Source: Armatimonadota bacterium (GTDB taxonomy: Bacteria > Armatimonadota > Fervidibacteria > Fervidibacterales > Thermosaccharophagaceae). From it: a stretch of DNA of 58,076 nt. This document shows positions 1 through 58,076 of this stretch, piece by piece. Numbering within the stretch: position 1 is the first letter of the stretch; each line of letters opens with the position of its first letter. The position numbers and the translations under genes are program-made. The stretch spans positions 1 through 58,076 of the forward strand of contig JANXAS010000021.1 of the NCBI GenBank assembly GCA_025062195.1, in the 5' to 3' direction. The notes below the pieces were generated by a model, which saw only the letters and a program-made list of their open reading frames with translations, was not told the origin of the DNA and did no database searches.

Positions 1-2
1 GT

Positions 3-626
3 GTTTATGAAAAGCCAATATCAGGGAAGACAAAGAATGAACATTTTCGTGAGATGCTCAAGGAAGCGAAGGAAAGGGGCTTTGAGCATGATTATGTTTT
101 GATGGACAGTTGGTATTGAGGGCTTGATAACTTGAAAATGATTTCTTCCTTTGGCTAGTTTTTCTTTGCGAGGCTAAAAAGCAAAAGGAAAGTAAACCCT
201 GATGGTAAAGGGAATGTAGCGATAAGGGGAGTGAAAATCCAAAAGGAAGGTAGGATAGTTCATCTTCGTGGTTTTGGTTTTGTGAAGTTATTCTTGACAG
301 TCTCCAAAGGAGGGGACGAAGAATACTTTGCCACTAATGAACTTGGGATGGATGAAGGGAGGATGGAAGGGTTAAAGAGGCAAGGTTGAGGGATGGAGGT
401 ATATCATCGTTCAATAAAGCAGTGTTGTGGTGCGTAAAAGGCACAGGTTGGCAAAGCGGCAGTGATAATAAAGCATCTTTTGCTTTGTTTGAGAGCCTTC
501 TTGAGGCTTTAGGTTTATCGTTTGAGGTTAGGGATAAGTTGGTATGAGGCGAAGGCGATGATTATTCGTGATGCCATTAGAGTCTATATGGCTCATCCCA
601 TCTATGAACTGATCCCAACTGCGTAA
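3..626 (+). pseudogene. Decayed IS701/IS4-type DDE transposase, 3' part
   Basis: One reading frame (starting at base 3) runs to a TAA at 624-626 and reads as the C-terminal part of a DDE transposase. It contains LMDSWY (the second catalytic Asp region), a basic RLKS stretch and an IEVYHR/K-like segment typical of the catalytic Glu region. Five in-frame stops interrupt it, at 117, 156, 387, 435 and 510. At least two look like Trp codons changed to TAG or TGA. No frameshift is needed, so decay was by substitution. The 5' part lies outside the window, so I cannot see the left inverted repeat. Family placement (IS701 versus IS4) is by motif only. The element ends where the pseudogene on the other strand is cut off, so it probably caused that truncation. 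Confidence 0.8.
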
Positions 627-1650
627 GTCCTATTAAAATTATTCTCCTTGACTCGGATTAAGTCCCACTGCTTTTCCCTTGCATCTGACACTCCATCTCC
701 ATCGCTATCCACCCATTCAGGTTGCTGTCTTTCTTCTCAAAGAGTCTTATGCATCTTTTCGTGGACAACAGCTCTCACAAATGCATCTATACCACGGGCA
801 TGCTCAAAATCAACACAGGGTTCAGGTTTAGAAGGGTTAATATACCATGTAGTCCAACAGCCTCTCTCCTTCAACAGTGCCTTCCCATCCTCCCTTCAAC
901 ACTTGAGAATGAAAAGACATCTTCACCCTTCGCTTTAGCGAAAGCTTTGCCGCTAAATATGAACTTGAACTCCGATGTCAATCCCAGCTTAAATATTGCT
1001 GCTCCCCTTCTAAAACCTTCGCTTGGGTCATGGCGAACTGTGCTAACACCCTCTGGAGTCATAACGTTCTCAACATTCAAAGTCGCTTTAGAAAGCTCAA
1101 CCTCTTCAGCATAAGTTTTGATCTCATTTGAGGCAATTGCCCGTCCGTGCATGCCCATCCATTTAGCAAAACTGATGACCTCAACTCATCCACGAAAGAA
1201 ACAAATCCAATTGAGCTTGGTAGCTCAACACCCTCTGGAACATAGGTTGGGGTTTGAAAATTAAACCCAAAGATTGTGAACATCCTTGCCATTATATTGG
1301 CAAACTCACGCCCACCTGATGCCCTTGCTGATGCTACAAGTGCAAAAGTCCCAACATCTGATGAAGCTGCCCTGAATACGACATTGCCATTCGTGCTAAA
1401 GCAGGCTACAAGTTCTTTCACTTCATCTTTAACATCCACCTTTAGCCCCCAATTCTAATTCTAAATGGTTCGTTGTATCCACCCGGTTCATTGTATTCAA
1501 ATGGCTCATTAGGAGGTTAGCCTGGTTCAAATTGGATGTCTTGTGCATTGACAGTCACTTGCGGGAGGATGATTTGGTGAAGGGTGTAAAATCCAAAATG
1601 GCTAACGAAAGTTAAAGTGGCTACTACGAGAGAGACCCTTTTGAGCTCAT
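627..1650 (-). pseudogene. Frameshifted secreted HExxH (metalloprotease-like) protein
   Basis: A minus-strand gene can be followed through at least five frame changes. It opens with a good ribosome site (GAGGTGAGG) and ATG at 1650. Next come a hydrophobic signal-like stretch (about 1610-1530), an acidic/proline linker, a segment ending VDELRSSVLLNGW (about 1439-1160), a shifted segment GMHGRA to VFSFSSVEGRM (about 1155-880), and a last frame carrying VVHEKMHKTL. That last piece is an HExxH zinc motif near 750-765, followed by a DSDGDGVSDAREK calcium-loop motif near 670-700. The reading is lost at the transposase remnant near 627. HExxH plus DxDGDG loops in a secreted protein suggests an extracellular zinc protease, but the family is not identified. 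The intact gene at 39671 shares this general architecture, without obvious alignment. Confidence 0.7.
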
Positions 1651-2414
1651 TTTCCTCACCTCAATCTTTTGGTTACCAGACGGCAGCCAACATCATTTTG
1701 CATTTCCAATTTGAAAGCGTGATGCAAAATGTGATGAATGAAGGTAGCTCTGTGAAGGGTTTTGACTTTATCTTCCATTCACGCTTTTGGCTTAGGAGTT
1801 ACAGCAGTTGAATGCATCATTCGTTTTTGTAGGCATTCATCGTGCGGGCTGTTGCTTGTCCCTGCGAAACAGTGCCGGCTGCGTAACGCTTGTTGCTATT
1901 GATTTATGAGATTGGTGATACCGTGAATGGTTGTATGGCACCTTGTCTCGGCTTATATTGAGCGGCTTGTCAGCCACACTAACATTCAATTGCAACCTTC
2001 GGATGGTTTGACAGTTGCCTTGCACTCAATGCATCTTCAGTTTAAGGTGTGGCGCAAAATGTGATGGGCAGTTATGGCGATGTGAACGGTAGCACATAGT
2101 CGCCCGCACACTTTTAACCACCGATGTTATAAATCCCATTGAGGTAGTTGATACAGGTCAAGATGGAATTGCGTTCGTGCAAGCTTTGTTATTCAAGTTG
2201 CCTGCGGCAAATTTGCGCCAACGAGCTTCCGCAGTTACATTGATGCAAAATGCAATTGCGGCATTGTGATTGGTTGTCAATCTGGCGTAACCATGAGCTT
2301 GTGGCATAATCAGTTCAAGACTTTGCCAACATATACCTAAGCCATTAAACGCCATTGCTTTCCTCTGCACCTATTTAACTGTGACAAACTATGATGCTCC
2401 GGGGGGCGGTAAAT
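1651..2414. other. Intergenic region without a recognisable gene
   Basis: About 760 bases between the decayed secreted-protein gene and hisF. The short reading frames here have no plausible ribosome site and no recognisable motif. The phrase GCAAAATGTGATG occurs twice (near 1725 and 2053), hinting at old repeat debris. No clear promoter for hisF could be fixed. Confidence 0.5.
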
Positions 2415-3233
2415 GTGCTTGCAAAGCGCATTATACCTTGCCTTGATGTGAAAGAGGGGCGAGTGGTCAAGGGAATACATTTCTTCAACTTGCGCGACGC
2501 TGGCGATCCAGTTGAGCTTGCCGAGAGATACGATGCCGAAGGTGCCGATGAACTTGTCTTCCTTGACATTACAGCGTCGGTTGAAAAGAGAGGCATCATC
2601 GTTGATGTCGTCAAGCGGGTTGCCGAAAAAGTGTTCATACCGTTTGTTGTAGGTGGCGGGTTGCGCACAATTGAAGACATACGCTCTGTGCTCAATGCTG
2701 GCGCTGACAAGGTTTCAATAAACACTGCAGCTGTTCAAAACCCCGAACTTATCCGTGAGGCATCTGAACTCTTTGGGAGACAGTGCATCGTCGTCGCAAT
2801 TGATGCAAAGAGGCGCAACCGCCCAGATAGACCTTTTGAGGGTGATGAGCGTTTTGAGCCAGCTGAATGGGAAGTTTATACACATGGTGGCACAGTGGCA
2901 ACTGGTCTTGATGCCATTGAATGGGCAGTAAGGGCTTACGAACTTGGTGCTGGCGAAATACTGCTAACGAGCATGGATGGCGATGGCACTCAACAAGGCT
3001 ATGACATAGCGCTCACTCGGGCTGTGGCAACGGCAGTTCCAATACCAGTGATTGCTTCTGGTGGCGCTGGCACACTTGAGCATATTCATGAGGCATTAAC
3101 CGTTGGTGAGGCAGATGCAGCGCTTGTTGCATCAATCGTTCACTATGGGCGTTATTCCGTAAGGCAAATCAAGGCATACCTTCGTGAGCGTGGTGTTACG
3201 GTTAGATGGGTTTATGAGGATGAGGCGCAATAA
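2415..3233 (+). CDS. hisF: Imidazole glycerol phosphate synthase subunit HisF
   Basis: HisF is the cyclase subunit of histidine biosynthesis. It takes ammonia from HisH and converts PRFAR to imidazole glycerol phosphate and AICAR in the cytoplasm. The protein is a complete (beta/alpha)8 barrel: it opens [19 protein letters not shown] with the catalytic Asp of CLD, has the VGGGLRT and phosphate-binding IASGGAGT loops, and a second catalytic Asp in VAIDAK. I chose GTG 2415 because family members start with [11 protein letters not shown] and a G-rich ribosome site (2399-2408) lies 6 bases upstream. The ATGs at 2391/2394 have no such site. An insertion of about 20 residues follows VAIDAK. No hisH, hisA or hisB is next to it; hisI is the next gene but 387 bases away. 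Confidence 0.97.
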
Positions 3234-3620
3234 TGTGGGGTGGTAAACGGTGCAAAGCCCGTTTTGAGCTGCAAAGCAACATGGAGCAAAATTTAAAATG
3301 CGACAGACAGCACCCCACTTCACTTCGTGCCTTACTGCGAACCATTTTGAGGATGGTTTACAATAGGGATTGCGCAATTGGTATTGTTTTATATGGGTGG
3401 ACGATAGTCTGCCCGGTAAACACTGCCAAAAGCGAACTATGCTGGCGGCTTAACAGCCGCCACTGCATTCAGCTCCGTAACTTCTATACAAAACAAACTT
3501 TCCCGCCAAGCTCATTGTGGCTCAATTTGTTGGTTTGAACTTTGCTTGCTCCTAATATATCTTGGTGAAGATGATGATATGCCGAGAGCTATTTGAACGG
3601 TTAACAGCGAGGTGCATTCA
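3234..3620. other. hisF-hisI spacer with a short perfect inverted repeat
   Basis: No supported gene lies here; the 101-codon frame has no family features. A perfect 7-bp inverted repeat (GGCGGCT / AGCCGCC, 4-base loop) sits at 3444-3461. It lacks a T-run, so it is not a clean terminator and may be a repeat remnant. Confidence 0.5.
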
Positions 3621-4025
3621 ATGGGTGAAAAGTCATACGAGACATTCCTTTCGCTCGTTCGGTTTAATGAGAGCGGTCTTGTGCCAGTTATCGTTCAGGA
3701 TTGCGAAACTGGCGAAGTGCTCACACTCGCTTACATGAACAAAGACGCAATCATGCAAACTTTGAAGAGCGGCAAGGCATGGTATTGGAGGCGCTCGCAT
3801 GGCAGGCTTATGATGAAAGGTGAGCGTTCTGGGAGAGTGCAAATTGTTAAAGAGGTTCGCTTTGACTGTGACGCTGATGCTTTGCTAATCAAGGTTGAGC
3901 AAGTTGGCGGTGCTGCATGCCATGAAGGTTATAGGAGTTGTTTTTTCAGGCGGTTGAGAGAGGATGGCACAATTGAAGTGTGCAGCGAAAGGTTATTTGA
4001 CCCCAAGGAGGTTTACAGTGGGTGA
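3621..4025 (+). CDS. hisI: Phosphoribosyl-AMP cyclohydrolase HisI
   Basis: HisI opens the adenine ring of phosphoribosyl-AMP in histidine synthesis, using Zn and Mg in the cytoplasm. The core matches the family: [26 protein letters not shown] (substrate region), then [13 protein letters not shown] with metal-binding Asp/Cys, and [12 protein letters not shown] with the conserved cysteines. It is a stand-alone HisI of about 134 residues without the fused HisE domain. ATG 3621 was preferred over GTG 3612 because GAGGTG at 3609-3614 lies 6 bases before it. The stop overlaps the GTG of the following TPR gene by 4 bases, so the two are probably translationally coupled. Confidence 0.96.
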
Positions 4026-6901
4026 AATCATTTGCCCGCAATCGTAACTTACCGATGATGGCGCTAATAGCTTCCTTGACGCTCGCCATGTTATCTCTCT
4101 CGCTGTGCGGCATTATCCACGAAGGCGCAACTGAGCGCGAGCAGAAAGCATTAGAGCTGCTGAAGAGCGGATTGGAACTTGAAAGGCAAAACAAGCTTGC
4201 GGAAGCTAAGAGAGCGTATGAGCATGCTCTGAAGCTTGACCCGAAGCTTGATGATGCCAAATGGCGTTTGGCACATGTTGAAGGCAAGCTCGGAAACTGG
4301 CACTTAGCTGGGAACATGCTTGAGGAGTTGAGGAGGAGCCACCCGAAAGATGTAAGGGTGCTAAATGCGCTTGCTGAGGCTCATTTGCGATCTGGGCAGT
4401 ATGAGAAAGCCGTATCAGTTGCAAGGAGAGCTGTTTCACTCCGCCCAAAGGGGATAAAGGAGCGATTAATACTCATTGAGGCATTGAGCAGGTGCGGCAA
4501 AGTTGACGAAGCCGCAGAGCATCTTCGTGTTGCCTCGCGCATCTCGCCGAATGATGTGGCAATACATCTCCAGCTTGGGAGATATTATTGCCAGCGCTCT
4601 CTTTTTGAGAAGGCGCTTTATCACCTTCGTGCGGCTAAGCGGCTTGCGCCAGATGAGCCACAGCCAAGGCTGCTTTTGGCGAGAGCTTATTTTGAGCTCG
4701 GCAAGTTGAGTGAGGCAGCTGACGAACTTAGAGGGTTGATAAAGCTTTTCCCGAACGACGCAAAGCTGCTCCACGATTGTGCGCGCTTACTTTTTGATGC
4801 TGGCAGGTTGAATGAAGCCATAGCCTATTACCGAAAGTTGCTCCACATAGTGCCACATCATGATGTGGCTCGCCGTGAGCTAATTGACGCATATATGAGA
4901 GCCAACTTGCACAAGGAAGCCATTCACCACATACGCTTAATGGCACGGTTGAACCCCAATGAGGCAAAGCTCAAAGAAGCGCTCGCAATTTGCTTGCTCA
5001 AGCTCGGAAGGTTAAGAGAGGCGATACCGATACTGCAGCGCCTTCTCTCAATAAACGGCAATGACGCGAGAGTGCACGCAGAGCTTGCGCGAGCATATGC
5101 GATGCTCGGCGAGGTCAAACGGGCACACCGGCATTATGAGATGGCAATCAAAAACGCCTTCACCGCGTCATCGGATGTAAGCAAGGAGGAGAAACTGAGC
5201 CTCATCTCTGAGGCAGCCGAATTTGCGTCCCGCTTGAGTGACCACGAGAGTATTGTTGAGCTATGCGAGCGTGCGATGCGCCTTGAGCCAAATGATGTGC
5301 GGTGGCGCTTGCTCAAGGCGCGCTCATTGATTGAATTGGGCAGGCTGAGGGGCGCCACGGTAAGCCTTAAAGCCACTTTGAGGCGATTTAAAGACTGTGC
5401 CGAGGCTAAGGCGCTTCTTGGCTTAATACAGGCTTGGAGGTTTGAATGGAAGGGCGCCGAGCAGCTTCTACGGGGGGCATTAAACGGCTTGCCGCATGAT
5501 GCCGATGTTGCTGGTGCACTATTGACGATTTACATGTGCCAAGGCAGGGCAGATGATGCATTTAAGTTAATTGAGCGGTGCTCAAGCAGTGGCATGGATG
5601 AAGTGAGCATAGCCCTTCTTAAATCAGAGGCGTATGAAATGGTCGGCGATAACAAACTCTCAAAAGGGGCGCTGATTGCAACGGACGCATTTAAGCGCAG
5701 CGAGCCGAGGTTGCTCCTTCAGCTTGCCAGGCTCTACTTGGTTGATGGTTCATACGAGCCAGCTGTAAGGCACTACACGGGTCTGATTGAGCGGGCTGTC
5801 AAGATGCGCGACATCGCCCTTGAACTCCAGCTTAGGTCGGAGTTGGCTGAGGCTCTTTTCCGGGCGGGCAGATATGATGAGGCTGCATCTGAACTGAAGC
5901 GTGCGATGACTCTATCCCCAAGCGATTGGACTTTAAGGATGCGTCATGCCGATGTGTTGCTCAGGCTCGGCGCAATCAAAGATGCGTTCATTGCGGCATG
6001 GAATGCAGAAAGGGTTTGCGGTGCAGTTGATGCACCGATGCACTTTGCGCAAACGCTGCTCAAGCACGTGAAGGGGAGCATTGATGCGTCGCTTAGAGTG
6101 TGGGTTGAAGTTTGGGAGAGGATGCCGAGCAGCTTTGTTGCCGATGTGGCAATTGAGCTTATGGCGACTCGCGGTCTAACAAGTGAACATGTAAGCTTCT
6201 TGCGCAAATCGTTGTTGGACAGGAACTACAGGACGCCATTGCAGCGCAAGATGGCATTGGAAGTGCTTGCACGGGCATACATGGCAGCTAACATGCACAG
6301 TGATGCAAAGGACATTTGGATGCTTCTGTGCCTGCTCAGCCCAAACGAACCCACTTATCGCGCCGGGCTGGCAGAAGCATGTTATGGCATGGGCGATATC
6401 TCTTGTGCCGACGGAAACTTCAGAGCGGCTCTGCGCATAAATCCGTTTGCGCATGAAATCAGGGAAAGATACGCTCGCTTCCTGATGAAATGCGGCAGGT
6501 TGGTTGAAGCTCAAACACAATGCCAAATAGCGCTCTCGTTGGGCGCGGAGAGAAAGAGGATGTATCTGCTCATGATGGATTGCTATCAGCTTGAGGGCAA
6601 TGAGAAGTTGAGGGAATTTGTGAGGGCTCTTTCAAGCATGTCTGTTAAAGAGCCAGATAACCTTGCACTGGCTGTTGCGGTTGCTGAAGGGTATGAAAGG
6701 CTGCAGGAATACAGGCGCGCGTTGCCCCATTGGAGGAGAGCTTGCGGGCTAACAAGGGCTTCGTTGAAGCTTGTTGAACGACTTAAATCGTGCCTTGATA
6801 GGGCTGGCTATGATGAGGAGGCGGAATGGGCAATGCGTTTTATCCTGGCTGAGGAGAGGAAACGCATCGTTGCCGATTACAGCGTCTACCGAGGATGGTG
6901 A
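4022..6901 (+). CDS. Large TPR-repeat protein, membrane-anchored or secreted
   Basis: A 959-residue protein with a short basic N-terminus and a hydrophobic segment (about residues 10-30, ending LSLSLCGI), so probably exported or anchored. The rest is almost entirely tetratricopeptide repeats from about residue 40 to 930. Typical units read [30 protein letters not shown] and [21 protein letters not shown] solenoids bind peptides or proteins, and the partner cannot be deduced. The GTG start overlaps the hisI stop (GTGA), and the 3' end lies 7 bases before the next gene, so it belongs to the hisI transcription unit, although no link to histidine synthesis is evident. A lipobox is not convincing: LSLC lacks a small residue before Cys. 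Confidence 0.9.
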
Positions 6902-6908
6902 GCATGAA

Positions 6909-7634
6909 ATGTTTCTTGTGCGCCTCCTCTATATGCTTCAGCAAGTTGACTCTCGCCTTGCAGAGATTGAGCGTGAACTCCAAAGCCTTGATGACGGCTC
7001 AAAACTTGAGGCGAGGCTCGGTGAGCATAAAACGGTGATTGAAGACCTCAGGGAACGAATAAGGGTGGTTCGCAGGGATGTGATGGACTTGGAGCTTGCT
7101 TTAAAGGGTGTTGAGGGTAAGCTTGAGGAGCTCAAGGAAAAGATGCGCAGCGGTGCTGTTAGGAATCCAAGGGAAGTGGTGCGCATAGAGGCTGAGATGC
7201 GCGAGCTTAGCAGGCAAAAGGACGAGATTGAAACAAGGGCGCTTCAAGGCTACGAAGAGCTGGACATGCTGCAGGCAAAGTTGAATAGCGAGGAGGAAGA
7301 ACATAAGCGCATGAGCGAGGAGTTAAATGCTGTGAGGCGCAATTATGAGGAGAGGCTCTCTCAACTCCATAGCGAGAGAGAGCGGCTGATTGACAGGAGA
7401 CGCCAACTTGTGAGCCAGATAGATAGCGGAGTTCTTGAGAGATATGAAAGGCTAAAGGAGCGAAAAGGTGGCATAGCAGTCGCAGCTATTGATGGCACCT
7501 TATGTGGGGTGTGCAAGGTGACATTAACGGCGAGCGCATGGCGTGAGATTGACAACCCAGAAGCGCTCCCAACATGCGAAAACTGTGGACGCATCGTTTG
7601 TCCACCGCCGGAGCTTTGGGGAGAGAATGAATAA
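6909..7634 (+). CDS. C4-type zinc-ribbon coiled-coil protein
   Basis: A 241-residue protein. Residues 1-180 form long charged heptads (QVDSRLAEIERELQSL, RIEAEMRELSRQKDE), i.e. an antiparallel coiled coil. The C-terminus carries a zinc ribbon with C-x2-C (CGVC) and, about 30 residues later, C-x2-C (CENC), followed by GRIVCPPPELW. This is the zf-RING_7 (DUF164) family. Its members often sit beside rnhA or Nif3 genes, as here, and they are proposed to act on nucleic acids or translation; the exact role is not settled. ATG 6909 was chosen over upstream in-frame starts inside the TPR gene because GGTGAG at 6897-6902 is 6 bases away. Confidence 0.92.
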   Translation: MFLVRLLYMLQQVDSRLAEIERELQSLDDGSKLEARLGEHKTVIEDLRERIRVVRRDVMDLELALKGVEGKLEELKEKMRSGAVRNPREVVRIEAEMRELSRQKDEIETRALQGYEELDMLQAKLNSEEEEHKRMSEELNAVRRNYEERLSQLHSERERLIDRRRQLVSQIDSGVLERYERLKERKGGIAVAAIDGTLCGVCKVTLTASAWREIDNPEALPTCENCGRIVCPPPELWGENE

Positions 7635-7666
7635 GCCAATTGGGTGCATGGGAGCGGTGATGGACT

Positions 7667-8104
7667 ATGACTGCACGCAAAGTCTCAGCGAAGGAACTCA
7701 GAATTTATGCCGATGGTGCATCAATTGGGAATCCGGGTCCAGCTGGGGTTGGTATCGTTGTTGAGGATGAAGACGGCAATGTCATCCTGACGGTGAGCAA
7801 GCCGGTTGGCAATGTCACGGGCAATGCAGCTGAGTATCTGGCATTGATAGAGGCTTTAAAGTTAGCCATGCGATACGATGCCGAATGCATAATCGTCAAC
7901 TTGGACAGCGAACTTGTAGTTAAGCAAGTCAATGGGGATTATTCGGTGCGCTCACGGGAACTTATGCCACTGCATGAGAGGGTGGAGAAGCTCAGGGCAA
8001 AGCTTGGAAGATGCATCATAAGGCATATCCCGTATGTTGAAAACAGGCGTGCGCATAACCTTGCTCGGACGGCGGCGCAAAAGCTCGCTGTGAGCTTGGG
8101 TTGA
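7667..8104 (+). CDS. RNase H-like protein (RNase HI fold)
   Basis: A 145-residue RNase HI-type domain, expected to cut RNA in RNA-DNA hybrids. The catalytic carboxylates visible are Asp in IYADGASIGNPGPAG, Glu in GNAAEYLALIEAL and Asp in VNLDSELVVKQVNG. The fourth position, normally Asp in an N-x2-A-D-x-L-A motif, reads RRAHNLART, so His replaces Asp. In E. coli RNase HI that Asp is known to tolerate His or Asn, so activity is still plausible. It resembles the short rnhA-like proteins found beside zinc-ribbon/Nif3 genes rather than the full E. coli enzyme with its basic handle. It lies 32 bases after the zinc-ribbon gene. Confidence 0.93.
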   Translation: MTARKVSAKELRIYADGASIGNPGPAGVGIVVEDEDGNVILTVSKPVGNVTGNAAEYLALIEALKLAMRYDAECIIVNLDSELVVKQVNGDYSVRSRELMPLHERVEKLRAKLGRCIIRHIPYVENRRAHNLARTAAQKLAVSLG

Positions 8105-8239
8105 GAAGATGCAAGGTTAAGCTAACATTGGACAATGGATGCGTTATTATGATTGCTTAGGCAATCCCCTAAGGTGCTCCATTCTAAAGCGAGGAAGGGT
8201 GCAGCTTGACTTTGACCACAATGGAGGAGGGAGATCAAA

Positions 8240-10987
8240 GTGACAAAAGCAGGCACAACAAAAAGAGTTGCTGTGCGCCGTAAGTATGTCTACGACTTTG
8301 AGGAAGGCAGTGCTTCAATGGGCTTGCTTCTTGGTAACAAGGGTGCTCACCTTGCCGAAATGACGAGGCTCGGCTTGCCAGTCCCACCGGGATTTATCAT
8401 AACTACTGAGGCGAGCAGGCACTACTTTAAAACTGGTCAATTCCCACCGGGACTTGAGCGCGAGATACTCCAACACTTAAGGGTGCTTGAGAGGAAGATG
8501 GGGCGCAAGTTTGGTGATAAGGATAATCCGCTCCTTGTATCTGTTCGCTCCGGTGCGCCAGTCTCAATGCCCGGAATGATGGACACGATCCTAAACCTCG
8601 GTTTGAACGATGAGACGGTAAAAGGATTGATAAAGCAATCGGGTGATGAGCGCTTTGCGCTTGATGCATACAGGCGCTTCATACAAATGTTTGGTAGCAT
8701 CGTCATGGGTGTTCCAAGGGATAAGTTTGAGGAGATACTCAGGGATGTAAGGCGCAAGTATGGTGTTGAGCATGACCCTGAAATACCGCCACAGGGACTT
8801 AAAGAGGTCATCCAAAGGTATAAGAAGCTCATCAAGCAGACCACAAAGCGCAATTTCCCTGCCGACCCGTATGAGCAATTGATGATGGCAGTAAGGGCTG
8901 TCTTTGATTCTTGGAATAACGAGAGAGCCATCGCCTATAGGAGGATTCACGGCATAAGGCATGACCTTGGCACCGGCGTGAATGTGCAGGTGATGGTTTT
9001 CGGGAACATGGGCTATGATAGCGGCACCGGTGTTGGGTTTACTCGTGATCCGGCTACTGGCGAAAAACGCCTCTATGCCGAGTATCTTCCAAATGCTCAG
9101 GGGGAGGATGTGGTTGCCGGAATAAGAACTCCAATGGATATAGCGCAGTTGAAGGCAACCATGCCGGAGGTATATGAGCAACTTGAGCAGATGGCGCAGT
9201 TGCTTGAGCGGCACTATGGCGACCTTCAGGATTTTGAGTTCACCGTTGAGAAGGGCAAGCTGTATATGCTCCAGACACGCGGTGGTAAGCGCACGGGAAT
9301 GGCTGCAATACGCATAGCTGTGGATATGGTTCGTGAGGGTTTGATTGATGAGGAGAAGGCTATTATGCTTGTTGACCCGAACTTGCTTGAGCAATTATTG
9401 CATGAGCAATTTGACCCGAAGGCGCTGGCACAGGCTGAGAAGCTCGCTGAGGGCATTGCGGCTTCTCCCGGTGCCGCATCTGGGCGAGTGGTGTTCACGG
9501 CTGACGATGCCGTTGAATGGGCTAAGAATGGAGAGCCGGTTATTCTGGCAAGGCGGATGACATCTCCGGATGATGTTGCGGGCATGCACGCTGCAAAAGG
9601 AGTTCTCACATCTGAGGGCGGAAGGACTTCGCATGCTGCAGTTGTGGCGAGAGGCATGGGCAAGCCATGTGTTGTTGGTTGCAGGGCAATATACATTGAC
9701 TATGACAGGAAGCAGATGTCGGTCAATGGGAGGGTCATAAAGGAGGGTGAGTTCATTTCAATTGATGGAACATATGGGAATGTCTATCTTGGAAGCATGC
9801 CGACAATAGATTCGGAGATAATATCGGTTGAGCGTGGCAAGATGAGACCGGAAGATAGCCAACTCTACCAATACTATGCGACCTTCATGAAATGGGTGGA
9901 TAAGTATCGCAAGCTCGGAGTGCGTGCAAATGCTGACACACCCGAGGACGCAGAGATTGCCCGCAAGCTCGGCGCTGAGGGAATTGGTCTGGCAAGAACG
10001 GAGCACATGTTCTTCGCCGAGGACAGGTTGCCGCACTTCCAGAGGATGATACTTGCGGACAATCCTAAAGAGCGAGCTGAGGCTGCAAGCAAGATATTGC
10101 CGATGCAGCGCAAAGACTTCTATGGGCTGCTTAAGGCGATGGATGGGCTTCCCGTGATCATAAGGCTGCTTGATCCGCCATTGCATGAATTTCTCCCGCA
10201 CACTGATAAAGAGGTAAAGGAGTTGGCTGAGCGCTTTGGGATGAATCCTGAAGAGGTGAAAGCGAAAGTTGAGAGGCTAAGGGAGAATAACCCGATGCTC
10301 GGACACAGGGGTTGCAGGCTCGGAATAACCTTCCCAGAAATTTACAGGATGCAGGTCAGGGCAATATTTGAAGCTGCATGCGACCTTAAGAAGCAGGGCT
10401 ACAACCCTAAGCCGGAGGTCATGATACCGCTTGTGGCGCATGTGAACGAGCTGATCATCACGCGCAACGATGTTGTTGAAGTCGCTGAGGAGGTTATGAA
10501 GAGGAAGGGCGTAAGGGTTGATTACCTCGTTGGGACAATGATTGAAGTTCCAAGGGCTGCTCTGACCGCAAATGAGATAGCGACTGTAGCTGACTTCTTC
10601 TCATTCGGCACGAACGACCTCACACAAACTGTGTTCGGCTTCTCACGGGATGATGTGGAAGCCAAATTCATGGCTCATTACCTTGAACAGATACCGGGCA
10701 AAGATGGGACACCAATATTTCTGGCGAACCCATTTGAAGTGCTTGATCAAGTTGGGGTTGGAGAGCTTATAAAGATAGCGGTTGAGCGCGGCAGGGCTGC
10801 TAACGCTAAGCTTGAGATTGGCATATGCGGTGAGCATGGTGGTGAACCATCCTCTGTGATGTTCTGTCACGATGCCGGCTTGGACTATGTTAGCTGTTCG
10901 CCATTCCGAATACCAGTTGCAAGGCTCGCTGCGGCGCAAGCTGCAATAAGGGAAAAGCGGAGTAAAGGATCGGGACAGAAGGAATAG
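8240..10987 (+). CDS. ppdK: Pyruvate, phosphate dikinase
   Basis: PPDK interconverts pyruvate + ATP + Pi and PEP + AMP + PPi. It supports gluconeogenesis, or PPi-linked glycolysis in thermophiles and anaerobes. The 915 residues cover all three parts: the N-terminal ATP-grasp (LLGNKGAHLAEMTRLGLPVPPGF; VSVRSGAPVSMPGMMDTILN), the swivelling phosphohistidine domain (GGRTSHAAVVARGMGKPCVVG, His in TSHAA), and the C-terminal PEP/pyruvate barrel (GTNDLTQ; GICGEHGG with the catalytic Cys). Length is near the usual 870-890 with a slightly longer N-terminus. GTG 8240 follows GGAGGGAGA at a proper distance. It is preceded by a 135-base gap with no confident promoter and followed by a strong terminator. 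Confidence 0.98.
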   Translation: MTKAGTTKRVAVRRKYVYDFEEGSASMGLLLGNKGAHLAEMTRLGLPVPPGFIITTEASRHYFKTGQFPPGLEREILQHLRVLERKMGRKFGDKDNPLLVSVRSGAPVSMPGMMDTILNLGLNDETVKGLIKQSGDERFALDAYRRFIQMFGSIVMGVPRDKFEEILRDVRRKYGVEHDPEIPPQGLKEVIQRYKKLIKQTTKRNFPADPYEQLMMAVRAVFDSWNNERAIAYRRIHGIRHDLGTGVNVQVMVFGNMGYDSGTGVGFTRDPATGEKRLYAEYLPNAQGEDVVAGIRTPMDIAQLKATMPEVYEQLEQMAQLLERHYGDLQDFEFTVEKGKLYMLQTRGGKRTGMAAIRIAVDMVREGLIDEEKAIMLVDPNLLEQLLHEQFDPKALAQAEKLAEGIAASPGAASGRVVFTADDAVEWAKNGEPVILARRMTSPDDVAGMHAAKGVLTSEGGRTSHAAVVARGMGKPCVVGCRAIYIDYDRKQMSVNGRVIKEGEFISIDGTYGNVYLGSMPTIDSEIISVERGKMRPEDSQLYQYYATFMKWVDKYRKLGVRANADTPEDAEIARKLGAEGIGLARTEHMFFAEDRLPHFQRMILADNPKERAEAASKILPMQRKDFYGLLKAMDGLPVIIRLLDPPLHEFLPHTDKEVKELAERFGMNPEEVKAKVERLRENNPMLGHRGCRLGITFPEIYRMQVRAIFEAACDLKKQGYNPKPEVMIPLVAHVNELIITRNDVVEVAEEVMKRKGVRVDYLVGTMIEVPRAALTANEIATVADFFSFGTNDLTQTVFGFSRDDVEAKFMAHYLEQIPGKDGTPIFLANPFEVLDQVGVGELIKIAVERGRAANAKLEIGICGEHGGEPSSVMFCHDAGLDYVSCSPFRIPVARLAAAQAAIREKRSKGSGQKE

Positions 10988-11027
10988 GCTGAGAGCACAT
11001 CTAAGCCTAACAAGACTTGAATGAGTG

Positions 11028-11065
11028 GGCATTGTGCCCGGTGGGTGGGCACAATGCCATTTTTG
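11028..11065 (+). terminator. Intrinsic terminator after ppdK
   Basis: A perfect 12-bp inverted repeat (GGCATTGTGCCC / GGGCACAATGCC) with a 7-base loop is followed at once by ATTTTTGTT. It lies 40 bases after the ppdK stop and is the clearest rho-independent terminator in the window. Confidence 0.88.
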
Positions 11066-11146
11066 TTGCCAGTCAGATGGCGATGAGCCACTCATGCGGC
11101 TTAAATAACGCCTCGGGTGCATTTCATGCACTCAGGGCAGTTTGCT

Positions 11147-11316
11147 TATCACACCATTTCAAAAATGGTAACATCAAACCCCCTTGGCGTCGCAGCTTGC
11201 TGCCGACGGTCGTTTAATACCGTTTTCAAAAACTAAGGTAACATCAACTGATGTAGCGTCGTGGCTTGCCCGAGATGGCTATCAAACTTCCGTTGCCCAA
11301 AAGCTGCGATGCTACA
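11147..11316. repeat. Composite intergenic palindromic repeats in the ppdK-11565 gap
   Basis: The 11066-11564 gap holds no gene but shows repeat structure. Two copies of a motif with core TTTCAAAAA followed by GGTAACATCAA lie at 11147-11178 and 11214-11248. Each is followed by a GCGTCG-x2-GCTTGC phrase. The second passes into a 65-base imperfect palindrome (11252-11316) whose 16-base arms, TGTAGCGTCGTGGCTT and AAGCTGCGATGCTACA, match at 13 of 16 positions. Related sequence is at 33511-33577, and related cores are at 17727 and 45111. Confidence 0.6.
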
Positions 11317-11564
11317 GGATGGCTTTTGTCGCTCAATGATTCAACGGCGGTATGATGGGCGTATTTGCGGTGGTTTTCATGAGCAGGATGCCGTGCAAAT
11401 TTAATTTCTTTAAATGGAATCAGCTGTCGTGAAAACGCAATTTGAAGCGATCGCTTTTAAGTGCGACCGCCATTGACATCGTGCCGTGATAACATTTGCC
11501 TGCCGCAACATTTTTCATCGGGGGCGAATTGGAACCGATGTAGGGAAAAGCGAGTGAACGCAAA

Positions 11565-14500
11565 ATGAAGCATTCCGGAGGGGCTGCTGATACCCTTCTA
11601 ACACCAGAAATAGATGGGTTGGTTCGGCGCCTGAGGTCCTCAGATGCGTTGTATCGTCCGTTGCTCGCTATGAGCTACGATTGTGCTCTAAAGCTGGAGA
11701 GGGATTGCCTGAGCCGGCTTCTCAACGAAGCTGGATGGGGAGGTGTTGTCATACGCTGTGACGAGGTTGAGCCAAGAAATGAATGCCTGATAGCCGCCTT
11801 GGAAGCTATAAGGCAGGCTGCTGCTAACCTGCCTTTGCACATGAGCGTGCGCGTTGAAACGATAGCCAATGCACTTGGCGAAAGGTTTTGGGAACATGAG
11901 CGCTATAGGTTATCGGCTCAAGACCGTTGGAAAAGGCTGTTACCAAAGGGCGGGTATGCATTTGCCCTCTCAGTAGCTAACCCATCGCATTGCATCACTC
12001 TGTGCACTCCAAGCGCCCAGGTGGATGAGCATCTTCTGCTGCCTGTCGGTGAGTATGAATTCCACATATGGCGCAGGTGTAACGGCAGCGATAGTTTGGG
12101 CGCCAATTTAACAGACGCCGATTGGCGCTGCGAGCAGTTGAAGTTGCTTCTATCGCCTTTTCAAGGGCTGGTGGATGGCATAATCGTTGATTGTTCAACG
12201 CTTATACTTTCACGCCGATTTGGCAGGAGGCGCATCTCTGTCAGGCGCATCCTTGAGTGTGTCTTTGAGGAAGCTTTAAACTATACCTCAATTGAATGCA
12301 ACTCCTCGGAGGTCAGCATACTGCGTTCAATCTGCTACGACCCGTCACTTGACGCTGATAGAACTCGGCTGAGCTTTTGGAGGGGGATTGCACGAGCATA
12401 TCGCCGCCTCTTCATCCTGCCAATAGCGAACGCCCTAAATGAGCTCAATTTGTGCTTCGCTATTGATTTCAGCGGCTGGCGCAACCCCTTATCTCCGTTC
12501 ATCCTCATTGGAGACATCGGATTGGCGTTGAAGCGCGATGCCGATATGCCAGGTTTCGGTGTGCCACCAATGCTCATTACAAGTTGCAACGCAATTGGGC
12601 TGCGCATTTTTAGGGCGCTGCTCGGCGCGAGTTGGAATGTAGCGGTCAGGGTGTCGCCCGAAGATGGGGATGAACTGAAGCTGGCTTTCACCGCTGCAAA
12701 GCACGGCGCAGATGCGTTTGTGAGCGATGTGTTTTACAGTCCGGAGTTGCCGGAATGGTTGTTAGCATCAGCTTATGCGGGTGCGCCTTGGTGGCTTTCA
12801 TTTCGCAAAACGGTCAATGAGAACATAGCGAGAATGCTAAACATCGGCAGGATGGGTCATGAGCATTCGCCGGCAGCTGCCGTCATCACTGTGCGCCACA
12901 TGCTCTCAAAGCTGTGCATGACAAGGATTCGGGATGAAGCTGCCGACATGATCACGGCTTGGTCAGAGTTGCTTGAGCTGTTTGAGCGCTTCCATTTGAG
13001 TTGCGATTGGGTCAGCGATGACGATTTGGCAAACGCAAGCATATGTGAGAAGTTGCCGCTGCAGGTTGCGTCAGTTTCGGTTGAGCGTTCCGGATTGCGC
13101 ATCAGGGGTGGATGTTATACAGCCGTCATCTTGCCAACACCAAGGGGGCTTTCGAAGGCTGCTTGGATGGCGCTCTCGCAACTCCATAATGCTGGCGGAA
13201 GCATTTTCTTGGTTGGACCGCCACCATCGCCGCCTGAAATTACCCCTGAAACAAATCTGCTAAAGTGGGTGCAATCATGTTCACGGAGCTATGAGGCAAG
13301 GTTTGCGTATGCAAGGGAATTTGACATGCCGCTTGATGATTTAAGCCCTGTGACATATCAGAGTGCAGATGGTGGTTGCCTCGGTATGTTTGACTGGCGC
13401 ATCTGCCCTGATAAAGTGGAAAGCGCTCTGATGGTGCACCGAATGCTCTCTCTGTCAATTCGTTCAATGGCTGAGACGCACCATACGAGCATAAAAACTA
13501 TGCTTAGGTGGTTTGAGGAGACCCCGATAGTGCTCACATGGAATGAGTCGGATGAGATAGCTGAATTTCGCCTCAGAGTCAGGTGCGTTGGTAGAGTGGT
13601 TGTCTGGAGCACGCATTGCCCCGAGTGCCCAAAGCGCCACCTGCATTATGCCGTTGTTGAGGACGAGGTTGATTCATACGGGTCAATGTGCATGGTCATC
13701 TCGCTTGAACTCCCGCCAAAACACTGGTGTGCTATCTCAATCCCACCGGGGGCAGAAACTCACATTGCGGCATCCAACTTTCTCATCACGGATGTGAACA
13801 TGGTTGATGAGATAGCCTGTGTCAGGGGCTATGCGAGGAAGCCCGAATTGAAAGCCACAATTTGCATCGGCTATAGAGCGTTTGAATTTGAAGCGCATGC
13901 GGGATGCATCCCGGAGGACGAGGCAAGGCTTGACGAGACCTTAAAGTTAGATGGGGCGCATTTTGACGCTGTGGGCGCCTGTGAGCTTGGTTTCAACCTC
14001 TGGAGGGCGAAATTGCGCTTCCCATGGGCATTGCTTCACCGTTGCACACCATGGCACATCATATCCAGTTCGGAGCATTCAATACGCATAGAGCGTAGCG
14101 GGCGCTTCCGTGAGATACAGCTCCGTTCGGATGTTGAGCGCCCACCTAATTGCAAGAATTTGATGTTGAGATTTTTTAACATGCCCGATGAGTGGCTTGC
14201 TCTCACAATTGATGGGCAGATAGTTGCAGTAAATGCTGGTGCTGACTTGGATAGCCTCAGGCGGTTGAAGCTTGCCGAAGCCGCAAAAACATGCAGGGTC
14301 ATCAATGGCTATGATACTGGATGGTTAAGAACTGAGGGTAAATACGATAGGCACGAGGTCATACTATGGACTCTTTTGCCGCACGGTGGTGAGCTTAAGC
14401 TCCCGAACATTTCGGCTGTGTTTGAGTTGAGCGGTGAAGAACCGTTGTTGCTTGATAGCATAATGCTTGCACTTGGCTCAATGAGCAGCTATAAGAACTT

Positions 14501-14816
14501 GCGCCTGATGCGCTCTTGCGAATACGGCTTTAAAATCTCGCCGCCAACCGATGTGAATGAGCTTTTGCTGGTTTTTGATTCACCTTCCGGGAACTTAATT
14601 CTGATAGGCGATGTTGAAGGGGCACAGGTTGCCTCATCGCCATGCCACTTGAGAATTGAACTTGCTTGCGATGGCGAAAGGAGGCTGAAGGTGTTTGTCG
14701 GAGATATATCCATGAGAAAGCTTCAAGAGGGTGAGGGGGGCAATTTTGGGACAATGCGTTTGAGGTGGCGCGTTGCCTTTGGAATCAAAGCGGTGTCAAG
14801 GGTGAGAGCTGCATGA
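11565..14816 (+). CDS. Large divergent glycoside-hydrolase-like protein
   Basis: A 1083-residue protein with no signal peptide. Its plan recalls big clan-A-type or GH106-like glycosidases. An N-terminal barrel-like half (about residues 1-430) contains SFWRGIARAYRRLFILPIAN and LCFAIDFSGWRNPLSP, near a motif in which GH106 proteins have FW/YR followed by a GH-x-E segment. A middle Rossmann-like part contains YTAVILPTPRGLSKAAW and GGSIFLVGPP (about 520-570), like the 'G-G-x-hhhhG-x-x-P' portion of such enzymes. A C-terminal beta-rich half follows. I cannot see a convincing catalytic Glu pair, so it may be inactive or a new family. Its stop overlaps the ATG of the oxidoreductase gene (ATGA), implying a shared sugar-related job. 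ATG 11565 has GAGTGA 7 bases upstream. Family assignment is tentative. Confidence 0.6.
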   Translation: MKHSGGAADTLLTPEIDGLVRRLRSSDALYRPLLAMSYDCALKLERDCLSRLLNEAGWGGVVIRCDEVEPRNECLIAALEAIRQAAANLPLHMSVRVETIANALGERFWEHERYRLSAQDRWKRLLPKGGYAFALSVANPSHCITLCTPSAQVDEHLLLPVGEYEFHIWRRCNGSDSLGANLTDADWRCEQLKLLLSPFQGLVDGIIVDCSTLILSRRFGRRRISVRRILECVFEEALNYTSIECNSSEVSILRSICYDPSLDADRTRLSFWRGIARAYRRLFILPIANALNELNLCFAIDFSGWRNPLSPFILIGDIGLALKRDADMPGFGVPPMLITSCNAIGLRIFRALLGASWNVAVRVSPEDGDELKLAFTAAKHGADAFVSDVFYSPELPEWLLASAYAGAPWWLSFRKTVNENIARMLNIGRMGHEHSPAAAVITVRHMLSKLCMTRIRDEAADMITAWSELLELFERFHLSCDWVSDDDLANASICEKLPLQVASVSVERSGLRIRGGCYTAVILPTPRGLSKAAWMALSQLHNAGGSIFLVGPPPSPPEITPETNLLKWVQSCSRSYEARFAYAREFDMPLDDLSPVTYQSADGGCLGMFDWRICPDKVESALMVHRMLSLSIRSMAETHHTSIKTMLRWFEETPIVLTWNESDEIAEFRLRVRCVGRVVVWSTHCPECPKRHLHYAVVEDEVDSYGSMCMVISLELPPKHWCAISIPPGAETHIAASNFLITDVNMVDEIACVRGYARKPELKATICIGYRAFEFEAHAGCIPEDEARLDETLKLDGAHFDAVGACELGFNLWRAKLRFPWALLHRCTPWHIISSSEHSIRIERSGRFREIQLRSDVERPPNCKNLMLRFFNMPDEWLALTIDGQIVAVNAGADLDSLRRLKLAEAAKTCRVINGYDTGWLRTEGKYDRHEVILWTLLPHGGELKLPNISAVFELSGEEPLLLDSIMLALGSMSSYKNLRLMRSCEYGFKISPPTDVNELLLVFDSPSGNLILIGDVEGAQVASSPCHLRIELACDGERRLKVFVGDISMRKLQEGEGGNFGTMRLRWRVAFGIKAVSRVRAA

Positions 14817-15805
14817 CGAACAAATTGAGGGTGGCAATCATAGGCGCTCGTGGCATAGGGAAGCATCATGCAAAGTGGTATGCGCTATGCGGGTGCGAAG
14901 TGGTCGCATTCGTTGGTGTTAGCAGGGAGCGCCTTAATGAAACGGCTGGGGCGCTGCGCCGGTTGTTTGGTTTTGATGGGAGAGCATACACCGATTGTGT
15001 TGAGATGCTGCGCAATGAGCGTCCCGAAGCAGTTTCAATATGCACCCCGCACAGCTTGCACTATGAACATACAATGCTCGCCCTGTCTTATGGTGCTCAT
15101 GTGATGTGCGAGAAGCCGGTTGTTTGGGACGAGAAGCTGAGCCACAATGAGCTTCTTTTGATGGCTCGCAGGATGGCTGAGGAGGCAAAAGCTCGCAACC
15201 TGTTACTGGCTGTGAATACGCAATATGCAGCGTTCGCCGAGCGCTTGAGGGAATTTTTCGCGGATTTGCGCGGTGAGTGGAGCACCCCTAAGTCATTTGA
15301 GATGCACATGGAGGCAAAGAGCATTGGGAGAGATGAGACTGGCTTGGGGCTTTGGATGGACTTAAGCGCCCATCCGATAAGTGTTTTGCTTCGCCTTTTC
15401 CCGACACATGAGCTTGATGAGAGCAGTTTTGATGTTCTTGAGATAAACGGCTGTATTAGAGTGCGCTTTAAGCTGCGCTGCTATAGTGTTGACACCGAAC
15501 CAATTGAGTGTCAGCTGACATTGCGCCGCATAGGCGAGGGAGAATCCATCCAAAGGTTCGTCAGGTTGAATGGGCTTATAGTGACAATCAGTGGAAGGGA
15601 CGACGAGAGAGGAATATACCGTTCGTGCCTTACATCCTTTGGCACTGAGCGTATCTATGAGGACTTCATGCACACATCCATACGCAAATTCGTTGAAGCC
15701 ATAAAAGGCGTCGGGGAACCACTTTGCACAGCCGATGAAGGGATAAAGAACCTTGAGTGGCAACTCAAAATTTCGCGGCTCATCTTTGGGGTTGATGCGC
15801 TGTGA
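14813..15805 (+). CDS. Gfo/Idh/MocA family NAD(P)-dependent oxidoreductase
   Basis: A 330-residue protein with an N-terminal Rossmann fold (RVAIIGARGIGKHHAKWY, about residues 5-22) and the family signature region AVSICTPHSLHYEHTMLALSYGAH followed by MCEKPV, where Glu-Lys-Pro includes the catalytic Lys. The C-terminal half is the alpha/beta substrate domain (GLGLWMDLSAHP, with a His). Such enzymes oxidise or reduce sugars, inositols or sugar-like polyols; the substrate is unknown here. ATG 14813 overlaps the stop of the preceding glycosidase-like gene by 4 bases and has GGTGAGAG upstream, so an upstream in-frame start at 14765 is unlikely. Its own stop overlaps the GTG of the DUF2007 gene, giving a coupled three-gene set. 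Confidence 0.93.
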   Translation: MTNKLRVAIIGARGIGKHHAKWYALCGCEVVAFVGVSRERLNETAGALRRLFGFDGRAYTDCVEMLRNERPEAVSICTPHSLHYEHTMLALSYGAHVMCEKPVVWDEKLSHNELLLMARRMAEEAKARNLLLAVNTQYAAFAERLREFFADLRGEWSTPKSFEMHMEAKSIGRDETGLGLWMDLSAHPISVLLRLFPTHELDESSFDVLEINGCIRVRFKLRCYSVDTEPIECQLTLRRIGEGESIQRFVRLNGLIVTISGRDDERGIYRSCLTSFGTERIYEDFMHTSIRKFVEAIKGVGEPLCTADEGIKNLEWQLKISRLIFGVDAL

Positions 15806-16053
15806 ACGAAACGACCGAGAGGGCGAAGGATAAAATGGTTGAAGTGTATCGTGGGCTTTATAGTGATGTTCTCGTTGTGCGCTCGCTGCTTGAATCATCG
15901 GGGATACAATGCATCGTTAAATCGCACGCAGCATTTGGCGTTCACACCTTCGCCGTAAATGGCTTAGCCGAGGCTTGGATACTCGTCCATGAGAACGATG
16001 CTGAAAAAGCTTTAATGTTGCTCTCCCATACCGATGAAGTTAAATCTGGCTGA
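15802..16053 (+). CDS. DUF2007-family small protein
   Basis: An 83-residue protein. It contains VEVYRGLYSDVLVVRSLLESSGIQCIV, then AVNGLAEAWILVHENDAEKALMLL, which is the DUF2007 (putative signal-transducing, ferredoxin-like fold) pattern of about 70 residues. The biochemical function is unknown. GTG 15802 overlaps the previous stop (GTGA). However, family members usually begin just before the V-Y motif, so ATG 15835, which has AAGGA four bases before it, is a serious alternative giving 72 residues. Its TGA lies inside the shared hairpin at 16048-16085. Confidence 0.85.
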   Translation: MNETTERAKDKMVEVYRGLYSDVLVVRSLLESSGIQCIVKSHAAFGVHTFAVNGLAEAWILVHENDAEKALMLLSHTDEVKSG

Positions 16054-16085
16054 CACAACACCGCAATTTCCCCTCGGTGTCAGCC
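16048..16085. terminator. Bidirectional hairpin between convergent genes
   Basis: A perfect 9-bp inverted repeat, GGCTGACAC (16048-16056) and GTGTCAGCC (16077-16085), can pair further through an inner CACCG/CGGTG. It contains the stop of the DUF2007 gene and touches the stop of the convergent CbiQ-like gene, so it probably ends both transcripts. There is no long T-run. Confidence 0.55.
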
Positions 16086-16777
16086 TACCTCAACGCGAGC
16101 GAGATTGCAAGCGCCAATGACGCAAAGCATAAAAGGATCAACCACTCAATTGACCTTGGGCGCTTTGAGATTATTGCCCTGAACTCGCCATCAAAAGCTC
16201 GTGAGAGCATCGCCATGAAGATTCTGTCGGCACGGTCATGCGCCCTTATCAGGAGTGCCCCTGTGAGCATACCGATGTATCTCGCATCGCTTATGGAGAG
16301 CTTTCTCGGGCAACGGCTTGTGAACGCCCTCTGCATTCGCGTTGCTTCTTCACCGAGCACAAAGGTGTAGCGGTAAAGCAGCGCAAGCATCATCACCATA
16401 ATGTTCGGGACACGAAGTGCTCTCAACGCAGCCAGCAACTCGCTGAACGGTGTCGTCAACGAAAGCCAAGTTGCGGCTGCTACGCACAGTGTTGATTTGA
16501 CGACAACTTGAGTGAACCTCTCAAAAGAACCGCCAACAAGCAAGCCGAGGGCGCACAGGATAATGAACGGGATAATGGCGAGTAACCTCTTTGCAACAGC
16601 GCTCGCCTTTGCCTTACCAACGAGAAGCGTAACCAGAATTAGGGCGCCGAGCGCACCCCATGCGGTGTAATTTTTTGGCGAGGATATGAGCACAGCGATG
16701 ATGTATGACAGCGCCATCAAAAGTTTGACCTCGGGACAGAGCTTTCCTCCATGACCTGCAGCATCAATTGCCGACAA
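16085..16777 (-). CDS. ECF transporter T component (CbiQ/EcfT-like)
   Basis: A 230-residue membrane protein with about five hydrophobic segments (residues 18-35, 38-55, 62-82, 120-140, 208-228). It has the CbiQ pattern: IDAAGHGGKLCPEVKLL at the start, LLYRYTFVLGEEATRMQRAFTSR, and DRADRIFMAMLSRAFDGEFR. That last cytoplasmic stretch corresponds to the coupling-helix motif that docks on the EcfA ATPases. The T component couples ATP hydrolysis to a substrate-binding S subunit. The start is TTG 16777, with GGTGAG five bases before it and the preceding stop only 6 bases away. No ATPase gene (EcfA/CbiO) is adjacent, so the ATPases must come from elsewhere. Cobalt specificity cannot be assumed without CbiM. 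Confidence 0.88.
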   Translation of the reverse strand: MSAIDAAGHGGKLCPEVKLLMALSYIIAVLISSPKNYTAWGALGALILVTLLVGKAKASAVAKRLLAIIPFIILCALGLLVGGSFERFTQVVVKSTLCVAAATWLSLTTPFSELLAALRALRVPNIMVMMLALLYRYTFVLGEEATRMQRAFTSRCPRKLSISDARYIGMLTGALLIRAHDRADRIFMAMLSRAFDGEFRAIISKRPRSIEWLILLCFASLALAISLALR

Positions 16778-16783
16778 CCATAC

Positions 16784-17194
16784 TCACCTCTGGGCGAGCT
16801 CAAACAGCTCCTCCCCGCACGAGATCACCATCCTGGTAGCGCCTTCATCGCCAAGCTCGTTTAGCCAACCCTTTAATTTTTCAATGGTATCGCCGCTGAT
16901 GAGCATGTGTATGCCTTCCCCTGTGTCGGTGTTTATGAACTCAACAACGATGTCATCGGATGGGATGAGTTCAATGTTCCTCTTCCCATAAGTTGCGCCA
17001 GTTGATAGCTGCAATCCATCTACTATGCAGGATTGCGGTGGGTTAGGTGGGCAGCGCACAACCACTTTCACCCCAAAATACTTTCTCGCCCTCAAAAACT
17101 CCAACGCGCGAACTCCGATGAGCATGCCCAGGGCAAGGAACGGACCTAAGTGACCGTGAAACGACCTTGCAAGCTCAAGTTCATCCTCGCTCAT
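16784..17194 (-). CDS. FmdE-like protein
   Basis: A 136-residue protein of the FmdE family (formylmethanofuran dehydrogenase subunit E domain). Near the N-terminus is FHGHLGPFLALGMLIGVRAL. It also has CPPNPPQSCIVDGLQLSTGATYGKRN, the usual Cys-containing ligand region, and ends GEELFEL. In bacteria these domains occur away from methanogenesis and are thought to handle a metal or molybdopterin-type cofactor; the actual role is unproven. ATG 17194 is preferred to TTG 17203 because GGGGGA lies about 9 bases before it. Its 5' end overlaps the S-component gene by 14 bases, and CbiQ follows by 6 bases, so it is part of a transporter operon. Confidence 0.82.
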   Translation of the reverse strand: MSEDELELARSFHGHLGPFLALGMLIGVRALEFLRARKYFGVKVVVRCPPNPPQSCIVDGLQLSTGATYGKRNIELIPSDDIVVEFINTDTGEGIHMLISGDTIEKLKGWLNELGDEGATRMVISCGEELFELAQR

Positions 17195-17699
17195 CTTGCT
17201 CAATCCCCCTTGAGCGCTCTATAAGCAATACGATTGGCGGGACCGCCACAACTTGCAATACAATCCCGGGCAACCCGACAAGTATTGATGCAATTCCAAA
17301 TGCCCCCGGCGGTAGTTGGAGCAGAGGAGCAAAGGTGTATGCAAGCACAATGTCAGCGAGGCACCTTGCAGCAATCGCGCTTATGACGCACAAAAGCAAC
17401 GGTAAGCGAAGCCGATGGCGAAAGAACGATGCCGAGGCGCCGAGCACAGGGAGTTCAACAGCCATTAGCAGCGCTGTTGGGAGCGGCGGCATACCGGTCA
17501 GGAATAAGGATGCAAGCGGTGTGATGAAACCACCGCATGCAGCCACCAAAGGTGAGGTTAGCAACCCGAGCGCCAGGATGGGAAGGTGCATCGGAAGGAA
17601 TGACCTTCCGAGCCCGACAGCATGAAAGAGCACAGGCAATATGACACCTATAGCGCAGAACAGCCCGCCAACGACGACTTCTCTCTGGTTGAAGCGCAT
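17181..17699 (-). CDS. ECF transporter S (substrate-binding) component
   Basis: A 172-residue integral membrane protein with about six transmembrane segments. The run HAVGLGRSFLPMHLPILAL, then SPLVAACGGFITPLASLFLTGMPPLP, is characteristic of ECF-type S components of the riboflavin/thiamine/queuosine-like superfamily, which bind vitamins or their precursors. ATG 17699 is chosen because GGAGTGAG lies 4 bases upstream; longer in-frame starts would put a hydrophilic Cys-rich leader before it. With the FmdE-like and CbiQ genes it forms an operon lacking ATPases. The substrate is not predictable from the sequence, but FmdE neighbourhood suggests a cofactor precursor or metal complex. Confidence 0.8.
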   Translation of the reverse strand: MRFNQREVVVGGLFCAIGVILPVLFHAVGLGRSFLPMHLPILALGLLTSPLVAACGGFITPLASLFLTGMPPLPTALLMAVELPVLGASASFFRHRLRLPLLLCVISAIAARCLADIVLAYTFAPLLQLPPGAFGIASILVGLPGIVLQVVAVPPIVLLIERSRGIEQDERG

Positions 17700-17726
17700 T
17701 TGGCTCACTCCGCTGCACCCGTTTTC

Positions 17727-17758
17727 GTCACACCAATTCAAAAATTGTAACACGAAAC
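17727..17758. repeat. Copy of the CACC-TTCAAAAA-GTAACA intergenic motif
   Basis: CACACCAATTCAAAAATTG followed by TAACACGAAAC, 28 bases upstream of the S-component start, matches the motif seen at 11147 and, more loosely, at 11214 and 45111. The inner AATT-x4-AATT is self-complementary. It could be an operator, a promoter part or a repeat element. The rest of the 17754-18017 gap holds nothing I recognise. Confidence 0.45.
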
Positions 17759-18017
17759 ATTGTGAACTACTTGCCGAGCCGATCTCGCGACGATTGAGTT
17801 GACTGCGCGCAGACCAGACATGGTGTCATCTTGTGCGTCTTTAATGTGCGCATTGCCCTCATTGGCGATTTAAACTCGTCGGATCAAAATTGAGGGTTGG
17901 CAATGACCGACGGGTTGGTCGGGAACTGTGAAGCTGTTGCATTTATGGTGGGGGATTTTAAGCGTCCTCATTTTGCAGCTGCTGAGGTTTACCATCGCAG
18001 TTGCGGGTGAATGAGTT

Positions 18018-18779
18018 ATGATACCTTTGATTGATGATGTCGGGACAAGGATGCGCACGCAATCATACATCACATTCATGATGGCATTCATCAATGTGGC
18101 TATCTTCATCTGGCTGGCGATGCGCTCGCTCACTAATGAGCCGCATCATGAGCTTTTTCGCTTCGGTCTTGTCCCGGCTCGCCTGCTGAGCATAAGGGCA
18201 TGGTTAAACAATGCTTTCGGAGACGGCATAGTGCCACTTATCAGTTTCATGTTCATGCACACTGACCTATTTCATTTGCTTTCCAACATGCTCTTCCTCT
18301 GGGTTTTCGGGAGAGCAGTTGAGGGTCGTATTGGCGTAGGTCGTTTCTTGCTGCTTTACATGATTAGCGGGCTTGCATCTGGCATTGGACACTCTCTGGT
18401 GAACGCAAAATCGGCAGTGCCGGTTGTGGGTGCAAGCGGTGCCGTTGCCGGGATACTGGGCGCCTACTTGTTGTTATTTCCGGGCAGTTGGGTGCTCATA
18501 TTCATACTTCCGGTGGCGCTGTTTGGGCTGTTTCTTGCAGTGCCATCGGCACTCGTTGGCATACAGCTTCCGAGGTGGGTGTTTGGAATTATCTGGCTGC
18601 CGGCTGCTATTGTCCTTCCATATTGGTTTGTGCTGCAGCTGCTCAACGCCCTGCGAACTTTGAGTCTCGGCATCCAATCAAATATTGCATGGTGGGCACA
18701 CATTGCCGGCTTTGTTGCTGGCTTGTGGCTGGCATACAAATTCAAGCGAAGCGCCAAAGCATATCGGCACCATAATTAG
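18018..18779 (+). CDS. Rhomboid-family intramembrane serine protease
   Basis: A 253-residue protein with about six to seven transmembrane segments. Catalytic features are present: the FMHTDLFHLLSNMLFLWVFG segment, GASGAVAGILGAYLLLFP with the nucleophile Ser in GASG, and WWAHIAGFVAGLW with the partner His in the last helix. Rhomboids cut single-pass membrane proteins within the bilayer; the substrate is unknown. The protein has a longer loop with an extra hydrophobic stretch (VLIFILPVALFGLFLAVPSA) between the Ser and His helices. ATG 18018 follows GGGTGA by 7 bases. The gene is alone, transcribed away from the ECF operon. Confidence 0.93.
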   Translation: MIPLIDDVGTRMRTQSYITFMMAFINVAIFIWLAMRSLTNEPHHELFRFGLVPARLLSIRAWLNNAFGDGIVPLISFMFMHTDLFHLLSNMLFLWVFGRAVEGRIGVGRFLLLYMISGLASGIGHSLVNAKSAVPVVGASGAVAGILGAYLLLFPGSWVLIFILPVALFGLFLAVPSALVGIQLPRWVFGIIWLPAAIVLPYWFVLQLLNALRTLSLGIQSNIAWWAHIAGFVAGLWLAYKFKRSAKAYRHHN

Positions 18780-18854
18780 CTTAAGCGTTTCATGTAGGCT
18801 CAAAAATTGGAGCTGCTTGGCAAATAAATTTTGCGGTGGCGGGGGTGAGCTAAG

Positions 18855-20459
18855 GTGCGCTCAAAACATTTGGTGTTGGTTAGGTTGCATGTCCTCCTTT
18901 TCGCCGCGCTACTCGTCATTGCAGAGGCATTGCCAGCTGCGCAGGCAAAGCCATCAGCAATAAAGCAGCTTGAGGATGGTCTTAACGCATACCGCTCAAA
19001 GGATTACGATGCAGCCATTGAGAAGTTAAAGGGGGCGGTTTCGTCGGATCCAAAATTGCTTGCAGCTCGCTTTTGGCTCGGCATGTGCTATTACCTCAAA
19101 GGCGATCTGGATGCAGCCGAAGAGCAATGGAAGACAGTGCTCGCAAAGAAGCCAAACTCAACTGAGACAAGAAAGTGGCTTGCGAAGCTGCGAGCTGAGA
19201 GAGCCAGGAAAATGCTATTTCCAGCTGGGTATGAGGAGGCTTTGAACGCTTACAGGCAAAAGCGATATGAGGATGCTGTAAGGCAACTGCAAGCTGTTGC
19301 GAGTGCCAACCCGAAGTTTCTGCCAGCGTTCTTTTGGCTTGGTGTGGTGCACTTGCACCTTGGCAACTCCGAAGAGGCGCTTAAGGCATTTTCCAATGTG
19401 CTTCAAAAGAGGCGCTCGTCGGTTGAAACTATGGTATGGCTTGGGCGCCTTGAGGAGGATTCGGGAAGATGGGAGGAAGCACTCGGATGGTATCGCGGTG
19501 CGCTGAACATCAACCCGAAGCATAAGGAGGCTCGTGAGCAATATAAGCGTTTGTTAGGCATAGTGCTCGCCAAATACAAAGGCGGTGTGAGCGCGCTTGC
19601 AAGGGGTGAACACGAAAGGGCGCTTGAGGAACTTGGCGAGGTTGCACCGAGGATGAGATGGTGGCATGAAATTCAGTTTTGGTATGCGAGGGCGCTCATC
19701 GCCAACGGCAAATACGACGACGCTATAAAGTTGCTTTACGGCGTCTTGCAGCATCGCCCCAACTGGACAAGCGCAATCTACTGGCTCGCTGAGGCATATC
19801 AAGGCAACGGCGATGTTGATGGAGCGGCATCTGTGCTCGCCATGGCGCTTCGGTCAAACCCAAATCAACCGGAGCTGAGGCGCAAGCTGATGCAACTCGC
19901 TAAGGAGCATCCACAATCAGTCAGGTTGATCGGTGTTTCGAAGCGGCGCTCTAACAGTCCAAGTTCGCTTGTGACTTTCATCAACAGGTGTCCTGACGAA
20001 ATTGAAGTTCAATTTGGCGAGCACGAGATAAAGCTGTATAGCGGTGCACAGCATACGATTGAGCTTTCACCGGCAATCTATCGTTATGTGGCGAAGCGAA
20101 CCAACGGATTGGCGATCAGCGGCTCATTGCTGATACTCGGTTGGCATAACTACACCATAGAACTTGCGCCGAGTCCGTCATCAGTTGCGCTCCTTCAAGC
20201 GCGCAGCGACATGATTGAATCGTTGAGTTCGCAAAGGTTCACGAAGTTAACGGTTGTTAACGCCTCAACATTTAAAGTCACTATGCGCTTGGACTTTCGT
20301 TTCATCACCCTTGAGCCGAAAAAAGGCGCAACGATCCTCGTAGAGCCCGGCAGCACGACCTATGCGGTGTGCGTTCATATGTCAAACGACTTCGCTCCCG
20401 GGGCTTACGGGGAGATGGTGCTGCCGGAATGGCGCTCGTTGCGCTTGACGATTAGGTGA
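18855..20459 (+). CDS. Secreted or periplasmic TPR protein
   Basis: A 534-residue protein with a clear signal peptide (hydrophobic residues 8-27, ending LPAAQA before KPSA). TPR units follow from about residue 35 to 350: AYRSKDYDAAIEKLKGAVSSDPKLLAARFWLG is the pattern, with paired repeats alternating with degenerate ones (GYEEALNAYRQKRYEDAVRQLQAVA). The C-terminal 180 residues are beta-rich with no family I recognise; they may form a one- or two-domain sandwich. GTG 18855 follows GGTGAG. The domain plan suggests an extracytoplasmic scaffold, perhaps for envelope or pilus assembly, but there is no direct evidence. Confidence 0.88.
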   Translation: MRSKHLVLVRLHVLLFAALLVIAEALPAAQAKPSAIKQLEDGLNAYRSKDYDAAIEKLKGAVSSDPKLLAARFWLGMCYYLKGDLDAAEEQWKTVLAKKPNSTETRKWLAKLRAERARKMLFPAGYEEALNAYRQKRYEDAVRQLQAVASANPKFLPAFFWLGVVHLHLGNSEEALKAFSNVLQKRRSSVETMVWLGRLEEDSGRWEEALGWYRGALNINPKHKEAREQYKRLLGIVLAKYKGGVSALARGEHERALEELGEVAPRMRWWHEIQFWYARALIANGKYDDAIKLLYGVLQHRPNWTSAIYWLAEAYQGNGDVDGAASVLAMALRSNPNQPELRRKLMQLAKEHPQSVRLIGVSKRRSNSPSSLVTFINRCPDEIEVQFGEHEIKLYSGAQHTIELSPAIYRYVAKRTNGLAISGSLLILGWHNYTIELAPSPSSVALLQARSDMIESLSSQRFTKLTVVNASTFKVTMRLDFRFITLEPKKGATILVEPGSTTYAVCVHMSNDFAPGAYGEMVLPEWRSLRLTIR

Positions 20460-20627
20460 GCCGTGCAGTTATGTCGTTTTGTAAAGGTTGTAATGGCGGG
20501 CGATAGCCTACAGGAAAAAAATTACCATATAAAACATACGAGCCGATGATGCGTTTGACTTAAAAGCCATATTTGCATTCGGCTGCGCAATTCCCATCAA
20601 ATTCAAATTAACGGTGCAGATGGAGCG

Positions 20628-21158
20628 ATGGCTTGTATCATCACTGAGACAGTTTGGGGCTATGTTGGCATATCGGCAACTCGCTTTGGGGTTGCAAGGG
20701 TTATTTTGCCGGCGAGCTCAAAGGAGCATGTTGAGAGCCTGATGAACGGTGCACCGCATGACGACAGCGACGAGGCTAAAATGTTGGCGGAGCAGTCGGC
20801 TCAAGCCCTGAGGAACTATTTCAACGGGTTGTATGATGAGCGTTTGAGATGGCTTCCGGTTGATTTGCAGTGTGTTAGTGGCGAACACAGGAAAGCGCTG
20901 CTCAAGGTGAGGGAGGTGCCCGTCGGGGAGACGATAACTTATGGCAGGTTGGCTTTGCTAATTGGGCTTCGGAACGGCGCAAGAGCAGTTGGGCAAGCTA
21001 TGGCTCGTAACCCCGTGCCGATATTCATACCGTGCCATCGTGTCATCCGCGCCGATGGAGGGATTGGTGGTTTTAGCTTTGGCGTGGAGATGAAGCTAAA
21101 GCTATTGATGCATGAGCGCCATATGACTTTGCGTGATATGGCATTAAACTGTGAGTGA
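20628..21158 (+). CDS. ogt: Methylated-DNA--protein-cysteine methyltransferase (Ogt)
   Basis: Repairs O6-alkylguanine by transferring the alkyl group to its own cysteine. The 176 residues include VPVGETITYGRLALLIG (helix-turn-helix part), NGARAVGQAMARNPVPIFIPCHRVI with the acceptor Cys in PCHRV, and DGGIGGFSFGVEMKLKLLMHE. Length is typical for Ogt without the Ada regulatory domain. ATG 20628 has a GGAG only 3-4 bases upstream, so translation may be modest. It stands between a TPR gene and rapZ with about 170 and 90 bases of spacing. Confidence 0.97.
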   Translation: MACIITETVWGYVGISATRFGVARVILPASSKEHVESLMNGAPHDDSDEAKMLAEQSAQALRNYFNGLYDERLRWLPVDLQCVSGEHRKALLKVREVPVGETITYGRLALLIGLRNGARAVGQAMARNPVPIFIPCHRVIRADGGIGGFSFGVEMKLKLLMHERHMTLRDMALNCE

Positions 21159-21247
21159 GCACTGGCTCGCCTACTCTTTTGGACGCTTCATTTCGTTATC
21201 AAAATGGTGGGCTGATTTTGCGGCTCAAATGAATGAGGTGAGGCTTC

Positions 21248-22162
21248 ATGGAAGTTCATTGCGCACGCAGCTTGGATTCGGAACCGAAGCTCGTAATAGT
21301 GACGGGTATGTCCGGTGCTGGTAAGACGCTTGCGAGTCGTTTCCTTGAAGACATGGGTTACTTTTGCGTTGACAACCTGCCACCGCAACTCTTGATGACA
21401 CTGCTGCAACTCGCCGGCAAGGCAGCGCCGCCAATTGAACGGCTCGCACTTGTCATTGACATACGGGGCGGTGACTTCTTCGGTGACCTCTTTAAAGCAC
21501 TTGAAGAGTTGAGGCGCACAGGCATACGATTCCAAATCCTGTTTCTTGATGCCAACGATGAAACGCTCATCAATCGCTATAAGCAAACGAGGCGCCGTCA
21601 TCCGTTAACCGATGGCGAGAAGGATTTACGCCATGCAATAAGTGTTGAGCGCCAAATGCTTGAGCCATTAAAGGCTATTGCTGATTTGGTCATTGACACA
21701 TCTCGCCTATCCCCATGGGAGTTGAAAGAGGAGCTTGCAAGGTTGATGATGAAGAAAGGCGAGATGTTGATTAAGCTCATGTCGTTTGCATACAAACATG
21801 GAGTCCCAACGGATGCAGACATTGTGTTTGATGTGCGCTTCTTGCCGAATCCAAACTATGAACCGACCTTGAGGGATTTGACTGGGTTGGATGAATCAGT
21901 TAAACAATTCATCTTTGGGAGCAGTGTGGGGGAGAGTTTTAAGCGCATGTTATTTGAGCTGATGGAATTTTGCCTGCCACATTATGTTCGTGAAGGTAAG
22001 TCATATTTGGTGATTGCCATTGGGTGCACTGGCGGAAAACATCGCTCTGTCGCTGTAGTGGACGAGTTGGCAAACTGGTTGAAGCGAACTGGTTGGGATT
22101 GCTTCGTGCAGCACCGTGAGCTGCAGCGTGCTGGTGTTGTAATCACCAATACGAGCTTATGA
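21248..22162 (+). CDS. rapZ: RapZ/YvcJ-type nucleotide-binding protein
   Basis: A 304-residue member of the RapZ/YvcJ family. The P-loop GMSGAGKT is at residues 20-27, followed by [26 protein letters not shown] and the arginine-rich [12 protein letters not shown]. The C-terminal domain contains [22 protein letters not shown] and [19 protein letters not shown]. In E. coli RapZ steers the GlmZ sRNA to RNase E to control glucosamine-6-phosphate synthase; in Gram-positives the homologue has GTPase/ATPase activity. GlmZ is not expected here, so the family role in envelope-precursor signalling is only inferred. It overlaps the next ORF's upstream region and lies 14 bases before gap, so it is probably cotranscribed. 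Confidence 0.95.
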
Positions 22163-22176
22163 TGGAGGTGAGTGGC

Positions 22177-23232
22177 ATGCCAGTTAGGGTAGCCATAAAT
22201 GGCTTTGGGCGTATTGGGAGGCAAGTTGCAAAGGCTATATTTGAGGTCTATCCGGACGATGTTGAGCTGGTCGCCGTCAATGACCTTGCTGATGCTAAGA
22301 CGAATGCGCACCTGTTCAAGTTTGATAGCAACTATGGGCGCTTCCAAGGAGAGGTATTGGTCAAGGACGAATCAATCGTCATCAACGGGAAGGAAATAAA
22401 GGTGTTAGCTGAAAAGGATCCATCCAAGTTGCCTTGGCGAGACCTTGGGATTGACATCGTTGTTGAAGCAACCGGTGTCTTCACGCGCCCAGAGAAGGGC
22501 GAGACGAGAATATCGGCAGCCAAGCATTTGGATGCGGGCGCAAAGAAAGTTATCGTAACGGCGCCAACTGAAGGTGAGGATATAACGCTTGTGCTTGGTG
22601 TCAACCATGACATGTATGACCCAAGGCAACATCATGTGATCTCAAATGCATCTTGCACAACTAATTGCCTTGCACCAGTTTGTAAGGTCCTGCATGACAG
22701 CTTTGGGATTGAGTATGGTTTGATGACGACAGTGCACGCATACACGAATGACCAACGCATCTTGGATCTGGTTCATAGGGATTTGAGGCGTGCAAGGGCT
22801 GCAGCACTGAACATAGTTCCAACGACGACAGGTGCTGCTAAGGCAATTCACCTTGTGATTCCCGAACTCAAAGGCAAACTGCACGGCGTGGCATTGCGAG
22901 TGCCAGTTGGCACCGTCTCTGTCATTGACCTTAACTGTGTTTTGAGCAAGAAGATAACCACCGAGGAGCTACACGAAGCATTCAAGCAAGCCGAAAAGAC
23001 GCCATGGAAGGATGGTGGACTTGGAGGCATACTTCGCTACGAACCAGAGCCATGTGTCTCGTGCGACTTCAAGGGTGACCCTGCATCGGCTATTGTTGAT
23101 GGCGATCCAGCATTCACTTTCATCGGTCCGGGCGGCATGGCGAAGGTGACAGCTTGGTATGACAATGAGTGGGCATATTCGTTGCGCGTGGCTGACTTGA
23201 TCGTATTCATGGTTGAAAAGGGACTTGAGTAG
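22177..23232 (+). CDS. gap: Glyceraldehyde-3-phosphate dehydrogenase
   Basis: Converts glyceraldehyde-3-phosphate, NAD(P)+ and phosphate to 1,3-bisphosphoglycerate. The 351 residues carry the Rossmann start [18 protein letters not shown], the active-site [13 protein letters not shown] with the nucleophilic Cys, [20 protein letters not shown] and the [15 protein letters not shown] end. Two oddities are small insertions: [13 protein letters not shown] is standard, but there is a longer loop around [34 protein letters not shown] 22177 is chosen because GGAGGTGAG lies immediately upstream (spacer 4). The coenzyme preference is not decidable by eye. Confidence 0.98.
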
Positions 23233-23342
23233 TGCTACAGCATACTAATAGTTGGTTGAGAATTGCAGTATGTGGTAAACAAGCCTTTGGACTCTCACAG
23301 CTACAGTTGTTGTGGTAATTGAGGCGTTGTAGGATTCGCCCG

Positions 23343-23365
23343 CCCCTTGGTTGTTAACTAAGGGG
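23343..23365 (+). other. Stable hairpin upstream of the GH42-like gene
   Basis: CCCCTTGGTT and AACTAAGGGG form a 10-bp stem with one G-U pair and a 3-base loop. It lies 110 bases after gap and 67 bases before the next start. There is no T-run in either direction. It may protect the gap mRNA end or sit in the 5' leader of the glycosidase-like gene. Confidence 0.45.
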
Positions 23366-23431
23366 GTGAAATGTGGCTGCATGCCTTTTCGTAATTAGGA
23401 CTGATTAAGCCAACGCGAACAGTTAGGGGGA

Positions 23432-26400
23432 GTGGCTATAAAGGGAAAGTTGCTTCGCTTTCAAATTCTATTTTCCCTTAGCCTTATGATCTCCGAGTTG
23501 TTTCCTGCTGAGAGGCTTCCTGGAGACTACATGCACGAGATTTATCTTGGCTACGAAACTCCGCATGTAAAATGGGCAAAGCCTTACTCACAGGGAAAAA
23601 TTAAAGCTTTCTTTCTCACACCATTCGTTGGTGCAGCAAGGGAAGTTGCAGAACTCAATCAGAGGATGGACTTGGAAGTTCATGGTGAAACGACGATTGA
23701 GTCAACGATGCTTGGCAGGGCAGATGGCTGTTTTCCGGACATTCAGGACACAAGACCGGAAGAGAAGGAGCAAAGGCTTCGCAAGAAACTTCAGCAACGC
23801 TACGATGTTTTTGTAATTGGGAATTTTTCCTTTGAGGCGTTATCAACCGAGTTGAAACACCGAATCCTTGAGCAAGTTCACGAAGGTGCTGGGTTAGTCC
23901 TCGTTTATTTCCACGATATCCCAAAAGAAGCCCTAAAAAATCCGACGAATGATGAGAGAGCCGAAATTACAAATGGCATACCATTTTATGGTTTGCCATT
24001 CTTCATGACAACATTTGCCAGAAATTTCAAGCTTGAATCTGCTGAAGAAATACGAAATAAAGTCGTAAGAACTTTCAATTTTGGGGAAGGGCGCATCGCT
24101 TTGGTGGATTATTCCATCTCCTATAACATTCGCCCATGCAATGGGGGACCTGGCTTAACGCCTTATGAGCCATTTACATTTGAGACACCAACTTACTACG
24201 AATATTATCACTGCCTTATAATTCGCACGATACTTTGGGCTGCCAGGAGATTGCCAAAAATCAGATTCATTTCACTCCCCAAAGATGGGATGGAGATAGA
24301 ATACTCACGACTCCCAAAGCAAATTTTTGAGGTTAAATTGTGGAGCGAAATTCCCGAAAATATTGATGTCCAGATTTCTATAACTGTTAGGGACAGATGG
24401 GGTGAGATTGAGCACAGGTCTTTTCGGAATCTTTCGGCAAAATTTGGGGAAAATTCCGCCTTGTTTTTCATGCCGCGCTTGAAAGCTGGTGGGCATTTTG
24501 TTGATTTGCTTCTCACAAGTAAAAGGGGCAGGGAAAACTTTGCTTCTTTTTTCATCAATGTTAAATCACCGGTTGAAATTTCGCAAATTAAGCTGGGAAA
24601 GCGCAGTTTTGAGCGCGATGAAGCAGTTAGAGGAGAAGTTATTTTCAACCGCCCAGTTAATGGGAGCGGAGTTTACAGGTTGAAGCTGGAACTCATTGAT
24701 AACTATGGGAGAATCTTTGCGATTAAAGAGTATCCAATCCAAAAAGGTGCTGCTTCAGTTCATTTCCAATTGCCACTCAATGGTGCATTAAGCTTGGTAG
24801 CGAGGGCAAGGGCAAAGATTCTTGCCCACAACAACATAGTTCATCAAAGCGAGGAAGTTTTCTTCATCCCAAAGCGTGAATTAAAGGAATATCCGGCACT
24901 AATATGGGGGAGAATATTCGGCATTATTGGGCATTTTGCGCGGAAAATTCTCCGTGAGCTTGGATTTTGTGCTGTCCTTGATGGAACTGATGCGCAAAAT
25001 GCCAGCCAACTGGCTATGGACGATCTAATGCTTGTTCCATATTGCATACGAATAGACGAGAGATTAACTGACCCAACATTTTTACAACAGGCTATTAAAA
25101 GGGTTACACAAGTGGCAGAAGAGGTGAAGGATTTTGGACCGCTTGTTTATTCCTTAGGCGATGAGAACTATATTCCTGCCGAACTCGGCTTCAAACCGGA
25201 ACATAAAAGCGATTTTTTGGATTTCCTGAGAAAAAAATACAAAACACTGGAAGCCCTAAATGAGGCATGGGGAAGCAATTTTACTTCTTTTGAAGAAGCT
25301 GAACCTATTTCGTTGAGTGAAGCCAAGAAAAAAAGGCGTTATGTTCAATTCCACGACACTGAATCTTTCCGAGAAGCAATTTATGCGCAAGCTCATCACT
25401 TGCTTGCAGACGCAATAAAGAAAGTGGATAAAAGGGCAAAAGTTGGTGCAGAAGGCTCAGAGCCGGGTGATTTGGAGCTTACCATTGCAAAATTGGAATT
25501 CTGGGGACCTTACAGAAGTTTGCAATACAACACTTTGCTTCGTTCACTTGCACCTCGCCAGCTATTGCGAGGCAACTGGTTCGGTGGCTATCGCAGCCAG
25601 CGACATAACCCAATTATTCTTCCTAATTTTCTATGGGAAACCGTCCTTGATGGTAATACGCTCATCCAATACTTTGCAATAAACACTGCTGAGGGTATCT
25701 TTAACACCGACCTTTCTTTGGCTTACTGGGCAAAATGGTTCATTGAAGACTTTCGGGAAATAGTTGATGGGATCGGACAACTTATCAGCGTTAGCGATTA
25801 TGACTACGATGGTGTTGCGCTACATTATTCTCAATCCTGTGTTCACGCCAGCCAACTTGAGAGCACAATCACCGACTATTCTTCCGCAAATGATGGCTTT
25901 TTGTGGCTGCTCAACGATTTGGGTGTTCAGCATTTTTATTTGCCACGCTCAGAGATTGAGAGAGGAAGACTAAAAACAGGCGATATCAAGGTTTTGATCC
26001 TGCCTTATAGTCAAGCGATTTCAAGAAAGGAAGCCGAAGAATTCCGGAAATTCGTTGAGAAGGGTGGATTGCTTATCGCCGATTTAAGACCGGGGGTTAT
26101 GGATGAAAATTGCAAACCTTTGGGTAAAGGGCTTCTTGACGAATTGTTCGGTATAAGAAGGGTTGAAAATGCAGAGGGGAAAATTAAGCCTTCTTGGGCA
26201 AAAATATCCGGTAAATTTAAGCTAAACTTACGGGAGATTGTGCTAAAGGAGATAAATCTCACGGATGTAATTGCAGATCCCGGAATTAAGATTGTTAACG
26301 GTAACGCATTGGGGAATGCAGATGGCACGCCCGTTGTGATCGTAAATAGGAGTGGCAAGGGACTGACAGTTCTCCTAAATTTTTCAATCTCACATTACAC

Positions 26401-27046
26401 TAAGTCTCGGCAATACGAAAGTGCACGGGCTTTTCAGGATTTAATATGGGCATTCCTCTCGGCTGCTGGAGTTTCAACTCAAGTTCAGGTTGTTGATGAG
26501 TTTGGAAATAGAGTCCAGAGGTGCCGAATAGTTCGGTTCAAAAGAGGAAAAGCGAAAATAATTGGAGTCCTTTTGCAGCCCTACGGGCAGCGTGAAAAGC
26601 CTATAAAAGCGAAATTATTGCTTAGAAGAAGGAGTTTCGTTTATGACATTAGAAAGCCGGAGCTATCTCCAAGAGGCGCTGTCTTGTCTTTGCCCGTTCA
26701 ACTTACACCCGGACGGGCAAACTTGTATTCACTAATTCCATATCCAGTTGAGCGCATCAAATTATCGGTCACGACTAAGTCAACTTTGGGAAGACCATTG
26801 CCAATAGAAGTTTTAATCGTAGCTCCAAATGAGCATCAGCCGCAGGGGCATTTGATCAGGATAAAAGTTCTGGGACCTGATGGAAAAGAGCGGAGGCATT
26901 ATGCCCGAACTGTATACGGAAATGGGGCTTTATTCAAAACATCGCTGCCAATCGCATTCAATGACCAATTGGGAAAGTGGCAGATTTTAGCTAAGGATGT
27001 TCTTACTGGCAGGAAGGCAAGCGCCACTTTTAGACTGCAGCGGTAA
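23432..27046 (+). CDS. GH42-like secreted glycoside hydrolase (beta-galactosidase type)
   Basis: A 1204-residue protein with an N-terminal signal-like hydrophobic segment (about residues 9-24). Residues 1-300 form a unique domain. About 300-480 is beta-sandwich-like. About 490-800 resembles a GH42 barrel: YSLGDENYIPAELGF, then FLDFLRKKYKTLEALNEAWGSNF, a phrase typical of GH42/GH-A enzymes. A beta-galactosidase trimerisation-like domain follows (IKVLILPYSQAISRKEAEEFRKFVEKGGLLIAD). GH42 has Asn-Glu as acid/base; here DEN is read, so the catalytic Glu assignment needs a structure. Base use is visibly more A/T-rich in wobble positions than in ppdK or the TPR genes, suggesting acquisition or rapid drift. 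GTG 23432 is weak, with AGGGGGA touching it; a later TTG is possible. Confidence 0.8.
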   Translation: MAIKGKLLRFQILFSLSLMISELFPAERLPGDYMHEIYLGYETPHVKWAKPYSQGKIKAFFLTPFVGAAREVAELNQRMDLEVHGETTIESTMLGRADGCFPDIQDTRPEEKEQRLRKKLQQRYDVFVIGNFSFEALSTELKHRILEQVHEGAGLVLVYFHDIPKEALKNPTNDERAEITNGIPFYGLPFFMTTFARNFKLESAEEIRNKVVRTFNFGEGRIALVDYSISYNIRPCNGGPGLTPYEPFTFETPTYYEYYHCLIIRTILWAARRLPKIRFISLPKDGMEIEYSRLPKQIFEVKLWSEIPENIDVQISITVRDRWGEIEHRSFRNLSAKFGENSALFFMPRLKAGGHFVDLLLTSKRGRENFASFFINVKSPVEISQIKLGKRSFERDEAVRGEVIFNRPVNGSGVYRLKLELIDNYGRIFAIKEYPIQKGAASVHFQLPLNGALSLVARARAKILAHNNIVHQSEEVFFIPKRELKEYPALIWGRIFGIIGHFARKILRELGFCAVLDGTDAQNASQLAMDDLMLVPYCIRIDERLTDPTFLQQAIKRVTQVAEEVKDFGPLVYSLGDENYIPAELGFKPEHKSDFLDFLRKKYKTLEALNEAWGSNFTSFEEAEPISLSEAKKKRRYVQFHDTESFREAIYAQAHHLLADAIKKVDKRAKVGAEGSEPGDLELTIAKLEFWGPYRSLQYNTLLRSLAPRQLLRGNWFGGYRSQRHNPIILPNFLWETVLDGNTLIQYFAINTAEGIFNTDLSLAYWAKWFIEDFREIVDGIGQLISVSDYDYDGVALHYSQSCVHASQLESTITDYSSANDGFLWLLNDLGVQHFYLPRSEIERGRLKTGDIKVLILPYSQAISRKEAEEFRKFVEKGGLLIADLRPGVMDENCKPLGKGLLDELFGIRRVENAEGKIKPSWAKISGKFKLNLREIVLKEINLTDVIADPGIKIVNGNALGNADGTPVVIVNRSGKGLTVLLNFSISHYTKSRQYESARAFQDLIWAFLSAAGVSTQVQVVDEFGNRVQRCRIVRFKRGKAKIIGVLLQPYGQREKPIKAKLLLRRRSFVYDIRKPELSPRGAVLSLPVQLTPGRANLYSLIPYPVERIKLSVTTKSTLGRPLPIEVLIVAPNEHQPQGHLIRIKVLGPDGKERRHYARTVYGNGALFKTSLPIAFNDQLGKWQILAKDVLTGRKASATFRLQR

Positions 27047-27594
27047 GACAAATTCCTTCACTTCGGGCTGTTAAGGAGAATTGTAACCGCTCGGGCTGCT
27101 AAGGAGGATTAGGTAGGAGAGCAACGGGAATATAGGGCTTACCATCTAATGCCATCCTCAATTCCTCAATCACTCTCTTAGCGTTGTTACTAAAGTGTGG
27201 TTATATAGTTTTTGGGTGCTTTGTCATGGCTGGCTTTAGCAACATTTGCCTTAACTGTAAGATGGCTCTACATAGTCACCGAAGTTGAGCGCATATTAAG
27301 TGCGCCCTCCAGAAAGCCCAAAGTTTGTCGGCGCTAAAGCCAATTTCATATTTTGGCGAAGTTAGCCACCAATACGCTTTGAAGTGTATAGCATTATTTC
27401 GGGAGCATTATTTCGGGATTCTTTCGGCAGGACACCAGTCTTACCATACGATTTTTTGACTTAGCAGGGGGCAGACATTTAAAAGCACCAACAAGCCTTT
27501 GAGGAAAGAGCATGCGTAAAATTGGTGCTCAATTTTAATTTCGCCCTCATTGAAGCCTTTCACCGATAGCTTTTTGAGTGGATAGTGAAGTTCA
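27047..27594. other. Convergent intergenic region with short repeats
   Basis: No supported gene lies between the convergent GH42-like and pgpH genes. Contents: a pair of imperfect direct repeats (TCGGGCTG-TAAGGAG type, near 27064 and 27090); an AAGTTTGTCGGCGCT phrase at 27321 belonging to a dispersed repeat family; an exact 14-bp tandem duplication GCATTATTTCGGGA at 27391-27418; and an 8-bp inverted repeat AGCACCAA/TTGGTGCT (27484-27491, 27522-27529). On the minus strand the last is followed by TTTT and could be a weak pgpH terminator. A minus-strand stretch near 27200-27105 reads AKRVIEELRMALDG without a start and may be gene debris. Confidence 0.55.
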
Positions 27595-29904
27595 TTATGG
27601 CATTTCGGGGTATTGAATTCGCTGCAGCCTGCTAACGCGGAGGTGTTCCTTGAAGATCTCCCGTATCTTTGTTATCTCACCATAGCTCAACGGAGACTCA
27701 TCTAACTGACCGTCCTCAATTTTGCCGTCAATGACTTTGTCAACCATCTTTTCAACCCTCTCCCATCCTTCTGGCGTTCTGAAGCTTTCATCCGGCATGG
27801 AGCTAACTGCGGCTTCAACAGCGTCGGCGAGCATAACAAGTGCTGTCTCTTTTGACCTGGGCTTTGGACCTGGGTAGCGGTATCCATCCTCTTGGACCTC
27901 GTCCTTGCGCCCATTGTTTCGTAAGGCTTTGCTGTAGAAGAATTGCATAAGCGAAGTGCCGTGATGCTCTCTTATGAAGTCAATGATGCGTTCTGGAAGA
28001 TTATGTTGCTTAGCTATGTTAACTCCCTCCTCAACATGCTCCCTAAGGATGCCGGCGCTTAGCGATGGCATGAGTTCGTCATGTGGATTCTGACCGCGCT
28101 GATTCTCGGAAAAGTAATGCGGGCGCTTTAACTTGCCTATGTCATGGTAAAGACCACCAACATAAGCAAGCATTGGATTTGCACCGATAGCTTCCGCTGC
28201 AGCCCTCGCGAGCGCTGCCACCATTAGCGAACTTTGATATGTCCCGGGAGCTCTCTCAGCGAGTTCCCTAAGAAGACCGGCACTGCTGTTTGCAAGCTCA
28301 AGCAAAGTGAACGCGGTGACCAAACCAAAAGCTCTCTCAAGCATGGCGATGATGGCGAGCGTCAAAGCCGGCGCTGCAATCCCTGTTACAACAGCGAGCA
28401 TGGATTCCCTCCAGAGGAATGGCAGAAGTATCTCCAACGGCAGAGAAAAGCTTATTGGTCCAAGCAAAGTGCAAATTATCAGCCTGCCAAATAAGGTGGT
28501 AAGCCCTATCAGAACACCGGCATATATTAGCTGTGCGCGCTGGTGCACTGATGCGGTTGAATAGATGCCAACTATAGAGCATGCAAATGAGACGATAGAT
28601 AGCTGGAAAGCGTATTGGATAGCTCCGAACGAGTTGCCATCATATGCAAGCTCGCTTAGGGGCAGGCGCATTATAAGTGCATTCGGGTCGCGAAGCGCCA
28701 TCATACCGACAAGCAGGCTTGCAAAGCCAGACAGCAGCGCCGAAAGCAATGGCATCTCAAGCAGCACGCATGTGACCATCGCTGCGGTGCTGAGAAGTGC
28801 AATTGCCCCCTCGTGTATGCCAGCCAAGGAGATAAAATAGTGAGCGAAGAGTAGTGGCAACCAAACGGTGGCAAGCAGCCTAAATTGCCTAACTAACTCC
28901 TCAGGGGCGCTTTTGCCGTGTGCGCTAAGAGTTCTCACCAGGGAGCATTGAATGCTCAGCCCAATAAGAGATGTAATCAGGATAGAAATAAGTGCGGCTG
29001 CCATAACATTGGCATAATTGATTCCAAGTGCCCTCAACTTCTCAAGGTGCTCTTCAGTCACCACATTGCCAGCTCGCCCTATCAACTCACCGACTTTTAT
29101 TCGCTTTCTTATCGGAGCAATGGTCTGCATGATCTTTTCGCGGAGTTGCTGCGTGGCTTTCGCATCAACCATTAGATTTGGCTCAATGGCAGCAGCAGCT
29201 ATCGCAGCCACAGCATTCCTGTATTGGGGGCGCAGGTTGAGCGACTCCGCCGCTTTTATTATTGAAACCCTCGCTGCATCAATTCCCGTCTTGGCTGGCT
29301 TAATTCCCTTGTCAAGCTCCTTCTGGGCGAGTGAGATAGTATAATTTTCCATCAACCGAAGGACATCAGGTGAGGCGCTTAAGCAGGTTAAAATGATTTC
29401 GTCACTAAGCGCCAATACAACCTTCTCCTTAGCGATGCGCAATTTCCTGCTTGCCGAGGTTCTCAATGGGGCGATTGAGCGAAACTGCCTATAAGTGACC
29501 TCAATCGCATATAACACTCTTTCATTGACATCGTGAACCAATCGGTAAACTGGTTCAATCACCTTGACTGCCCTTTCCCTTTGTCTCTCCGTCTCAACCG
29601 ACGATATATATTCAACAGCGCGCCATGCATAAACATCCCTATCAAACACATCCCCAGCAACATACTTGTTCGCCAAGAAGGTGTCCCAAGGTAGAAGCAT
29701 GACGAATAGAGAGGCGCTGACAATGATACCCAAAAACAGTTTTTGCTTATCCACAACAAACCTGAAGCGCCTTTGCCTATGGCGCATCGGTCTCTTTAAC
29801 CCCTTGGAGAAAACACCGAAAGGTGAGCCAACTCTTCTTCCAAGCTTCACCCAACCGCTTTGATAGCTGCGCAAAAGCTGCCTTATTAGCGAGGATTTAT
29901 CCAC
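27595..29904 (-). CDS. pgpH: 7TM-HD phosphohydrolase (PgpH-type c-di-AMP phosphodiesterase)
   Basis: A 769-residue integral membrane protein of the PgpH/YqfF family, which hydrolyses cyclic di-AMP. In order: an N-terminal TM (about residues 40-60), an extracytoplasmic 7TMR-HDED domain (about 65-330), seven TM helices (about 335-560), and a cytoplasmic HD domain with YHDIGKLKRPHYF, then NIAKQHNLPERIIDFIREHHGT and ADAVEAAVSSM. The metal-binding His-Asp pairs are present. GTG 29904 is preferred to ATG 29928 because GAGGTGAGAGG precedes it with a 6-base spacer. It follows phoH by about 40 bases; yqeY-phoH-pgpH is a classic conserved arrangement, although ybeY, usually next, is missing here. Confidence 0.94.
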   Translation of the reverse strand: MDKSSLIRQLLRSYQSGWVKLGRRVGSPFGVFSKGLKRPMRHRQRRFRFVVDKQKLFLGIIVSASLFVMLLPWDTFLANKYVAGDVFDRDVYAWRAVEYISSVETERQRERAVKVIEPVYRLVHDVNERVLYAIEVTYRQFRSIAPLRTSASRKLRIAKEKVVLALSDEIILTCLSASPDVLRLMENYTISLAQKELDKGIKPAKTGIDAARVSIIKAAESLNLRPQYRNAVAAIAAAAIEPNLMVDAKATQQLREKIMQTIAPIRKRIKVGELIGRAGNVVTEEHLEKLRALGINYANVMAAALISILITSLIGLSIQCSLVRTLSAHGKSAPEELVRQFRLLATVWLPLLFAHYFISLAGIHEGAIALLSTAAMVTCVLLEMPLLSALLSGFASLLVGMMALRDPNALIMRLPLSELAYDGNSFGAIQYAFQLSIVSFACSIVGIYSTASVHQRAQLIYAGVLIGLTTLFGRLIICTLLGPISFSLPLEILLPFLWRESMLAVVTGIAAPALTLAIIAMLERAFGLVTAFTLLELANSSAGLLRELAERAPGTYQSSLMVAALARAAAEAIGANPMLAYVGGLYHDIGKLKRPHYFSENQRGQNPHDELMPSLSAGILREHVEEGVNIAKQHNLPERIIDFIREHHGTSLMQFFYSKALRNNGRKDEVQEDGYRYPGPKPRSKETALVMLADAVEAAVSSMPDESFRTPEGWERVEKMVDKVIDGKIEDGQLDESPLSYGEITKIREIFKEHLRVSRLQRIQYPEMP

Positions 29905-29943
29905 GGTAGTCCTCTCACCTCGCTGCATCTTTGGCAGCCATGC

Positions 29944-31056
29944 TCATGTCTCAACCTCGCCTCTTTCAACCTCGTCGCTACCTGTAACTTCATGGCGCGA
30001 TTGTATTCGCCTAACACTACGCTTCCTTAGATTCTCACTCTCATTGCTTTCCATTCGCATCCTCTCGGCATGCTCCCATGCTTCAAATGCAAGGACTATG
30101 CGCTGCACAAGCGGGTGACGAACGACATCCTTGTCGGTAAGGTAGACGAAAGCCACTCCGGGAACACCCTTGAGTATCTCTTGTATTGCCACTAACCCTG
30201 AGCGCACCCCGTGAGGTAAGTCAATCTGAGTTATGTCGCCAGTGACTATAGCCTTTGACCCATAGCCCATCCTTGTAAGGAACATCTTCATCTGAAGGAC
30301 TGTTGCATTTTGCGCCTCATCAAGAACTATGAATGAATCGTTAAATGTTCGTCCGCGCATGTATGCAAGCGGTATCACCTCAATTATTCTCCTCTCAAGG
30401 TGGCGCTGGCATTTTTGCATCCCGAGGATGTCATAGAGTGCGTCATAAAGCGGGCGAAGGTATGGGTCAACCTTCTCCTCAATGTTGCCAGGTAAGTATC
30501 CGAGCTTCTCACCGGCTTCAACTGCCGGTCTTGCTAAGACAAGCCTGCTAACTTGGCGGCGTTGCAATGCCGCTATAGCCATAGCCATCGCAAGGTATGT
30601 CTTTCCAGTCCCAGCAGGTCCTATCGCAAACACAAGGTCATTCTTTTGGACAGCCTCAACATACTCCCTCTGCCCTTTTGTCTTTGGGACTATCTTTTGA
30701 CCGCGCTCTGTGATCACAATGCAATCAGCAAGCCCTTGCACTGCCTCCGCAATTGATTCGCCTGAGAGTGCTGAGCGGATAAGGTAGCGGATGTCGGATT
30801 GCGTTACGGAGCCGCCGGATTCAATCACAGCAACCATGTGCCTGAGCAACTCCGCCAAACGCTCAACATCGGGATATCTACCCCGTATGTGGATCACATT
30901 GTCCCTCGCAATTATGCTTGCATCAAATGCGCTTTCAAGCAAGCGCCTATACTCATCTTTTACACCGAGCACAAGCGCCAATGTGGCACTGTCCCCGACG
31001 GCAACCCAGCGCTCATCTTGTTCATTCATCTTAGTGCTCGTTTCTGAACTATCCAT
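29944..31056 (-). CDS. phoH: PhoH-like ATPase
   Basis: A 370-residue protein of the PhoH/YbeZ family. It has an N-terminal region of about 115 residues (an RNA-binding KH-like part in relatives), then a RecA-like ATPase core: Walker A GPAGTGKT, LVLARPAVEAGEKLGYLPG, Walker B-like IVLDEAQNAT, and TGDITQIDLP. These proteins act in RNA metabolism together with YbeY; the exact substrate is unclear. The tail after about residue 335 (ESNESENLRKRSVRRIQSRHE) is basic and probably disordered. ATG 31056 is used, although no strong ribosome site is visible; ATG 31029 is an alternative. It is cotranscribed with yqeY upstream and pgpH downstream. Confidence 0.95.
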   Translation of the reverse strand: MDSSETSTKMNEQDERWVAVGDSATLALVLGVKDEYRRLLESAFDASIIARDNVIHIRGRYPDVERLAELLRHMVAVIESGGSVTQSDIRYLIRSALSGESIAEAVQGLADCIVITERGQKIVPKTKGQREYVEAVQKNDLVFAIGPAGTGKTYLAMAMAIAALQRRQVSRLVLARPAVEAGEKLGYLPGNIEEKVDPYLRPLYDALYDILGMQKCQRHLERRIIEVIPLAYMRGRTFNDSFIVLDEAQNATVLQMKMFLTRMGYGSKAIVTGDITQIDLPHGVRSGLVAIQEILKGVPGVAFVYLTDKDVVRHPLVQRIVLAFEAWEHAERMRMESNESENLRKRSVRRIQSRHEVTGSDEVERGEVET

Positions 31057-31093
31057 CCATGCATCTTGGGTGGCGGCTTAACCACCCATCCAA

Positions 31094-31558
31094 TCATTCA
31101 GCACTGCCGGAAAGTTTAGCCTCAAGCAATTCACGAACGATTTTGCTAACCAAGCTGCCATCGGCGCGCCCTTTTAGTTGTGGCATTAGCTTGCTCATAA
31201 CCTTGCCTATGTCCTTTGGCGAGAGCGCGCCAACCTCTACAATGACTTTTGATGCTGCCTCCCTTATCTCACTTTCGCTCAACATCCTCGGAAGGTAACC
31301 CTCAAGAATTTCAATTCGTTTCCTTGTCTCCCACGCCAAGTCATCCCTGCCGCCGCGCTCAAATGCTTCAAGCGCTTCTTTTTCCTTGCGCACCTCAGAT
31401 TGAACCACTTTAATAATCTCCTCGTCGCTTAACTCGCCACCCTTATCAATCTCGGCGTTGTGGATTGCCGCCCTCAACATGCGCAGCGTGCTCACTTTTA
31501 ATGCATCACGCTGCCGTAGCGCCTCCTTGTAATCTTCCATCAACCTTTCTCTGAGCAT
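31094..31558 (-). CDS. yqeY: GatB/YqeY domain protein
   Basis: A 154-residue YqeY protein, homologous to the tRNA-binding tail of GatB. Typical features are MEDYKEALRQRDALKVSTLRMLRAAIHNAEIDKG, EVRKEKEALEAFERGGR and VGALSPKDIGKVMSKLMPQLKGRADGSLVSKIVRELL. It may assist amidotransferase-dependent tRNA charging; a function outside GatCAB is not established. ATG 31558 is chosen because GGGGGA precedes it by 5 bases and the family starts at MLRERL. It is the first gene of the minus-strand yqeY-phoH-pgpH unit, diverging from the LolA-like gene with a 272-base gap. Confidence 0.95.
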   Translation of the reverse strand: MLRERLMEDYKEALRQRDALKVSTLRMLRAAIHNAEIDKGGELSDEEIIKVVQSEVRKEKEALEAFERGGRDDLAWETRKRIEILEGYLPRMLSESEIREAASKVIVEVGALSPKDIGKVMSKLMPQLKGRADGSLVSKIVRELLEAKLSGSAE

Positions 31559-31830
31559 AGCGATCCCCCAACAGCTTGCCACTGTCATTGCATTTTAACG
31601 CATCGCAACGCACTGCCCTTCCCCAAATTTATCCCCTTGAGCCAGCTGACATTGGCAATAACTTCCCGCCGTGATAAAATTGTAGCGTCACACAATCATT
31701 GAGGTTCAAGCAACGGTGACACTTTAAGTGGGAGTGAACGGATTTGAGGCGCATCTTGCGGTGCATTGGATTTAGACGGCTCAAAAAGTGTCTTGCAGTT
31801 TGAAACATGCCGATATGGTGGTGAAAGGGT

Positions 31831-32679
31831 GTGCCAGCAACAAATGACATTGTTGAACCAACCGAGCGCAGCGAAGATGATGAGCGCAAGGGCAAAGGTT
31901 TGCATACAAGTGGACAACGAAGTTCTGTGCGCATGCTCATTCTGAGCGCTGCTATATTGGCTTTCCTTGGGGCAGTCGTGGCTTTGCTCCCGTTGCTCAT
32001 CCGTCCAAATCCTGAAAGGATTCTCAAAATGGCATCGGATGCTCATTCAGCGATTAACGCCATGCACATGAGAGCGCAGGTGACAATTGAGCCGCTCATC
32101 AAAGTGCCCATAGAAATCACTGCCAACTTGGAACGCCCAAACAAGCTGCATGGGACAATAACACTCAAAGGGACGAAGGCGCCATCAATGCTCATGGTGA
32201 GCGATGGAAAACGCATTTGGACATTCGTTAAGCAGTGGAAGCAATGCCAAGTTGAACCTGCTCCAAAGGATATGGCTTCAACTTGGGGAATGTTTAAGCC
32301 GGTCGGAAAAAGGGATGACCATAGAGAGAATATGGCTGCAGCATTATTTTGCGGGTTTAAACCGGAGGGCAATGTCAAAAGGGCAAAGCTGCTCGGCACA
32401 GAGAACATTGGACATCACAAGTGTCACATGCTGCATATAACATACGCTGACGGATTTGAGCAGCTCATACATGTTGGCGTCAAAGACAGCTTTGTCTGGC
32501 AAACTGTGACGAAGACCCATTTATCAATGCCACCACCTTTACCGCCGATTGAGATAATCATCACGAGCAAATGCACATCAATTGTCCCAAACCCAAAATT
32601 TGAACAGCGCCAGTTTACCTTCACACCCCCTAAAGGCACAAGGATGGTTGAATCACTCTCACCGCCGAAAGAAGATTGA
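31831..32679 (+). CDS. Membrane-anchored LolA/DUF2092-like protein
   Basis: A 282-residue protein. The N-terminal cytoplasmic tail of about 32 charged residues is followed by one TM helix (residues 35-58, LSAAILAFLGAVVALLPLL). An extracytoplasmic beta-rich domain then begins ILKMASDAHSAINAMHMRAQVTIE, like the first helix and strands of LolA/DUF2092 (outer-membrane lipoprotein carrier fold). Later pieces GKRIWTFVKQWKQCQVEP and LGTENIGHHKCHMLHITYADGFEQLIHVG fit that fold. It may bind lipids or lipoproteins, or be a sensor domain. The start is GTG 31831 with AAAGGGT upstream. It is transcribed alone. Confidence 0.75.
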   Translation: MPATNDIVEPTERSEDDERKGKGLHTSGQRSSVRMLILSAAILAFLGAVVALLPLLIRPNPERILKMASDAHSAINAMHMRAQVTIEPLIKVPIEITANLERPNKLHGTITLKGTKAPSMLMVSDGKRIWTFVKQWKQCQVEPAPKDMASTWGMFKPVGKRDDHRENMAAALFCGFKPEGNVKRAKLLGTENIGHHKCHMLHITYADGFEQLIHVGVKDSFVWQTVTKTHLSMPPPLPPIEIIITSKCTSIVPNPKFEQRQFTFTPPKGTRMVESLSPPKED

Positions 32680-33679
32680 CGATGGCAAGTTAGCGATGCA
32701 AGCTTTGTTGCATTTCATTCGCCACTGATGCGTGGAGCTCATTTGAGGTTCGCTAACCTATTGTTGTTTGATTCGCTCACTGCTGTTATGACTTGCGCAT
32801 TTGGCGTTATTTTATGTGGCGGACAATAGCCACCAAAGGCGCTCTTCCCTCTCAGGAGTTATTGGTTTGCAACCATTTATGCTATTGGCTTCAGCTAACG
32901 GTTGATGATGAAGCATACGAGAGCCAAATTAGCCAGCGTTTTTTAGAGTGCTCACTCAGCAATTGGGCGGTATTCTCGCCAAATTGATAGGGTGTGATTC
33001 TCGCTACCTTGCGAGGGCGAGGCTACTTACGAGCCAAAAATCGCAATAACGGCTGCCTCCCGGCGGGAACAGTTTAGGCATATAAGAAGCTTAGCCTTCA
33101 AAAGAACTCGCATGCCAAAACTGAATCCACTGCAAAACCACTCTGCTACCCAAAAACTTTGTTGGCGCTTTCAAAGGTTGGGTTGTCGCCGAACCGGGGG
33201 AACTGGAAGGCATGACTGTCATCCTGACGAATGAATTCAAAATGAACTTCGCTCAGGTCACGGTCTTGCCCTTGAATTCGTTAACGAAATGGCATGTGCT
33301 GCAAAACTCGCCTTGCCCTCCCCTCAAAATTTTGTTGGCGCTTTTAAAGGTTGGGTTGTTGCCGAGCCGGAGGGAATTGAAGGGCACGACTGTCATCCTG
33401 ACGAATGAATCAAAGCGAACTTCGCCAAGCTGTAGGCTTCCCCTCAAATTTATCAACGACCATATCCTAAAAGCCCATGATGGTTGGAAGAGGGTGTCCG
33501 CCAGTAACCTATGGTGGCGTCGTGACTTGTCGTGATTGTCATTTAAATTTCGTCGCCCGCAAACGGTGACGCTACATTGTGAGAGTTCCTGTCGTTTCGT
33601 GATCCAAAAGGAGGTCAGGTTGCTTTAATTCCTTAAAGTGGCGCAGCCATTCCCCGATAAGGGCTATAAAGTTGCCTCA
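32680..33679. repeat. 1-kb intergenic region built of degenerate repeats
   Basis: No gene is supported here. Two related units of roughly 100 bases (33152-33253 and 33326-33425) share TTGTTGGCGCTTT, AAAGGTTGGGTTGT, GACTGTCATCCTGACGAAT and AACTTCGC in the same order, about 174 bases apart, with flanking CTGCAAAAC similarity. At 32878-32913 is a phrase like the dispersed element at 55510 (TTGGCTTCAGCTAACGGTTGATG). At 33511-33577 is a relative of the palindrome at 11252. Open frames across the tandem units are by-products of the repeat. No terminator is clear for the two convergent genes. Confidence 0.65.
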
Positions 33680-34372
33680 TCATTTGATTGCAACATGAAT
33701 TGTGATTATTCCGAAGAGGAGCGGGATTACAGCGACGTTGTGAAAGCCGGCTTCCATCAAAACGCTGCTAAGTTCATCAGCGTCAATGAAGCGTTCTATC
33801 GTCTCACTCAAATATCGGTAAGCCTTCTTTGAACCGGAGAGCCACCCCCCAAGATGCCTCACCACAGACCTGACATAACAGTGAAATAGCCTTCTCACGA
33901 TGCGCCATTTTGGTTGGCTCGTCTCAAGCAAGACAAGTTTGCCACCATCGCTTAAGACTCGCTTCATCTCTTTTAGGCATTGGATAAAAGCCTTATAGCC
34001 TGTGAAGATGTTGCGGACGCCAAACGAAACAGTGATTGCGTCAAATGAGCTGTCGGCAAAAGGCAATGCTTTTACATCCGCAACAATTACAATCCCGCCA
34101 ACATCTCTTAGTTTGAGCGATGCCTTCATCGCCATTTGTGGGCAAAAGTCAACGGCAACAATTGTGGGTTTGCATGAGGCTGTTTGAGCTATTGCAAGCG
34201 CCATATCACCAGTGCCGCTGCATAAGTCAAGCACTGCGCTTGCTCCACTGGCGCATGCTACTTTTGCAGCGAGCTTGCGCCAGTAACCATCCATGCACAT
34301 TGTTATGACTTTGTTGACAAGCTCATACCTGTGAGCAACCTCGGAGAACATTCGCCTGATGCTGTTTGGCAT
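33680..34372 (-). CDS. ubiE: Demethylmenaquinone methyltransferase (MenG/UbiE)
   Basis: SAM-dependent C-methylation in the last step of menaquinone synthesis (UbiE/MenG family). About 230 residues: VLDLCSGTGDMALAIA is the SAM-binding motif I, VAVDFCPQMAMKAS motif II, DVKALPFADSSFDAITVSFGVRNIFTGYKAF the family signature, and KRVLSDGGKLVLLETSQPKWRIVRRLFHCYVRSVVRHLG the second signature. ATG 34372 has GGTGA 7 bases upstream; ATG 34378 is too close. There is no neighbouring men gene. Menaquinone use is inferred from this gene alone and implies respiration. Confidence 0.95.
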   Translation of the reverse strand: MPNSIRRMFSEVAHRYELVNKVITMCMDGYWRKLAAKVACASGASAVLDLCSGTGDMALAIAQTASCKPTIVAVDFCPQMAMKASLKLRDVGGIVIVADVKALPFADSSFDAITVSFGVRNIFTGYKAFIQCLKEMKRVLSDGGKLVLLETSQPKWRIVRRLFHCYVRSVVRHLGGWLSGSKKAYRYLSETIERFIDADELSSVLMEAGFHNVAVIPLLFGIITIHVAIK

Positions 34373-34478
34373 CGTCATTTCACCGCGCTGTCGCTGCGAT
34401 TTGCGTTAGCATCACTATCGCCAGCACCGTTACAGCGTTAAATTTTGCCACAGCATTTTTCAATCGGGGGTGGATGGC

Positions 34479-37019
34479 GTGCGATGTGACACCGCAAAAT
34501 TGCCTGTAATGCTCGTAATGGTGTGTTGCCTCCTGTGTGCGCTGTTTGCTTTTGGGCGCTGCGAAACTGCGCTCATCATAGACGGCAAAGTTAACGGGGC
34601 AATCGTTATAGCAAAGCATGGGGCGGTCAGGGACGCTGCAAGCAAGCTTCAAATGTGGTTGAAAGAAGCTACCGAATGTGAGGTGCCAATCAAGGAGCCA
34701 CCATTTGATGGGGATGCAATTTGGCTTGCGCTACATTCTGATGCGCCAAAGCTTGCCAAGGAGCACAGGCTTCTTGAGCTCGGCGACGAGGGCTTCGTCA
34801 TTACCACGCTTGGGAAAAGAACCTATGTGCTCGCTAATACGCCGCTCGGCATCAGGCACGGAGTTTATGCATTGCTTGAGCACATCGGCTTCCGTTGGTT
34901 CTTTCCCGACCCGATATGGACCATTGTCCCGAAGCTTAAAAGCGTTGTCTTGAAGCTGAGCGACCGCCAGAAGCCAGCGTTTTCCTACAGGCGAATTTGG
35001 TATGAATGGGGCGCAACTACAAAGAGGCTGCATGAAAACTACGAGGCTTGGATGGAGCGGAATAGGCAATATGGCAGCTTCCAAATTGATTGTGGGCATG
35101 CATACGAGCGCTTCGTCCCACACAGGCTGTTTGGTGACCATCCGGAGTATTTCGCTCTCGTTGGCGGTGTCAGAAAGCCGGCGCAAATTTGCATCACCAA
35201 TCCCGAAGTCATCCAACTCGGAATAGACTACGCATTGAATGCGTTTCGTAAGCGCCATGAACTCAACATGGTATCGGTTGAACCGAACGATGGCGGTGGA
35301 TACTGCGAATGCCAGAGCTGTAGGTCAATTGGAAATCCGAGCGATATGACATTTCACTATGCAAACACGATTGCGAGGGCGCTGAGGAAGGAGTTCCCAA
35401 GCAAGTTTGTCGGACTATATGCTTATGCCTATCACAGTGACCCGCCGAAGTTTAAGATTGAGCCGAATGTTTATGTGCAAGTGACAACTGGTTTCCGATA
35501 CACGAAGCTAAGCTTTGAGGAGCAGGTTGAGGCTTTCAGGAGGCTCGGGGCAAAGGTCGGCGTTTACGATTACTTCTCCGTATACCCGTGGAGTTGGGAT
35601 ATTCCGGGGGCTGCAAAGGCAAGCCGAATTTACGAACTCGCCCAGTCAATCAAGCGGTATCATGAACTTGGCTTAACGACATTTGACGCCGAGTCGGAAT
35701 GCAACTGGGCGCCATGCGGCGTCGGATACTATATTGCATCAAAGCTAATGTGGAATCCGAAGCTTGATGTGGATGAGCTCCTCTCCGACTTTTGCAGGCG
35801 CTCATTTGGTAGAGCTGAAGCGCCAATGAGAAGGCTAATTGAGCGATGGGCTAAAGGTGAACGCTTCTCGCAGAGGACTCTCGTGCTTGCTCTGCGTGAT
35901 GTCAATGAGGCGTTCTCCCTTGAAGATGATATTCAATGCCAAGAGCGCATAGCATTCTTTGGTCTATACCTGCATTGGCTCAAGCTATGGCATCGCTATC
36001 ATCGCCTATCGCAAAGAACCGAGTTTGGAAAACTCATCGTTGATCCAAAGGCTGTAATTGATGCAGCTCACGATTGGGTTGTGTTCTCAAGGCGAATTTA
36101 CGAGCTCGGTATTGTGCATACCTATCCGATGCTATTCACCGAATGGTTCAATGCGCGCCTCTCATCGCTTCTTCGGATTGAGGGCATCACAAAGGAGATG
36201 CTTGACGCATGGAAGAATGAGCGGACTGACATCCCGACATTGAATGAGGCGAAAGACTTAGCTCGCTCCGACCTTGAGGAGTTCAAGGATGAGGTAGTCG
36301 TTGAGCTGAGCTGGAGGAGCTACTCAGATGAGCTTGTGCCGTTAGTTGAGCGCATACCGCAGTTGAAAGAGGCATATGCGCATATTAAGCGTTCGCCGCT
36401 GTTCGTTGAGAGGGGCACGCATTATTTCTTTGGTAAAGCTGGGGAGGAATTTGAGGTGCAATTGAAGCCGCAGCCGGGACATACGATTTTAGGGCGTTGG
36501 AAAGTTGTTGAGGTGGCAACCGGGAAAGTGGTCGCAGAGGGTGATGTCAAATGCGAGAAGCCAAATGAGCCTGCACACATAAAGTTCAGGCTGCCAAAGA
36601 GCGGTTTATATTACATTGAGCCACCAACTGGATATTGGCATGTTGCCGAGCTAAGTTTTGGCGGGCGATATGTCTCCGTGAGAGCTGACAGGAAACAGCA
36701 ATTGCAGCTTTGGACGCCAAACATCAACACGCCGCTTTACTTCTATGTGCCAAAGTGGACGAAGTCTTTCGTAATAGGCGTCGTTGGTGGCGGTTGGCCA
36801 AAGACGCGCATAATCCTGAGGGATGGGAGCAACAAGGTCATCGCCGATAGAGAGCTTATGCCCACTGACGAACTATCGGTGCTTGTCCCGGACGGCTCTT
36901 GTGGTCAAGTTTGGAGCATCGCCATAAGCACATTGCGTGGCATATTTGAGTTTTACGATGTCCCCCCATACCTTGCCGCTCATCCCTGTGAGTTGCTCGT
37001 CCCAAAGGACTCCCTTTGA
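34479..37019 (+). CDS. Secreted DUF4838 protein (glycosidase-like)
   Basis: A roughly 846-residue protein with a signal peptide (hydrophobic VMLVMVCCLLCALFAFG). The N-terminal region (LIIDGKVNGAIVIAKHGAVRDAASKLQMWLKEATE) resembles the alpha-glucuronidase/GH20 domain 2. The DUF4838 core follows, with FFPDP, YRRIWYEW, HAYERFVPHRLFGDHPEYFAL, SVEPNDGGGYCECQSC and GLYAYAYHSDPP (residues about 130-480). A C-terminal beta-domain lies after about 620. DUF4838 occurs in polysaccharide utilisation loci, but catalysis is unproven. GTG 34479 is chosen because GGGGGTGG (34466-34473) would overlap the GTG at 34470. It diverges from ubiE and converges with the DUF6785 gene. Confidence 0.85.
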   Translation: MRCDTAKLPVMLVMVCCLLCALFAFGRCETALIIDGKVNGAIVIAKHGAVRDAASKLQMWLKEATECEVPIKEPPFDGDAIWLALHSDAPKLAKEHRLLELGDEGFVITTLGKRTYVLANTPLGIRHGVYALLEHIGFRWFFPDPIWTIVPKLKSVVLKLSDRQKPAFSYRRIWYEWGATTKRLHENYEAWMERNRQYGSFQIDCGHAYERFVPHRLFGDHPEYFALVGGVRKPAQICITNPEVIQLGIDYALNAFRKRHELNMVSVEPNDGGGYCECQSCRSIGNPSDMTFHYANTIARALRKEFPSKFVGLYAYAYHSDPPKFKIEPNVYVQVTTGFRYTKLSFEEQVEAFRRLGAKVGVYDYFSVYPWSWDIPGAAKASRIYELAQSIKRYHELGLTTFDAESECNWAPCGVGYYIASKLMWNPKLDVDELLSDFCRRSFGRAEAPMRRLIERWAKGERFSQRTLVLALRDVNEAFSLEDDIQCQERIAFFGLYLHWLKLWHRYHRLSQRTEFGKLIVDPKAVIDAAHDWVVFSRRIYELGIVHTYPMLFTEWFNARLSSLLRIEGITKEMLDAWKNERTDIPTLNEAKDLARSDLEEFKDEVVVELSWRSYSDELVPLVERIPQLKEAYAHIKRSPLFVERGTHYFFGKAGEEFEVQLKPQPGHTILGRWKVVEVATGKVVAEGDVKCEKPNEPAHIKFRLPKSGLYYIEPPTGYWHVAELSFGGRYVSVRADRKQQLQLWTPNINTPLYFYVPKWTKSFVIGVVGGGWPKTRIILRDGSNKVIADRELMPTDELSVLVPDGSCGQVWSIAISTLRGIFEFYDVPPYLAAHPCELLVPKDSL

Positions 37020-37141
37020 TGTCGCAGTTAACAGATTGGGCGTTAAGTGAGCCGGAAATTTTGCGGGCAAACTGTTGTCAACACATGCTGCTTTTAGCAT
37101 CGTTTAAAATGTCCGCGCTGCAGTTTGCATGCCCTTTCGTT

Positions 37142-39184
37142 TCATCGGCGCGCTGTGAGTGCAACGATTGACCTTCCGACAGTGCTTCCAAGTATCATGC
37201 CCCAAAAGAACGGCAGTGAAGTTGTGTATGCGCTCAACCCGCCGTAGCGCAATATGAAGAGTTTTGCAGCCCACGCAACAGCCATGCTGAACCAGTCCCA
37301 GAAGACTGTGTTAATTTGCGATATGCACAACCCAATCGGATGGAACGGGAAATTGGCAACCCTTGAGTGCAACGCTATCAGTGCACTCCCGCAAGCCATC
37401 CCTCCAACCATAAAGCTAACTCTGCGCCATTGTGGCGGGCGTGGATTTTGTATGCAGTCGGCAATCCAACCCCAATGATAATTTGGCGAGCTGACAAAAT
37501 ACCACACATAGCCGTTGATGAGACCGTGCCTATAGCCAAGCGAAAGGTATGACCAAAGTGTCGTGAGGATGCTCAGGATGCACGCCGATAGCATGACGGC
37601 AAAATTTATGCCGAAGCTTATCCCGGCATCGCCGGCAAGCTTAAATGCGTGTGCAGCAGTCCCCATGACAAACAGTTGTATGTCACCAGCCCAAACGAAT
37701 GTTAACCCGAGAGCTGCCAAACCCACAGGACCAAATGGCGATGTGCCAAATAAGTCAATTAGCAGCGGTGCTGCAGCGCAAGGCGCTCTTAACCTACCGA
37801 TGCCAGTCTGCACAAGGAGCCTTGTTGTGCCATAAAACAAGGTCATTGCGATAGCGACAAATGGAAGAATAGCCCACATTGGAATGCCACTGAGCGCCAA
37901 AAAGAAGAGGATGAAAAGGAAGGAGAAAAGCATTAACACATTGACTGCGAGGTTGCTCGTTTGCTTAAGTGAAACAAGCTTAGAAGCCCACTCTAATGTC
38001 GTTTGGGTTGTGCTCTTGTTCAGAGACGGCATTTCAATGTGAGTTGCATTGTGCAACACAACTTTGGCTTCCCTTAAGGCAACCTTTAGCGACCAAATTA
38101 TCAGCGCAAGCATTGCTCCAAACTGCTGTGCCGAAAGCAGAGGACCACCGGCTGCATGCGGCTGTGGCGGACCTATGACGCTCCACCCGATGAAATTGAG
38201 CAGACCAAGTTCAAAGCTCGTGAGCAAATGGAACAACCACACGCTGAATGCCACATCAAGGTTGATTAGGTATGTCAGACCAATGACGAGAGTATCTATG
38301 CCGAAGTTAAAGCTGATGCCAAGCCGTTGCAATTGCACAATATTAGTCAGCTTCAATGGTGGCAGTGTCGGGATGCGTTGAGCCAAATAGTTATGCGTGC
38401 TCAACCAAAACGAGATGGCAAATCCAAGCCACATTAACCCGCTACGATAAAATGAGCCGCTGTGTCCCTCCTTGGTAAGCAGTGCTAAGTGAGCTGGCAC
38501 CTGCGCGAGCGGATAGACAAGCTTTTCCCTCTCAACCCACTGCTTGCGGAACACGGCGACAATGCATACGCTTAAAATGAACCACGCAACGGCAAACGCT
38601 GTCCACCACACGAGCGGTGCAATCCAAACCGAGATTGGCGGAGATGAAACGCCACCTTCAAATAGCCACCTCACGGCGAACTTATCCTGTGGGATGAGAT
38701 GCTTCGGCAAGTTCGGCAACAATAACTCATCCCAACGGTTCTCCGGCTTCGCATAATAAAGCACGCCACCAATTAGCGGTATTAGGTAACCTCCAAAGCC
38801 CATGGTCGGATATGCAGTGGCGACCATGAGCATCGCATATACTACGACAAGCTCTACAGGTGACATGCAAAACTTCGGCATGGATGAGCGCAGCAGGAAG
38901 TTGAGCAGTGACAAAATGAAAAGCAACCACACAACACCAACGGTGTTGAAATGATCGGCAAAGCCTGAGTAGGCATTATAAACGATGTAGTTTCGGACGG
39001 CGACGAAATTCAGAATAACGGACAACACAATCCCAATCAGGATTGATCTTAGGGTGATGCGCACTCTAACTGTGCCACATCTATCCCTCACATTTGAGCG
39101 GTGTGTCTTATCCACACTTATCACCACACTGCATAGTAGCGCACCACACAATTGAATCCAATTGCGAGTCACTCGTTGGCTCAC
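37142..39184 (-). CDS. DUF6785-type polytopic membrane protein
   Basis: A 680-residue integral membrane protein with roughly 14 hydrophobic segments, preceded by a short hydrophilic leader of about 45 residues. It resembles the DUF6784/DUF6785 proteins common in Armatimonadota and Planctomycetes and distantly like oligopeptide (OPT) transporters: ITLRSILIGIVLSVILNFVAV, PVELVVVYAMLMVATAYPTMGFGGYLIP, and late GINFAVMLSACILSILTTLWSYLSLGYRHGL. The substrate is unknown; a neighbouring DUF4838 enzyme suggests uptake of carbohydrate or peptide breakdown products. GTG 39184 is uncertain: internal GTGs near residues 30-40 just before the first membrane helix could be the real start. Confidence 0.82.
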   Translation of the reverse strand: MSQRVTRNWIQLCGALLCSVVISVDKTHRSNVRDRCGTVRVRITLRSILIGIVLSVILNFVAVRNYIVYNAYSGFADHFNTVGVVWLLFILSLLNFLLRSSMPKFCMSPVELVVVYAMLMVATAYPTMGFGGYLIPLIGGVLYYAKPENRWDELLLPNLPKHLIPQDKFAVRWLFEGGVSSPPISVWIAPLVWWTAFAVAWFILSVCIVAVFRKQWVEREKLVYPLAQVPAHLALLTKEGHSGSFYRSGLMWLGFAISFWLSTHNYLAQRIPTLPPLKLTNIVQLQRLGISFNFGIDTLVIGLTYLINLDVAFSVWLFHLLTSFELGLLNFIGWSVIGPPQPHAAGGPLLSAQQFGAMLALIIWSLKVALREAKVVLHNATHIEMPSLNKSTTQTTLEWASKLVSLKQTSNLAVNVLMLFSFLFILFFLALSGIPMWAILPFVAIAMTLFYGTTRLLVQTGIGRLRAPCAAAPLLIDLFGTSPFGPVGLAALGLTFVWAGDIQLFVMGTAAHAFKLAGDAGISFGINFAVMLSACILSILTTLWSYLSLGYRHGLINGYVWYFVSSPNYHWGWIADCIQNPRPPQWRRVSFMVGGMACGSALIALHSRVANFPFHPIGLCISQINTVFWDWFSMAVAWAAKLFILRYGGLSAYTTSLPFFWGMILGSTVGRSIVALTARR

Positions 39185-39278
39185 TAAGTGGGCTTGCTAA
39201 ACGCAAATCCGCATCGGAATGGATGGGGCTTCCTCCAGATTGTTTTGCGAATCCATAAAAGGGCGGGTGCTCTTACTC

Positions 39279-39470
39279 AAAAGTTTGCTGGTGCTAAGTT
39301 GTCCATGCCGCCAAATTAAGCCAATGCTGATGACGAATTTTTGGGCGCCGAATTTATTCGGCGATTAATTTTTTTCGCCATCCAAAAACGGCGCTAAAAA
39401 TCTCGCCAGCAACTGCGGGCTAAAGAACACAGCACGATTGGGGAAGATGGCTACCAACAAAATATGCGGT
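39279..39470. repeat. Dispersed degenerate intergenic repeat, copy A
   Basis: About 190 bases similar in order to 55486-55678: AAGTTTGCTGGTGCT, a CATGCC-x-CCA phrase, GATGACGAA, the strong palindrome GCGCCGAATTTATTCGGCG, a CGCC-TC-AAA run, GGGCTAAAG and CCAACAA-ATATG. It occupies the middle of the 486-base non-coding gap before the metalloprotease-like gene. It carries no open frame of interest and no terminal inverted repeats I can define. Confidence 0.65.
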
Positions 39471-39665
39471 AAAGAGCAAAAGACGAGCACAGTGTGCTGT
39501 TGACTTTAGACGACGGTAGTTCACTGTGACATGAAACTGTGGCATGAATTAGTAGCATCAGTTTTAACAGGCTTTCGCTCCAGACTTCACAAACGATTCT
39601 CCATCTTTACACGGAAGCCGAATGCCGCTATTATAGCAATTGAACCAAATAACAAGGGGGGAGCA

Positions 39666-39671
39666 ATGATG
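39666..39671 (+). promoter_or_regulatory. Strong start signal out of frame with the gene body
   Basis: AAGGGGGGAGCA directly precedes two tandem ATG codons (39666 and 39669). This is by far the best translation start near the metalloprotease-like gene, but its frame ends at a TAG about 55 bases on. The body is in another frame and would join only if two bases were lost from (or one gained in) the dinucleotide tract at 39681-39701. Confidence 0.6.
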
Positions 39672-41782
39672 TGGCGAATGACACACACACTCTCTCTCTC
39701 TGCGGTAGTCTGGTTGTGTTGTTAGGAATGTCTATAAAAGGTGATGCACAAGTCTATGACCCACCTATCGGTGGAAGTTGCTATGTCTACCATCCACCCA
39801 CCCATACTTACCTTGAATACTCCCGTCGTGCTCAACTGATTTATGAACTCCAACCAACATCCGCTATTGATTACGACATTACGCCCTGGGGAATTGAAGA
39901 GAACACTGTAGTCATTGTTGGGTGGGTGGCAATTGATGGGAATGGAAATGATGCGGGTGGGGAATTCGGTTATACGCCTGATGGTTATTCTTTTCACCCT
40001 GTCAACGACCCGGGACAGGTGAACTGCTACCGACCAAGACCGGATTTTGTAGGGATTTTGAAGATAGCACCAATTTTGGATGACATTCCGATAGGCATGT
40101 ATTCAGGTATGCCTACTTATGACGATGATGAAACAGTTGGTGACCCATGGAAGATGACTGTTTGGGAGTTTTGGATTACTAACCACTGTCCTGAAGGTTG
40201 GCGCCCAAAAATTTGGGACACACTCTATTTCACTGCTCAAATTCGTCCAACCGTTGACCACCGTTGCAACTCTTTGGCAGGGATTATTATGTTTCACCTT
40301 TATGCGTCTAAAGAGCCAAGCTTTTGCTTAAACGCTTGTTGTGGAGGCTACGGTGAAGTATGCAACATTCAGGTTATGTGCCCGCTATTTCCTTACTGTG
40401 CCTACGATGAAGGACTGCTTTGGGGAACCCCTGAATGCCCATGGCATCAACAGCTGCTTCTAAATGGTAACCTATGGAAGGCAATGACCATCTGGGACAG
40501 CGATTTGAAGTTTGTGCCCTCACAAGAAGGGTTTGATGTTAATGCCCCAGAATGCACAATGGCTGCAACAGAAGTTGCAGTTACCGATGCAACAGTGCAA
40601 GTTGTTTGTTTGGACTATGGTGCTTTTGGGTTTCTGACGGCAACATGTATACATCCAATTTTAGGTGGGATTGAAGCAAGGTTGCCATCTGGAGTTTATG
40701 ATGATGTTTTTTCAGAACTGTTCCTACTGGCAGACTATGATGTCGGAATCCCTTATGATTATAACCTTGATGGCATTGCTGATTGCTGGCAAGATAAACA
40801 TGGATGGCAATATACAAGCAATCCTCTATGCGATGCCGATGATACACCTCAAAGTAACGGAACTAATGGAGATGGCTTATCTGCCTATGAAGAGTATCGG
40901 GGCTTAGTAGCGCGAAGGAATTGGAAAGACTTTGACCCTAAAGTCAAAGACATGTTCGTGATGAAATTTGGAGCAGTCTCAAGAGACCCAGAAAATGGCG
41001 ATTGGAATTTCGTCATTCCAAACGAAGCCATAACTTCAAACGATGGCTTCCCTGGACAAGGTGTTCCCGGAGAAAACAATAAAGGCTTTTGGCTTTTGAA
41101 TGCAAATGAAGGCTTGCTTCGTTGGGTGCGACACCCTGAAAAGGGTCATATACCAGGCAAAATCGTCAACTTCCTTCATGGCTATGCCCATTTAAGAAGT
41201 GTCTATGCTGCAGTCGTTGTCCCAAGCAGAGATGACGAACCAAAACTTGGTTGGGCACTTGGTCCCATTTGGAATGGCTACAGATGGGTGCGATGGAATA
41301 ACAACGATTGGGAATTAGTTTGTGACATTCCTCTTGCACCTGTTATTGAAGTTGATGTGGATGAGGCAGAAAGATGGGGACAAATTTGGGGATTTGATAA
41401 ATTGGCTTCTTTGGCGATGGTTATAGGTCATGAGTTGGGGCACACTGTCCTTTGGGATGTTGACCATGACGAAAATGTCAACAATGACCAATCCTTTGGT
41501 GGTGACAGGGGGCATCACATTATCGGGAGGGATGGAAGAGTTGGTCAGCACACAATAGATTGTCTTATGTGGCCATATTTCCCTCCAAGGATTTGCCCAA
41601 GTGGCTATGCACTTTGTCTGATATTTTGTCCTCAAAGAGAGGAGCATTGGATTTGGCAAAATGGAGAACCTATTGCCCCAAGAAATGCGGATGATTGGAT
41701 TGTGTTCGCACCCAATGAATTTTGTGACTCAAATCCAGATTGCCGAAAGTTATGGCATTTAAATCCCCAAAAGAGGTGGTGA
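39671..41782 (+). CDS. Secreted HELGH zinc-metalloprotease-like protein, out of frame at its start
   Basis: The body encodes a cysteine-rich protein (about 700 residues) with IGHELGHTVLWDVDHD near residue 590: HExxH plus a downstream Asp/His-rich loop, as in metzincin-like proteases (HExxHxxxxxD/H). Earlier it has a calcium-type loop DYNLDGIADCWQDKHG and GTNGDGLSAYEEY (about residues 360-400). Family is not recognised beyond that. The only start in this frame is GTG 39671, giving an N-terminus without positive charge and no ribosome site. The good start two codons before is in another frame. The AC/TC tract in between explains this (see finding). Base use is A/T-richer than neighbours. It is followed after 3 bases by a companion gene. 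Confidence 0.8.
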   Translation: MANDTHTLSLCGSLVVLLGMSIKGDAQVYDPPIGGSCYVYHPPTHTYLEYSRRAQLIYELQPTSAIDYDITPWGIEENTVVIVGWVAIDGNGNDAGGEFGYTPDGYSFHPVNDPGQVNCYRPRPDFVGILKIAPILDDIPIGMYSGMPTYDDDETVGDPWKMTVWEFWITNHCPEGWRPKIWDTLYFTAQIRPTVDHRCNSLAGIIMFHLYASKEPSFCLNACCGGYGEVCNIQVMCPLFPYCAYDEGLLWGTPECPWHQQLLLNGNLWKAMTIWDSDLKFVPSQEGFDVNAPECTMAATEVAVTDATVQVVCLDYGAFGFLTATCIHPILGGIEARLPSGVYDDVFSELFLLADYDVGIPYDYNLDGIADCWQDKHGWQYTSNPLCDADDTPQSNGTNGDGLSAYEEYRGLVARRNWKDFDPKVKDMFVMKFGAVSRDPENGDWNFVIPNEAITSNDGFPGQGVPGENNKGFWLLNANEGLLRWVRHPEKGHIPGKIVNFLHGYAHLRSVYAAVVVPSRDDEPKLGWALGPIWNGYRWVRWNNNDWELVCDIPLAPVIEVDVDEAERWGQIWGFDKLASLAMVIGHELGHTVLWDVDHDENVNNDQSFGGDRGHHIIGRDGRVGQHTIDCLMWPYFPPRICPSGYALCLIFCPQREEHWIWQNGEPIAPRNADDWIVFAPNEFCDSNPDCRKLWHLNPQKRW
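39681..39701 (+). repeat. Dinucleotide tract (AC)5 (TC)5 inside the signal-peptide region
   Basis: Ten AC/AC bases at 39681-39690 are followed by TC repeats to 39700 and a T at 39701, i.e. six CT units counted from 39690. Loss of one 2-base unit brings ATG 39666/39669 into frame with the downstream metalloprotease-like body. Confidence 0.9.
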
Positions 41783-41785
41783 GAA

Positions 41786-42646
41786 ATGATCAAGGGCGAA
41801 CAGAAAGGGTTACTTTTAGTCATCTTTGTTGGAGCGATGTTCATAAGCACATCCACTTCATCGCCACCAGGTGGGAGAACATTGAAGTTACCGAAAGCGA
41901 ATGCTGAAGCGGAACGGAAGTTGAAAGAGGCATATGCTTGCTATGTTCAAGGTTGGTATGAAAGGGCAATTGACATTGCTAACGAAGTGTATAGCAAGTA
42001 TGGTGATGTTCAGGCGAAATGGTTTCCAAGTTGGGTGAAGAGAGCAGTGAAAGGGAAAATTCCAAACCCATATGACAAAAGTGAAGTGCTTGGTCGGACT
42101 CTTGAAGGAGGATTTCTCTTTACGATGGCGATTGAAAGTGTTTTCCCATCCTACTTGATTGCTCGCTGTTACGCAGCCATAGGAGACACTGAGGGTTTTG
42201 CACGATGGGCAAAGAACCTTCGTAAATTAGGTTTTGATCAAGATGCTGTTTCAAGAGCCTACCTTCTACCACATCCAAGTGGCTATTTGAGAGAAACAGT
42301 GATAACAAAGAACACATGGCGACCGTTGGCTTTGAGTTTTCGTGAAGAGGACTACTTCATCTTAGTCCCACTTGATGATGCTTGCAAAGTTTTGGGGCTT
42401 CCTTTCCGATACAAAGTCAACCCAAAAACAGGCAAGAGAACAGGGGCGCAAATTGGTGAAAAAGGGCTTATGTCTTTGATGGGTAGACCTTTTGCCAGAA
42501 ACATCAAAGGTGAGGTTGATGACATGGCTTATGCTCCTTTTGAAGAGAATGGAGTTGCTTGGGTTCCATTTTACTGGCTTGCAAAGCAGGCGGGGATAAG
42601 GGGATGGGAAGTAAGGGACGGAAAGATTTATGTTGCTCCAAAGTAG
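41786..42646 (+). CDS. Secreted protein with copper-amine-oxidase-N-like repeats
   Basis: A 286-residue protein with an N-terminal signal segment (LLLVIFVGAMFISTSTSS). A helical first half follows with LKEAYACYVQGWYERAIDIANEVYSKYG (a TPR-like pair) and a second half DYFILVPLDDACKVLGLPFRYKVN and GVAWVPFYWLAKQAGIRGWEVRDGKIYVAPK. That half resembles the copper-amine-oxidase N-terminal 'stalk' domain common in secreted proteins. It probably interacts with the cell wall or partner proteins; function unknown. ATG 41786 has GAGGTGGTGAG upstream, and the gap to the preceding metalloprotease-like gene is 3 bases, so the two are cotranscribed and possibly act together. Confidence 0.78.
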   Translation: MIKGEQKGLLLVIFVGAMFISTSTSSPPGGRTLKLPKANAEAERKLKEAYACYVQGWYERAIDIANEVYSKYGDVQAKWFPSWVKRAVKGKIPNPYDKSEVLGRTLEGGFLFTMAIESVFPSYLIARCYAAIGDTEGFARWAKNLRKLGFDQDAVSRAYLLPHPSGYLRETVITKNTWRPLALSFREEDYFILVPLDDACKVLGLPFRYKVNPKTGKRTGAQIGEKGLMSLMGRPFARNIKGEVDDMAYAPFEENGVAWVPFYWLAKQAGIRGWEVRDGKIYVAPK

Positions 42647-42964
42647 GTGCGAAGTGAACACTGCTTTTCTTGGCGATTAAGCTGAGTCAAAAAGTTTGCA
42701 GGGTTAACCACTTGTGCAAGGCACGCAACGAATACCCGATGGGATTCCATCCCACTGGTAAGTGTTGTAAGTATTCCCCATCTATGACATCCAACAAGGT
42801 AAGCATAAAAGCCAGTTGTGGGACAGCGTTCGTATAATTATACTGGATACTGGCTATGTTTGCGAGGGTTGATTTTGAGGTTGGTGGGTGTGTAAGGTTG
42901 TGTTTAAAATTTTAAGACCCATTGATTTAAGTCCCCAGAAACAGGATTAGGGGGTGCCAGTGAT
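42647..42964. other. Intergenic region with a possible promoter -10 box
   Basis: About 318 bases without a gene. TATAAT at 42833-42838 is an exact -10 consensus, about 127 bases before the next start, but I see no convincing -35 at the right distance. An AAAAAGTTTGCAGGG phrase near 42690 is a loose relative of the dispersed repeat family. No terminator is evident for the secreted-protein pair. Confidence 0.4.
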
Positions 42965-43864
42965 TTGAAGCGGGTTGTAAGCGTGAGCCTTGGGACATCT
43001 TTGCGTAACAAGGCTGTTGAGGTTGAGGTTGGCGGTAAACTGCTGCGTGTTGAGCGCATAGGGACTGATGGCGACATAGCTAAGTTTGTGAGAGTCGTTA
43101 TGGAACTTGATGGCAATGCCGATGTAATTTGCTTTGGTGGAATGAACATTTACCTTTACTGTGGTGTCAGACGATATGCATTCAAGCAAGCGCTCAAGTT
43201 GGCGAGCATACCGAAAGTCACACCCGTCGTTGATGGCAGCGGTTGGAAGAACCATGTTGAGCCGCTTGCGGTTGATTGGCTGCGGCAAAATGGGATAGTC
43301 AGTTTTTGTGGCAAGAGAGTTCTAATAGTGAGCTCTGTTGACAGAGCTGCGCTTTCAAGGGCACTTTATGAAGCTGGATGTGATTTGCGTTTTGGCGATT
43401 TCGCATTTTGCCTTGGCGTGAACTTGTCGGTTCGCTCTTGGTTGCTATACCTCATCTTGAGTAACATCTTTGTGCCATTTGTAACAAAGCTTCCAATAAG
43501 GTTCGTTTACCCGGTTGGGGAGCGTCAGGAGAGGATTGAACCGAAGTTCGCCAACCTTTATTCATGGGCTGAAGTAATTGCCGGAGACTTCCACCTTATT
43601 AGGCGGCACATGCCGAATGACCTTAGCGGCAAAGTCATCCTCACAAATACGACAACAAGTGGTGATATTGAGGAGCTGCGCAAAAGGTGTGTTCGCATGC
43701 TTGTAACCACAACACCTGAGTTTGATGGGCGCACATTCGGTGCAAATGTGATGGAGGGTATCATTGTAGCGTTGATTGAGAAGCATCCAGACCTGATGAG
43801 GCGAGAGGATTACATGCATGCTCTCAAGCTTATGCGCTATCAACCGCATGTGGTTGAGTTTTAA
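42965..43864 (+). CDS. 'Quinate 5-dehydrogenase'-annotated protein family
   Basis: A 299-residue protein that matches a widespread family usually annotated quinate 5-dehydrogenase in Thermus, Firmicutes and relatives: RVVSVSLGTSLRNKAVEVEV, VDGSGWKNHVEPLAVDWLRQNGIVSFCGKRVLIVSSVDR, PVGERQERIEPKFANLYSWAEVIAGDFHLIRRHMPNDLSGKVILTNTTT and VTTTPEFDGRTFGANVMEG. The catalytic role is uncertain; there is no classic GxGxxG fingerprint, so the name may be wrong. TTG 42965 is the start (the family begins MKRVVSVSLG) and GGGGGTG precedes it. It overlaps the upstream frame of the glycosyltransferase but ends 52 bases before its likely start. Confidence 0.82.
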   Translation: MKRVVSVSLGTSLRNKAVEVEVGGKLLRVERIGTDGDIAKFVRVVMELDGNADVICFGGMNIYLYCGVRRYAFKQALKLASIPKVTPVVDGSGWKNHVEPLAVDWLRQNGIVSFCGKRVLIVSSVDRAALSRALYEAGCDLRFGDFAFCLGVNLSVRSWLLYLILSNIFVPFVTKLPIRFVYPVGERQERIEPKFANLYSWAEVIAGDFHLIRRHMPNDLSGKVILTNTTTSGDIEELRKRCVRMLVTTTPEFDGRTFGANVMEGIIVALIEKHPDLMRREDYMHALKLMRYQPHVVEF

Positions 43865-43916
43865 ACGGGCTGGAAATGGAAATTGTGCGTCATATCCACA
43901 TCTTATATTTGAGCCA

Positions 43917-45131
43917 ATGACCAACGCGGCTCTCTCGTCGGGGGGACACTCGTCTAACAAAGCCATGATGCGCGTTTGCATTATTGCTGGCTCTCATCCA
44001 CCATTGATCTGTGGCATTGGCGACTATACTGCGCCACTTGGTCTGGCATTGCACCGTCTCGGCGTGAGGGCGACGCTTCTTGTCTCGTCATCGTGCATTC
44101 CACAAGGGGATGAAGCATTGCCATATAAGCTTGTTGCAGTGCGAGGATGGTCATTAAGGTATCTTGCAGGCATTGCCCGAATTGCGCGTGAGTGCAAACC
44201 CGATGTTATGCATTTCATTTATCCGGCAAGGGCATACGGGTATTCTCTCTCGCCAATCTTGTTGCCATACATTTTGGTTGCGCTCGGTTATCCTATTGTG
44301 CTCACGCTGCACGAGTTTAAGATGGCTCATGTCATAAGGAAGCTTGCCGATATCATTATTATGCTGCCGATGGACGGTGTGCTTGTCCCATCAAGCAGCG
44401 AGCGTGATGCCATTGTGCGCTTCTTTCCACCGCTGGCATCAAAGGTTAAGGTGAGCACAGCCGGTCCAACTATACGCCCAATTTGGCTTTCTGAGAGCGA
44501 TAGGAGAAGGTTGAGGGAAAGGATTGGTATTCAAAGCGGAGAATTTGTCATCGCATACTTTGGTTTCATTCATCCGCACAAGGGCACTTCAGTTGCGCTG
44601 ATGGCATTCGGGCGACTCGTTGAGCTTGTGCCGAATTGCCGCCTTATGGTCATTGGTGAGTTTGAGCCGCACAGAAACCCATATCACAATGTCATCCTTG
44701 AGTTATCGCATAAACTTCGCATTCATGAAAGGGTGCTGTGGATGGGTGCGCAGCCAAATGAGGTGGTCTCCCATCTTTTGCAGATTTGTGATGCAGCTTT
44801 ATTGCCGTTTCCAGATGGGGCATCAACTCGCCGTGGGACGCTCATCGTGTGCATCCAACATGGCTTGCCAGTTGTGACAGTGCGTGGCGAAGCGGAGGTT
44901 GAGAGGCGTTTTGGCAGGGCGCTATTGCTTGTTGATTCACCAAATGACTACGAGGTTATGGCTGAGAAGTTGGCGTCGCTTCGTGGCGATGCGATCAACG
45001 AATTGAAGCAAGCGGCATTATCAGCGATGCCAAGTTGGGAAGATGCTTGGGATGAGATAGCGAGGCACACAATTTCACTTTATAATGAAGCTCTCTCACG
45101 CAAGAGGCGTAATACCGTTTCAAAAAATTGA
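43917..45131 (+). CDS. Glycosyltransferase, GT4 type
   Basis: A GT-B fold glycosyltransferase of about 404 residues. The N-terminal domain begins MRVCIIAGSHPPLICGIGDYTAPLGLALHRLG. The C-terminal GT4 domain has FGFIHPHKGTSVALMAFGRLVELVPNCRLMVIGE, ERVLWMGAQPNEVVSHLLQICDAALLPFPDGASTRRGTL (nucleotide-sugar binding) and GLPVVTV. The substrate is likely a lipid-linked or wall glycan, but the donor is unknown. The start is uncertain: ATG 43917 is the earliest not overlapping the neighbour, and 43965/43968 lies at the conserved beginning. No start has a good ribosome site, so the gene may be read through from the preceding gene. Confidence 0.88.
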   Translation: MTNAALSSGGHSSNKAMMRVCIIAGSHPPLICGIGDYTAPLGLALHRLGVRATLLVSSSCIPQGDEALPYKLVAVRGWSLRYLAGIARIARECKPDVMHFIYPARAYGYSLSPILLPYILVALGYPIVLTLHEFKMAHVIRKLADIIIMLPMDGVLVPSSSERDAIVRFFPPLASKVKVSTAGPTIRPIWLSESDRRRLRERIGIQSGEFVIAYFGFIHPHKGTSVALMAFGRLVELVPNCRLMVIGEFEPHRNPYHNVILELSHKLRIHERVLWMGAQPNEVVSHLLQICDAALLPFPDGASTRRGTLIVCIQHGLPVVTVRGEAEVERRFGRALLLVDSPNDYEVMAEKLASLRGDAINELKQAALSAMPSWEDAWDEIARHTISLYNEALSRKRRNTVSKN

Positions 45132-45142
45132 TGTGACATGGG
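45111..45142. repeat. Copy of the TTTCAAAAA intergenic motif
   Basis: AATACCGTTTCAAAAAATTG followed by ATGTGACATGG, spanning the glycosyltransferase stop, repeats the motif of 11214-11248 (AATACCGTTTTCAAAAAC) and, more loosely, 11147 and 17727. The 231-base gap up to the M20 gene has otherwise no gene and no clear terminator. Confidence 0.4.
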
Positions 45143-45362
45143 CATCCAAGAGATATGCTTGTTAATTAGCCACAGGGCGATAGCGCAATGGCACACTTGC
45201 CTTCCCTGATGGCACTCCGATTTGTTCTGCGCTTTACTACAAGCTCCTTTGAAACTATACCGTTGTGCATGAAAGCTTTGGCATGATTACATTGGCAGCG
45301 CACGCGCAATCGGGGGTAACTTTAGTTGCGCTGGAGCAATGGGTGGGGCCAGCGCGGCTGCA

Positions 45363-46526
45363 TCACTTCGGGTGTGTGAGGAACTGCTCAAGTGCTGTTG
45401 CATACTTTTCAACCTGTTCAACCTCAACAAACTCATCTGCTGAATGCGCTTGCTCAATTCTTCCTGGACCGAAAACGACGCTCGGTATGCCTATTGAGGC
45501 AAATTTGCTCGCATCAGTGCTATATGGGACACCGACAACCTTCACATCACCAATTGCTGAGCGAACTGTATCAATCAGTTTCCTGACGAGCGGCTCGTCC
45601 GGAGATGTCTCCATGCCGATGTCAATCAACTCCGGCTGCTCAAACTCAACATCAAAGTCAATTGCTGGTGATGAGCGGATGAACTCGCTAAGGTTACGCC
45701 AAGCTTCCATCGGCTCCTGTGATGGCAATATCCTAAAGTCAATGACGACTTCACACCTATCCGGGACGACATTTGGTGCAAGACCACCGCTTATCATTCC
45801 GACGCTTATTGTGGGCGTGCCAAGCAACGGATGCTCAATCTTTGAGAGGACTTCATCAGCGTAGATTTCAAGCAGCGGTATTACCTTCGCCATCCTACAA
45901 ATAGCATTTACTCCGAGATAAGGCATGCTGCTGTGAGCACTTACTCCAGTTGTTCGTATTATTCCCCGAACGAAGCCTTTGTGAGCTATCGCGATTTCCA
46001 GATTAGTTGGCTCCCCAACGATGCAAATCCTCGGTAACTTGTCATGTCCCAATTGCTCCAATAGCCATTGGCATAGTGCTTTTGCGCCCAATGCTCTGTG
46101 TTCCTCATCAACGGTTGCTGCGAACATGATTGCTCTATGTTTGCTGCCACTTGCAGCGTTGCGAAACGCTACAAGCATTGCAGCCATACTTGCCTTAGTG
46201 TCACATGCACCACGCCCGTAGAGTCTTCCATTGACCAATGTCGGTTTGAATGGCGGATAGCGCATTCCGCTTCCACTGACTGTATCCATATGAGCACATA
46301 GCATCACATCAATGTTTCCGCTGCCGAGGATGGCAATTATGTTTTCTCTGCCGTTTAAAACTTGCTGCCGAATGACCCTTGCCCCAGTGAGCTCAAGCAG
46401 CTTAGCAATATATTGCGCCAGCTGCACCTCTCCGTAGGATGGTTCTTCAGAGGACGCAAGCTCTGGGTTGACGCTCGGTATTTCAATCAGCTCGCATAAT
46501 GTGCTTATGACACCGCTCAAGCCCAC
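45363..46526 (-). CDS. M20-family metallopeptidase / ArgE-DapE-like deacylase
   Basis: A 387-residue di-zinc hydrolase. Motifs in order: LCAHMDTVSGSG (zinc ligand His, then Asp), GRGACDTKASMAAMLVA (shared zinc Asp), VDEEHRALGAKAL (catalytic Glu pair), GEPTNLEIAIAHKGF and the dimerisation lid GVSAHSSMPYLG. The last zinc His is in GPGRIEQAHSADEFVEV. This class removes acyl groups from amino acids or cuts dipeptides (ArgE, DapE, CPG2); the substrate is not decidable from sequence. GTG 46526 has GGGAGG 8 bases upstream, which is itself the tail of the decayed zinc-ribbon copy. Confidence 0.93.
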   Translation of the reverse strand: MGLSGVISTLCELIEIPSVNPELASSEEPSYGEVQLAQYIAKLLELTGARVIRQQVLNGRENIIAILGSGNIDVMLCAHMDTVSGSGMRYPPFKPTLVNGRLYGRGACDTKASMAAMLVAFRNAASGSKHRAIMFAATVDEEHRALGAKALCQWLLEQLGHDKLPRICIVGEPTNLEIAIAHKGFVRGIIRTTGVSAHSSMPYLGVNAICRMAKVIPLLEIYADEVLSKIEHPLLGTPTISVGMISGGLAPNVVPDRCEVVIDFRILPSQEPMEAWRNLSEFIRSSPAIDFDVEFEQPELIDIGMETSPDEPLVRKLIDTVRSAIGDVKVVGVPYSTDASKFASIGIPSVVFGPGRIEQAHSADEFVEVEQVEKYATALEQFLTHPK

Positions 46527-46767
46527 TTAGTAAGCCTCCCGAGGATACCCATCCCAACTTAGGACTTTTCGCAACAAGCCCAACATAACGCCCCGTAGCT
46601 TCGTCAATTGGCATCTCATCTGGATGCGCAGAATAAGCTATGTCAATGTAGCTCATAGGTCTACCGCACAGTGCACACTCACCGGCTTCTTCATGTGTGT
46701 TGATGAACTCACACTGCTCACTCTCAATTAACCCACGCACAGTTCCCACCGTTAGCATGATGTGCAT
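46519..46767 (-). pseudogene. Decayed tandem copy of the zinc-ribbon gene tail
   Basis: This matches the 3' part of the gene at 46788-47210 in order: TVG-x-VR-x-LIESEQ, CALCGRPMSYIDIA, a PIDEAT segment. After PIDEAT the frame is shifted, so the second C-x2-C of the zinc ribbon is lost from the reading frame, although its nucleotide relics (LCRFC equivalent, TTACTAA end) persist to about 46530. The 94-residue open frame therefore is not a functional gene. The end overlaps the ribosome site and first codons of the M20 gene. Confidence 0.75.
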
Positions 46768-46787
46768 ACCACCTTGCTCAAGCCCGT

Positions 46788-47210
46788 TTAGTAAGCCTCT
46801 TCAAGATATTCATCCCAATCTGAGACCTCCCCGCGACAGAACCTGCATAGCACATCCGTAGCCTCATCAATTGGAGTGTCGTCTGGGTATTCGGAATTGG
46901 CTATGTCAATGTATCTCACAGGTCTGCCGCATAGCACACACTCACCGACTTCCTCATATGGGTTGATGAGGTCATACTGTTCGCTCTCAATTAACTCTCG
47001 CACATCTCCCACCGTCATTATCTCTGTGGCTGGCTCCGCCTCGTAAATATCCAATGGCTCTTCTGTCCACTCATCAACACCGAATGCAGCGATGTCCTCC
47101 GTCACCTGCTCTTCAATGGACTTTTTCTTTGCTGCTCGCTTTTTCGGCTCCGCTCTTTTAGCCTTGCCCTGTGCACTTCTCTTTTCAGACCTTTTCCTCT
47201 TCCGAACCAC
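46788..47210 (-). CDS. Small basic zinc-ribbon protein
   Basis: A 140-residue protein. Residues 1-35 are strongly basic (RKRKRSEKRS, KKRAAKKK), like a nucleic-acid-binding tail. A middle acidic linker follows, then TVGDVRELIESEQYDLINPYEEVGECVLCGRPVRYIDIA and, about 30 residues on, LCRFCRGEV: two C-x2-C pairs, probably binding one zinc. The family is not recognised. GTG 47210 is chosen because GGAGGTG lies 7 bases upstream, so the first 19 residues of the longer frame are excluded. It faces away from the pilT cluster; a decayed copy lies directly downstream. Confidence 0.72.
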   Translation of the reverse strand: MVRKRKRSEKRSAQGKAKRAEPKKRAAKKKSIEEQVTEDIAAFGVDEWTEEPLDIYEAEPATEIMTVGDVRELIESEQYDLINPYEEVGECVLCGRPVRYIDIANSEYPDDTPIDEATDVLCRFCRGEVSDWDEYLEEAY

Positions 47211-47444
47211 TCTTGAACACCTCCAAACACCGTTTAGAGATGCTTTGTTGCCCGATAGCAAACGCAATTATAGCTCAACTGCTTAAGGTATCTCACTCGT
47301 CCAATTTATAGCATTGCGATGCGAAATGGATAGCCGTTGTCCAGCATGCGCTTGACGAGGGATTGGGTTAGTCGGCATATTAAAATCGTGAAGCCAGAAA
47401 CCGAATAGTGCAAACTGAAAATTTAATGTGTGAGGGATGAAACT

Positions 47445-48617
47445 ATGGTAGACCTCGAACGGCTGATGCGTTACGCAGTTGAGAAGGAAGCTTCCGACAT
47501 ATTCTTGAAGGTTGATTCTCCGCCGGCGCTGCGCATTCATGGGAAGGTTTATCGCCTCAACCATCCCCTGCTGACTGTGGACGATCTAAAGCAAATCGCC
47601 CTTTGCATAATGACCGAAGACCAACTCATCTCATTTGAGAAGAGGCACGAGCTTGACTTTGGATTTACCTTTCCTGGGCTTTGCCGCTTCCGAATCAATG
47701 TCTATCAGCAGCGCGGGACACTCGGCATGGTCTTTCGCGTCATACCGCTGCGCATAAGAACGATTGAGGAGTTAAAGCTGCCGATTGTGCTTAAGCGTCT
47801 TTGCACCGACCCGATGTTCTCTCAGGGCTTGATTTTGGTTACAGGTCCGACTGGCTGCGGCAAATCAACAACGCTTGCTGCAATGATTGATCTGATCAAT
47901 CAGACAAGGCGCGCTCATATAGTCACAATTGAAGACCCAATTGAATATGTCTACGAAGATAAGCTGTCAATCATCAGCCAGAGGGAAGTTGGCACCGATA
48001 CAGCTTCATTCTTGGATGCGCTGAAGTATGTGCTTCGTGAGAGCCCGGATGTGATACTTGTCGGCGAGATGAGAGATATTGAAACATTCCATGCGGCATT
48101 GACAGCTGCAGAGACAGGTCACTTGGTCTTCTCAACAGTGCACACACCGAGCGCGAGCGAGACGCTTGAGCGGATAATCAACATGTTTCCACCGCACGAG
48201 CGCCCAATGGTATGCATGCGCCTATCAAAATCGCTTTTAGCCGTTATTTCTCAGAAGCTTGTCCCGCTCGCTGATGGTTCCGGTAGAAGAGCTGCAGTTG
48301 AAATAATGATTGTGACTCCAACGATTGCAAAGGAAATTGAAGAGGGCCGCTCAGGAACGATTTATCAACTCATTGCCAAGGATAAGCAGGAGGGCGGCTA
48401 TTGGGGAATGCAGACGATGAATCAGGCTCTTGCTGAGATGGTCAGAGAGAAGCTTATCGCTCCGGAGGACGCGCTGCGCTATTCAACGAACCCGAGCGAG
48501 ATGCGCCACATACTTCACAGGTTGCAAGAGGAAGAGCGCCAAATGCTTGAAGAGCAGGAGAGAAGAAAGAGGGCTGCGTTGCTCCGCCAGCAGAGACTTG
48601 GTCAAGAAGGTTCATAA
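47445..48617 (+). CDS. PilT-like type IV pilus ATPase, paralogue 1 (PilU-like)
   Basis: A 390-residue hexameric secretion ATPase of the PilT/PilU group. The N-terminal domain (MRYAVEKEASDIFLKVDSPPALRIHGKVYRL) is followed by Walker A GPTGCGKST, the Asp box IEDPIEYVYED, Walker B DVILVGEMRD, and the His box TAAETGHLVFSTVHT. The retraction motif AIRNLIRE of PilT is replaced by PTIAKEIEEG, and the C-terminus is a long basic coiled tail (EEERQMLEEQERRKR), so it is PilU-like rather than a true PilT. The Walker A Thr is Ser. ATG 47445 has GAGGG upstream (spacer 8). Pilus subunits are not in the window. Confidence 0.92.
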   Translation: MVDLERLMRYAVEKEASDIFLKVDSPPALRIHGKVYRLNHPLLTVDDLKQIALCIMTEDQLISFEKRHELDFGFTFPGLCRFRINVYQQRGTLGMVFRVIPLRIRTIEELKLPIVLKRLCTDPMFSQGLILVTGPTGCGKSTTLAAMIDLINQTRRAHIVTIEDPIEYVYEDKLSIISQREVGTDTASFLDALKYVLRESPDVILVGEMRDIETFHAALTAAETGHLVFSTVHTPSASETLERIINMFPPHERPMVCMRLSKSLLAVISQKLVPLADGSGRRAAVEIMIVTPTIAKEIEEGRSGTIYQLIAKDKQEGGYWGMQTMNQALAEMVREKLIAPEDALRYSTNPSEMRHILHRLQEEERQMLEEQERRKRAALLRQQRLGQEGS

Positions 48618-48862
48618 GGGCAAGTCGCTAAAGCAAGGTCATTGCAAAGCGGTGGTATGACGGTATGCAAATTGAGATGGTGAGCATATGTATAGTCGTG
48701 CGGGGAGACACCCGTTGAATTTGACGAGTTGAAAGCGAAACGATAACGATATTTCGGCACCATGATGAGTGTGCCCTCTAATACAATTTGTGGCGTTAGC
48801 GGGAATGCAATTTATGTTTCTATGTTGTGGGAAGGGTTGCGCGAAATAGCGAGGTGATGCTG

Positions 48863-49987
48863 ATGGCATCATATCCGGTTAACATGCACGACTTGCTCAG
48901 GGAAGTAGTTGAGCGAGATGGTTCGGACTTGCATATGAGAGTTGGCGAGCCACCTGTGTTTCGTATTTACGGCAGGTTGACGCGCTCAGAATATCCGCCG
49001 CTCACACCTGAAGTCGCTAAGGAGCTGATTTATTCAATCCTAACGCCGGAGCAAATAAAGCGATTTGAGAGCCAATGGGAGCTTGACTTAGCTTATGAGC
49101 TTAGGGGTATATCAAGATTCAGGGTGAACATCTTCAAACAAAAGGGTTGTGTTGGCGGTGCATTTCGGACACTGCCGTCAAGAATACGCACAATTGACGA
49201 GCTTGGTCTGCCGCAGGTTTTGAAGAAACTCGCGATGCTGCCAAGAGGGCTTGTGCTCGTCACAGGTCCAACTGGTTCCGGTAAAACGACAACGCTTGCG
49301 GCAATGATTGATTACATTAACGAAAATAAGCGTGCGCACATCATCACGATTGAAGACCCGATTGAGTATTGGCACGAGGATAAGCTCTCAACAATAACGC
49401 AGCGTGAGGTCGGAGTTGATACGGAATCGTTTGCAGCTGCTCTAAGACACATACTTCGCCAGAACCCCGATGTCATTCTTGTCGGAGAGATGCGCGACCT
49501 TGAAACGATGGCGAGGGCAATAACAGCAGCTGAGACAGGGCACTTAGTTTTTTCAACGGTGCACACAATTGATGCGGCTCAAACTGTTGATAGGATTGTT
49601 GATGCATTTGAAGCCGACAGACAGGCTCAGATAAGGGTGCAGCTTTCGCTCTGCCTTCAAGCCGTGATATCACAGACGCTTGTGCCAAGGATTGATCGTC
49701 CGGGAAGGATAGCTGCATTTGAGATCATGGTTGTAACTCCAGCAATACGCTCGCTCATAAGGCAAGGCAGAGCGCAGCACCTTTACAGTCACATACAAAC
49801 GGATGCCGATATAGGTTCCCAAACGCTTGATAGCCATCTTTTGCAACTCCTTCGTGACGGCATCATAAGTTATGAGGATGCATTGCTCAAGTGTAGCAAC
49901 CCTGTTGAATTCAGGGCACTTGCAGCCGAGTTCATCCCAAAGGAAGAAAGGAAGCGCTTTGAAGAGTTGTCAAAGCAACTGGCATGA
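48863..49987 (+). CDS. pilT: PilT-type retraction ATPase, paralogue 2
   Basis: A 374-residue PilT ATPase, which depolymerises type IV pili to drive retraction. It shows MHDLLREVVERDGSDLHMRVGEPPVFRIYGRL, Walker A GPTGSGKTT, IEDPIEYWHEDKLSTITQREVG, Walker B DVILVGEMRD and TAAETGHLVFSTVHT. The C-terminal motif AIRSLIRQGRAQHLYSHIQT matches the AIRNLIRE retraction box in outline. ATG 48863 is used because GAGGTG sits 6 bases upstream; earlier in-frame starts would add a weak leader. It lies between paralogues 1 and 3 with about 245- and 209-base gaps, the 3' neighbour in the same direction. Confidence 0.94.
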   Translation: MASYPVNMHDLLREVVERDGSDLHMRVGEPPVFRIYGRLTRSEYPPLTPEVAKELIYSILTPEQIKRFESQWELDLAYELRGISRFRVNIFKQKGCVGGAFRTLPSRIRTIDELGLPQVLKKLAMLPRGLVLVTGPTGSGKTTTLAAMIDYINENKRAHIITIEDPIEYWHEDKLSTITQREVGVDTESFAAALRHILRQNPDVILVGEMRDLETMARAITAAETGHLVFSTVHTIDAAQTVDRIVDAFEADRQAQIRVQLSLCLQAVISQTLVPRIDRPGRIAAFEIMVVTPAIRSLIRQGRAQHLYSHIQTDADIGSQTLDSHLLQLLRDGIISYEDALLKCSNPVEFRALAAEFIPKEERKRFEELSKQLA

Positions 49988-50195
49988 ACATGGTATGGGA
50001 GTAACGAAGCATTCTGGTAGCGAGCTTGACGGTGAGCAAATTGTGAATGATTGAGAAGCGGGGAGTTAGCCTCTAACGAGGCAGGTGAGTTGGAAACGAC
50101 AGCGGCATTTTGGCGCATTAGTGGATGTGCCATCCGATATCATTAGGGTGTTCTTGCCGACACAAATTCCAATCGGCTTATGAGGTGAGCTTGTG

Positions 50196-51293
50196 ATGGA
50201 ACTTGATGAACTGCTAAAGTTTGGGCTGCAGAGGAAAGCTTCCGATGTGCATATAAAGTCTGGGTGCCCGCCAATATTTCGCATCTTCGGCGAGCTATAC
50301 CGCGCAAACACACCACCGCTATCTGAGGAGGAAGCAAGAAGGCTCATCTACTCGGGACTCAGGGAGGAGGAACGAGAGAAGTTTGAACAGACAAAGGAAC
50401 TTGATACAGCGTATGTCATACCGGGAGTGGCTCGCTTTAGGGTCAACTGCTATTACCAGCGTGGACGAATAGGCGCTGCTTATAGAATCATACCGCTTAA
50501 AGTGCCCACAATTGATGAGCTTGGCTTGCCGCCAATAGTGAAGGAATTCTGCGAGCGCCCAAGGGGGTTCATCGTCGTCACAGGACCTGCTGGCTCAGGA
50601 AAGACAACAACGCAAGCTGCGATGATCAACTACATTAATGAGCGATTCCCATGCCACATAATCACTGTTGAAGACCCAATTGAATATGTGTTTGAGGACA
50701 AGCAAGCGGTAATAAACCAAAGGGAACTTCATCAGGACACGCGCAGCTTCGCAAATGCTCTCAGAGCAGCACTCCGTGAGGACCCGGATGTGATACTCGT
50801 TGGTGAGATGAGAGACCTTGAGACAATAGCATTGGCTATAACCGCTGCTGAGACTGGTCACTTGGTCATTTCAACCCTGCACACAACGGATGCTATAGGG
50901 ACGATTGACCGAATCATTGATGTGTTCCCGACTCATCAACAGCAGCAAATAAGAGTGCAGCTCTCCATGAACCTTGTCGGAATAATCGCCCAAAGGCTGG
51001 TAAAGAGAGCCGATGGCAAGGGCATGGTTGCCGCTTTTGAGATACTTGTTGGAACGCCAGCGGTTAGGTCACTTATACGAGACGGAAAGACACCGCAACT
51101 TTTCTCCATCCTTCAAACCGGTATGAAGCAGGGTATGACAACCCTTGAGAGGTATTTGGCTGACCTTGTAATGAAGGGCGTTGTGACAAAAGAAGAAGCA
51201 ATAGCACATGCAAATGACCCGGATCAACTTGAAGAGTTGCTTGCCGGAAAAGAAGTGGCAGTGGCAAGCAACCCCTCGGCAGGCGGTGAATGA
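50196..51293 (+). CDS. pilT: PilT-type retraction ATPase, paralogue 3
   Basis: A 365-residue PilT ATPase: LLKFGLQRKASDVHIKSGCPPIFRIFGELYR, Walker A GPAGSGKTT, VEDPIEYVFEDKQAVINQREL, Walker B DVILVGEMRD, TAAETGHLVISTLHT. The AVRSLIRDGKTPQLFSILQTG motif is the closest of the three to the canonical AIRNLIRE-K-x2-Q box, so this is the most standard PilT of the cluster. ATG 50196 has GAGGTGAG 6 bases upstream. Its stop overlaps the start of the membrane-protein gene by 4 bases (ATGA), so they are probably translationally coupled and functionally linked. The 5' gap holds no gene. Confidence 0.95.
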   Translation: MELDELLKFGLQRKASDVHIKSGCPPIFRIFGELYRANTPPLSEEEARRLIYSGLREEEREKFEQTKELDTAYVIPGVARFRVNCYYQRGRIGAAYRIIPLKVPTIDELGLPPIVKEFCERPRGFIVVTGPAGSGKTTTQAAMINYINERFPCHIITVEDPIEYVFEDKQAVINQRELHQDTRSFANALRAALREDPDVILVGEMRDLETIALAITAAETGHLVISTLHTTDAIGTIDRIIDVFPTHQQQQIRVQLSMNLVGIIAQRLVKRADGKGMVAAFEILVGTPAVRSLIRDGKTPQLFSILQTGMKQGMTTLERYLADLVMKGVVTKEEAIAHANDPDQLEELLAGKEVAVASNPSAGGE

Positions 51294-52420
51294 TGTCAGC
51301 GAGGCGTTCATTGCGCCGGGAGGCAATTGAGGAAGCCATTGGCACGGTATTAAATTGGCTCTTTCTAACCTGCACAGTGATAGCCGTCCTTGCATTGCTA
51401 TATTTGCTCTATGGCATCCTCAGCGGAGCTATAACTCGCCCTCGTCCGGGAACGCCCGAGATGGCGAGAACGGTTATGATAACTGGCAAAGTGAGTTTCA
51501 TCTTCCTGTTGAGTGCCAGCGTGGGTGCGTCAGCAGCATTGATTCGCTATTGGGAGATTGCTCAACTTGGACCTTGTTACCTGATTGGTGGCGTTGCAGC
51601 ATACATTGGCATGCCGCTCCTAATTCAGATGTTACTTGGTGGTGCTGGCACGAACGAAGCTACTGATGTGATAGTCAATGCTTTCAATTCACTTGCCATA
51701 GTGCTTGTTGGTGGCGGCTTGTTGCGAAGCATTGTCTCGCTTATCTATCACTTAATTCGCAAGCCGCCAGTTGAAGTGCGAAAGGAACGCGGCGGCAAAC
51801 TCGTTATTAAGCCAAAAGAGAAAATTGTGCGTGCACGCCCTTGGGCATTCAGTCCATGTTGGAAGCTGCCATTTTGTTCTGAGAGCATGAGGCGCATATG
51901 CCCGGTGTTCCAAAAGAGACGCTCATGCTGGAGATTGAAGCAGGGTTGTCAGTGTGACCCAATGCTCATCGAAGCCCTGCTTGGTGGATTAGCAGTTGAA
52001 TCAGCTGAAGGAGGACAAACGGTTGTCTCGCTATCAGAACTTGAACCCGAAAGGAGACAAGAGCTCATTCAGAGGCGTTGGCAGAGGAAGGTCAGAAAGA
52101 AAGCACCATGTGATAGGTGCACCATATTCATGTATCATCAACAGCTTAAGCACCAACTCTTCAGCCCGTTGATTCTGGTTGCCATACCAATCGCTTTCTA
52201 CTTCCTGTGGCAGCCATATCTAAAAGCCTACGGATGGCTCGTTCAATTGATGAGCGAGTTGTGGAAGCAAATTGCTTATGAGCCGGCGAAAATTTCATTT
52301 GACCCAACAGGCTTGATGACGCCTATAGCCCAAGTGTTTGTTGCTATTGTCATAGGGGCTTATGTTCTTCTGTATGCCACGCGTTTTCTTGAATTCGTGG
52401 TTTTCAAGCTGCGCCTCTGA
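51290..52420 (+). CDS. Polytopic membrane protein with an eight-cysteine cytoplasmic loop
   Basis: A 376-residue protein I do not recognise. About six TM helices can be read: four near residues 21-45, 62-85, 94-116, 129-153, and two late (about 290-312, 345-370). Between TM4 and TM5 is a basic loop with Cys at residues 190, 196, 204, 213, 220, 222 and a C-x2-C at 274-277, plus charged segments; this suggests bound zinc or an Fe-S cluster. The start overlaps the pilT stop by 4 bases. Coupling to pilT suggests a pilus or motility-related membrane platform, or a redox/metal sensor of retraction. No catalytic motif is visible. It is not PilC: the tandem GspF domains are missing. Confidence 0.7.
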   Translation: MMSARRSLRREAIEEAIGTVLNWLFLTCTVIAVLALLYLLYGILSGAITRPRPGTPEMARTVMITGKVSFIFLLSASVGASAALIRYWEIAQLGPCYLIGGVAAYIGMPLLIQMLLGGAGTNEATDVIVNAFNSLAIVLVGGGLLRSIVSLIYHLIRKPPVEVRKERGGKLVIKPKEKIVRARPWAFSPCWKLPFCSESMRRICPVFQKRRSCWRLKQGCQCDPMLIEALLGGLAVESAEGGQTVVSLSELEPERRQELIQRRWQRKVRKKAPCDRCTIFMYHQQLKHQLFSPLILVAIPIAFYFLWQPYLKAYGWLVQLMSELWKQIAYEPAKISFDPTGLMTPIAQVFVAIVIGAYVLLYATRFLEFVVFKLRL

Positions 52421-52654
52421 TTGCATCTTCGTTGGTCATATTCCAAGCCATCGGCTTAGCCCAGTGGTGGCTATTTGAATCGCTATTCAACTTCAGTTTG
52501 ATAACCAACCCATCTTTCGCCATCGGCTCCATTATTGAAGCATCCGCCTGTGTTGGCTATCCGTGTTAGCAATCGTTACCGTTGTCTGATCGTCATTGCT
52601 GCGCTAAATTGCTTTAATGCATTGGATGCCGTGATCCAAAAGGGGTGGGATTGA

Positions 52655-54097
52655 ATGAATGATTGGAGTTCGTGGTTGAAGGATGCTTCCAGAAGCGCTA
52701 CAAGAGGAATGTTTTTTTGTGCCCTGATGGTATTTGTGTGCACGCATTGTGGTGCTCGCGAGGCAGTGTTGGCTCAAGGTGTTCGCGGCTCAAACAATTC
52801 TCAGAGTGCTGCAGTTGACACCGAACAGCGCTCTGACATCATCAACTATGACGAAGTTAAGCCAATTGTCTCCATACATCGCGGTCGCCTGATCAGGATT
52901 GCCGGTAGATTGACATCGCTCGTGATTGCGCGCGGTTCTGTCACATATGGCATTACAGCAAGGGATGGTTCGCTTGTGTTTGTGCGCGGCTCACTCCCAC
53001 CAAAATACACTCACACGGGTGTAGCTGTAACGGTGGTTGCGCGAGTGCCGGAGACCGTTAGTTCTGTGCTCACACTTGAGCTTGTTGATTTTGAGCAAAC
53101 TCAAATGACGCAGTCTCCCACCGTCACACGCTCATATAATGAGCAGATGGGCACACCTTATCAAATGCCAGTTGAGCGTTCTTCAGGTGTGCAACACACG
53201 CAACATGCATCTCATGGGTCTACAGTGCAATTCCAACAGTCAGCTGTGCAGGCGCACCTCCATGTGATTTCAGGGCAAGCGAATGCTATCCCAATTTATT
53301 CGGCATGGGGAGCACCATCAATTCACCTGATGCAGGGAACAATAGCGCCATCTGGTGCATCACAACCTTACATGTCTCAGGCGGTGTTTAAGGGCTCGCC
53401 AACACCGCAGATCCAACCAGCTTACGCAACGCCTCCCATTCAGTCTCGCGGAAGTATGCCCTCGCGTGGGATCAACTACATTGAGTGGCGAAATGAGTAT
53501 GTTGGTCGTGCTGCACAGCATAGTTCGCCATCCATTGAAGGTGAAGTGCGTCCTAATGCAAAGCTGCGCCCAAATTTTGTCTGGCAAAGCTTTCCGTCGC
53601 CTGATGCTATACAGGCAGAGATTCAAAATCTTCTCCTGCCATACAAGCGAGTCGCCCTTTACTTTAACCCGTCGTTGAATGATGAGCAGGCAACGAAGAT
53701 AGTTAGGGCGCTGCTTTATTACAGCATGCTATACGGAGTTGACCCAAGGTTTGTTGTCGCCGTAATAGCAGTTGAGTCATCCTTTCGCCCCAATGCTGTC
53801 GGTCAAAAGGGCGAGATTGGTTTGGGACAGCTAATGCCGGGCACTGCAGCATCGCTTGGATTATCAAATCCGTTTGACATTGAGCAGAACATTGAAGGGT
53901 GCGTGAGATTGCTCTCCCGTTATCTCTCAAGCTATGCCCATCTGCCCCCGGAGAGACAAATTGCGCTTGCACTAGCATGCTATAATGCTGGACCAAATGC
54001 GGTTGCAAAATATGGTGGCGTGCCCCCATATCCGATAACACAACGCTATATCAGCAAGGTTACGGAGTTGTATAAACAACTTTGCGGCATACGATGA
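52655..54097 (+). CDS. Secreted lytic transglycosylase (SLT domain)
   Basis: A 480-residue protein. The N-terminal signal segment (MFFCALMVFVCTHCG) is followed by an OB-like domain of about 100 residues (PIVSIHRGRLIRIAGRLTSLVIARGSVTYGITA). A long Gln/Pro/Ser-rich linker comes next (about 170-330), then an SLT domain of about 115 residues: YYSMLYGVDPRFVVAVIAVESSFRPNAVG with the catalytic Glu in VESSF, GEIGLGQLMPGTAASLGL and ALACYNAGPNAVAKYGG. It cleaves peptidoglycan beta-1,4 bonds, forming anhydro sugars; possible roles include pilus or secretion-machinery insertion. ATG 52655 follows GGGTGGGA. The upstream 234 bases carry no gene. Confidence 0.93.
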   Translation: MNDWSSWLKDASRSATRGMFFCALMVFVCTHCGAREAVLAQGVRGSNNSQSAAVDTEQRSDIINYDEVKPIVSIHRGRLIRIAGRLTSLVIARGSVTYGITARDGSLVFVRGSLPPKYTHTGVAVTVVARVPETVSSVLTLELVDFEQTQMTQSPTVTRSYNEQMGTPYQMPVERSSGVQHTQHASHGSTVQFQQSAVQAHLHVISGQANAIPIYSAWGAPSIHLMQGTIAPSGASQPYMSQAVFKGSPTPQIQPAYATPPIQSRGSMPSRGINYIEWRNEYVGRAAQHSSPSIEGEVRPNAKLRPNFVWQSFPSPDAIQAEIQNLLLPYKRVALYFNPSLNDEQATKIVRALLYYSMLYGVDPRFVVAVIAVESSFRPNAVGQKGEIGLGQLMPGTAASLGLSNPFDIEQNIEGCVRLLSRYLSSYAHLPPERQIALALACYNAGPNAVAKYGGVPPYPITQRYISKVTELYKQLCGIR

Positions 54098-54299
54098 GGG
54101 CTTGCGTTCGTGTAGCGAGGCTAAAAGGGAGCACAACCTTTATAGGTAGAGTTTGGCAGCATCGTTTCAAGGTCAATGTAGCATTGGTATCTGCCCGTGA
54201 GAGCTTCGCGATAGGATGCCCTTTATACTGCTCTTTGCACCATCGGGGTTAAACTCCGGATGTGTTGGATGATGCCTTAATTCTGAAAGCGGTGCAATC

Positions 54300-54325
54300 C
54301 ACCTTATTAGGGCACCTTATTAGGG
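54300..54325 (+). repeat. Perfect 13-bp tandem duplication before the deacetylase
   Basis: CACCTTATTAGGG occurs twice in a row at 54300-54312 and 54313-54325, fourteen bases before the ATG at 54340. It covers the spacing to the ribosome site; copy-number change would alter initiation. Confidence 0.7.
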
Positions 54326-54339
54326 GTGTGACATAGGCA

Positions 54340-55410
54340 ATGTCAAAGCGGACGACGATGCTGAATTGCATCGCGTTCAACTTGCGCTGTTGCGGAAGCG
54401 CAAAAGCACCGATGCTGCTCATGCTGTTAGCGATTTCGTTTTGCGTTGGAGTTTATGTTGGCATTCATAATGTGAGCCAACATCAATACCACGGTTCAAG
54501 TGAGAGGCTGAAACTACACCAACATCGGGCGATTGAACCCAAACAGCGCTCCTCTAAGCGTGCTCCCAAGCCAACGGGACAAGTGCGCTTGCCCGGTGAA
54601 ACGAAAACGAAGTTGAAAACCGAAAGCACAGAAGGGCATAATGGTGAAAATACGACGGGCAAAGATGTGCAGTCTGTATCTCCACCAACTTTTGGTGAAA
54701 GCCCTCGCTGTTCAATTGATGCTCTGAAGGGGCATTTGCCATCCGCCATTAAGGAAATGCTTGATGGGGTTGATGTTCATAAGCCGCTTTGGCAGCTTGA
54801 GCTATCGCGCTTGCCCGTTAGTGAGGGTTTAGTGGCGATTACGTTTGACGCGCATTTCACGGATGAATATGTGCCACGCATACTTGAGGTGCTAAAGCGA
54901 TACGATGTGTGTGCAACATTTTTTGTGACCGGTCATTGGGCTGATAAGTTTCCGAACGCTTTGAGGATGATAACTTCGCGCGGGCACGAAATAGGCAATC
55001 ACACTTACTCGCATCCTAAGCTGACGAGCCTCTCAGATGATGCAATAATTGCCGAAGTCAAGCGTGCAGAACAGTCCATCCTAAAAGCCGTCGGGAATAA
55101 AGCCCAACTGACTCCATATGTTCGTCCACCATATGGCGACAGGGATGAAAGGGTGGTAAAGGTCTTGCTCTCCTCAGGTTACATTCCAACATATTGGGCT
55201 GTTGATGGCTTGGATTGGAAGAAGGGGATAAGTGAAGATGAGGTCATCGAACATGTAGTGAGTAAATCCTCACCGGGCGACATCGTTTTGCTGCATGCGA
55301 CAAGCCCGATCACTTCAAGTGCCCTGCCAAGATTAATTGAGGGGCTGCGCCTTAAGGGTTTGCAGCTGTGCAGCGTGACAGAATTAATAATGCGCTCTAA
55401 AGAGAAATGA
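54340..55410 (+). CDS. Membrane-anchored polysaccharide deacetylase (NodB fold)
   Basis: A 356-residue protein. A TM/signal anchor (about residues 24-42) and a charged Lys/Gln-rich linker to residue 150 precede a NodB domain: motif 1 AITFDAHFT, motif 2 HEIGNHTYSHPKL (His-x3-His zinc ligands), motif 3 RPPYGDRDE, motif 4 VDGLDWKKG and motif 5 GDIVLLHA. Motif 1 is normally TFDDG; the first Asp (base) is kept, the second (metal ligand) is Ala, followed by His. It removes N- or O-acetyl groups from wall glycans, e.g. peptidoglycan. The N-terminus lies on the cytoplasmic side, the enzyme outside. A weak ribosome site precedes ATG 54340. It follows the transglycosylase by 242 bases. Confidence 0.88.
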   Translation: MSKRTTMLNCIAFNLRCCGSAKAPMLLMLLAISFCVGVYVGIHNVSQHQYHGSSERLKLHQHRAIEPKQRSSKRAPKPTGQVRLPGETKTKLKTESTEGHNGENTTGKDVQSVSPPTFGESPRCSIDALKGHLPSAIKEMLDGVDVHKPLWQLELSRLPVSEGLVAITFDAHFTDEYVPRILEVLKRYDVCATFFVTGHWADKFPNALRMITSRGHEIGNHTYSHPKLTSLSDDAIIAEVKRAEQSILKAVGNKAQLTPYVRPPYGDRDERVVKVLLSSGYIPTYWAVDGLDWKKGISEDEVIEHVVSKSSPGDIVLLHATSPITSSALPRLIEGLRLKGLQLCSVTELIMRSKEK

Positions 55411-55838
55411 ATATTTGAGGGCTGCTTTGGTATTGCGTGGATATGGGCGGTGTATCAAGTTAATTGAACTCCTCGCTATTTACTGCAAAGTTTGTTGGTG
55501 CTCTACTACTCATGCCAATGGCTTTAGCCAGTGATTGATGGCGAACAAAATGAGCGCCGAATTCATTCGGCGATAATTTTCCACGCCGTCTAAATACGTC
55601 GCTCATAGGTTTCGTCAGGGACTATGGGCTAAAGTCAATAGCATGGTTGTGAAAAAGCATTCACCAACAACATGTGATGAGTGAATGCCACAAGATGTGA
55701 GCCACAGATAGAGGTTGTGAGAGTTTCAAACCATGAGTGTAATTTGCGGTCTGATCAGATTATGAATTTGGTTGCTCAACCCCAAGGCAATTGGGGATGA
55801 GTGCGCTAAAATAAAGCTATGGTGATGTTAGTCAGTTT
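55411..55838. repeat. Non-coding gap with dispersed repeat copy B
   Basis: No gene lies between the deacetylase and tRNA-Pro. Positions 55486-55678 form copy B of the dispersed element (copy A at 39279-39470), with AAAGTTTGTTGGTGCT, CATGCCAATGGCTTTAGCCA, TGATTGATGGCGAA, the palindrome GCGCCGAATTCATTCGGCG and a GGGCTAAAGTC near the end. TGGCTTTAGCCA is itself self-complementary. The tRNA promoter is not obvious. Confidence 0.65.
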
Positions 55839-55913
55839 CGGGGCGTAGCGCAGTTTGGTTAGCGCGCCTGCCTTGGGAGCAGGAGGTCACCGGTTCAAGT
55901 CCGGTCGCCCCGA
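55839..55913 (+). tRNA. tRNA-Pro (UGG)
   Basis: Acceptor CGGGGCG/CGCCCCG with discriminator A; D arm GCGC/GCGC; anticodon stem CCTGC/GCAGG with loop CTTGGGA giving anticodon TGG; T arm ACCGG/CCGGT with TTCAAGT loop. CCA is not encoded. It is the first of six tRNA genes in about 1.5 kb. Confidence 0.97.
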
Positions 55914-55951
55914 CACTGTGGTGGCGCGATTGCTGAAAATCATTGCAGTGG

Positions 55952-56026
55952 GCGGGAGTAGCTCAGAGGTAGAGCGACAGCCTTCCAAGCTGTAGGTCGC
56001 GGGTTCGAGTCCCGTCTCCCGCTCCA
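55952..56026 (+). tRNA. tRNA-Gly (UCC)
   Basis: Acceptor GCGGGAG/CTCCCGC with discriminator T; anticodon stem ACAGC/GCTGT, loop CTTCCAA, anticodon TCC; T stem GCGGG/CCCGT with a terminal G-T pair; CCA encoded at 56024-56026. It lies 38 bases after tRNA-Pro. Confidence 0.97.
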
Positions 56027-56057
56027 AACTTTTATGCGAGGTGGTGGAGAGAATCGT

Positions 56058-56131
56058 GCCCCGGTAGCTCAGGTGGATAGAGCGGGCGCCTTCTAAGCGT
56101 CTGGTCGCGGGTTCGAGTCCTGCCCGGGGCG
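56058..56131 (+). tRNA. tRNA-Arg (UCU)
   Basis: Acceptor GCCCCGG/CCGGGGC with discriminator G; anticodon loop CTTCTAA, anticodon TCT; T stem GCGGG with TTCGAGT loop and CCTGC. No encoded CCA. It decodes AGA and AGG. Confidence 0.95.
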
Positions 56132-56191
56132 CATATGTGATTTTGGGAAACGCTGAGGCAGTAAACGGTGATTGGGAACGGATGAATTGGT

Positions 56192-56268
56192 GGCGGGCGT
56201 AGCTCAGAGGTTAGAGCACTGGGCTGTGGCCCCAGGGGTCGCGGGTTCGAGTCCCGCCGCTCGCCCCA
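56192..56268 (+). tRNA. tRNA-His (GUG)
   Basis: An extra 5' G (G-1, 56192) faces C73, the hallmark of tRNA-His. Acceptor GCGGGCG/CGCTCGC contains one G-T pair. Anticodon loop CTGTGGC, anticodon GTG; T loop TTCGAGT. CCA is encoded at 56266-56268. A T-run (ATTTTTGT) follows. Confidence 0.97.
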
Positions 56269-56303
56269 ATATTTTTGTATTGTAGATGACAGGGGGTCAT
56301 GTA

Positions 56304-56819
56304 ATGACAAGCAGGCAACAAGTGATTGACGAACTTGCCCGCAGGCTTGGGATGAGTGAGGAAGCTGTTGAGAATTTTCTTCGCACGCTCGTTACGATTG
56401 TTGCCCCTCTTGTTCCTGAGGTGCCACCTTACTTTGAGCGCTATTTTGAAGCTCGAATTGGCTCACTTCAACGAGAGATAGAACATTTGAGGGAAGAGAT
56501 AGACAGGCGATTTGAGGGGGTTGATGGAAGGATTGAAGAGTTGAGGGGTGAGATGAATAGGCGGTTTGGAATGGTTGATACAAGGATTGAAGAGTTAAGG
56601 AGTGAGATGGATAAGCGATTTGGAATGGTTGATACAAGGATTGAAGAGTTAAGGGGTGAAATGGACAAGCGATTTGGGGAACTGAGAAGCGATTTGAGGG
56701 GATGGTTTACACAATTTGAGAGACGATTCATCCTTCTTGAACGATGGTTGTTTGTATTGTTGATACCGCTTTTAATTGCGCTGCTTGCTGCTGTCTTTAA
56801 AATACTCGTTAGCTCGTAA
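56304..56819 (+). CDS. Coiled-coil protein with a C-terminal membrane anchor
   Basis: A 171-residue protein. An N-terminal helical region of about 50 residues (VIDELARRLGMSEEAVENFLRTL) is followed by a long charged coiled coil with 18-residue repeats (RFGMVDTRIEELRSEMDK), then one TM helix (LFVLLIPLLIALLAAVFKILV) near the end. It resembles DUF1640-like or prophage-tail-adjacent coiled-coil anchors, but no function is known. ATG 56304 is taken because GGGGGTC lies just upstream; ATG 56286 begins with weak context. It sits within the tRNA cluster, a position often occupied by acquired genes. Confidence 0.75.
   Translation: MTSRQQVIDELARRLGMSEEAVENFLRTLVTIVAPLVPEVPPYFERYFEARIGSLQREIEHLREEIDRRFEGVDGRIEELRGEMNRRFGMVDTRIEELRSEMDKRFGMVDTRIEELRGEMDKRFGELRSDLRGWFTQFERRFILLERWLFVLLIPLLIALLAAVFKILVSS
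56508..56669 (+). repeat. 54-bp (18-residue) tandem repeats in the coiled-coil gene
   Basis: Three consecutive 54-bp units start at 56508, 56562 and 56616, with a partial fourth at 56670. Units 2 and 3 are nearly identical. Each encodes R-F-G-M-V-D-T-R-I-E-E-L-R-x-E-M-D-K. Confidence 0.9.
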
Positions 56820-56993
56820 TGGAACAAAATTATTGACGGTTCAACTGAGTAGCGGCATTCTACACTGAGGGAAACAAAAGCAACGACAGTGTTGGTAGGA
56901 AGGGCTATAGCTCCAAACAATGGTGAATAGTCTTGAATGAAAAATTTTTCGCAGCTCAAGGTCTTAGATGACTCTCCTGGTGAGTGGTAAGTG

Positions 56994-57083
56994 ATGACAG
57001 GGTTTGAAAAGTTGATCATCGCAATGCTTATGGTGGCGCTAATACTGTCACTCATGCTCGTTTATCTGGTTTACTTTCGCTGA
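56994..57083 (+). CDS. 29-residue single-pass membrane peptide
   Basis: ATG 56994 to TGA 57081-57083 encodes a peptide that opens MTGFEKLI and continues as one hydrophobic helix (AMLMVALILSLMLVYLVYF), ending FR. GGTGAG lies about 9 bases upstream, which is plausible. Such tiny membrane proteins act as regulators or toxins, but nothing specific can be claimed. It lies between the coiled-coil gene and the unusual tRNA. Confidence 0.45.
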   Translation: MTGFEKLIIAMLMVALILSLMLVYLVYFR

Positions 57084-57107
57084 TCAACTTGTTATGCTTT
57101 GTCATGT

Positions 57108-57199
57108 GGCGGGTATGGTGCTGGTGTGCCCCACGGAGCGCAAATCCGTTGGCTCTGCCAAGTGAAGGCAGAGGCTGGGTTCGATTCCCAGGCCCGCCT
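57108..57199 (+). tRNA. Aberrant tRNA-Cys (GCA) with long variable arm and tRNA-Sec-like D arm
   Basis: A 92-nt tRNA. Acceptor GGCGGGT/GCCCGCC is 7 bp, with a terminal T-G pair. The D arm is a 5-bp stem GGTGC/GTGCC (two G-U pairs) closed by a TGGT tetraloop, not the usual 8-nt loop. Position 8 is A rather than U. The anticodon stem ACGGA/TCCGT holds loop GCGCAAA, anticodon GCA at 57140-57142, with C, not U, at position 33. A long variable arm follows (57150-57174) with a 7-bp stem CTCTGCC/GGCAGAG. The T arm CTGGG/CCCAG with TTCGATT is normal. Discriminator T (U73), no encoded CCA. GCA plus U73 are the CysRS identity elements, while the D and variable arms mimic tRNA-Sec. Confidence 0.8.
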
Positions 57200-57245
57200 A
57201 AACTGAGAGATACAAAATCCAGAAGGTGGTTCATTAAGCAGTGGC

Positions 57246-57323
57246 GCGCCCGTAGCTCAGTCTGGACAGAGCGCGGGACTTCGGATCCCGGGGTCGGGGG
57301 TTCGAATCCCTTCGGGCGCGCCA
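57246..57323 (+). tRNA. tRNA-Arg (UCG)
   Basis: Acceptor GCGCCCG/CGGGCGC with discriminator G and encoded CCA at 57321-57323; anticodon stem CGGGA/TCCCG, loop CTTCGGA, anticodon TCG; T stem GGGGG/CCCTT with two G-T pairs. It decodes CGA and CGG-type codons. It is 46 bases after the aberrant tRNA-Cys. Confidence 0.95.
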
Positions 57324-57506
57324 CATTTTTCCTATCGTGCAAAATGTCCTTAACCGCTGCTCCTTGCATCGTGAGAGAATTAAATTTCTGAACAGGTTGG
57401 GTGTTACCTTTGCTTCGTCACTAACCACTGGTTGATGCCGCAGAATGAATAGCGATTAATAGCTATGTATCATCGCTTTTTGAGCGGAGAGCGAGCAGGT
57501 GAAGAG

Positions 57507-58076
57507 ATGAGGAGGATGGATTGGCAAGGGTTGGAAGCCTATGTGTTTGAGAAGATGAGCAAAACCAATCTGCCAGGGCTAAGCATGGCAATCGTCAAAG
57601 ATGGCGAAGTAGTCTACGCTCGTGGATTCGGATTCAGAGACTTGGAATCGGGTTCGCCGATGACGACTCAAACTCGTGTAGGAATCGGTTCGGTCACTAA
57701 ATCCTTCACCGCTTTGTCAATCATGATGCTCGTTGAAGAGGGCAAAATCAACCTTGACGACTGTGTTGACAAGTTTGCGCCAATCTCACTCCGTCCGTTT
57801 GGTGAACCTGTTCGGATTTGGCACTTGCTCACTCATTCGTCAGGCATTCCAGCGTTGGCTTACGCTGAAGCCTTCATCCGCTATGTCGTTGGCGAGGAAG
57901 CAACTTGGATTCCCATTGCTTCCTTTGACGATTTGAAAGCCTTCATGAGCGATGCGGAAAGTTGGGCTACAGCCAAACCGGGCGAACGGTTTTTCTACTT
58001 GAACGAAGGCTATTTGCTCCTCGGTCGCATCATTGAAATTGCTTCGGGCAAAAGTTACGAAGAATTTGTCAAGGAG
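57507..58076 (+). CDS. Beta-lactamase-family serine hydrolase, N-terminal part
   Basis: At least 190 codons, open to the window edge. It has the class C beta-lactamase/PBP-like pattern: LPGLSMAIVKDGEVVYARGFGFRDLESGSPMT, GIGSVTKSFTALSIMMLVEEGKI with the active-site S-x-x-K in SVTK, HLLTHSSGIP, and FYLNEGYLLLGRIIEIASGKSYEEFV with the Y-x-N triad member YLN. Such enzymes are mostly esterases or D-amino-peptidases rather than true lactamases; no signal peptide is present. ATG 57507 has AGGTGA upstream (spacer 4); ATG 57516 is a nearby alternative. The C-terminal domain with the third motif (H/K-x-G) lies outside the window. Confidence 0.93.
   Translation, partial: MRRMDWQGLEAYVFEKMSKTNLPGLSMAIVKDGEVVYARGFGFRDLESGSPMTTQTRVGIGSVTKSFTALSIMMLVEEGKINLDDCVDKFAPISLRPFGEPVRIWHLLTHSSGIPALAYAEAFIRYVVGEEATWIPIASFDDLKAFMSDAESWATAKPGERFFYLNEGYLLLGRIIEIASGKSYEEFVKE

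Follow-up and report, generated by a model that had tools for sequence, protein, structure and literature searches.

The locus described here lies on the forward strand of the window, by which we mean the whole 58-kb stretch of DNA that was analysed (58,076 nt). Two adjacent ATG codons at 39666 and 39669, read directly from the sequence, are preceded by AACAAGGGGGGAGCA, and a purine run, AAGGGGGGAG (39653-39663), forms a Shine-Dalgarno-like ribosome site. The ATG at 39669 is followed by TGGCGA-ATG, (AC)5 (39681-39690), (TC)5 (39691-39700), a single T and GCGGTAGTC, and the frame opened by the ATG pair crosses both repeats and ends at a TAG (39723-39725). This short reading frame (39666-39725), MMWRMTHTLSLSAVVWLCC, has 19 codons and carries a signal-peptide n-region. 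The body of the gene is read at an offset of +2 relative to the ATG. It is open from a GTG at 39671-39673, an alternative and possibly weak start that would begin MANDTHTLSLCGSLVVLLG, to 41782, encodes 703 aa, and holds a hydrophobic core and the putative end of the signal peptide (CGSLVVLLGMSIKGDAQ) at 39702-39754. The initial annotation had described this anatomy (ribosome site, ATG-ATG, mixed repeat, TAG and a body in another frame), and it was recovered base for base, with the early stop, put there at about 18 codons, now counted at 19. It had also proposed that deleting one dinucleotide unit would join start and body; with one CT unit fewer in silico, the ATG start does fuse to the body as MMWRMTHTLSLCGSLVVLLGMSIKGDAQV.

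Upstream of these starts, a sigma-70-like promoter site (TTTACA-17-TATTAT, 39606-39634, forward strand) is a consensus match only; one such site was found against a shuffle mean of 0.9, i.e., no more than chance, and its position fits the ATG start. The proposed switch, (AC)5 followed by (TC)5 and T (39681-39701), differs in length among homologous starts and comprises the sole dinucleotide tracts of at least 5 units within the window. Homopolymer runs in the window stay below 8 nt for A, C and T and below 7 nt for G. The tract was not listed by Tandem Repeats Finder at a minimum score of 30, and Rfam gave no match. Elsewhere in the window, positions 56519-56677 hold 2.9 tandem copies of a 54-bp unit (90% matches); because 54 is divisible by three, the copy number could change there without loss of frame.

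The 703-aa protein had no Pfam match at E values up to 10. Metzincins are recognised by the motif HExxHxxGxxH (or close to it) plus a Met-turn, and the window body ends in HELGHTVLWDVDH and DCLMW, with its third His at +12 and not at +10. A relative on contig C130 of genome G043 carries HELGHAVNLTH and DCIMY and matches Pfam M10 at E 0.00027, below the cut-off of that profile. When the family profile was compared with the PDB, the best matches, although weak, were metzincins. With a mean pLDDT of 37.8, the structure predicted for the window protein was too poor for fold comparison. The body (39671-41782) resembles metzincin-type zinc peptidases (Pfam M10/M12 clan) in its HExxH, later His and CxM turn; its relatives match their profiles below threshold, but the window protein itself differs in lacking a Pfam match and in the spacing of its third His. 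Judging from these sequence features, we regard it as a putative secreted metzincin-like peptidase. A companion gene of 286 aa follows at 41786-42646 on the same strand, with a weak match (E 0.21) to the copper amine oxidase N-terminal domain and, judging by the translated ORFs, with relatives both beside the paralog described below and in the same-order genome G001.

The layout recurs in the genome from which the window derives. A paralog on contig C83 (C83:15722), 55-56% identical, begins GGGGGTGTAAACA-ATG-AGA-AAG-(CT)5 and is out of frame in the opposite way: to come into frame it would have to gain one unit, and the window copy would have to lose one. The genome holds four distinct (CT)5-or-longer tracts (7 overlapping matches), three of which sit between a Shine-Dalgarno-like ATG and an out-of-frame signal-peptide core, namely in the window gene, the C83 paralog and an unrelated third gene on contig C33; the fourth lies within an open ORF resembling VanW. 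The third gene (C33:69701) reads ATG-AAG-GTG-AAA-GTC-TC-(CT)7, with a start frame of MKVKVSSLSLS and a stop, and its body frame has a strong signal-peptide core and no start codon ahead, in an ORF that runs off the contig end; a search for its homologs convincingly found only the gene itself. The chance that at least two of the three non-window tracts would fall at such starts is about P = 2e-5, a rough figure that generously assumes 400 secreted genes with 45 nt each (0.26% of both strands). Scanning the same genome for a Shine-Dalgarno-like site, ATG and (CT)4 gave four places, of which two belong to the genes already described and the others lie on C99 and C148; the C99 place falls within an ORF that reads as histidyl-tRNA-synthetase-like. 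Changing the tract by one unit gave each of the five loci tested a signal peptide with an n-region charge of +1 to +3.

Relatives were found more widely in the phylum. A protein search of 61 genomes matched nine, the source genome included, and a profile search of 291 Armatimonadota genomes matched 25; a first scan of the named genomes with the single window protein gave no match. In the same order, G001 ((CT)4) and G002 ((CT)5) have Shine-Dalgarno-ATG starts that are out of frame with the body. Five leaders of G032 are out of frame, two of them (C8, C10) with poly-C tracts, as are the G043 copies on C130 ((CT)5) and C118 (a CG-rich tract). The G043 contigs C96 and C5 carry paralogs of a different gene that are three CT units apart and both in the ON register, and in G043 C41 start and body agree in frame at the junction, with a shift, judged by eye, further on. 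Overall, seven genomes (G000, G001, G002, G017, G030, G032 and G043) share the position of the frame break, with differing tracts. Two aspects of these data count against a contingency locus: the tracts of the same order are short (4-7 units), and three of the out-of-frame G032 leaders have just 4-6 consecutive C. Just downstream of the G001 gene pair, remnants of a second family copy were seen (G001:C5:91726-92171, L029).

One alternative is that the window holds an ordinary gene started at the GTG at 39671, with the tract incidental and the ATG either a decoy or the head of a brief leader ORF that overlaps the gene. That GTG is 5 nt downstream of the ATG, in reach of the same ribosome site, and G001 has a similar one. 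However, initiation there gives the n-region a net charge of -1, comparable starts ahead of the signal-peptide core are absent from the C83 paralog, C33, G002 and G043 C130, and the concentration of three of the four long CT tracts at such starts would be left unexplained. Indeed, no body-frame ATG, GTG or TTG precedes the core in C33 or G043 C130, so a frame change is needed in these two genes. We consider the GTG reading unlikely. It nonetheless bears on the claim of the initial annotation that the present sequence is in the off state: the ATG frame is out of register as claimed, but the GTG could give weak expression, and the state may be better described as low. Termination-reinitiation was also considered, given the stop/start overlaps in G001 (TAATG) and G002 (GTGA), and was rejected: a restart at those points would lose the charged n-region, and at the corresponding junction G043 C130 offers no start codon.

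The G043 leader recurs in its genus, with ten copies in G017. In each G017 copy, a Shine-Dalgarno-like site precedes ATG-CTA-AGG-AAG-TGG (or a slight variant of it), which leads through the tract into GGAGGGAGTATTGTAGCCTC and on to a signal-peptide core. In an alignment of 12 rows (the ten G017 leaders plus G030 C6 and G043 C118), the ten G017 sequences are nearly the same, and differences in length past the ATG fall mainly in the tract. The G017 body is at offset 0 in C20 and C24, at offset 1 in C23, C28 and C42, and at offset 2 in C7, C13, C30, C35 and C37. C20 is fully ON, being open for 417 codons from the ATG, and C24 is in frame at the tract and shifted soon after. The G017 leader, used as a search pattern, had no match in viral contigs. 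All ten leader copies (C7, C13, C20, C23, C24, C28, C30, C35, C37 and C42) lie near contig ends; repeated G017 genes may have broken the assembly, and the true copy number of the leader may differ. In G043:C130, G017:C7 and G030:C6 (L033, L237 and L247), the switch-type leader stands directly after GGATCACCTCCTTTC, an unusual neighbour that we take to be the 3' end of a 16S rRNA gene. The tract lies in a strong hairpin in G017 C13 (z -4.4) and G043 C130 (z -4.0), and the window tract has none (z +2.2); a hairpin was accordingly discarded as a shared element.

Selection on the bodies was estimated from eight G017 copies, seven of them out of frame. Omega was 0.07-0.33 in 28 of 28 pairs (pooled pS 0.177, pN 0.036), where bodies that are never translated should drift towards 1. 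The bodies of the window gene, the C83 paralog and G001 are also intact over about 700 codons. These results bear on the possibility that the frame break reflects an error in the repeat count or a gene that is no longer functional. Counting errors can arise in short tracts, the genomes are drafts split over many contigs, and several copies carry further shifts; however, the same break occurs in seven genomes with different tracts, long bodies have stayed open, and those of G017 are constrained. Assembly error or pseudogenization is, in our estimation, a most improbable account of the window locus. It is possible that individual copies (C24, C41, C13 and C35) are decaying or miscalled, which counts against the contingency reading. 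In G017 C13 and C35, other small length changes bring a stop at codon 113 of the aligned body; about 350 nt past the tract (L238, L239), a C run in C13 and a G run in C35 have changed in length, and these second changes may represent a second switch site, decay or miscalls.

Across 26 start loci, which are not independent of one another, the body was at offset 0, 1 and 2 in 5, 7 and 14 cases (chi-square P 0.08 against equal thirds). The five loci at offset 0 comprise three that are cleanly ON (G017 C20, G043 C96 and C5) and two that are shifted later (C24 and C41). Most of the loci, 21 of 26, are out of frame, which counts against the contingency reading; the excess over two thirds is not significant (P 0.09), and a P of 0.007 for this excess on 23 loci is superseded by the larger set. 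Not included in the count are G043 C115, whose leader is cut by the contig end; another leader at a contig end, on G043 C118; Armatimonadota homologs that are distant and start conventionally (e.g., G023, G249 and G283); and G282 C57, where start and body frames differ at a junction that, by eye, has no tract. Among 42 homologous loci in a scan of the named genomes, 26 start conventionally and in frame, with a hydrophobic stretch, as judged by eye; three (L179, L180 and L182) had already been counted as out of frame and the others are cut or unclear. With so many homologs having ordinary starts, the layout is special to part of the phylum and not a trait of the whole family. In a Planctomycetota homolog (L210), a run of 14 G at about position 3450 lies some 50 nt upstream of an in-frame ATG and is possibly a promoter-type switch.

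The predominance of out-of-frame loci could also be expected if the out-of-register arrangement were itself the working state, with programmed recoding at the repeat (slippage by the ribosome or RNA polymerase, or ribosome bypass) joining the two frames at a low constant rate. The CT, CG and C tracts would all allow re-pairing after a slip, and the strong hairpins of G017 C13 and G043 C130 would suit such a process. However, the loci include both offset 1 and offset 2 as well as three that are cleanly in frame, the window tract lacks a hairpin, and by eye there is no shared slippery sequence. Programmed frameshifting has a fixed direction and a conserved slippery site, and what we find instead are offsets of 0, 1 and 2 and tracts that differ; a fixed -1 or +1 frameshift was rejected as the main reading on the presence of both offsets and of in-frame copies. 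We judge recoding in this general form to be very unlikely. It is quite unlikely, too, that Armatimonadota have a dedicated slippage or hairpin-bypass process at a varying repeat, linking a charged start frame to the bodies of secreted proteins and giving a low constant dose, with the tract set in a hairpin in the genus of G017 and G043.

We therefore favour, with a probability of roughly 0.78, the reading of the tract at 39681-39701 as a simple-sequence contingency locus, i.e., phase variation by slipped-strand mispairing. The initial annotation had recognised such a layout, and it gains support from relatives with the same start and other tract lengths, some in frame, and from selection on out-of-frame bodies, switching itself being what we infer. 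The length of a tract in the 5' coding region sets the frame; among paralogs, as opposed to alleles, tract length differs and flanks are alike (the G017 leaders, G043 C96 and C5, and the window copy versus C83); ON copies (G017 C20, G043 C96 and C5) and OFF copies exist in the family and the genus, with the window gene itself seen only out of frame; and out-of-frame bodies are kept intact, as seen in the G017 selection and the open frames of the window gene and its paralog. Under the contingency reading, the ATG pair at 39666/39669 would be the main start, and slippage of DNA polymerase would add or remove two-base units in the tract, moving the positively charged n-region in or out of frame with the hydrophobic core and metallopeptidase body. 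The assembled sequence would represent the off (or low) phase. Since (CT)n reads Leu-Ser in all frames, the tract would be tolerated at the border between the n-region and the hydrophobic core, free to vary with the signal peptide unspoilt. The genome of the window would then hold at least three switches of this type, the window locus among them, and they would be part of a wider set in Armatimonadota, expanded to ten leaders in G017. Length change would presumably be frequent and reversible within one population, the protein secreted, and switching adaptive.

On/off switching by repeats is familiar above all from pathogens and commensals that live with hosts. That a phylum known here through metagenome-assembled genomes shares this design, with repeats between the n-region and the core of a signal peptide, suggests that it was invented independently and that phase variation may be useful outside hosts, where, speculatively, phage, predators, cheaters or costly public goods could favour it. 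Ten switchable leaders in G017 would allow many combinations of secreted proteins in one lineage. Automatic annotation would assign poor GTG starts or pseudogenes at such loci, and switches of this kind may be overlooked. We found no report of phase variation in Armatimonadetes/Armatimonadota in a literature search whose reach excluded most subscription papers and all preprints; for contingency loci and hot springs, titles and the opening lines of abstracts pointed to no such case, and the available part of a review on phase variation published in 2025 (PMC11868660) mentions none.

According to the accessible portions of the respective reports, oipA of Helicobacter pylori carries a CT tract of 5-9 units in its signal-peptide coding region that is subject to slipped-strand mispairing (PMC6327388), and sabA is off with six CT units and on with 7 or 10 among clones and re-isolates (PMC2715451). 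As far as these portions go, the window locus is alike in having a CT tract of similar size in the 5' coding region whose unit number sets the frame. It differs from these outer membrane adhesin genes in phylum and protein family (a metallopeptidase), in its mixed AC plus TC tract, in the C or CG-rich tracts of its relatives, in the repeated leader with a hairpin in one genus, and in that no host is known for the Armatimonadota case. A phase-variable protease gene, NalP of Neisseria meningitidis, switches via a homopolymeric tract in the coding sequence, as described in the part of the source available (PMC3723659); NalP is an autotransporter, whereas the window protein is metzincin-like and has no autotransporter match in Pfam. 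Of the known cases, oipA and sabA are the closest. The mechanism is known, and the phylum, the protein family and the leader expansion appear to be new.

What the first reader, a model, noticed from the sequence alone, without database searches (positions are those of the whole stretch)
57108..57199. A tRNA-Cys built on a tRNA-Sec-like scaffold
The gene has a long 7-bp variable arm, a short TGGT D loop on an extended stem and A at position 8, as in bacterial tRNA-Sec, but its anticodon is GCA and its discriminator is U73, the classic cysteine identity elements. Position 33 is C instead of the near-universal U. Its 7/5 acceptor/T arms differ from the 8/4 minor tRNA-Cys species described in metagenome surveys (Mukai and co-workers). 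It could be the sole tRNA-Cys of this lineage, or a second cysteine tRNA with a regulatory or recoding role.
Basis: partly seen in the sequence, partly recalled or inferred. Interest (0 to 1): 0.92.

Follow-up and report, generated by a model that had tools for sequence, protein, structure and literature searches.

The report
Selenocysteine-tRNA look-alike that carries cysteine
This bacterium has, besides its normal cysteine and selenocysteine tRNAs, a second cysteine tRNA built on the selenocysteine-tRNA body; it belongs to a small known family thought to put cysteine where selenocysteine is meant, but it has an unusual 12-pair arm, lacks the near-universal U33, and related genes survive in close species that seem to have no selenocysteine machinery.

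Summary
In detail: 57108-57199 encodes a 92-nt tRNA with 7/5 acceptor/T arms, a 4-nt D loop, a 7-bp variable arm, anticodon GCA, U73, A8 and C33. It is not the only tRNA-Cys: the genome also has an ordinary tRNA-Cys, an ordinary tRNA-Sec(UCA), SelA, one SelB and one CysRS. It belongs to the known family of tRNA-Sec-like tRNA-Cys ('selC*' tRNA-Cys / 'tRNA-ReC'), whose Desulfotomaculum member is reported to be delivered by SelB and to read UGA as Cys. A pattern scan of GTDB genomes gave 74 U73 members; many sit beside yedE, yedF, selD, selB or a selenium LysR regulator. A model scan of 291 genomes of the phylum (Armatimonadota) found nine carriers. What is new: the family reaches Armatimonadota; there the arm is a clear or near 7/5 (12 bp), not the described 8/4+bulge; C33 recurs in at least five lineages (7/78, against 0/46 selC and 0/21 GCA-type tRNA-Sec); and four Zipacnadia genomes keep the tRNA with no detectable SelA, SelB or selC. 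Best reading: a CysRS-charged accessory tRNA of the selenocysteine system, SelB-delivered as a cysteine stand-in; SelB dependence in this phylum is open.

The parts
57108..57199 (+). tRNA-Sec-like tRNA-Cys(GCA): acceptor 57108-57114 with 57192-57198, U73 at 57199
   Evidence: ARAGORN, Rfam RF01852 44.4 bits, MFE fold, covariation
57117..57130 (+). D arm: 5-bp stem GGTGC/GTGCC with a 4-nt loop TGGT, as in tRNA-Sec
   Evidence: sequence, fold
57138..57144 (+). anticodon loop GCGCAAA: G32, C33, anticodon GCA (57140-57142), A37, A38
57153..57173 (+). long variable arm, 7-bp stem CTCTGCC/GGCAGAG
57175..57191 (+). T arm, 5 bp CTGGG/CCCAG, no bulge: with the acceptor a 7/5 (12-bp) branch
57246..57323 (+). 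ordinary tRNA-Arg(TCG), 46 nt downstream; part of the same tRNA cluster (Pro 55839, Gly 55952, Arg 56058, His 56193)
   Evidence: ARAGORN

Best explanation
The gene encodes an accessory cysteine tRNA of the tRNA-Sec-like tRNA-Cys family (selC* tRNA-Cys / tRNA-ReC). It is charged with cysteine by the cell's single ordinary CysRS through U73, the GCA anticodon and a GGC acceptor start that the normal tRNA-Cys of the genome also has (inferred). Its Sec-like body (4-nt D loop, long variable arm) lets SelB carry it to selenocysteine sites, where cysteine is inserted at UGA by a G34-A3 mispair; this works as a stand-in when selenium or Sec-tRNA is short (reported for a Desulfotomaculum member; inferred here). 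Shown here: structure, identity bases, family membership by sequence, co-existence with SelA, SelB, selC and a normal tRNA-Cys, and the selenium-gene context of the family elsewhere. Not shown: charging, factor, codon. I put class membership at about 0.9 and the SelB route in this organism at about 0.5.
For: Family: an exact-pattern scan of GTDB genomes gave 98 loci; with the window and G001 added, 74 have U73 and the Sec-like body and 21 are tRNA-Sec with GCA and G73. In a tree of 96 tRNAs the 14 selC and 4 GCA-type tRNA-Sec separate from all 78 U73 genes with support 0.97, and the window's gene falls with the U73 genes. Function of the family: 30 of 75 U73 loci have YedF, YedE, SelD or SelB within 4 kb; representatives of these families score over the NCBIfam cut-offs (YedF 202 bits, YedE 489, SelD 368, selenium-metabolism LysR 326, SelB 322). 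20 of 23 tested carrier genomes outside the phylum encode SelB above cut-off. A review states that the D. nigrificans tRNA does not use EF-Tu, is delivered by SelB, and decodes UGA-Sec with Cys (PMC11415595). In this genome: SelB, SelA, selC(UCA), one CysRS, normal tRNA-Cys.
Against: The window's locus has no selenium genes nearby (contig end 877 nt downstream). Its 12-bp 7/5 branch is the ordinary elongator geometry, whereas the genome's own tRNA-Sec reads as 8/5, so SelB preference is not obvious. C33 is unusual for any tRNA that works on the ribosome. Four Zipacnadia genomes (90, 92, 86 and 59% complete) carry the tRNA but no SelA, SelB or selC was found, so SelB may be dispensable for whatever keeps the gene. 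The formate dehydrogenase alpha of this genome has no in-frame stop, so no UGA target was shown.
Confidence: 0.55

Rival explanations
1. In Armatimonadota the tRNA has left the Sec system: with a 7/5 branch it is delivered by EF-Tu as a minor cysteine tRNA, or serves as a Cys donor or regulator off the ribosome, which would explain C33 and its survival without SelB.
For: 7/5 geometry in all or nearly all Armatimonadota members; four Zipacnadia genomes with the tRNA but without SelA, SelB or selC, at a conserved place in the chromosome; two of them (G220, G151) still have a normal tRNA-Cys; C33 in G000 and G192.
Against: SelA, SelB and selC can lie together (G155: all on contig C122), so one missing stretch could remove all three; if the chance of a gap is 1 minus completeness, the product over four genomes is about 5e-4, but gaps in such genomes are not independent. 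In genus g25 the three species without Sec also lack the tRNA, which suggests a link. Carriers elsewhere nearly all have SelB.
Confidence: 0.25
2. A decaying relic (pseudogene) of a once functional tRNA-ReC: C33, G32, a U-G closing pair and no CCA mark loss of function.
For: C33; U7-G66 pair; separated from selenium genes; G151 has a mismatch at 27-43 and G155 has lost a D-loop base.
Against: All stems of the window gene are intact at about 71% identity to the nearest relative in the phylum, with compensatory changes; C33 also occurs in six other members (at least five lineages in all) with intact stems; 19 of 46 tRNA genes here lack CCA.
Confidence: 0.12
3. It inserts cysteine, or misacylated selenocysteine, at Cys codons UGC/UGU next to a SECIS-like hairpin, like the GCA-type tRNA-Sec of Aeromonas and Burkholderiales.
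For: The anticodon matches UGC/UGU; GCA-type tRNA-Sec genes exist (21 loci; PMC11415595).
Against: U73 and the tree put it with the cysteine-type genes, not with GCA-type tRNA-Sec; SerRS and SelA are expected to need G73 (established knowledge, not tested).
Confidence: 0.06

Closest known systems
selC* tRNA-Cys / tRNA-ReC (Mukai et al. 2017 NAR; Vargas-Rodriguez et al. 2018 RNA Biol)
   Same: tRNA-Sec-like body with U73 and GCA, next to a normal tRNA-Sec and a normal tRNA-Cys in the genome, SelB present
   Different: 7/5 branch without bulge instead of 8/4 with a bulged nucleotide; C33; phylum not among those named in the review (Firmicutes, Thermodesulfobacteria, Nitrospirae, Proteobacteria); no selB* or cysS* beside it
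tRNA-Sec with sense anticodon GCA (Mukai et al. 2016; Aeromonas, here 21 loci, mostly Burkholderiales)
   Same: Sec-like body, GCA anticodon
   Different: those have G73 and a longer Sec-type acceptor and D region, and group with selC in the tree
canonical tRNA-Sec (RF01852)
   Same: long variable arm, 4-nt D loop; scores 44.4 bits, below the 47-bit cut-off
   Different: anticodon, U73, 12-bp branch; the genome has its own selC(UCA) at 73.8 bits
canonical tRNA-Cys
   Same: GCA, U73, A37, acceptor starts GGCG
   Different: long variable arm, no U8, short D loop, C33
allo-tRNA (8/4, 9/3)
   Same: non-standard class II body
   Different: serine/alanine identity, 8/4 or 9/3 arms

Membership tests
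selC* tRNA-Cys / tRNA-ReC | tRNA-Sec-like body (long variable arm, 4-nt D loop) | tested here: met
selC* tRNA-Cys / tRNA-ReC | CysRS identity: U73 and GCA (or UCA) | tested here: met
selC* tRNA-Cys / tRNA-ReC | groups with other U73 Sec-like tRNAs, apart from selC | tested here: met
   bipartition support 0.97; short sequences, so moderate weight
selC* tRNA-Cys / tRNA-ReC | canonical tRNA-Sec, tRNA-Cys and SelB in the same genome | tested here: met
selC* tRNA-Cys (as described in PMC7609411) | modified 8/4 branch with an unpaired nucleotide in the T stem | tested here: not met
   7/5, no bulge, A8 opposite G65; many other U73 members also deviate (49 have a 13-bp-type 3' side), so I file it as a variant, not a typical member
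tRNA-ReC | charged by CysRS, carried by SelB and not EF-Tu, reads UGA with Cys | not testable with these tools
   reported for D. nigrificans (PMC11415595)
selC* of Desulfobacterales | own selB* and cysS* next to the tRNA | tested here: not met
   one SelB on C88 and one CysRS on C104, both away from C84
canonical tRNA-Sec | UCA anticodon, G73, RF01852 over cut-off | tested here: not met
GCA-type tRNA-Sec | G73 and Sec-type arms | tested here: not met

The most novel reading that the evidence does not exclude
In Armatimonadota the Sec-like tRNA-Cys has become independent of SelB: it persists in genomes that lost selenocysteine, has the 12-bp elongator geometry, and its repeated loss of U33 reflects a special decoding mode (for example eased G34-A3 mispairing at UGA) or a job off the ribosome.
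Probability: 0.25. Interest if true: 0.8.

Novelty: new variant of a known kind. Interest (0 to 1): 0.55.

Why it matters
It extends a rare recoding-tRNA family to another phylum with a form whose arm length should, by textbook rules, favour EF-Tu over SelB, and it supplies natural C33 variants. Genomes that keep the tRNA without selenocysteine machinery make a direct test possible of whether the family's only role is to back up selenocysteine.

Tried and rejected
Sole tRNA-Cys: rejected. Alternative anticodon by another fold: rejected. tRNA-Ser or tRNA-Sec variant: rejected by U73, score and tree. A dedicated second SelB or CysRS: none found. Phage origin: no match in viral contigs; the contig carries chromosomal tRNA, pilus-type and hydrolase genes. 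Formate dehydrogenase as UGA target in this genome: no in-frame stop. Promoter and terminator scan: nothing found, which is uninformative. A pyruvate-phosphate dikinase shared between G001 and L120 was taken as coincidence. The two primary papers on the family are not held, so the name tRNA-ReC and the claim of programmed mispairing rest on memory plus two reviews.

Full report
WHAT IS THERE. The gene at 57108-57199 (+) was found independently by ARAGORN and by the tRNA-Sec model of Rfam. Sequence: GGCGGGT-AT-GGTGC-TGGT-GTGCC-CC-ACGGA-GCGCAAA-TCCGT-TGG-CTCTGCC-AAGTGAA-GGCAGAG-G-CTGGG-TTCGATT-CCCAG-GCCCGCC-T. It folds as a cloverleaf with 7-bp acceptor, 5-bp D stem with 4-nt loop, 5-bp anticodon stem, 7-bp variable arm and 5-bp T stem. 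An 8th acceptor pair would be A8-G65, so 7/5 is not ambiguous. Anticodon GCA, A37, U73, G32, C33. Of 46 tRNA genes recovered from the genome only this one lacks U33.

THE GENOME. The window is contig C84 of a 3.4-Mb, 97% complete draft. It also holds a normal tRNA-Cys with loop CTGCAAA (L007:1618-1693), a normal tRNA-Sec(UCA) (L067:8488-8585), SelA (C21), one SelB (C88) and one CysRS (C104). The phylum is Armatimonadota in the GTDB sense: relative G220 carries the same 29078-base contig as the named record 'Candidatus Zipacnadia' JALGUJ010000060.1; that Zipacnadia is placed in Armatimonadota is my own knowledge.

RELATIVES IN THE PHYLUM. A covariance model built from four members was run on all 291 genomes of the phylum held. 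Nine carry the tRNA at 76-105 bits: the window genome, G001 (same order), G192, and six genomes of family f21 (Zipacnadia); canonical tRNA-Sec scores at most 73. For eight of the nine the sequences were read; the G218 copy was not called by ARAGORN. The eight share GGCGG at the acceptor start and U73; G192 also has C33. In Zipacnadia the gene sits at a conserved place between genes unrelated to selenium. In G001 it lies just upstream of a SelT/SelW/SelH-family protein with a CxxC motif (TIGR02174, 49.8 bits against a cut-off of 34.2; Pfam Rdx).

RELATIVES ELSEWHERE. One pattern scan of GTDB genomes gave 98 loci; counting the window and G001, 74 have U73 and 21 are GCA-type tRNA-Sec with G73. 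The viral collection gave none. U73 members come from Nitrospirota, Desulfotomaculum-type Firmicutes, Thermodesulfobacteria and relatives, Planctomycetes, Spirochaetes, Chloroflexota and Armatimonadota. Their arms vary: 49 have the 13-bp-type 3' side and 25 the 12-bp type; unambiguous 7/5 genes are the window, G001 and five genes of other phyla. Gene neighbourhoods are rich in selenium genes: 30 of 75 loci have YedF, YedE, SelD or SelB within 4 kb (the 75th locus, L122, was added by hand), and representatives were confirmed with curated models, including the selenium-metabolism LysR regulator and the double-cubane reductase. These are genes that comparative genomics tied to selenium use (PMC5322559). 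SelB was found in 20 of 23 carrier genomes tested. The pattern fixes GCAAA and GGTG, so members with other anticodons or D loops were missed.

KNOWN FAMILY. Reviews describe selC* tRNA-Cys with U73, GCA or UCA, and an 8/4 arm with a bulge (PMC7609411), and state that the D. nigrificans tRNA-Sec-like tRNA-Cys is carried by SelB, not EF-Tu, and reads UGA with Cys (PMC11415595). The primary papers are not held. From memory, the 2018 paper named it tRNA-ReC and proposed a safeguard role. In a tree of 96 tRNAs the U73 genes are separated from selC plus GCA-type tRNA-Sec with support 0.97; Armatimonadota members group together with one Symbiobacterium gene (0.78). tRNAs are short, so this is moderate evidence.

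WHAT IS ODD. (a) The 7/5 arm. (b) C33: 7 of 78 U73 genes (the window, G192, L083 and L159 of one genome, L129, L158, L106), against 0 of 46 canonical selC and 0 of 21 GCA-type tRNA-Sec; one-sided Fisher p about 0.011 without correction for relatedness (computed with 68 controls, one more than the final count of 67). Close relatives of L129 (L135, L162) and of L158 (L102) have U33, so the change arose several times. (c) G220, G068, G151 and G218 carry the tRNA, but no SelA, SelB or selC was found; G220 and G151 have a normal tRNA-Cys. Draft gaps could explain part of this: in G155 selA, selB and selC lie on one contig.

MECHANISM. Shown: structure, identity bases, coexistence with the Sec system, family context. 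Inferred: charging by CysRS, delivery by SelB, cysteine at UGA by G34-A3 mispairing as a stand-in for selenocysteine. C33 could ease that mispairing by changing the U-turn; this is speculation. The chief rival is that this phylum's version no longer needs SelB.

VERDICT. A real, conserved and unusual gene; a new variant of a known family, not a new kind.

Noticed in passing
L082, L094, L097, L098, L111, L152 and about 15 more: tRNA-Sec genes with Cys anticodon GCA and G73 in many Burkholderiales (Rubrivivax, Piscinibacter, Leptothrix, Aquabacterium): candidates for selenocysteine read at Cys codons.
   Followed up: partly
L101, L140, L141: Cloacimonadota genes with a Sec-like body and GCA but G or A at the apparent discriminator and a short acceptor pairing; the genome of L140 showed no SelB. 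Class unclear.
   Followed up: no
L083 (match 7644-7706) and L159 (match 4158-4220): One Desulfofervidaceae genome (G304) has two copies of the Sec-like tRNA-Cys, both with C33; one is followed 24 nt later by a selB gene, and the genome has two SelB-type genes over the cut-off.
   Followed up: partly
L109, L115, L132, L138, L139, L147, L176, L260: A secreted transglutaminase-like protein (Pfam PF01841 in the G001 copy) recurs next to the tRNA in Nitrospirota, a Gemmataceae genome and G001; role unknown.
   Followed up: partly
L086, L089, L103, L124: The tRNA lies 4-28 nt upstream of a double-cubane-cluster reductase gene in several anaerobes.
   Followed up: partly
window 56286-56819: 177-aa coiled-coil protein with near-identical tandem repeats (MVDTRIEELRxEMDKRFG) between the tRNA genes; only weak, low-complexity Pfam matches.
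   Followed up: no
genomes G027, G090, G159, G204 (family f21): Four Zipacnadia relatives lack both the tRNA and the Sec machinery; three belong to the genus of G097, which has both, suggesting joint loss.
   Followed up: partly
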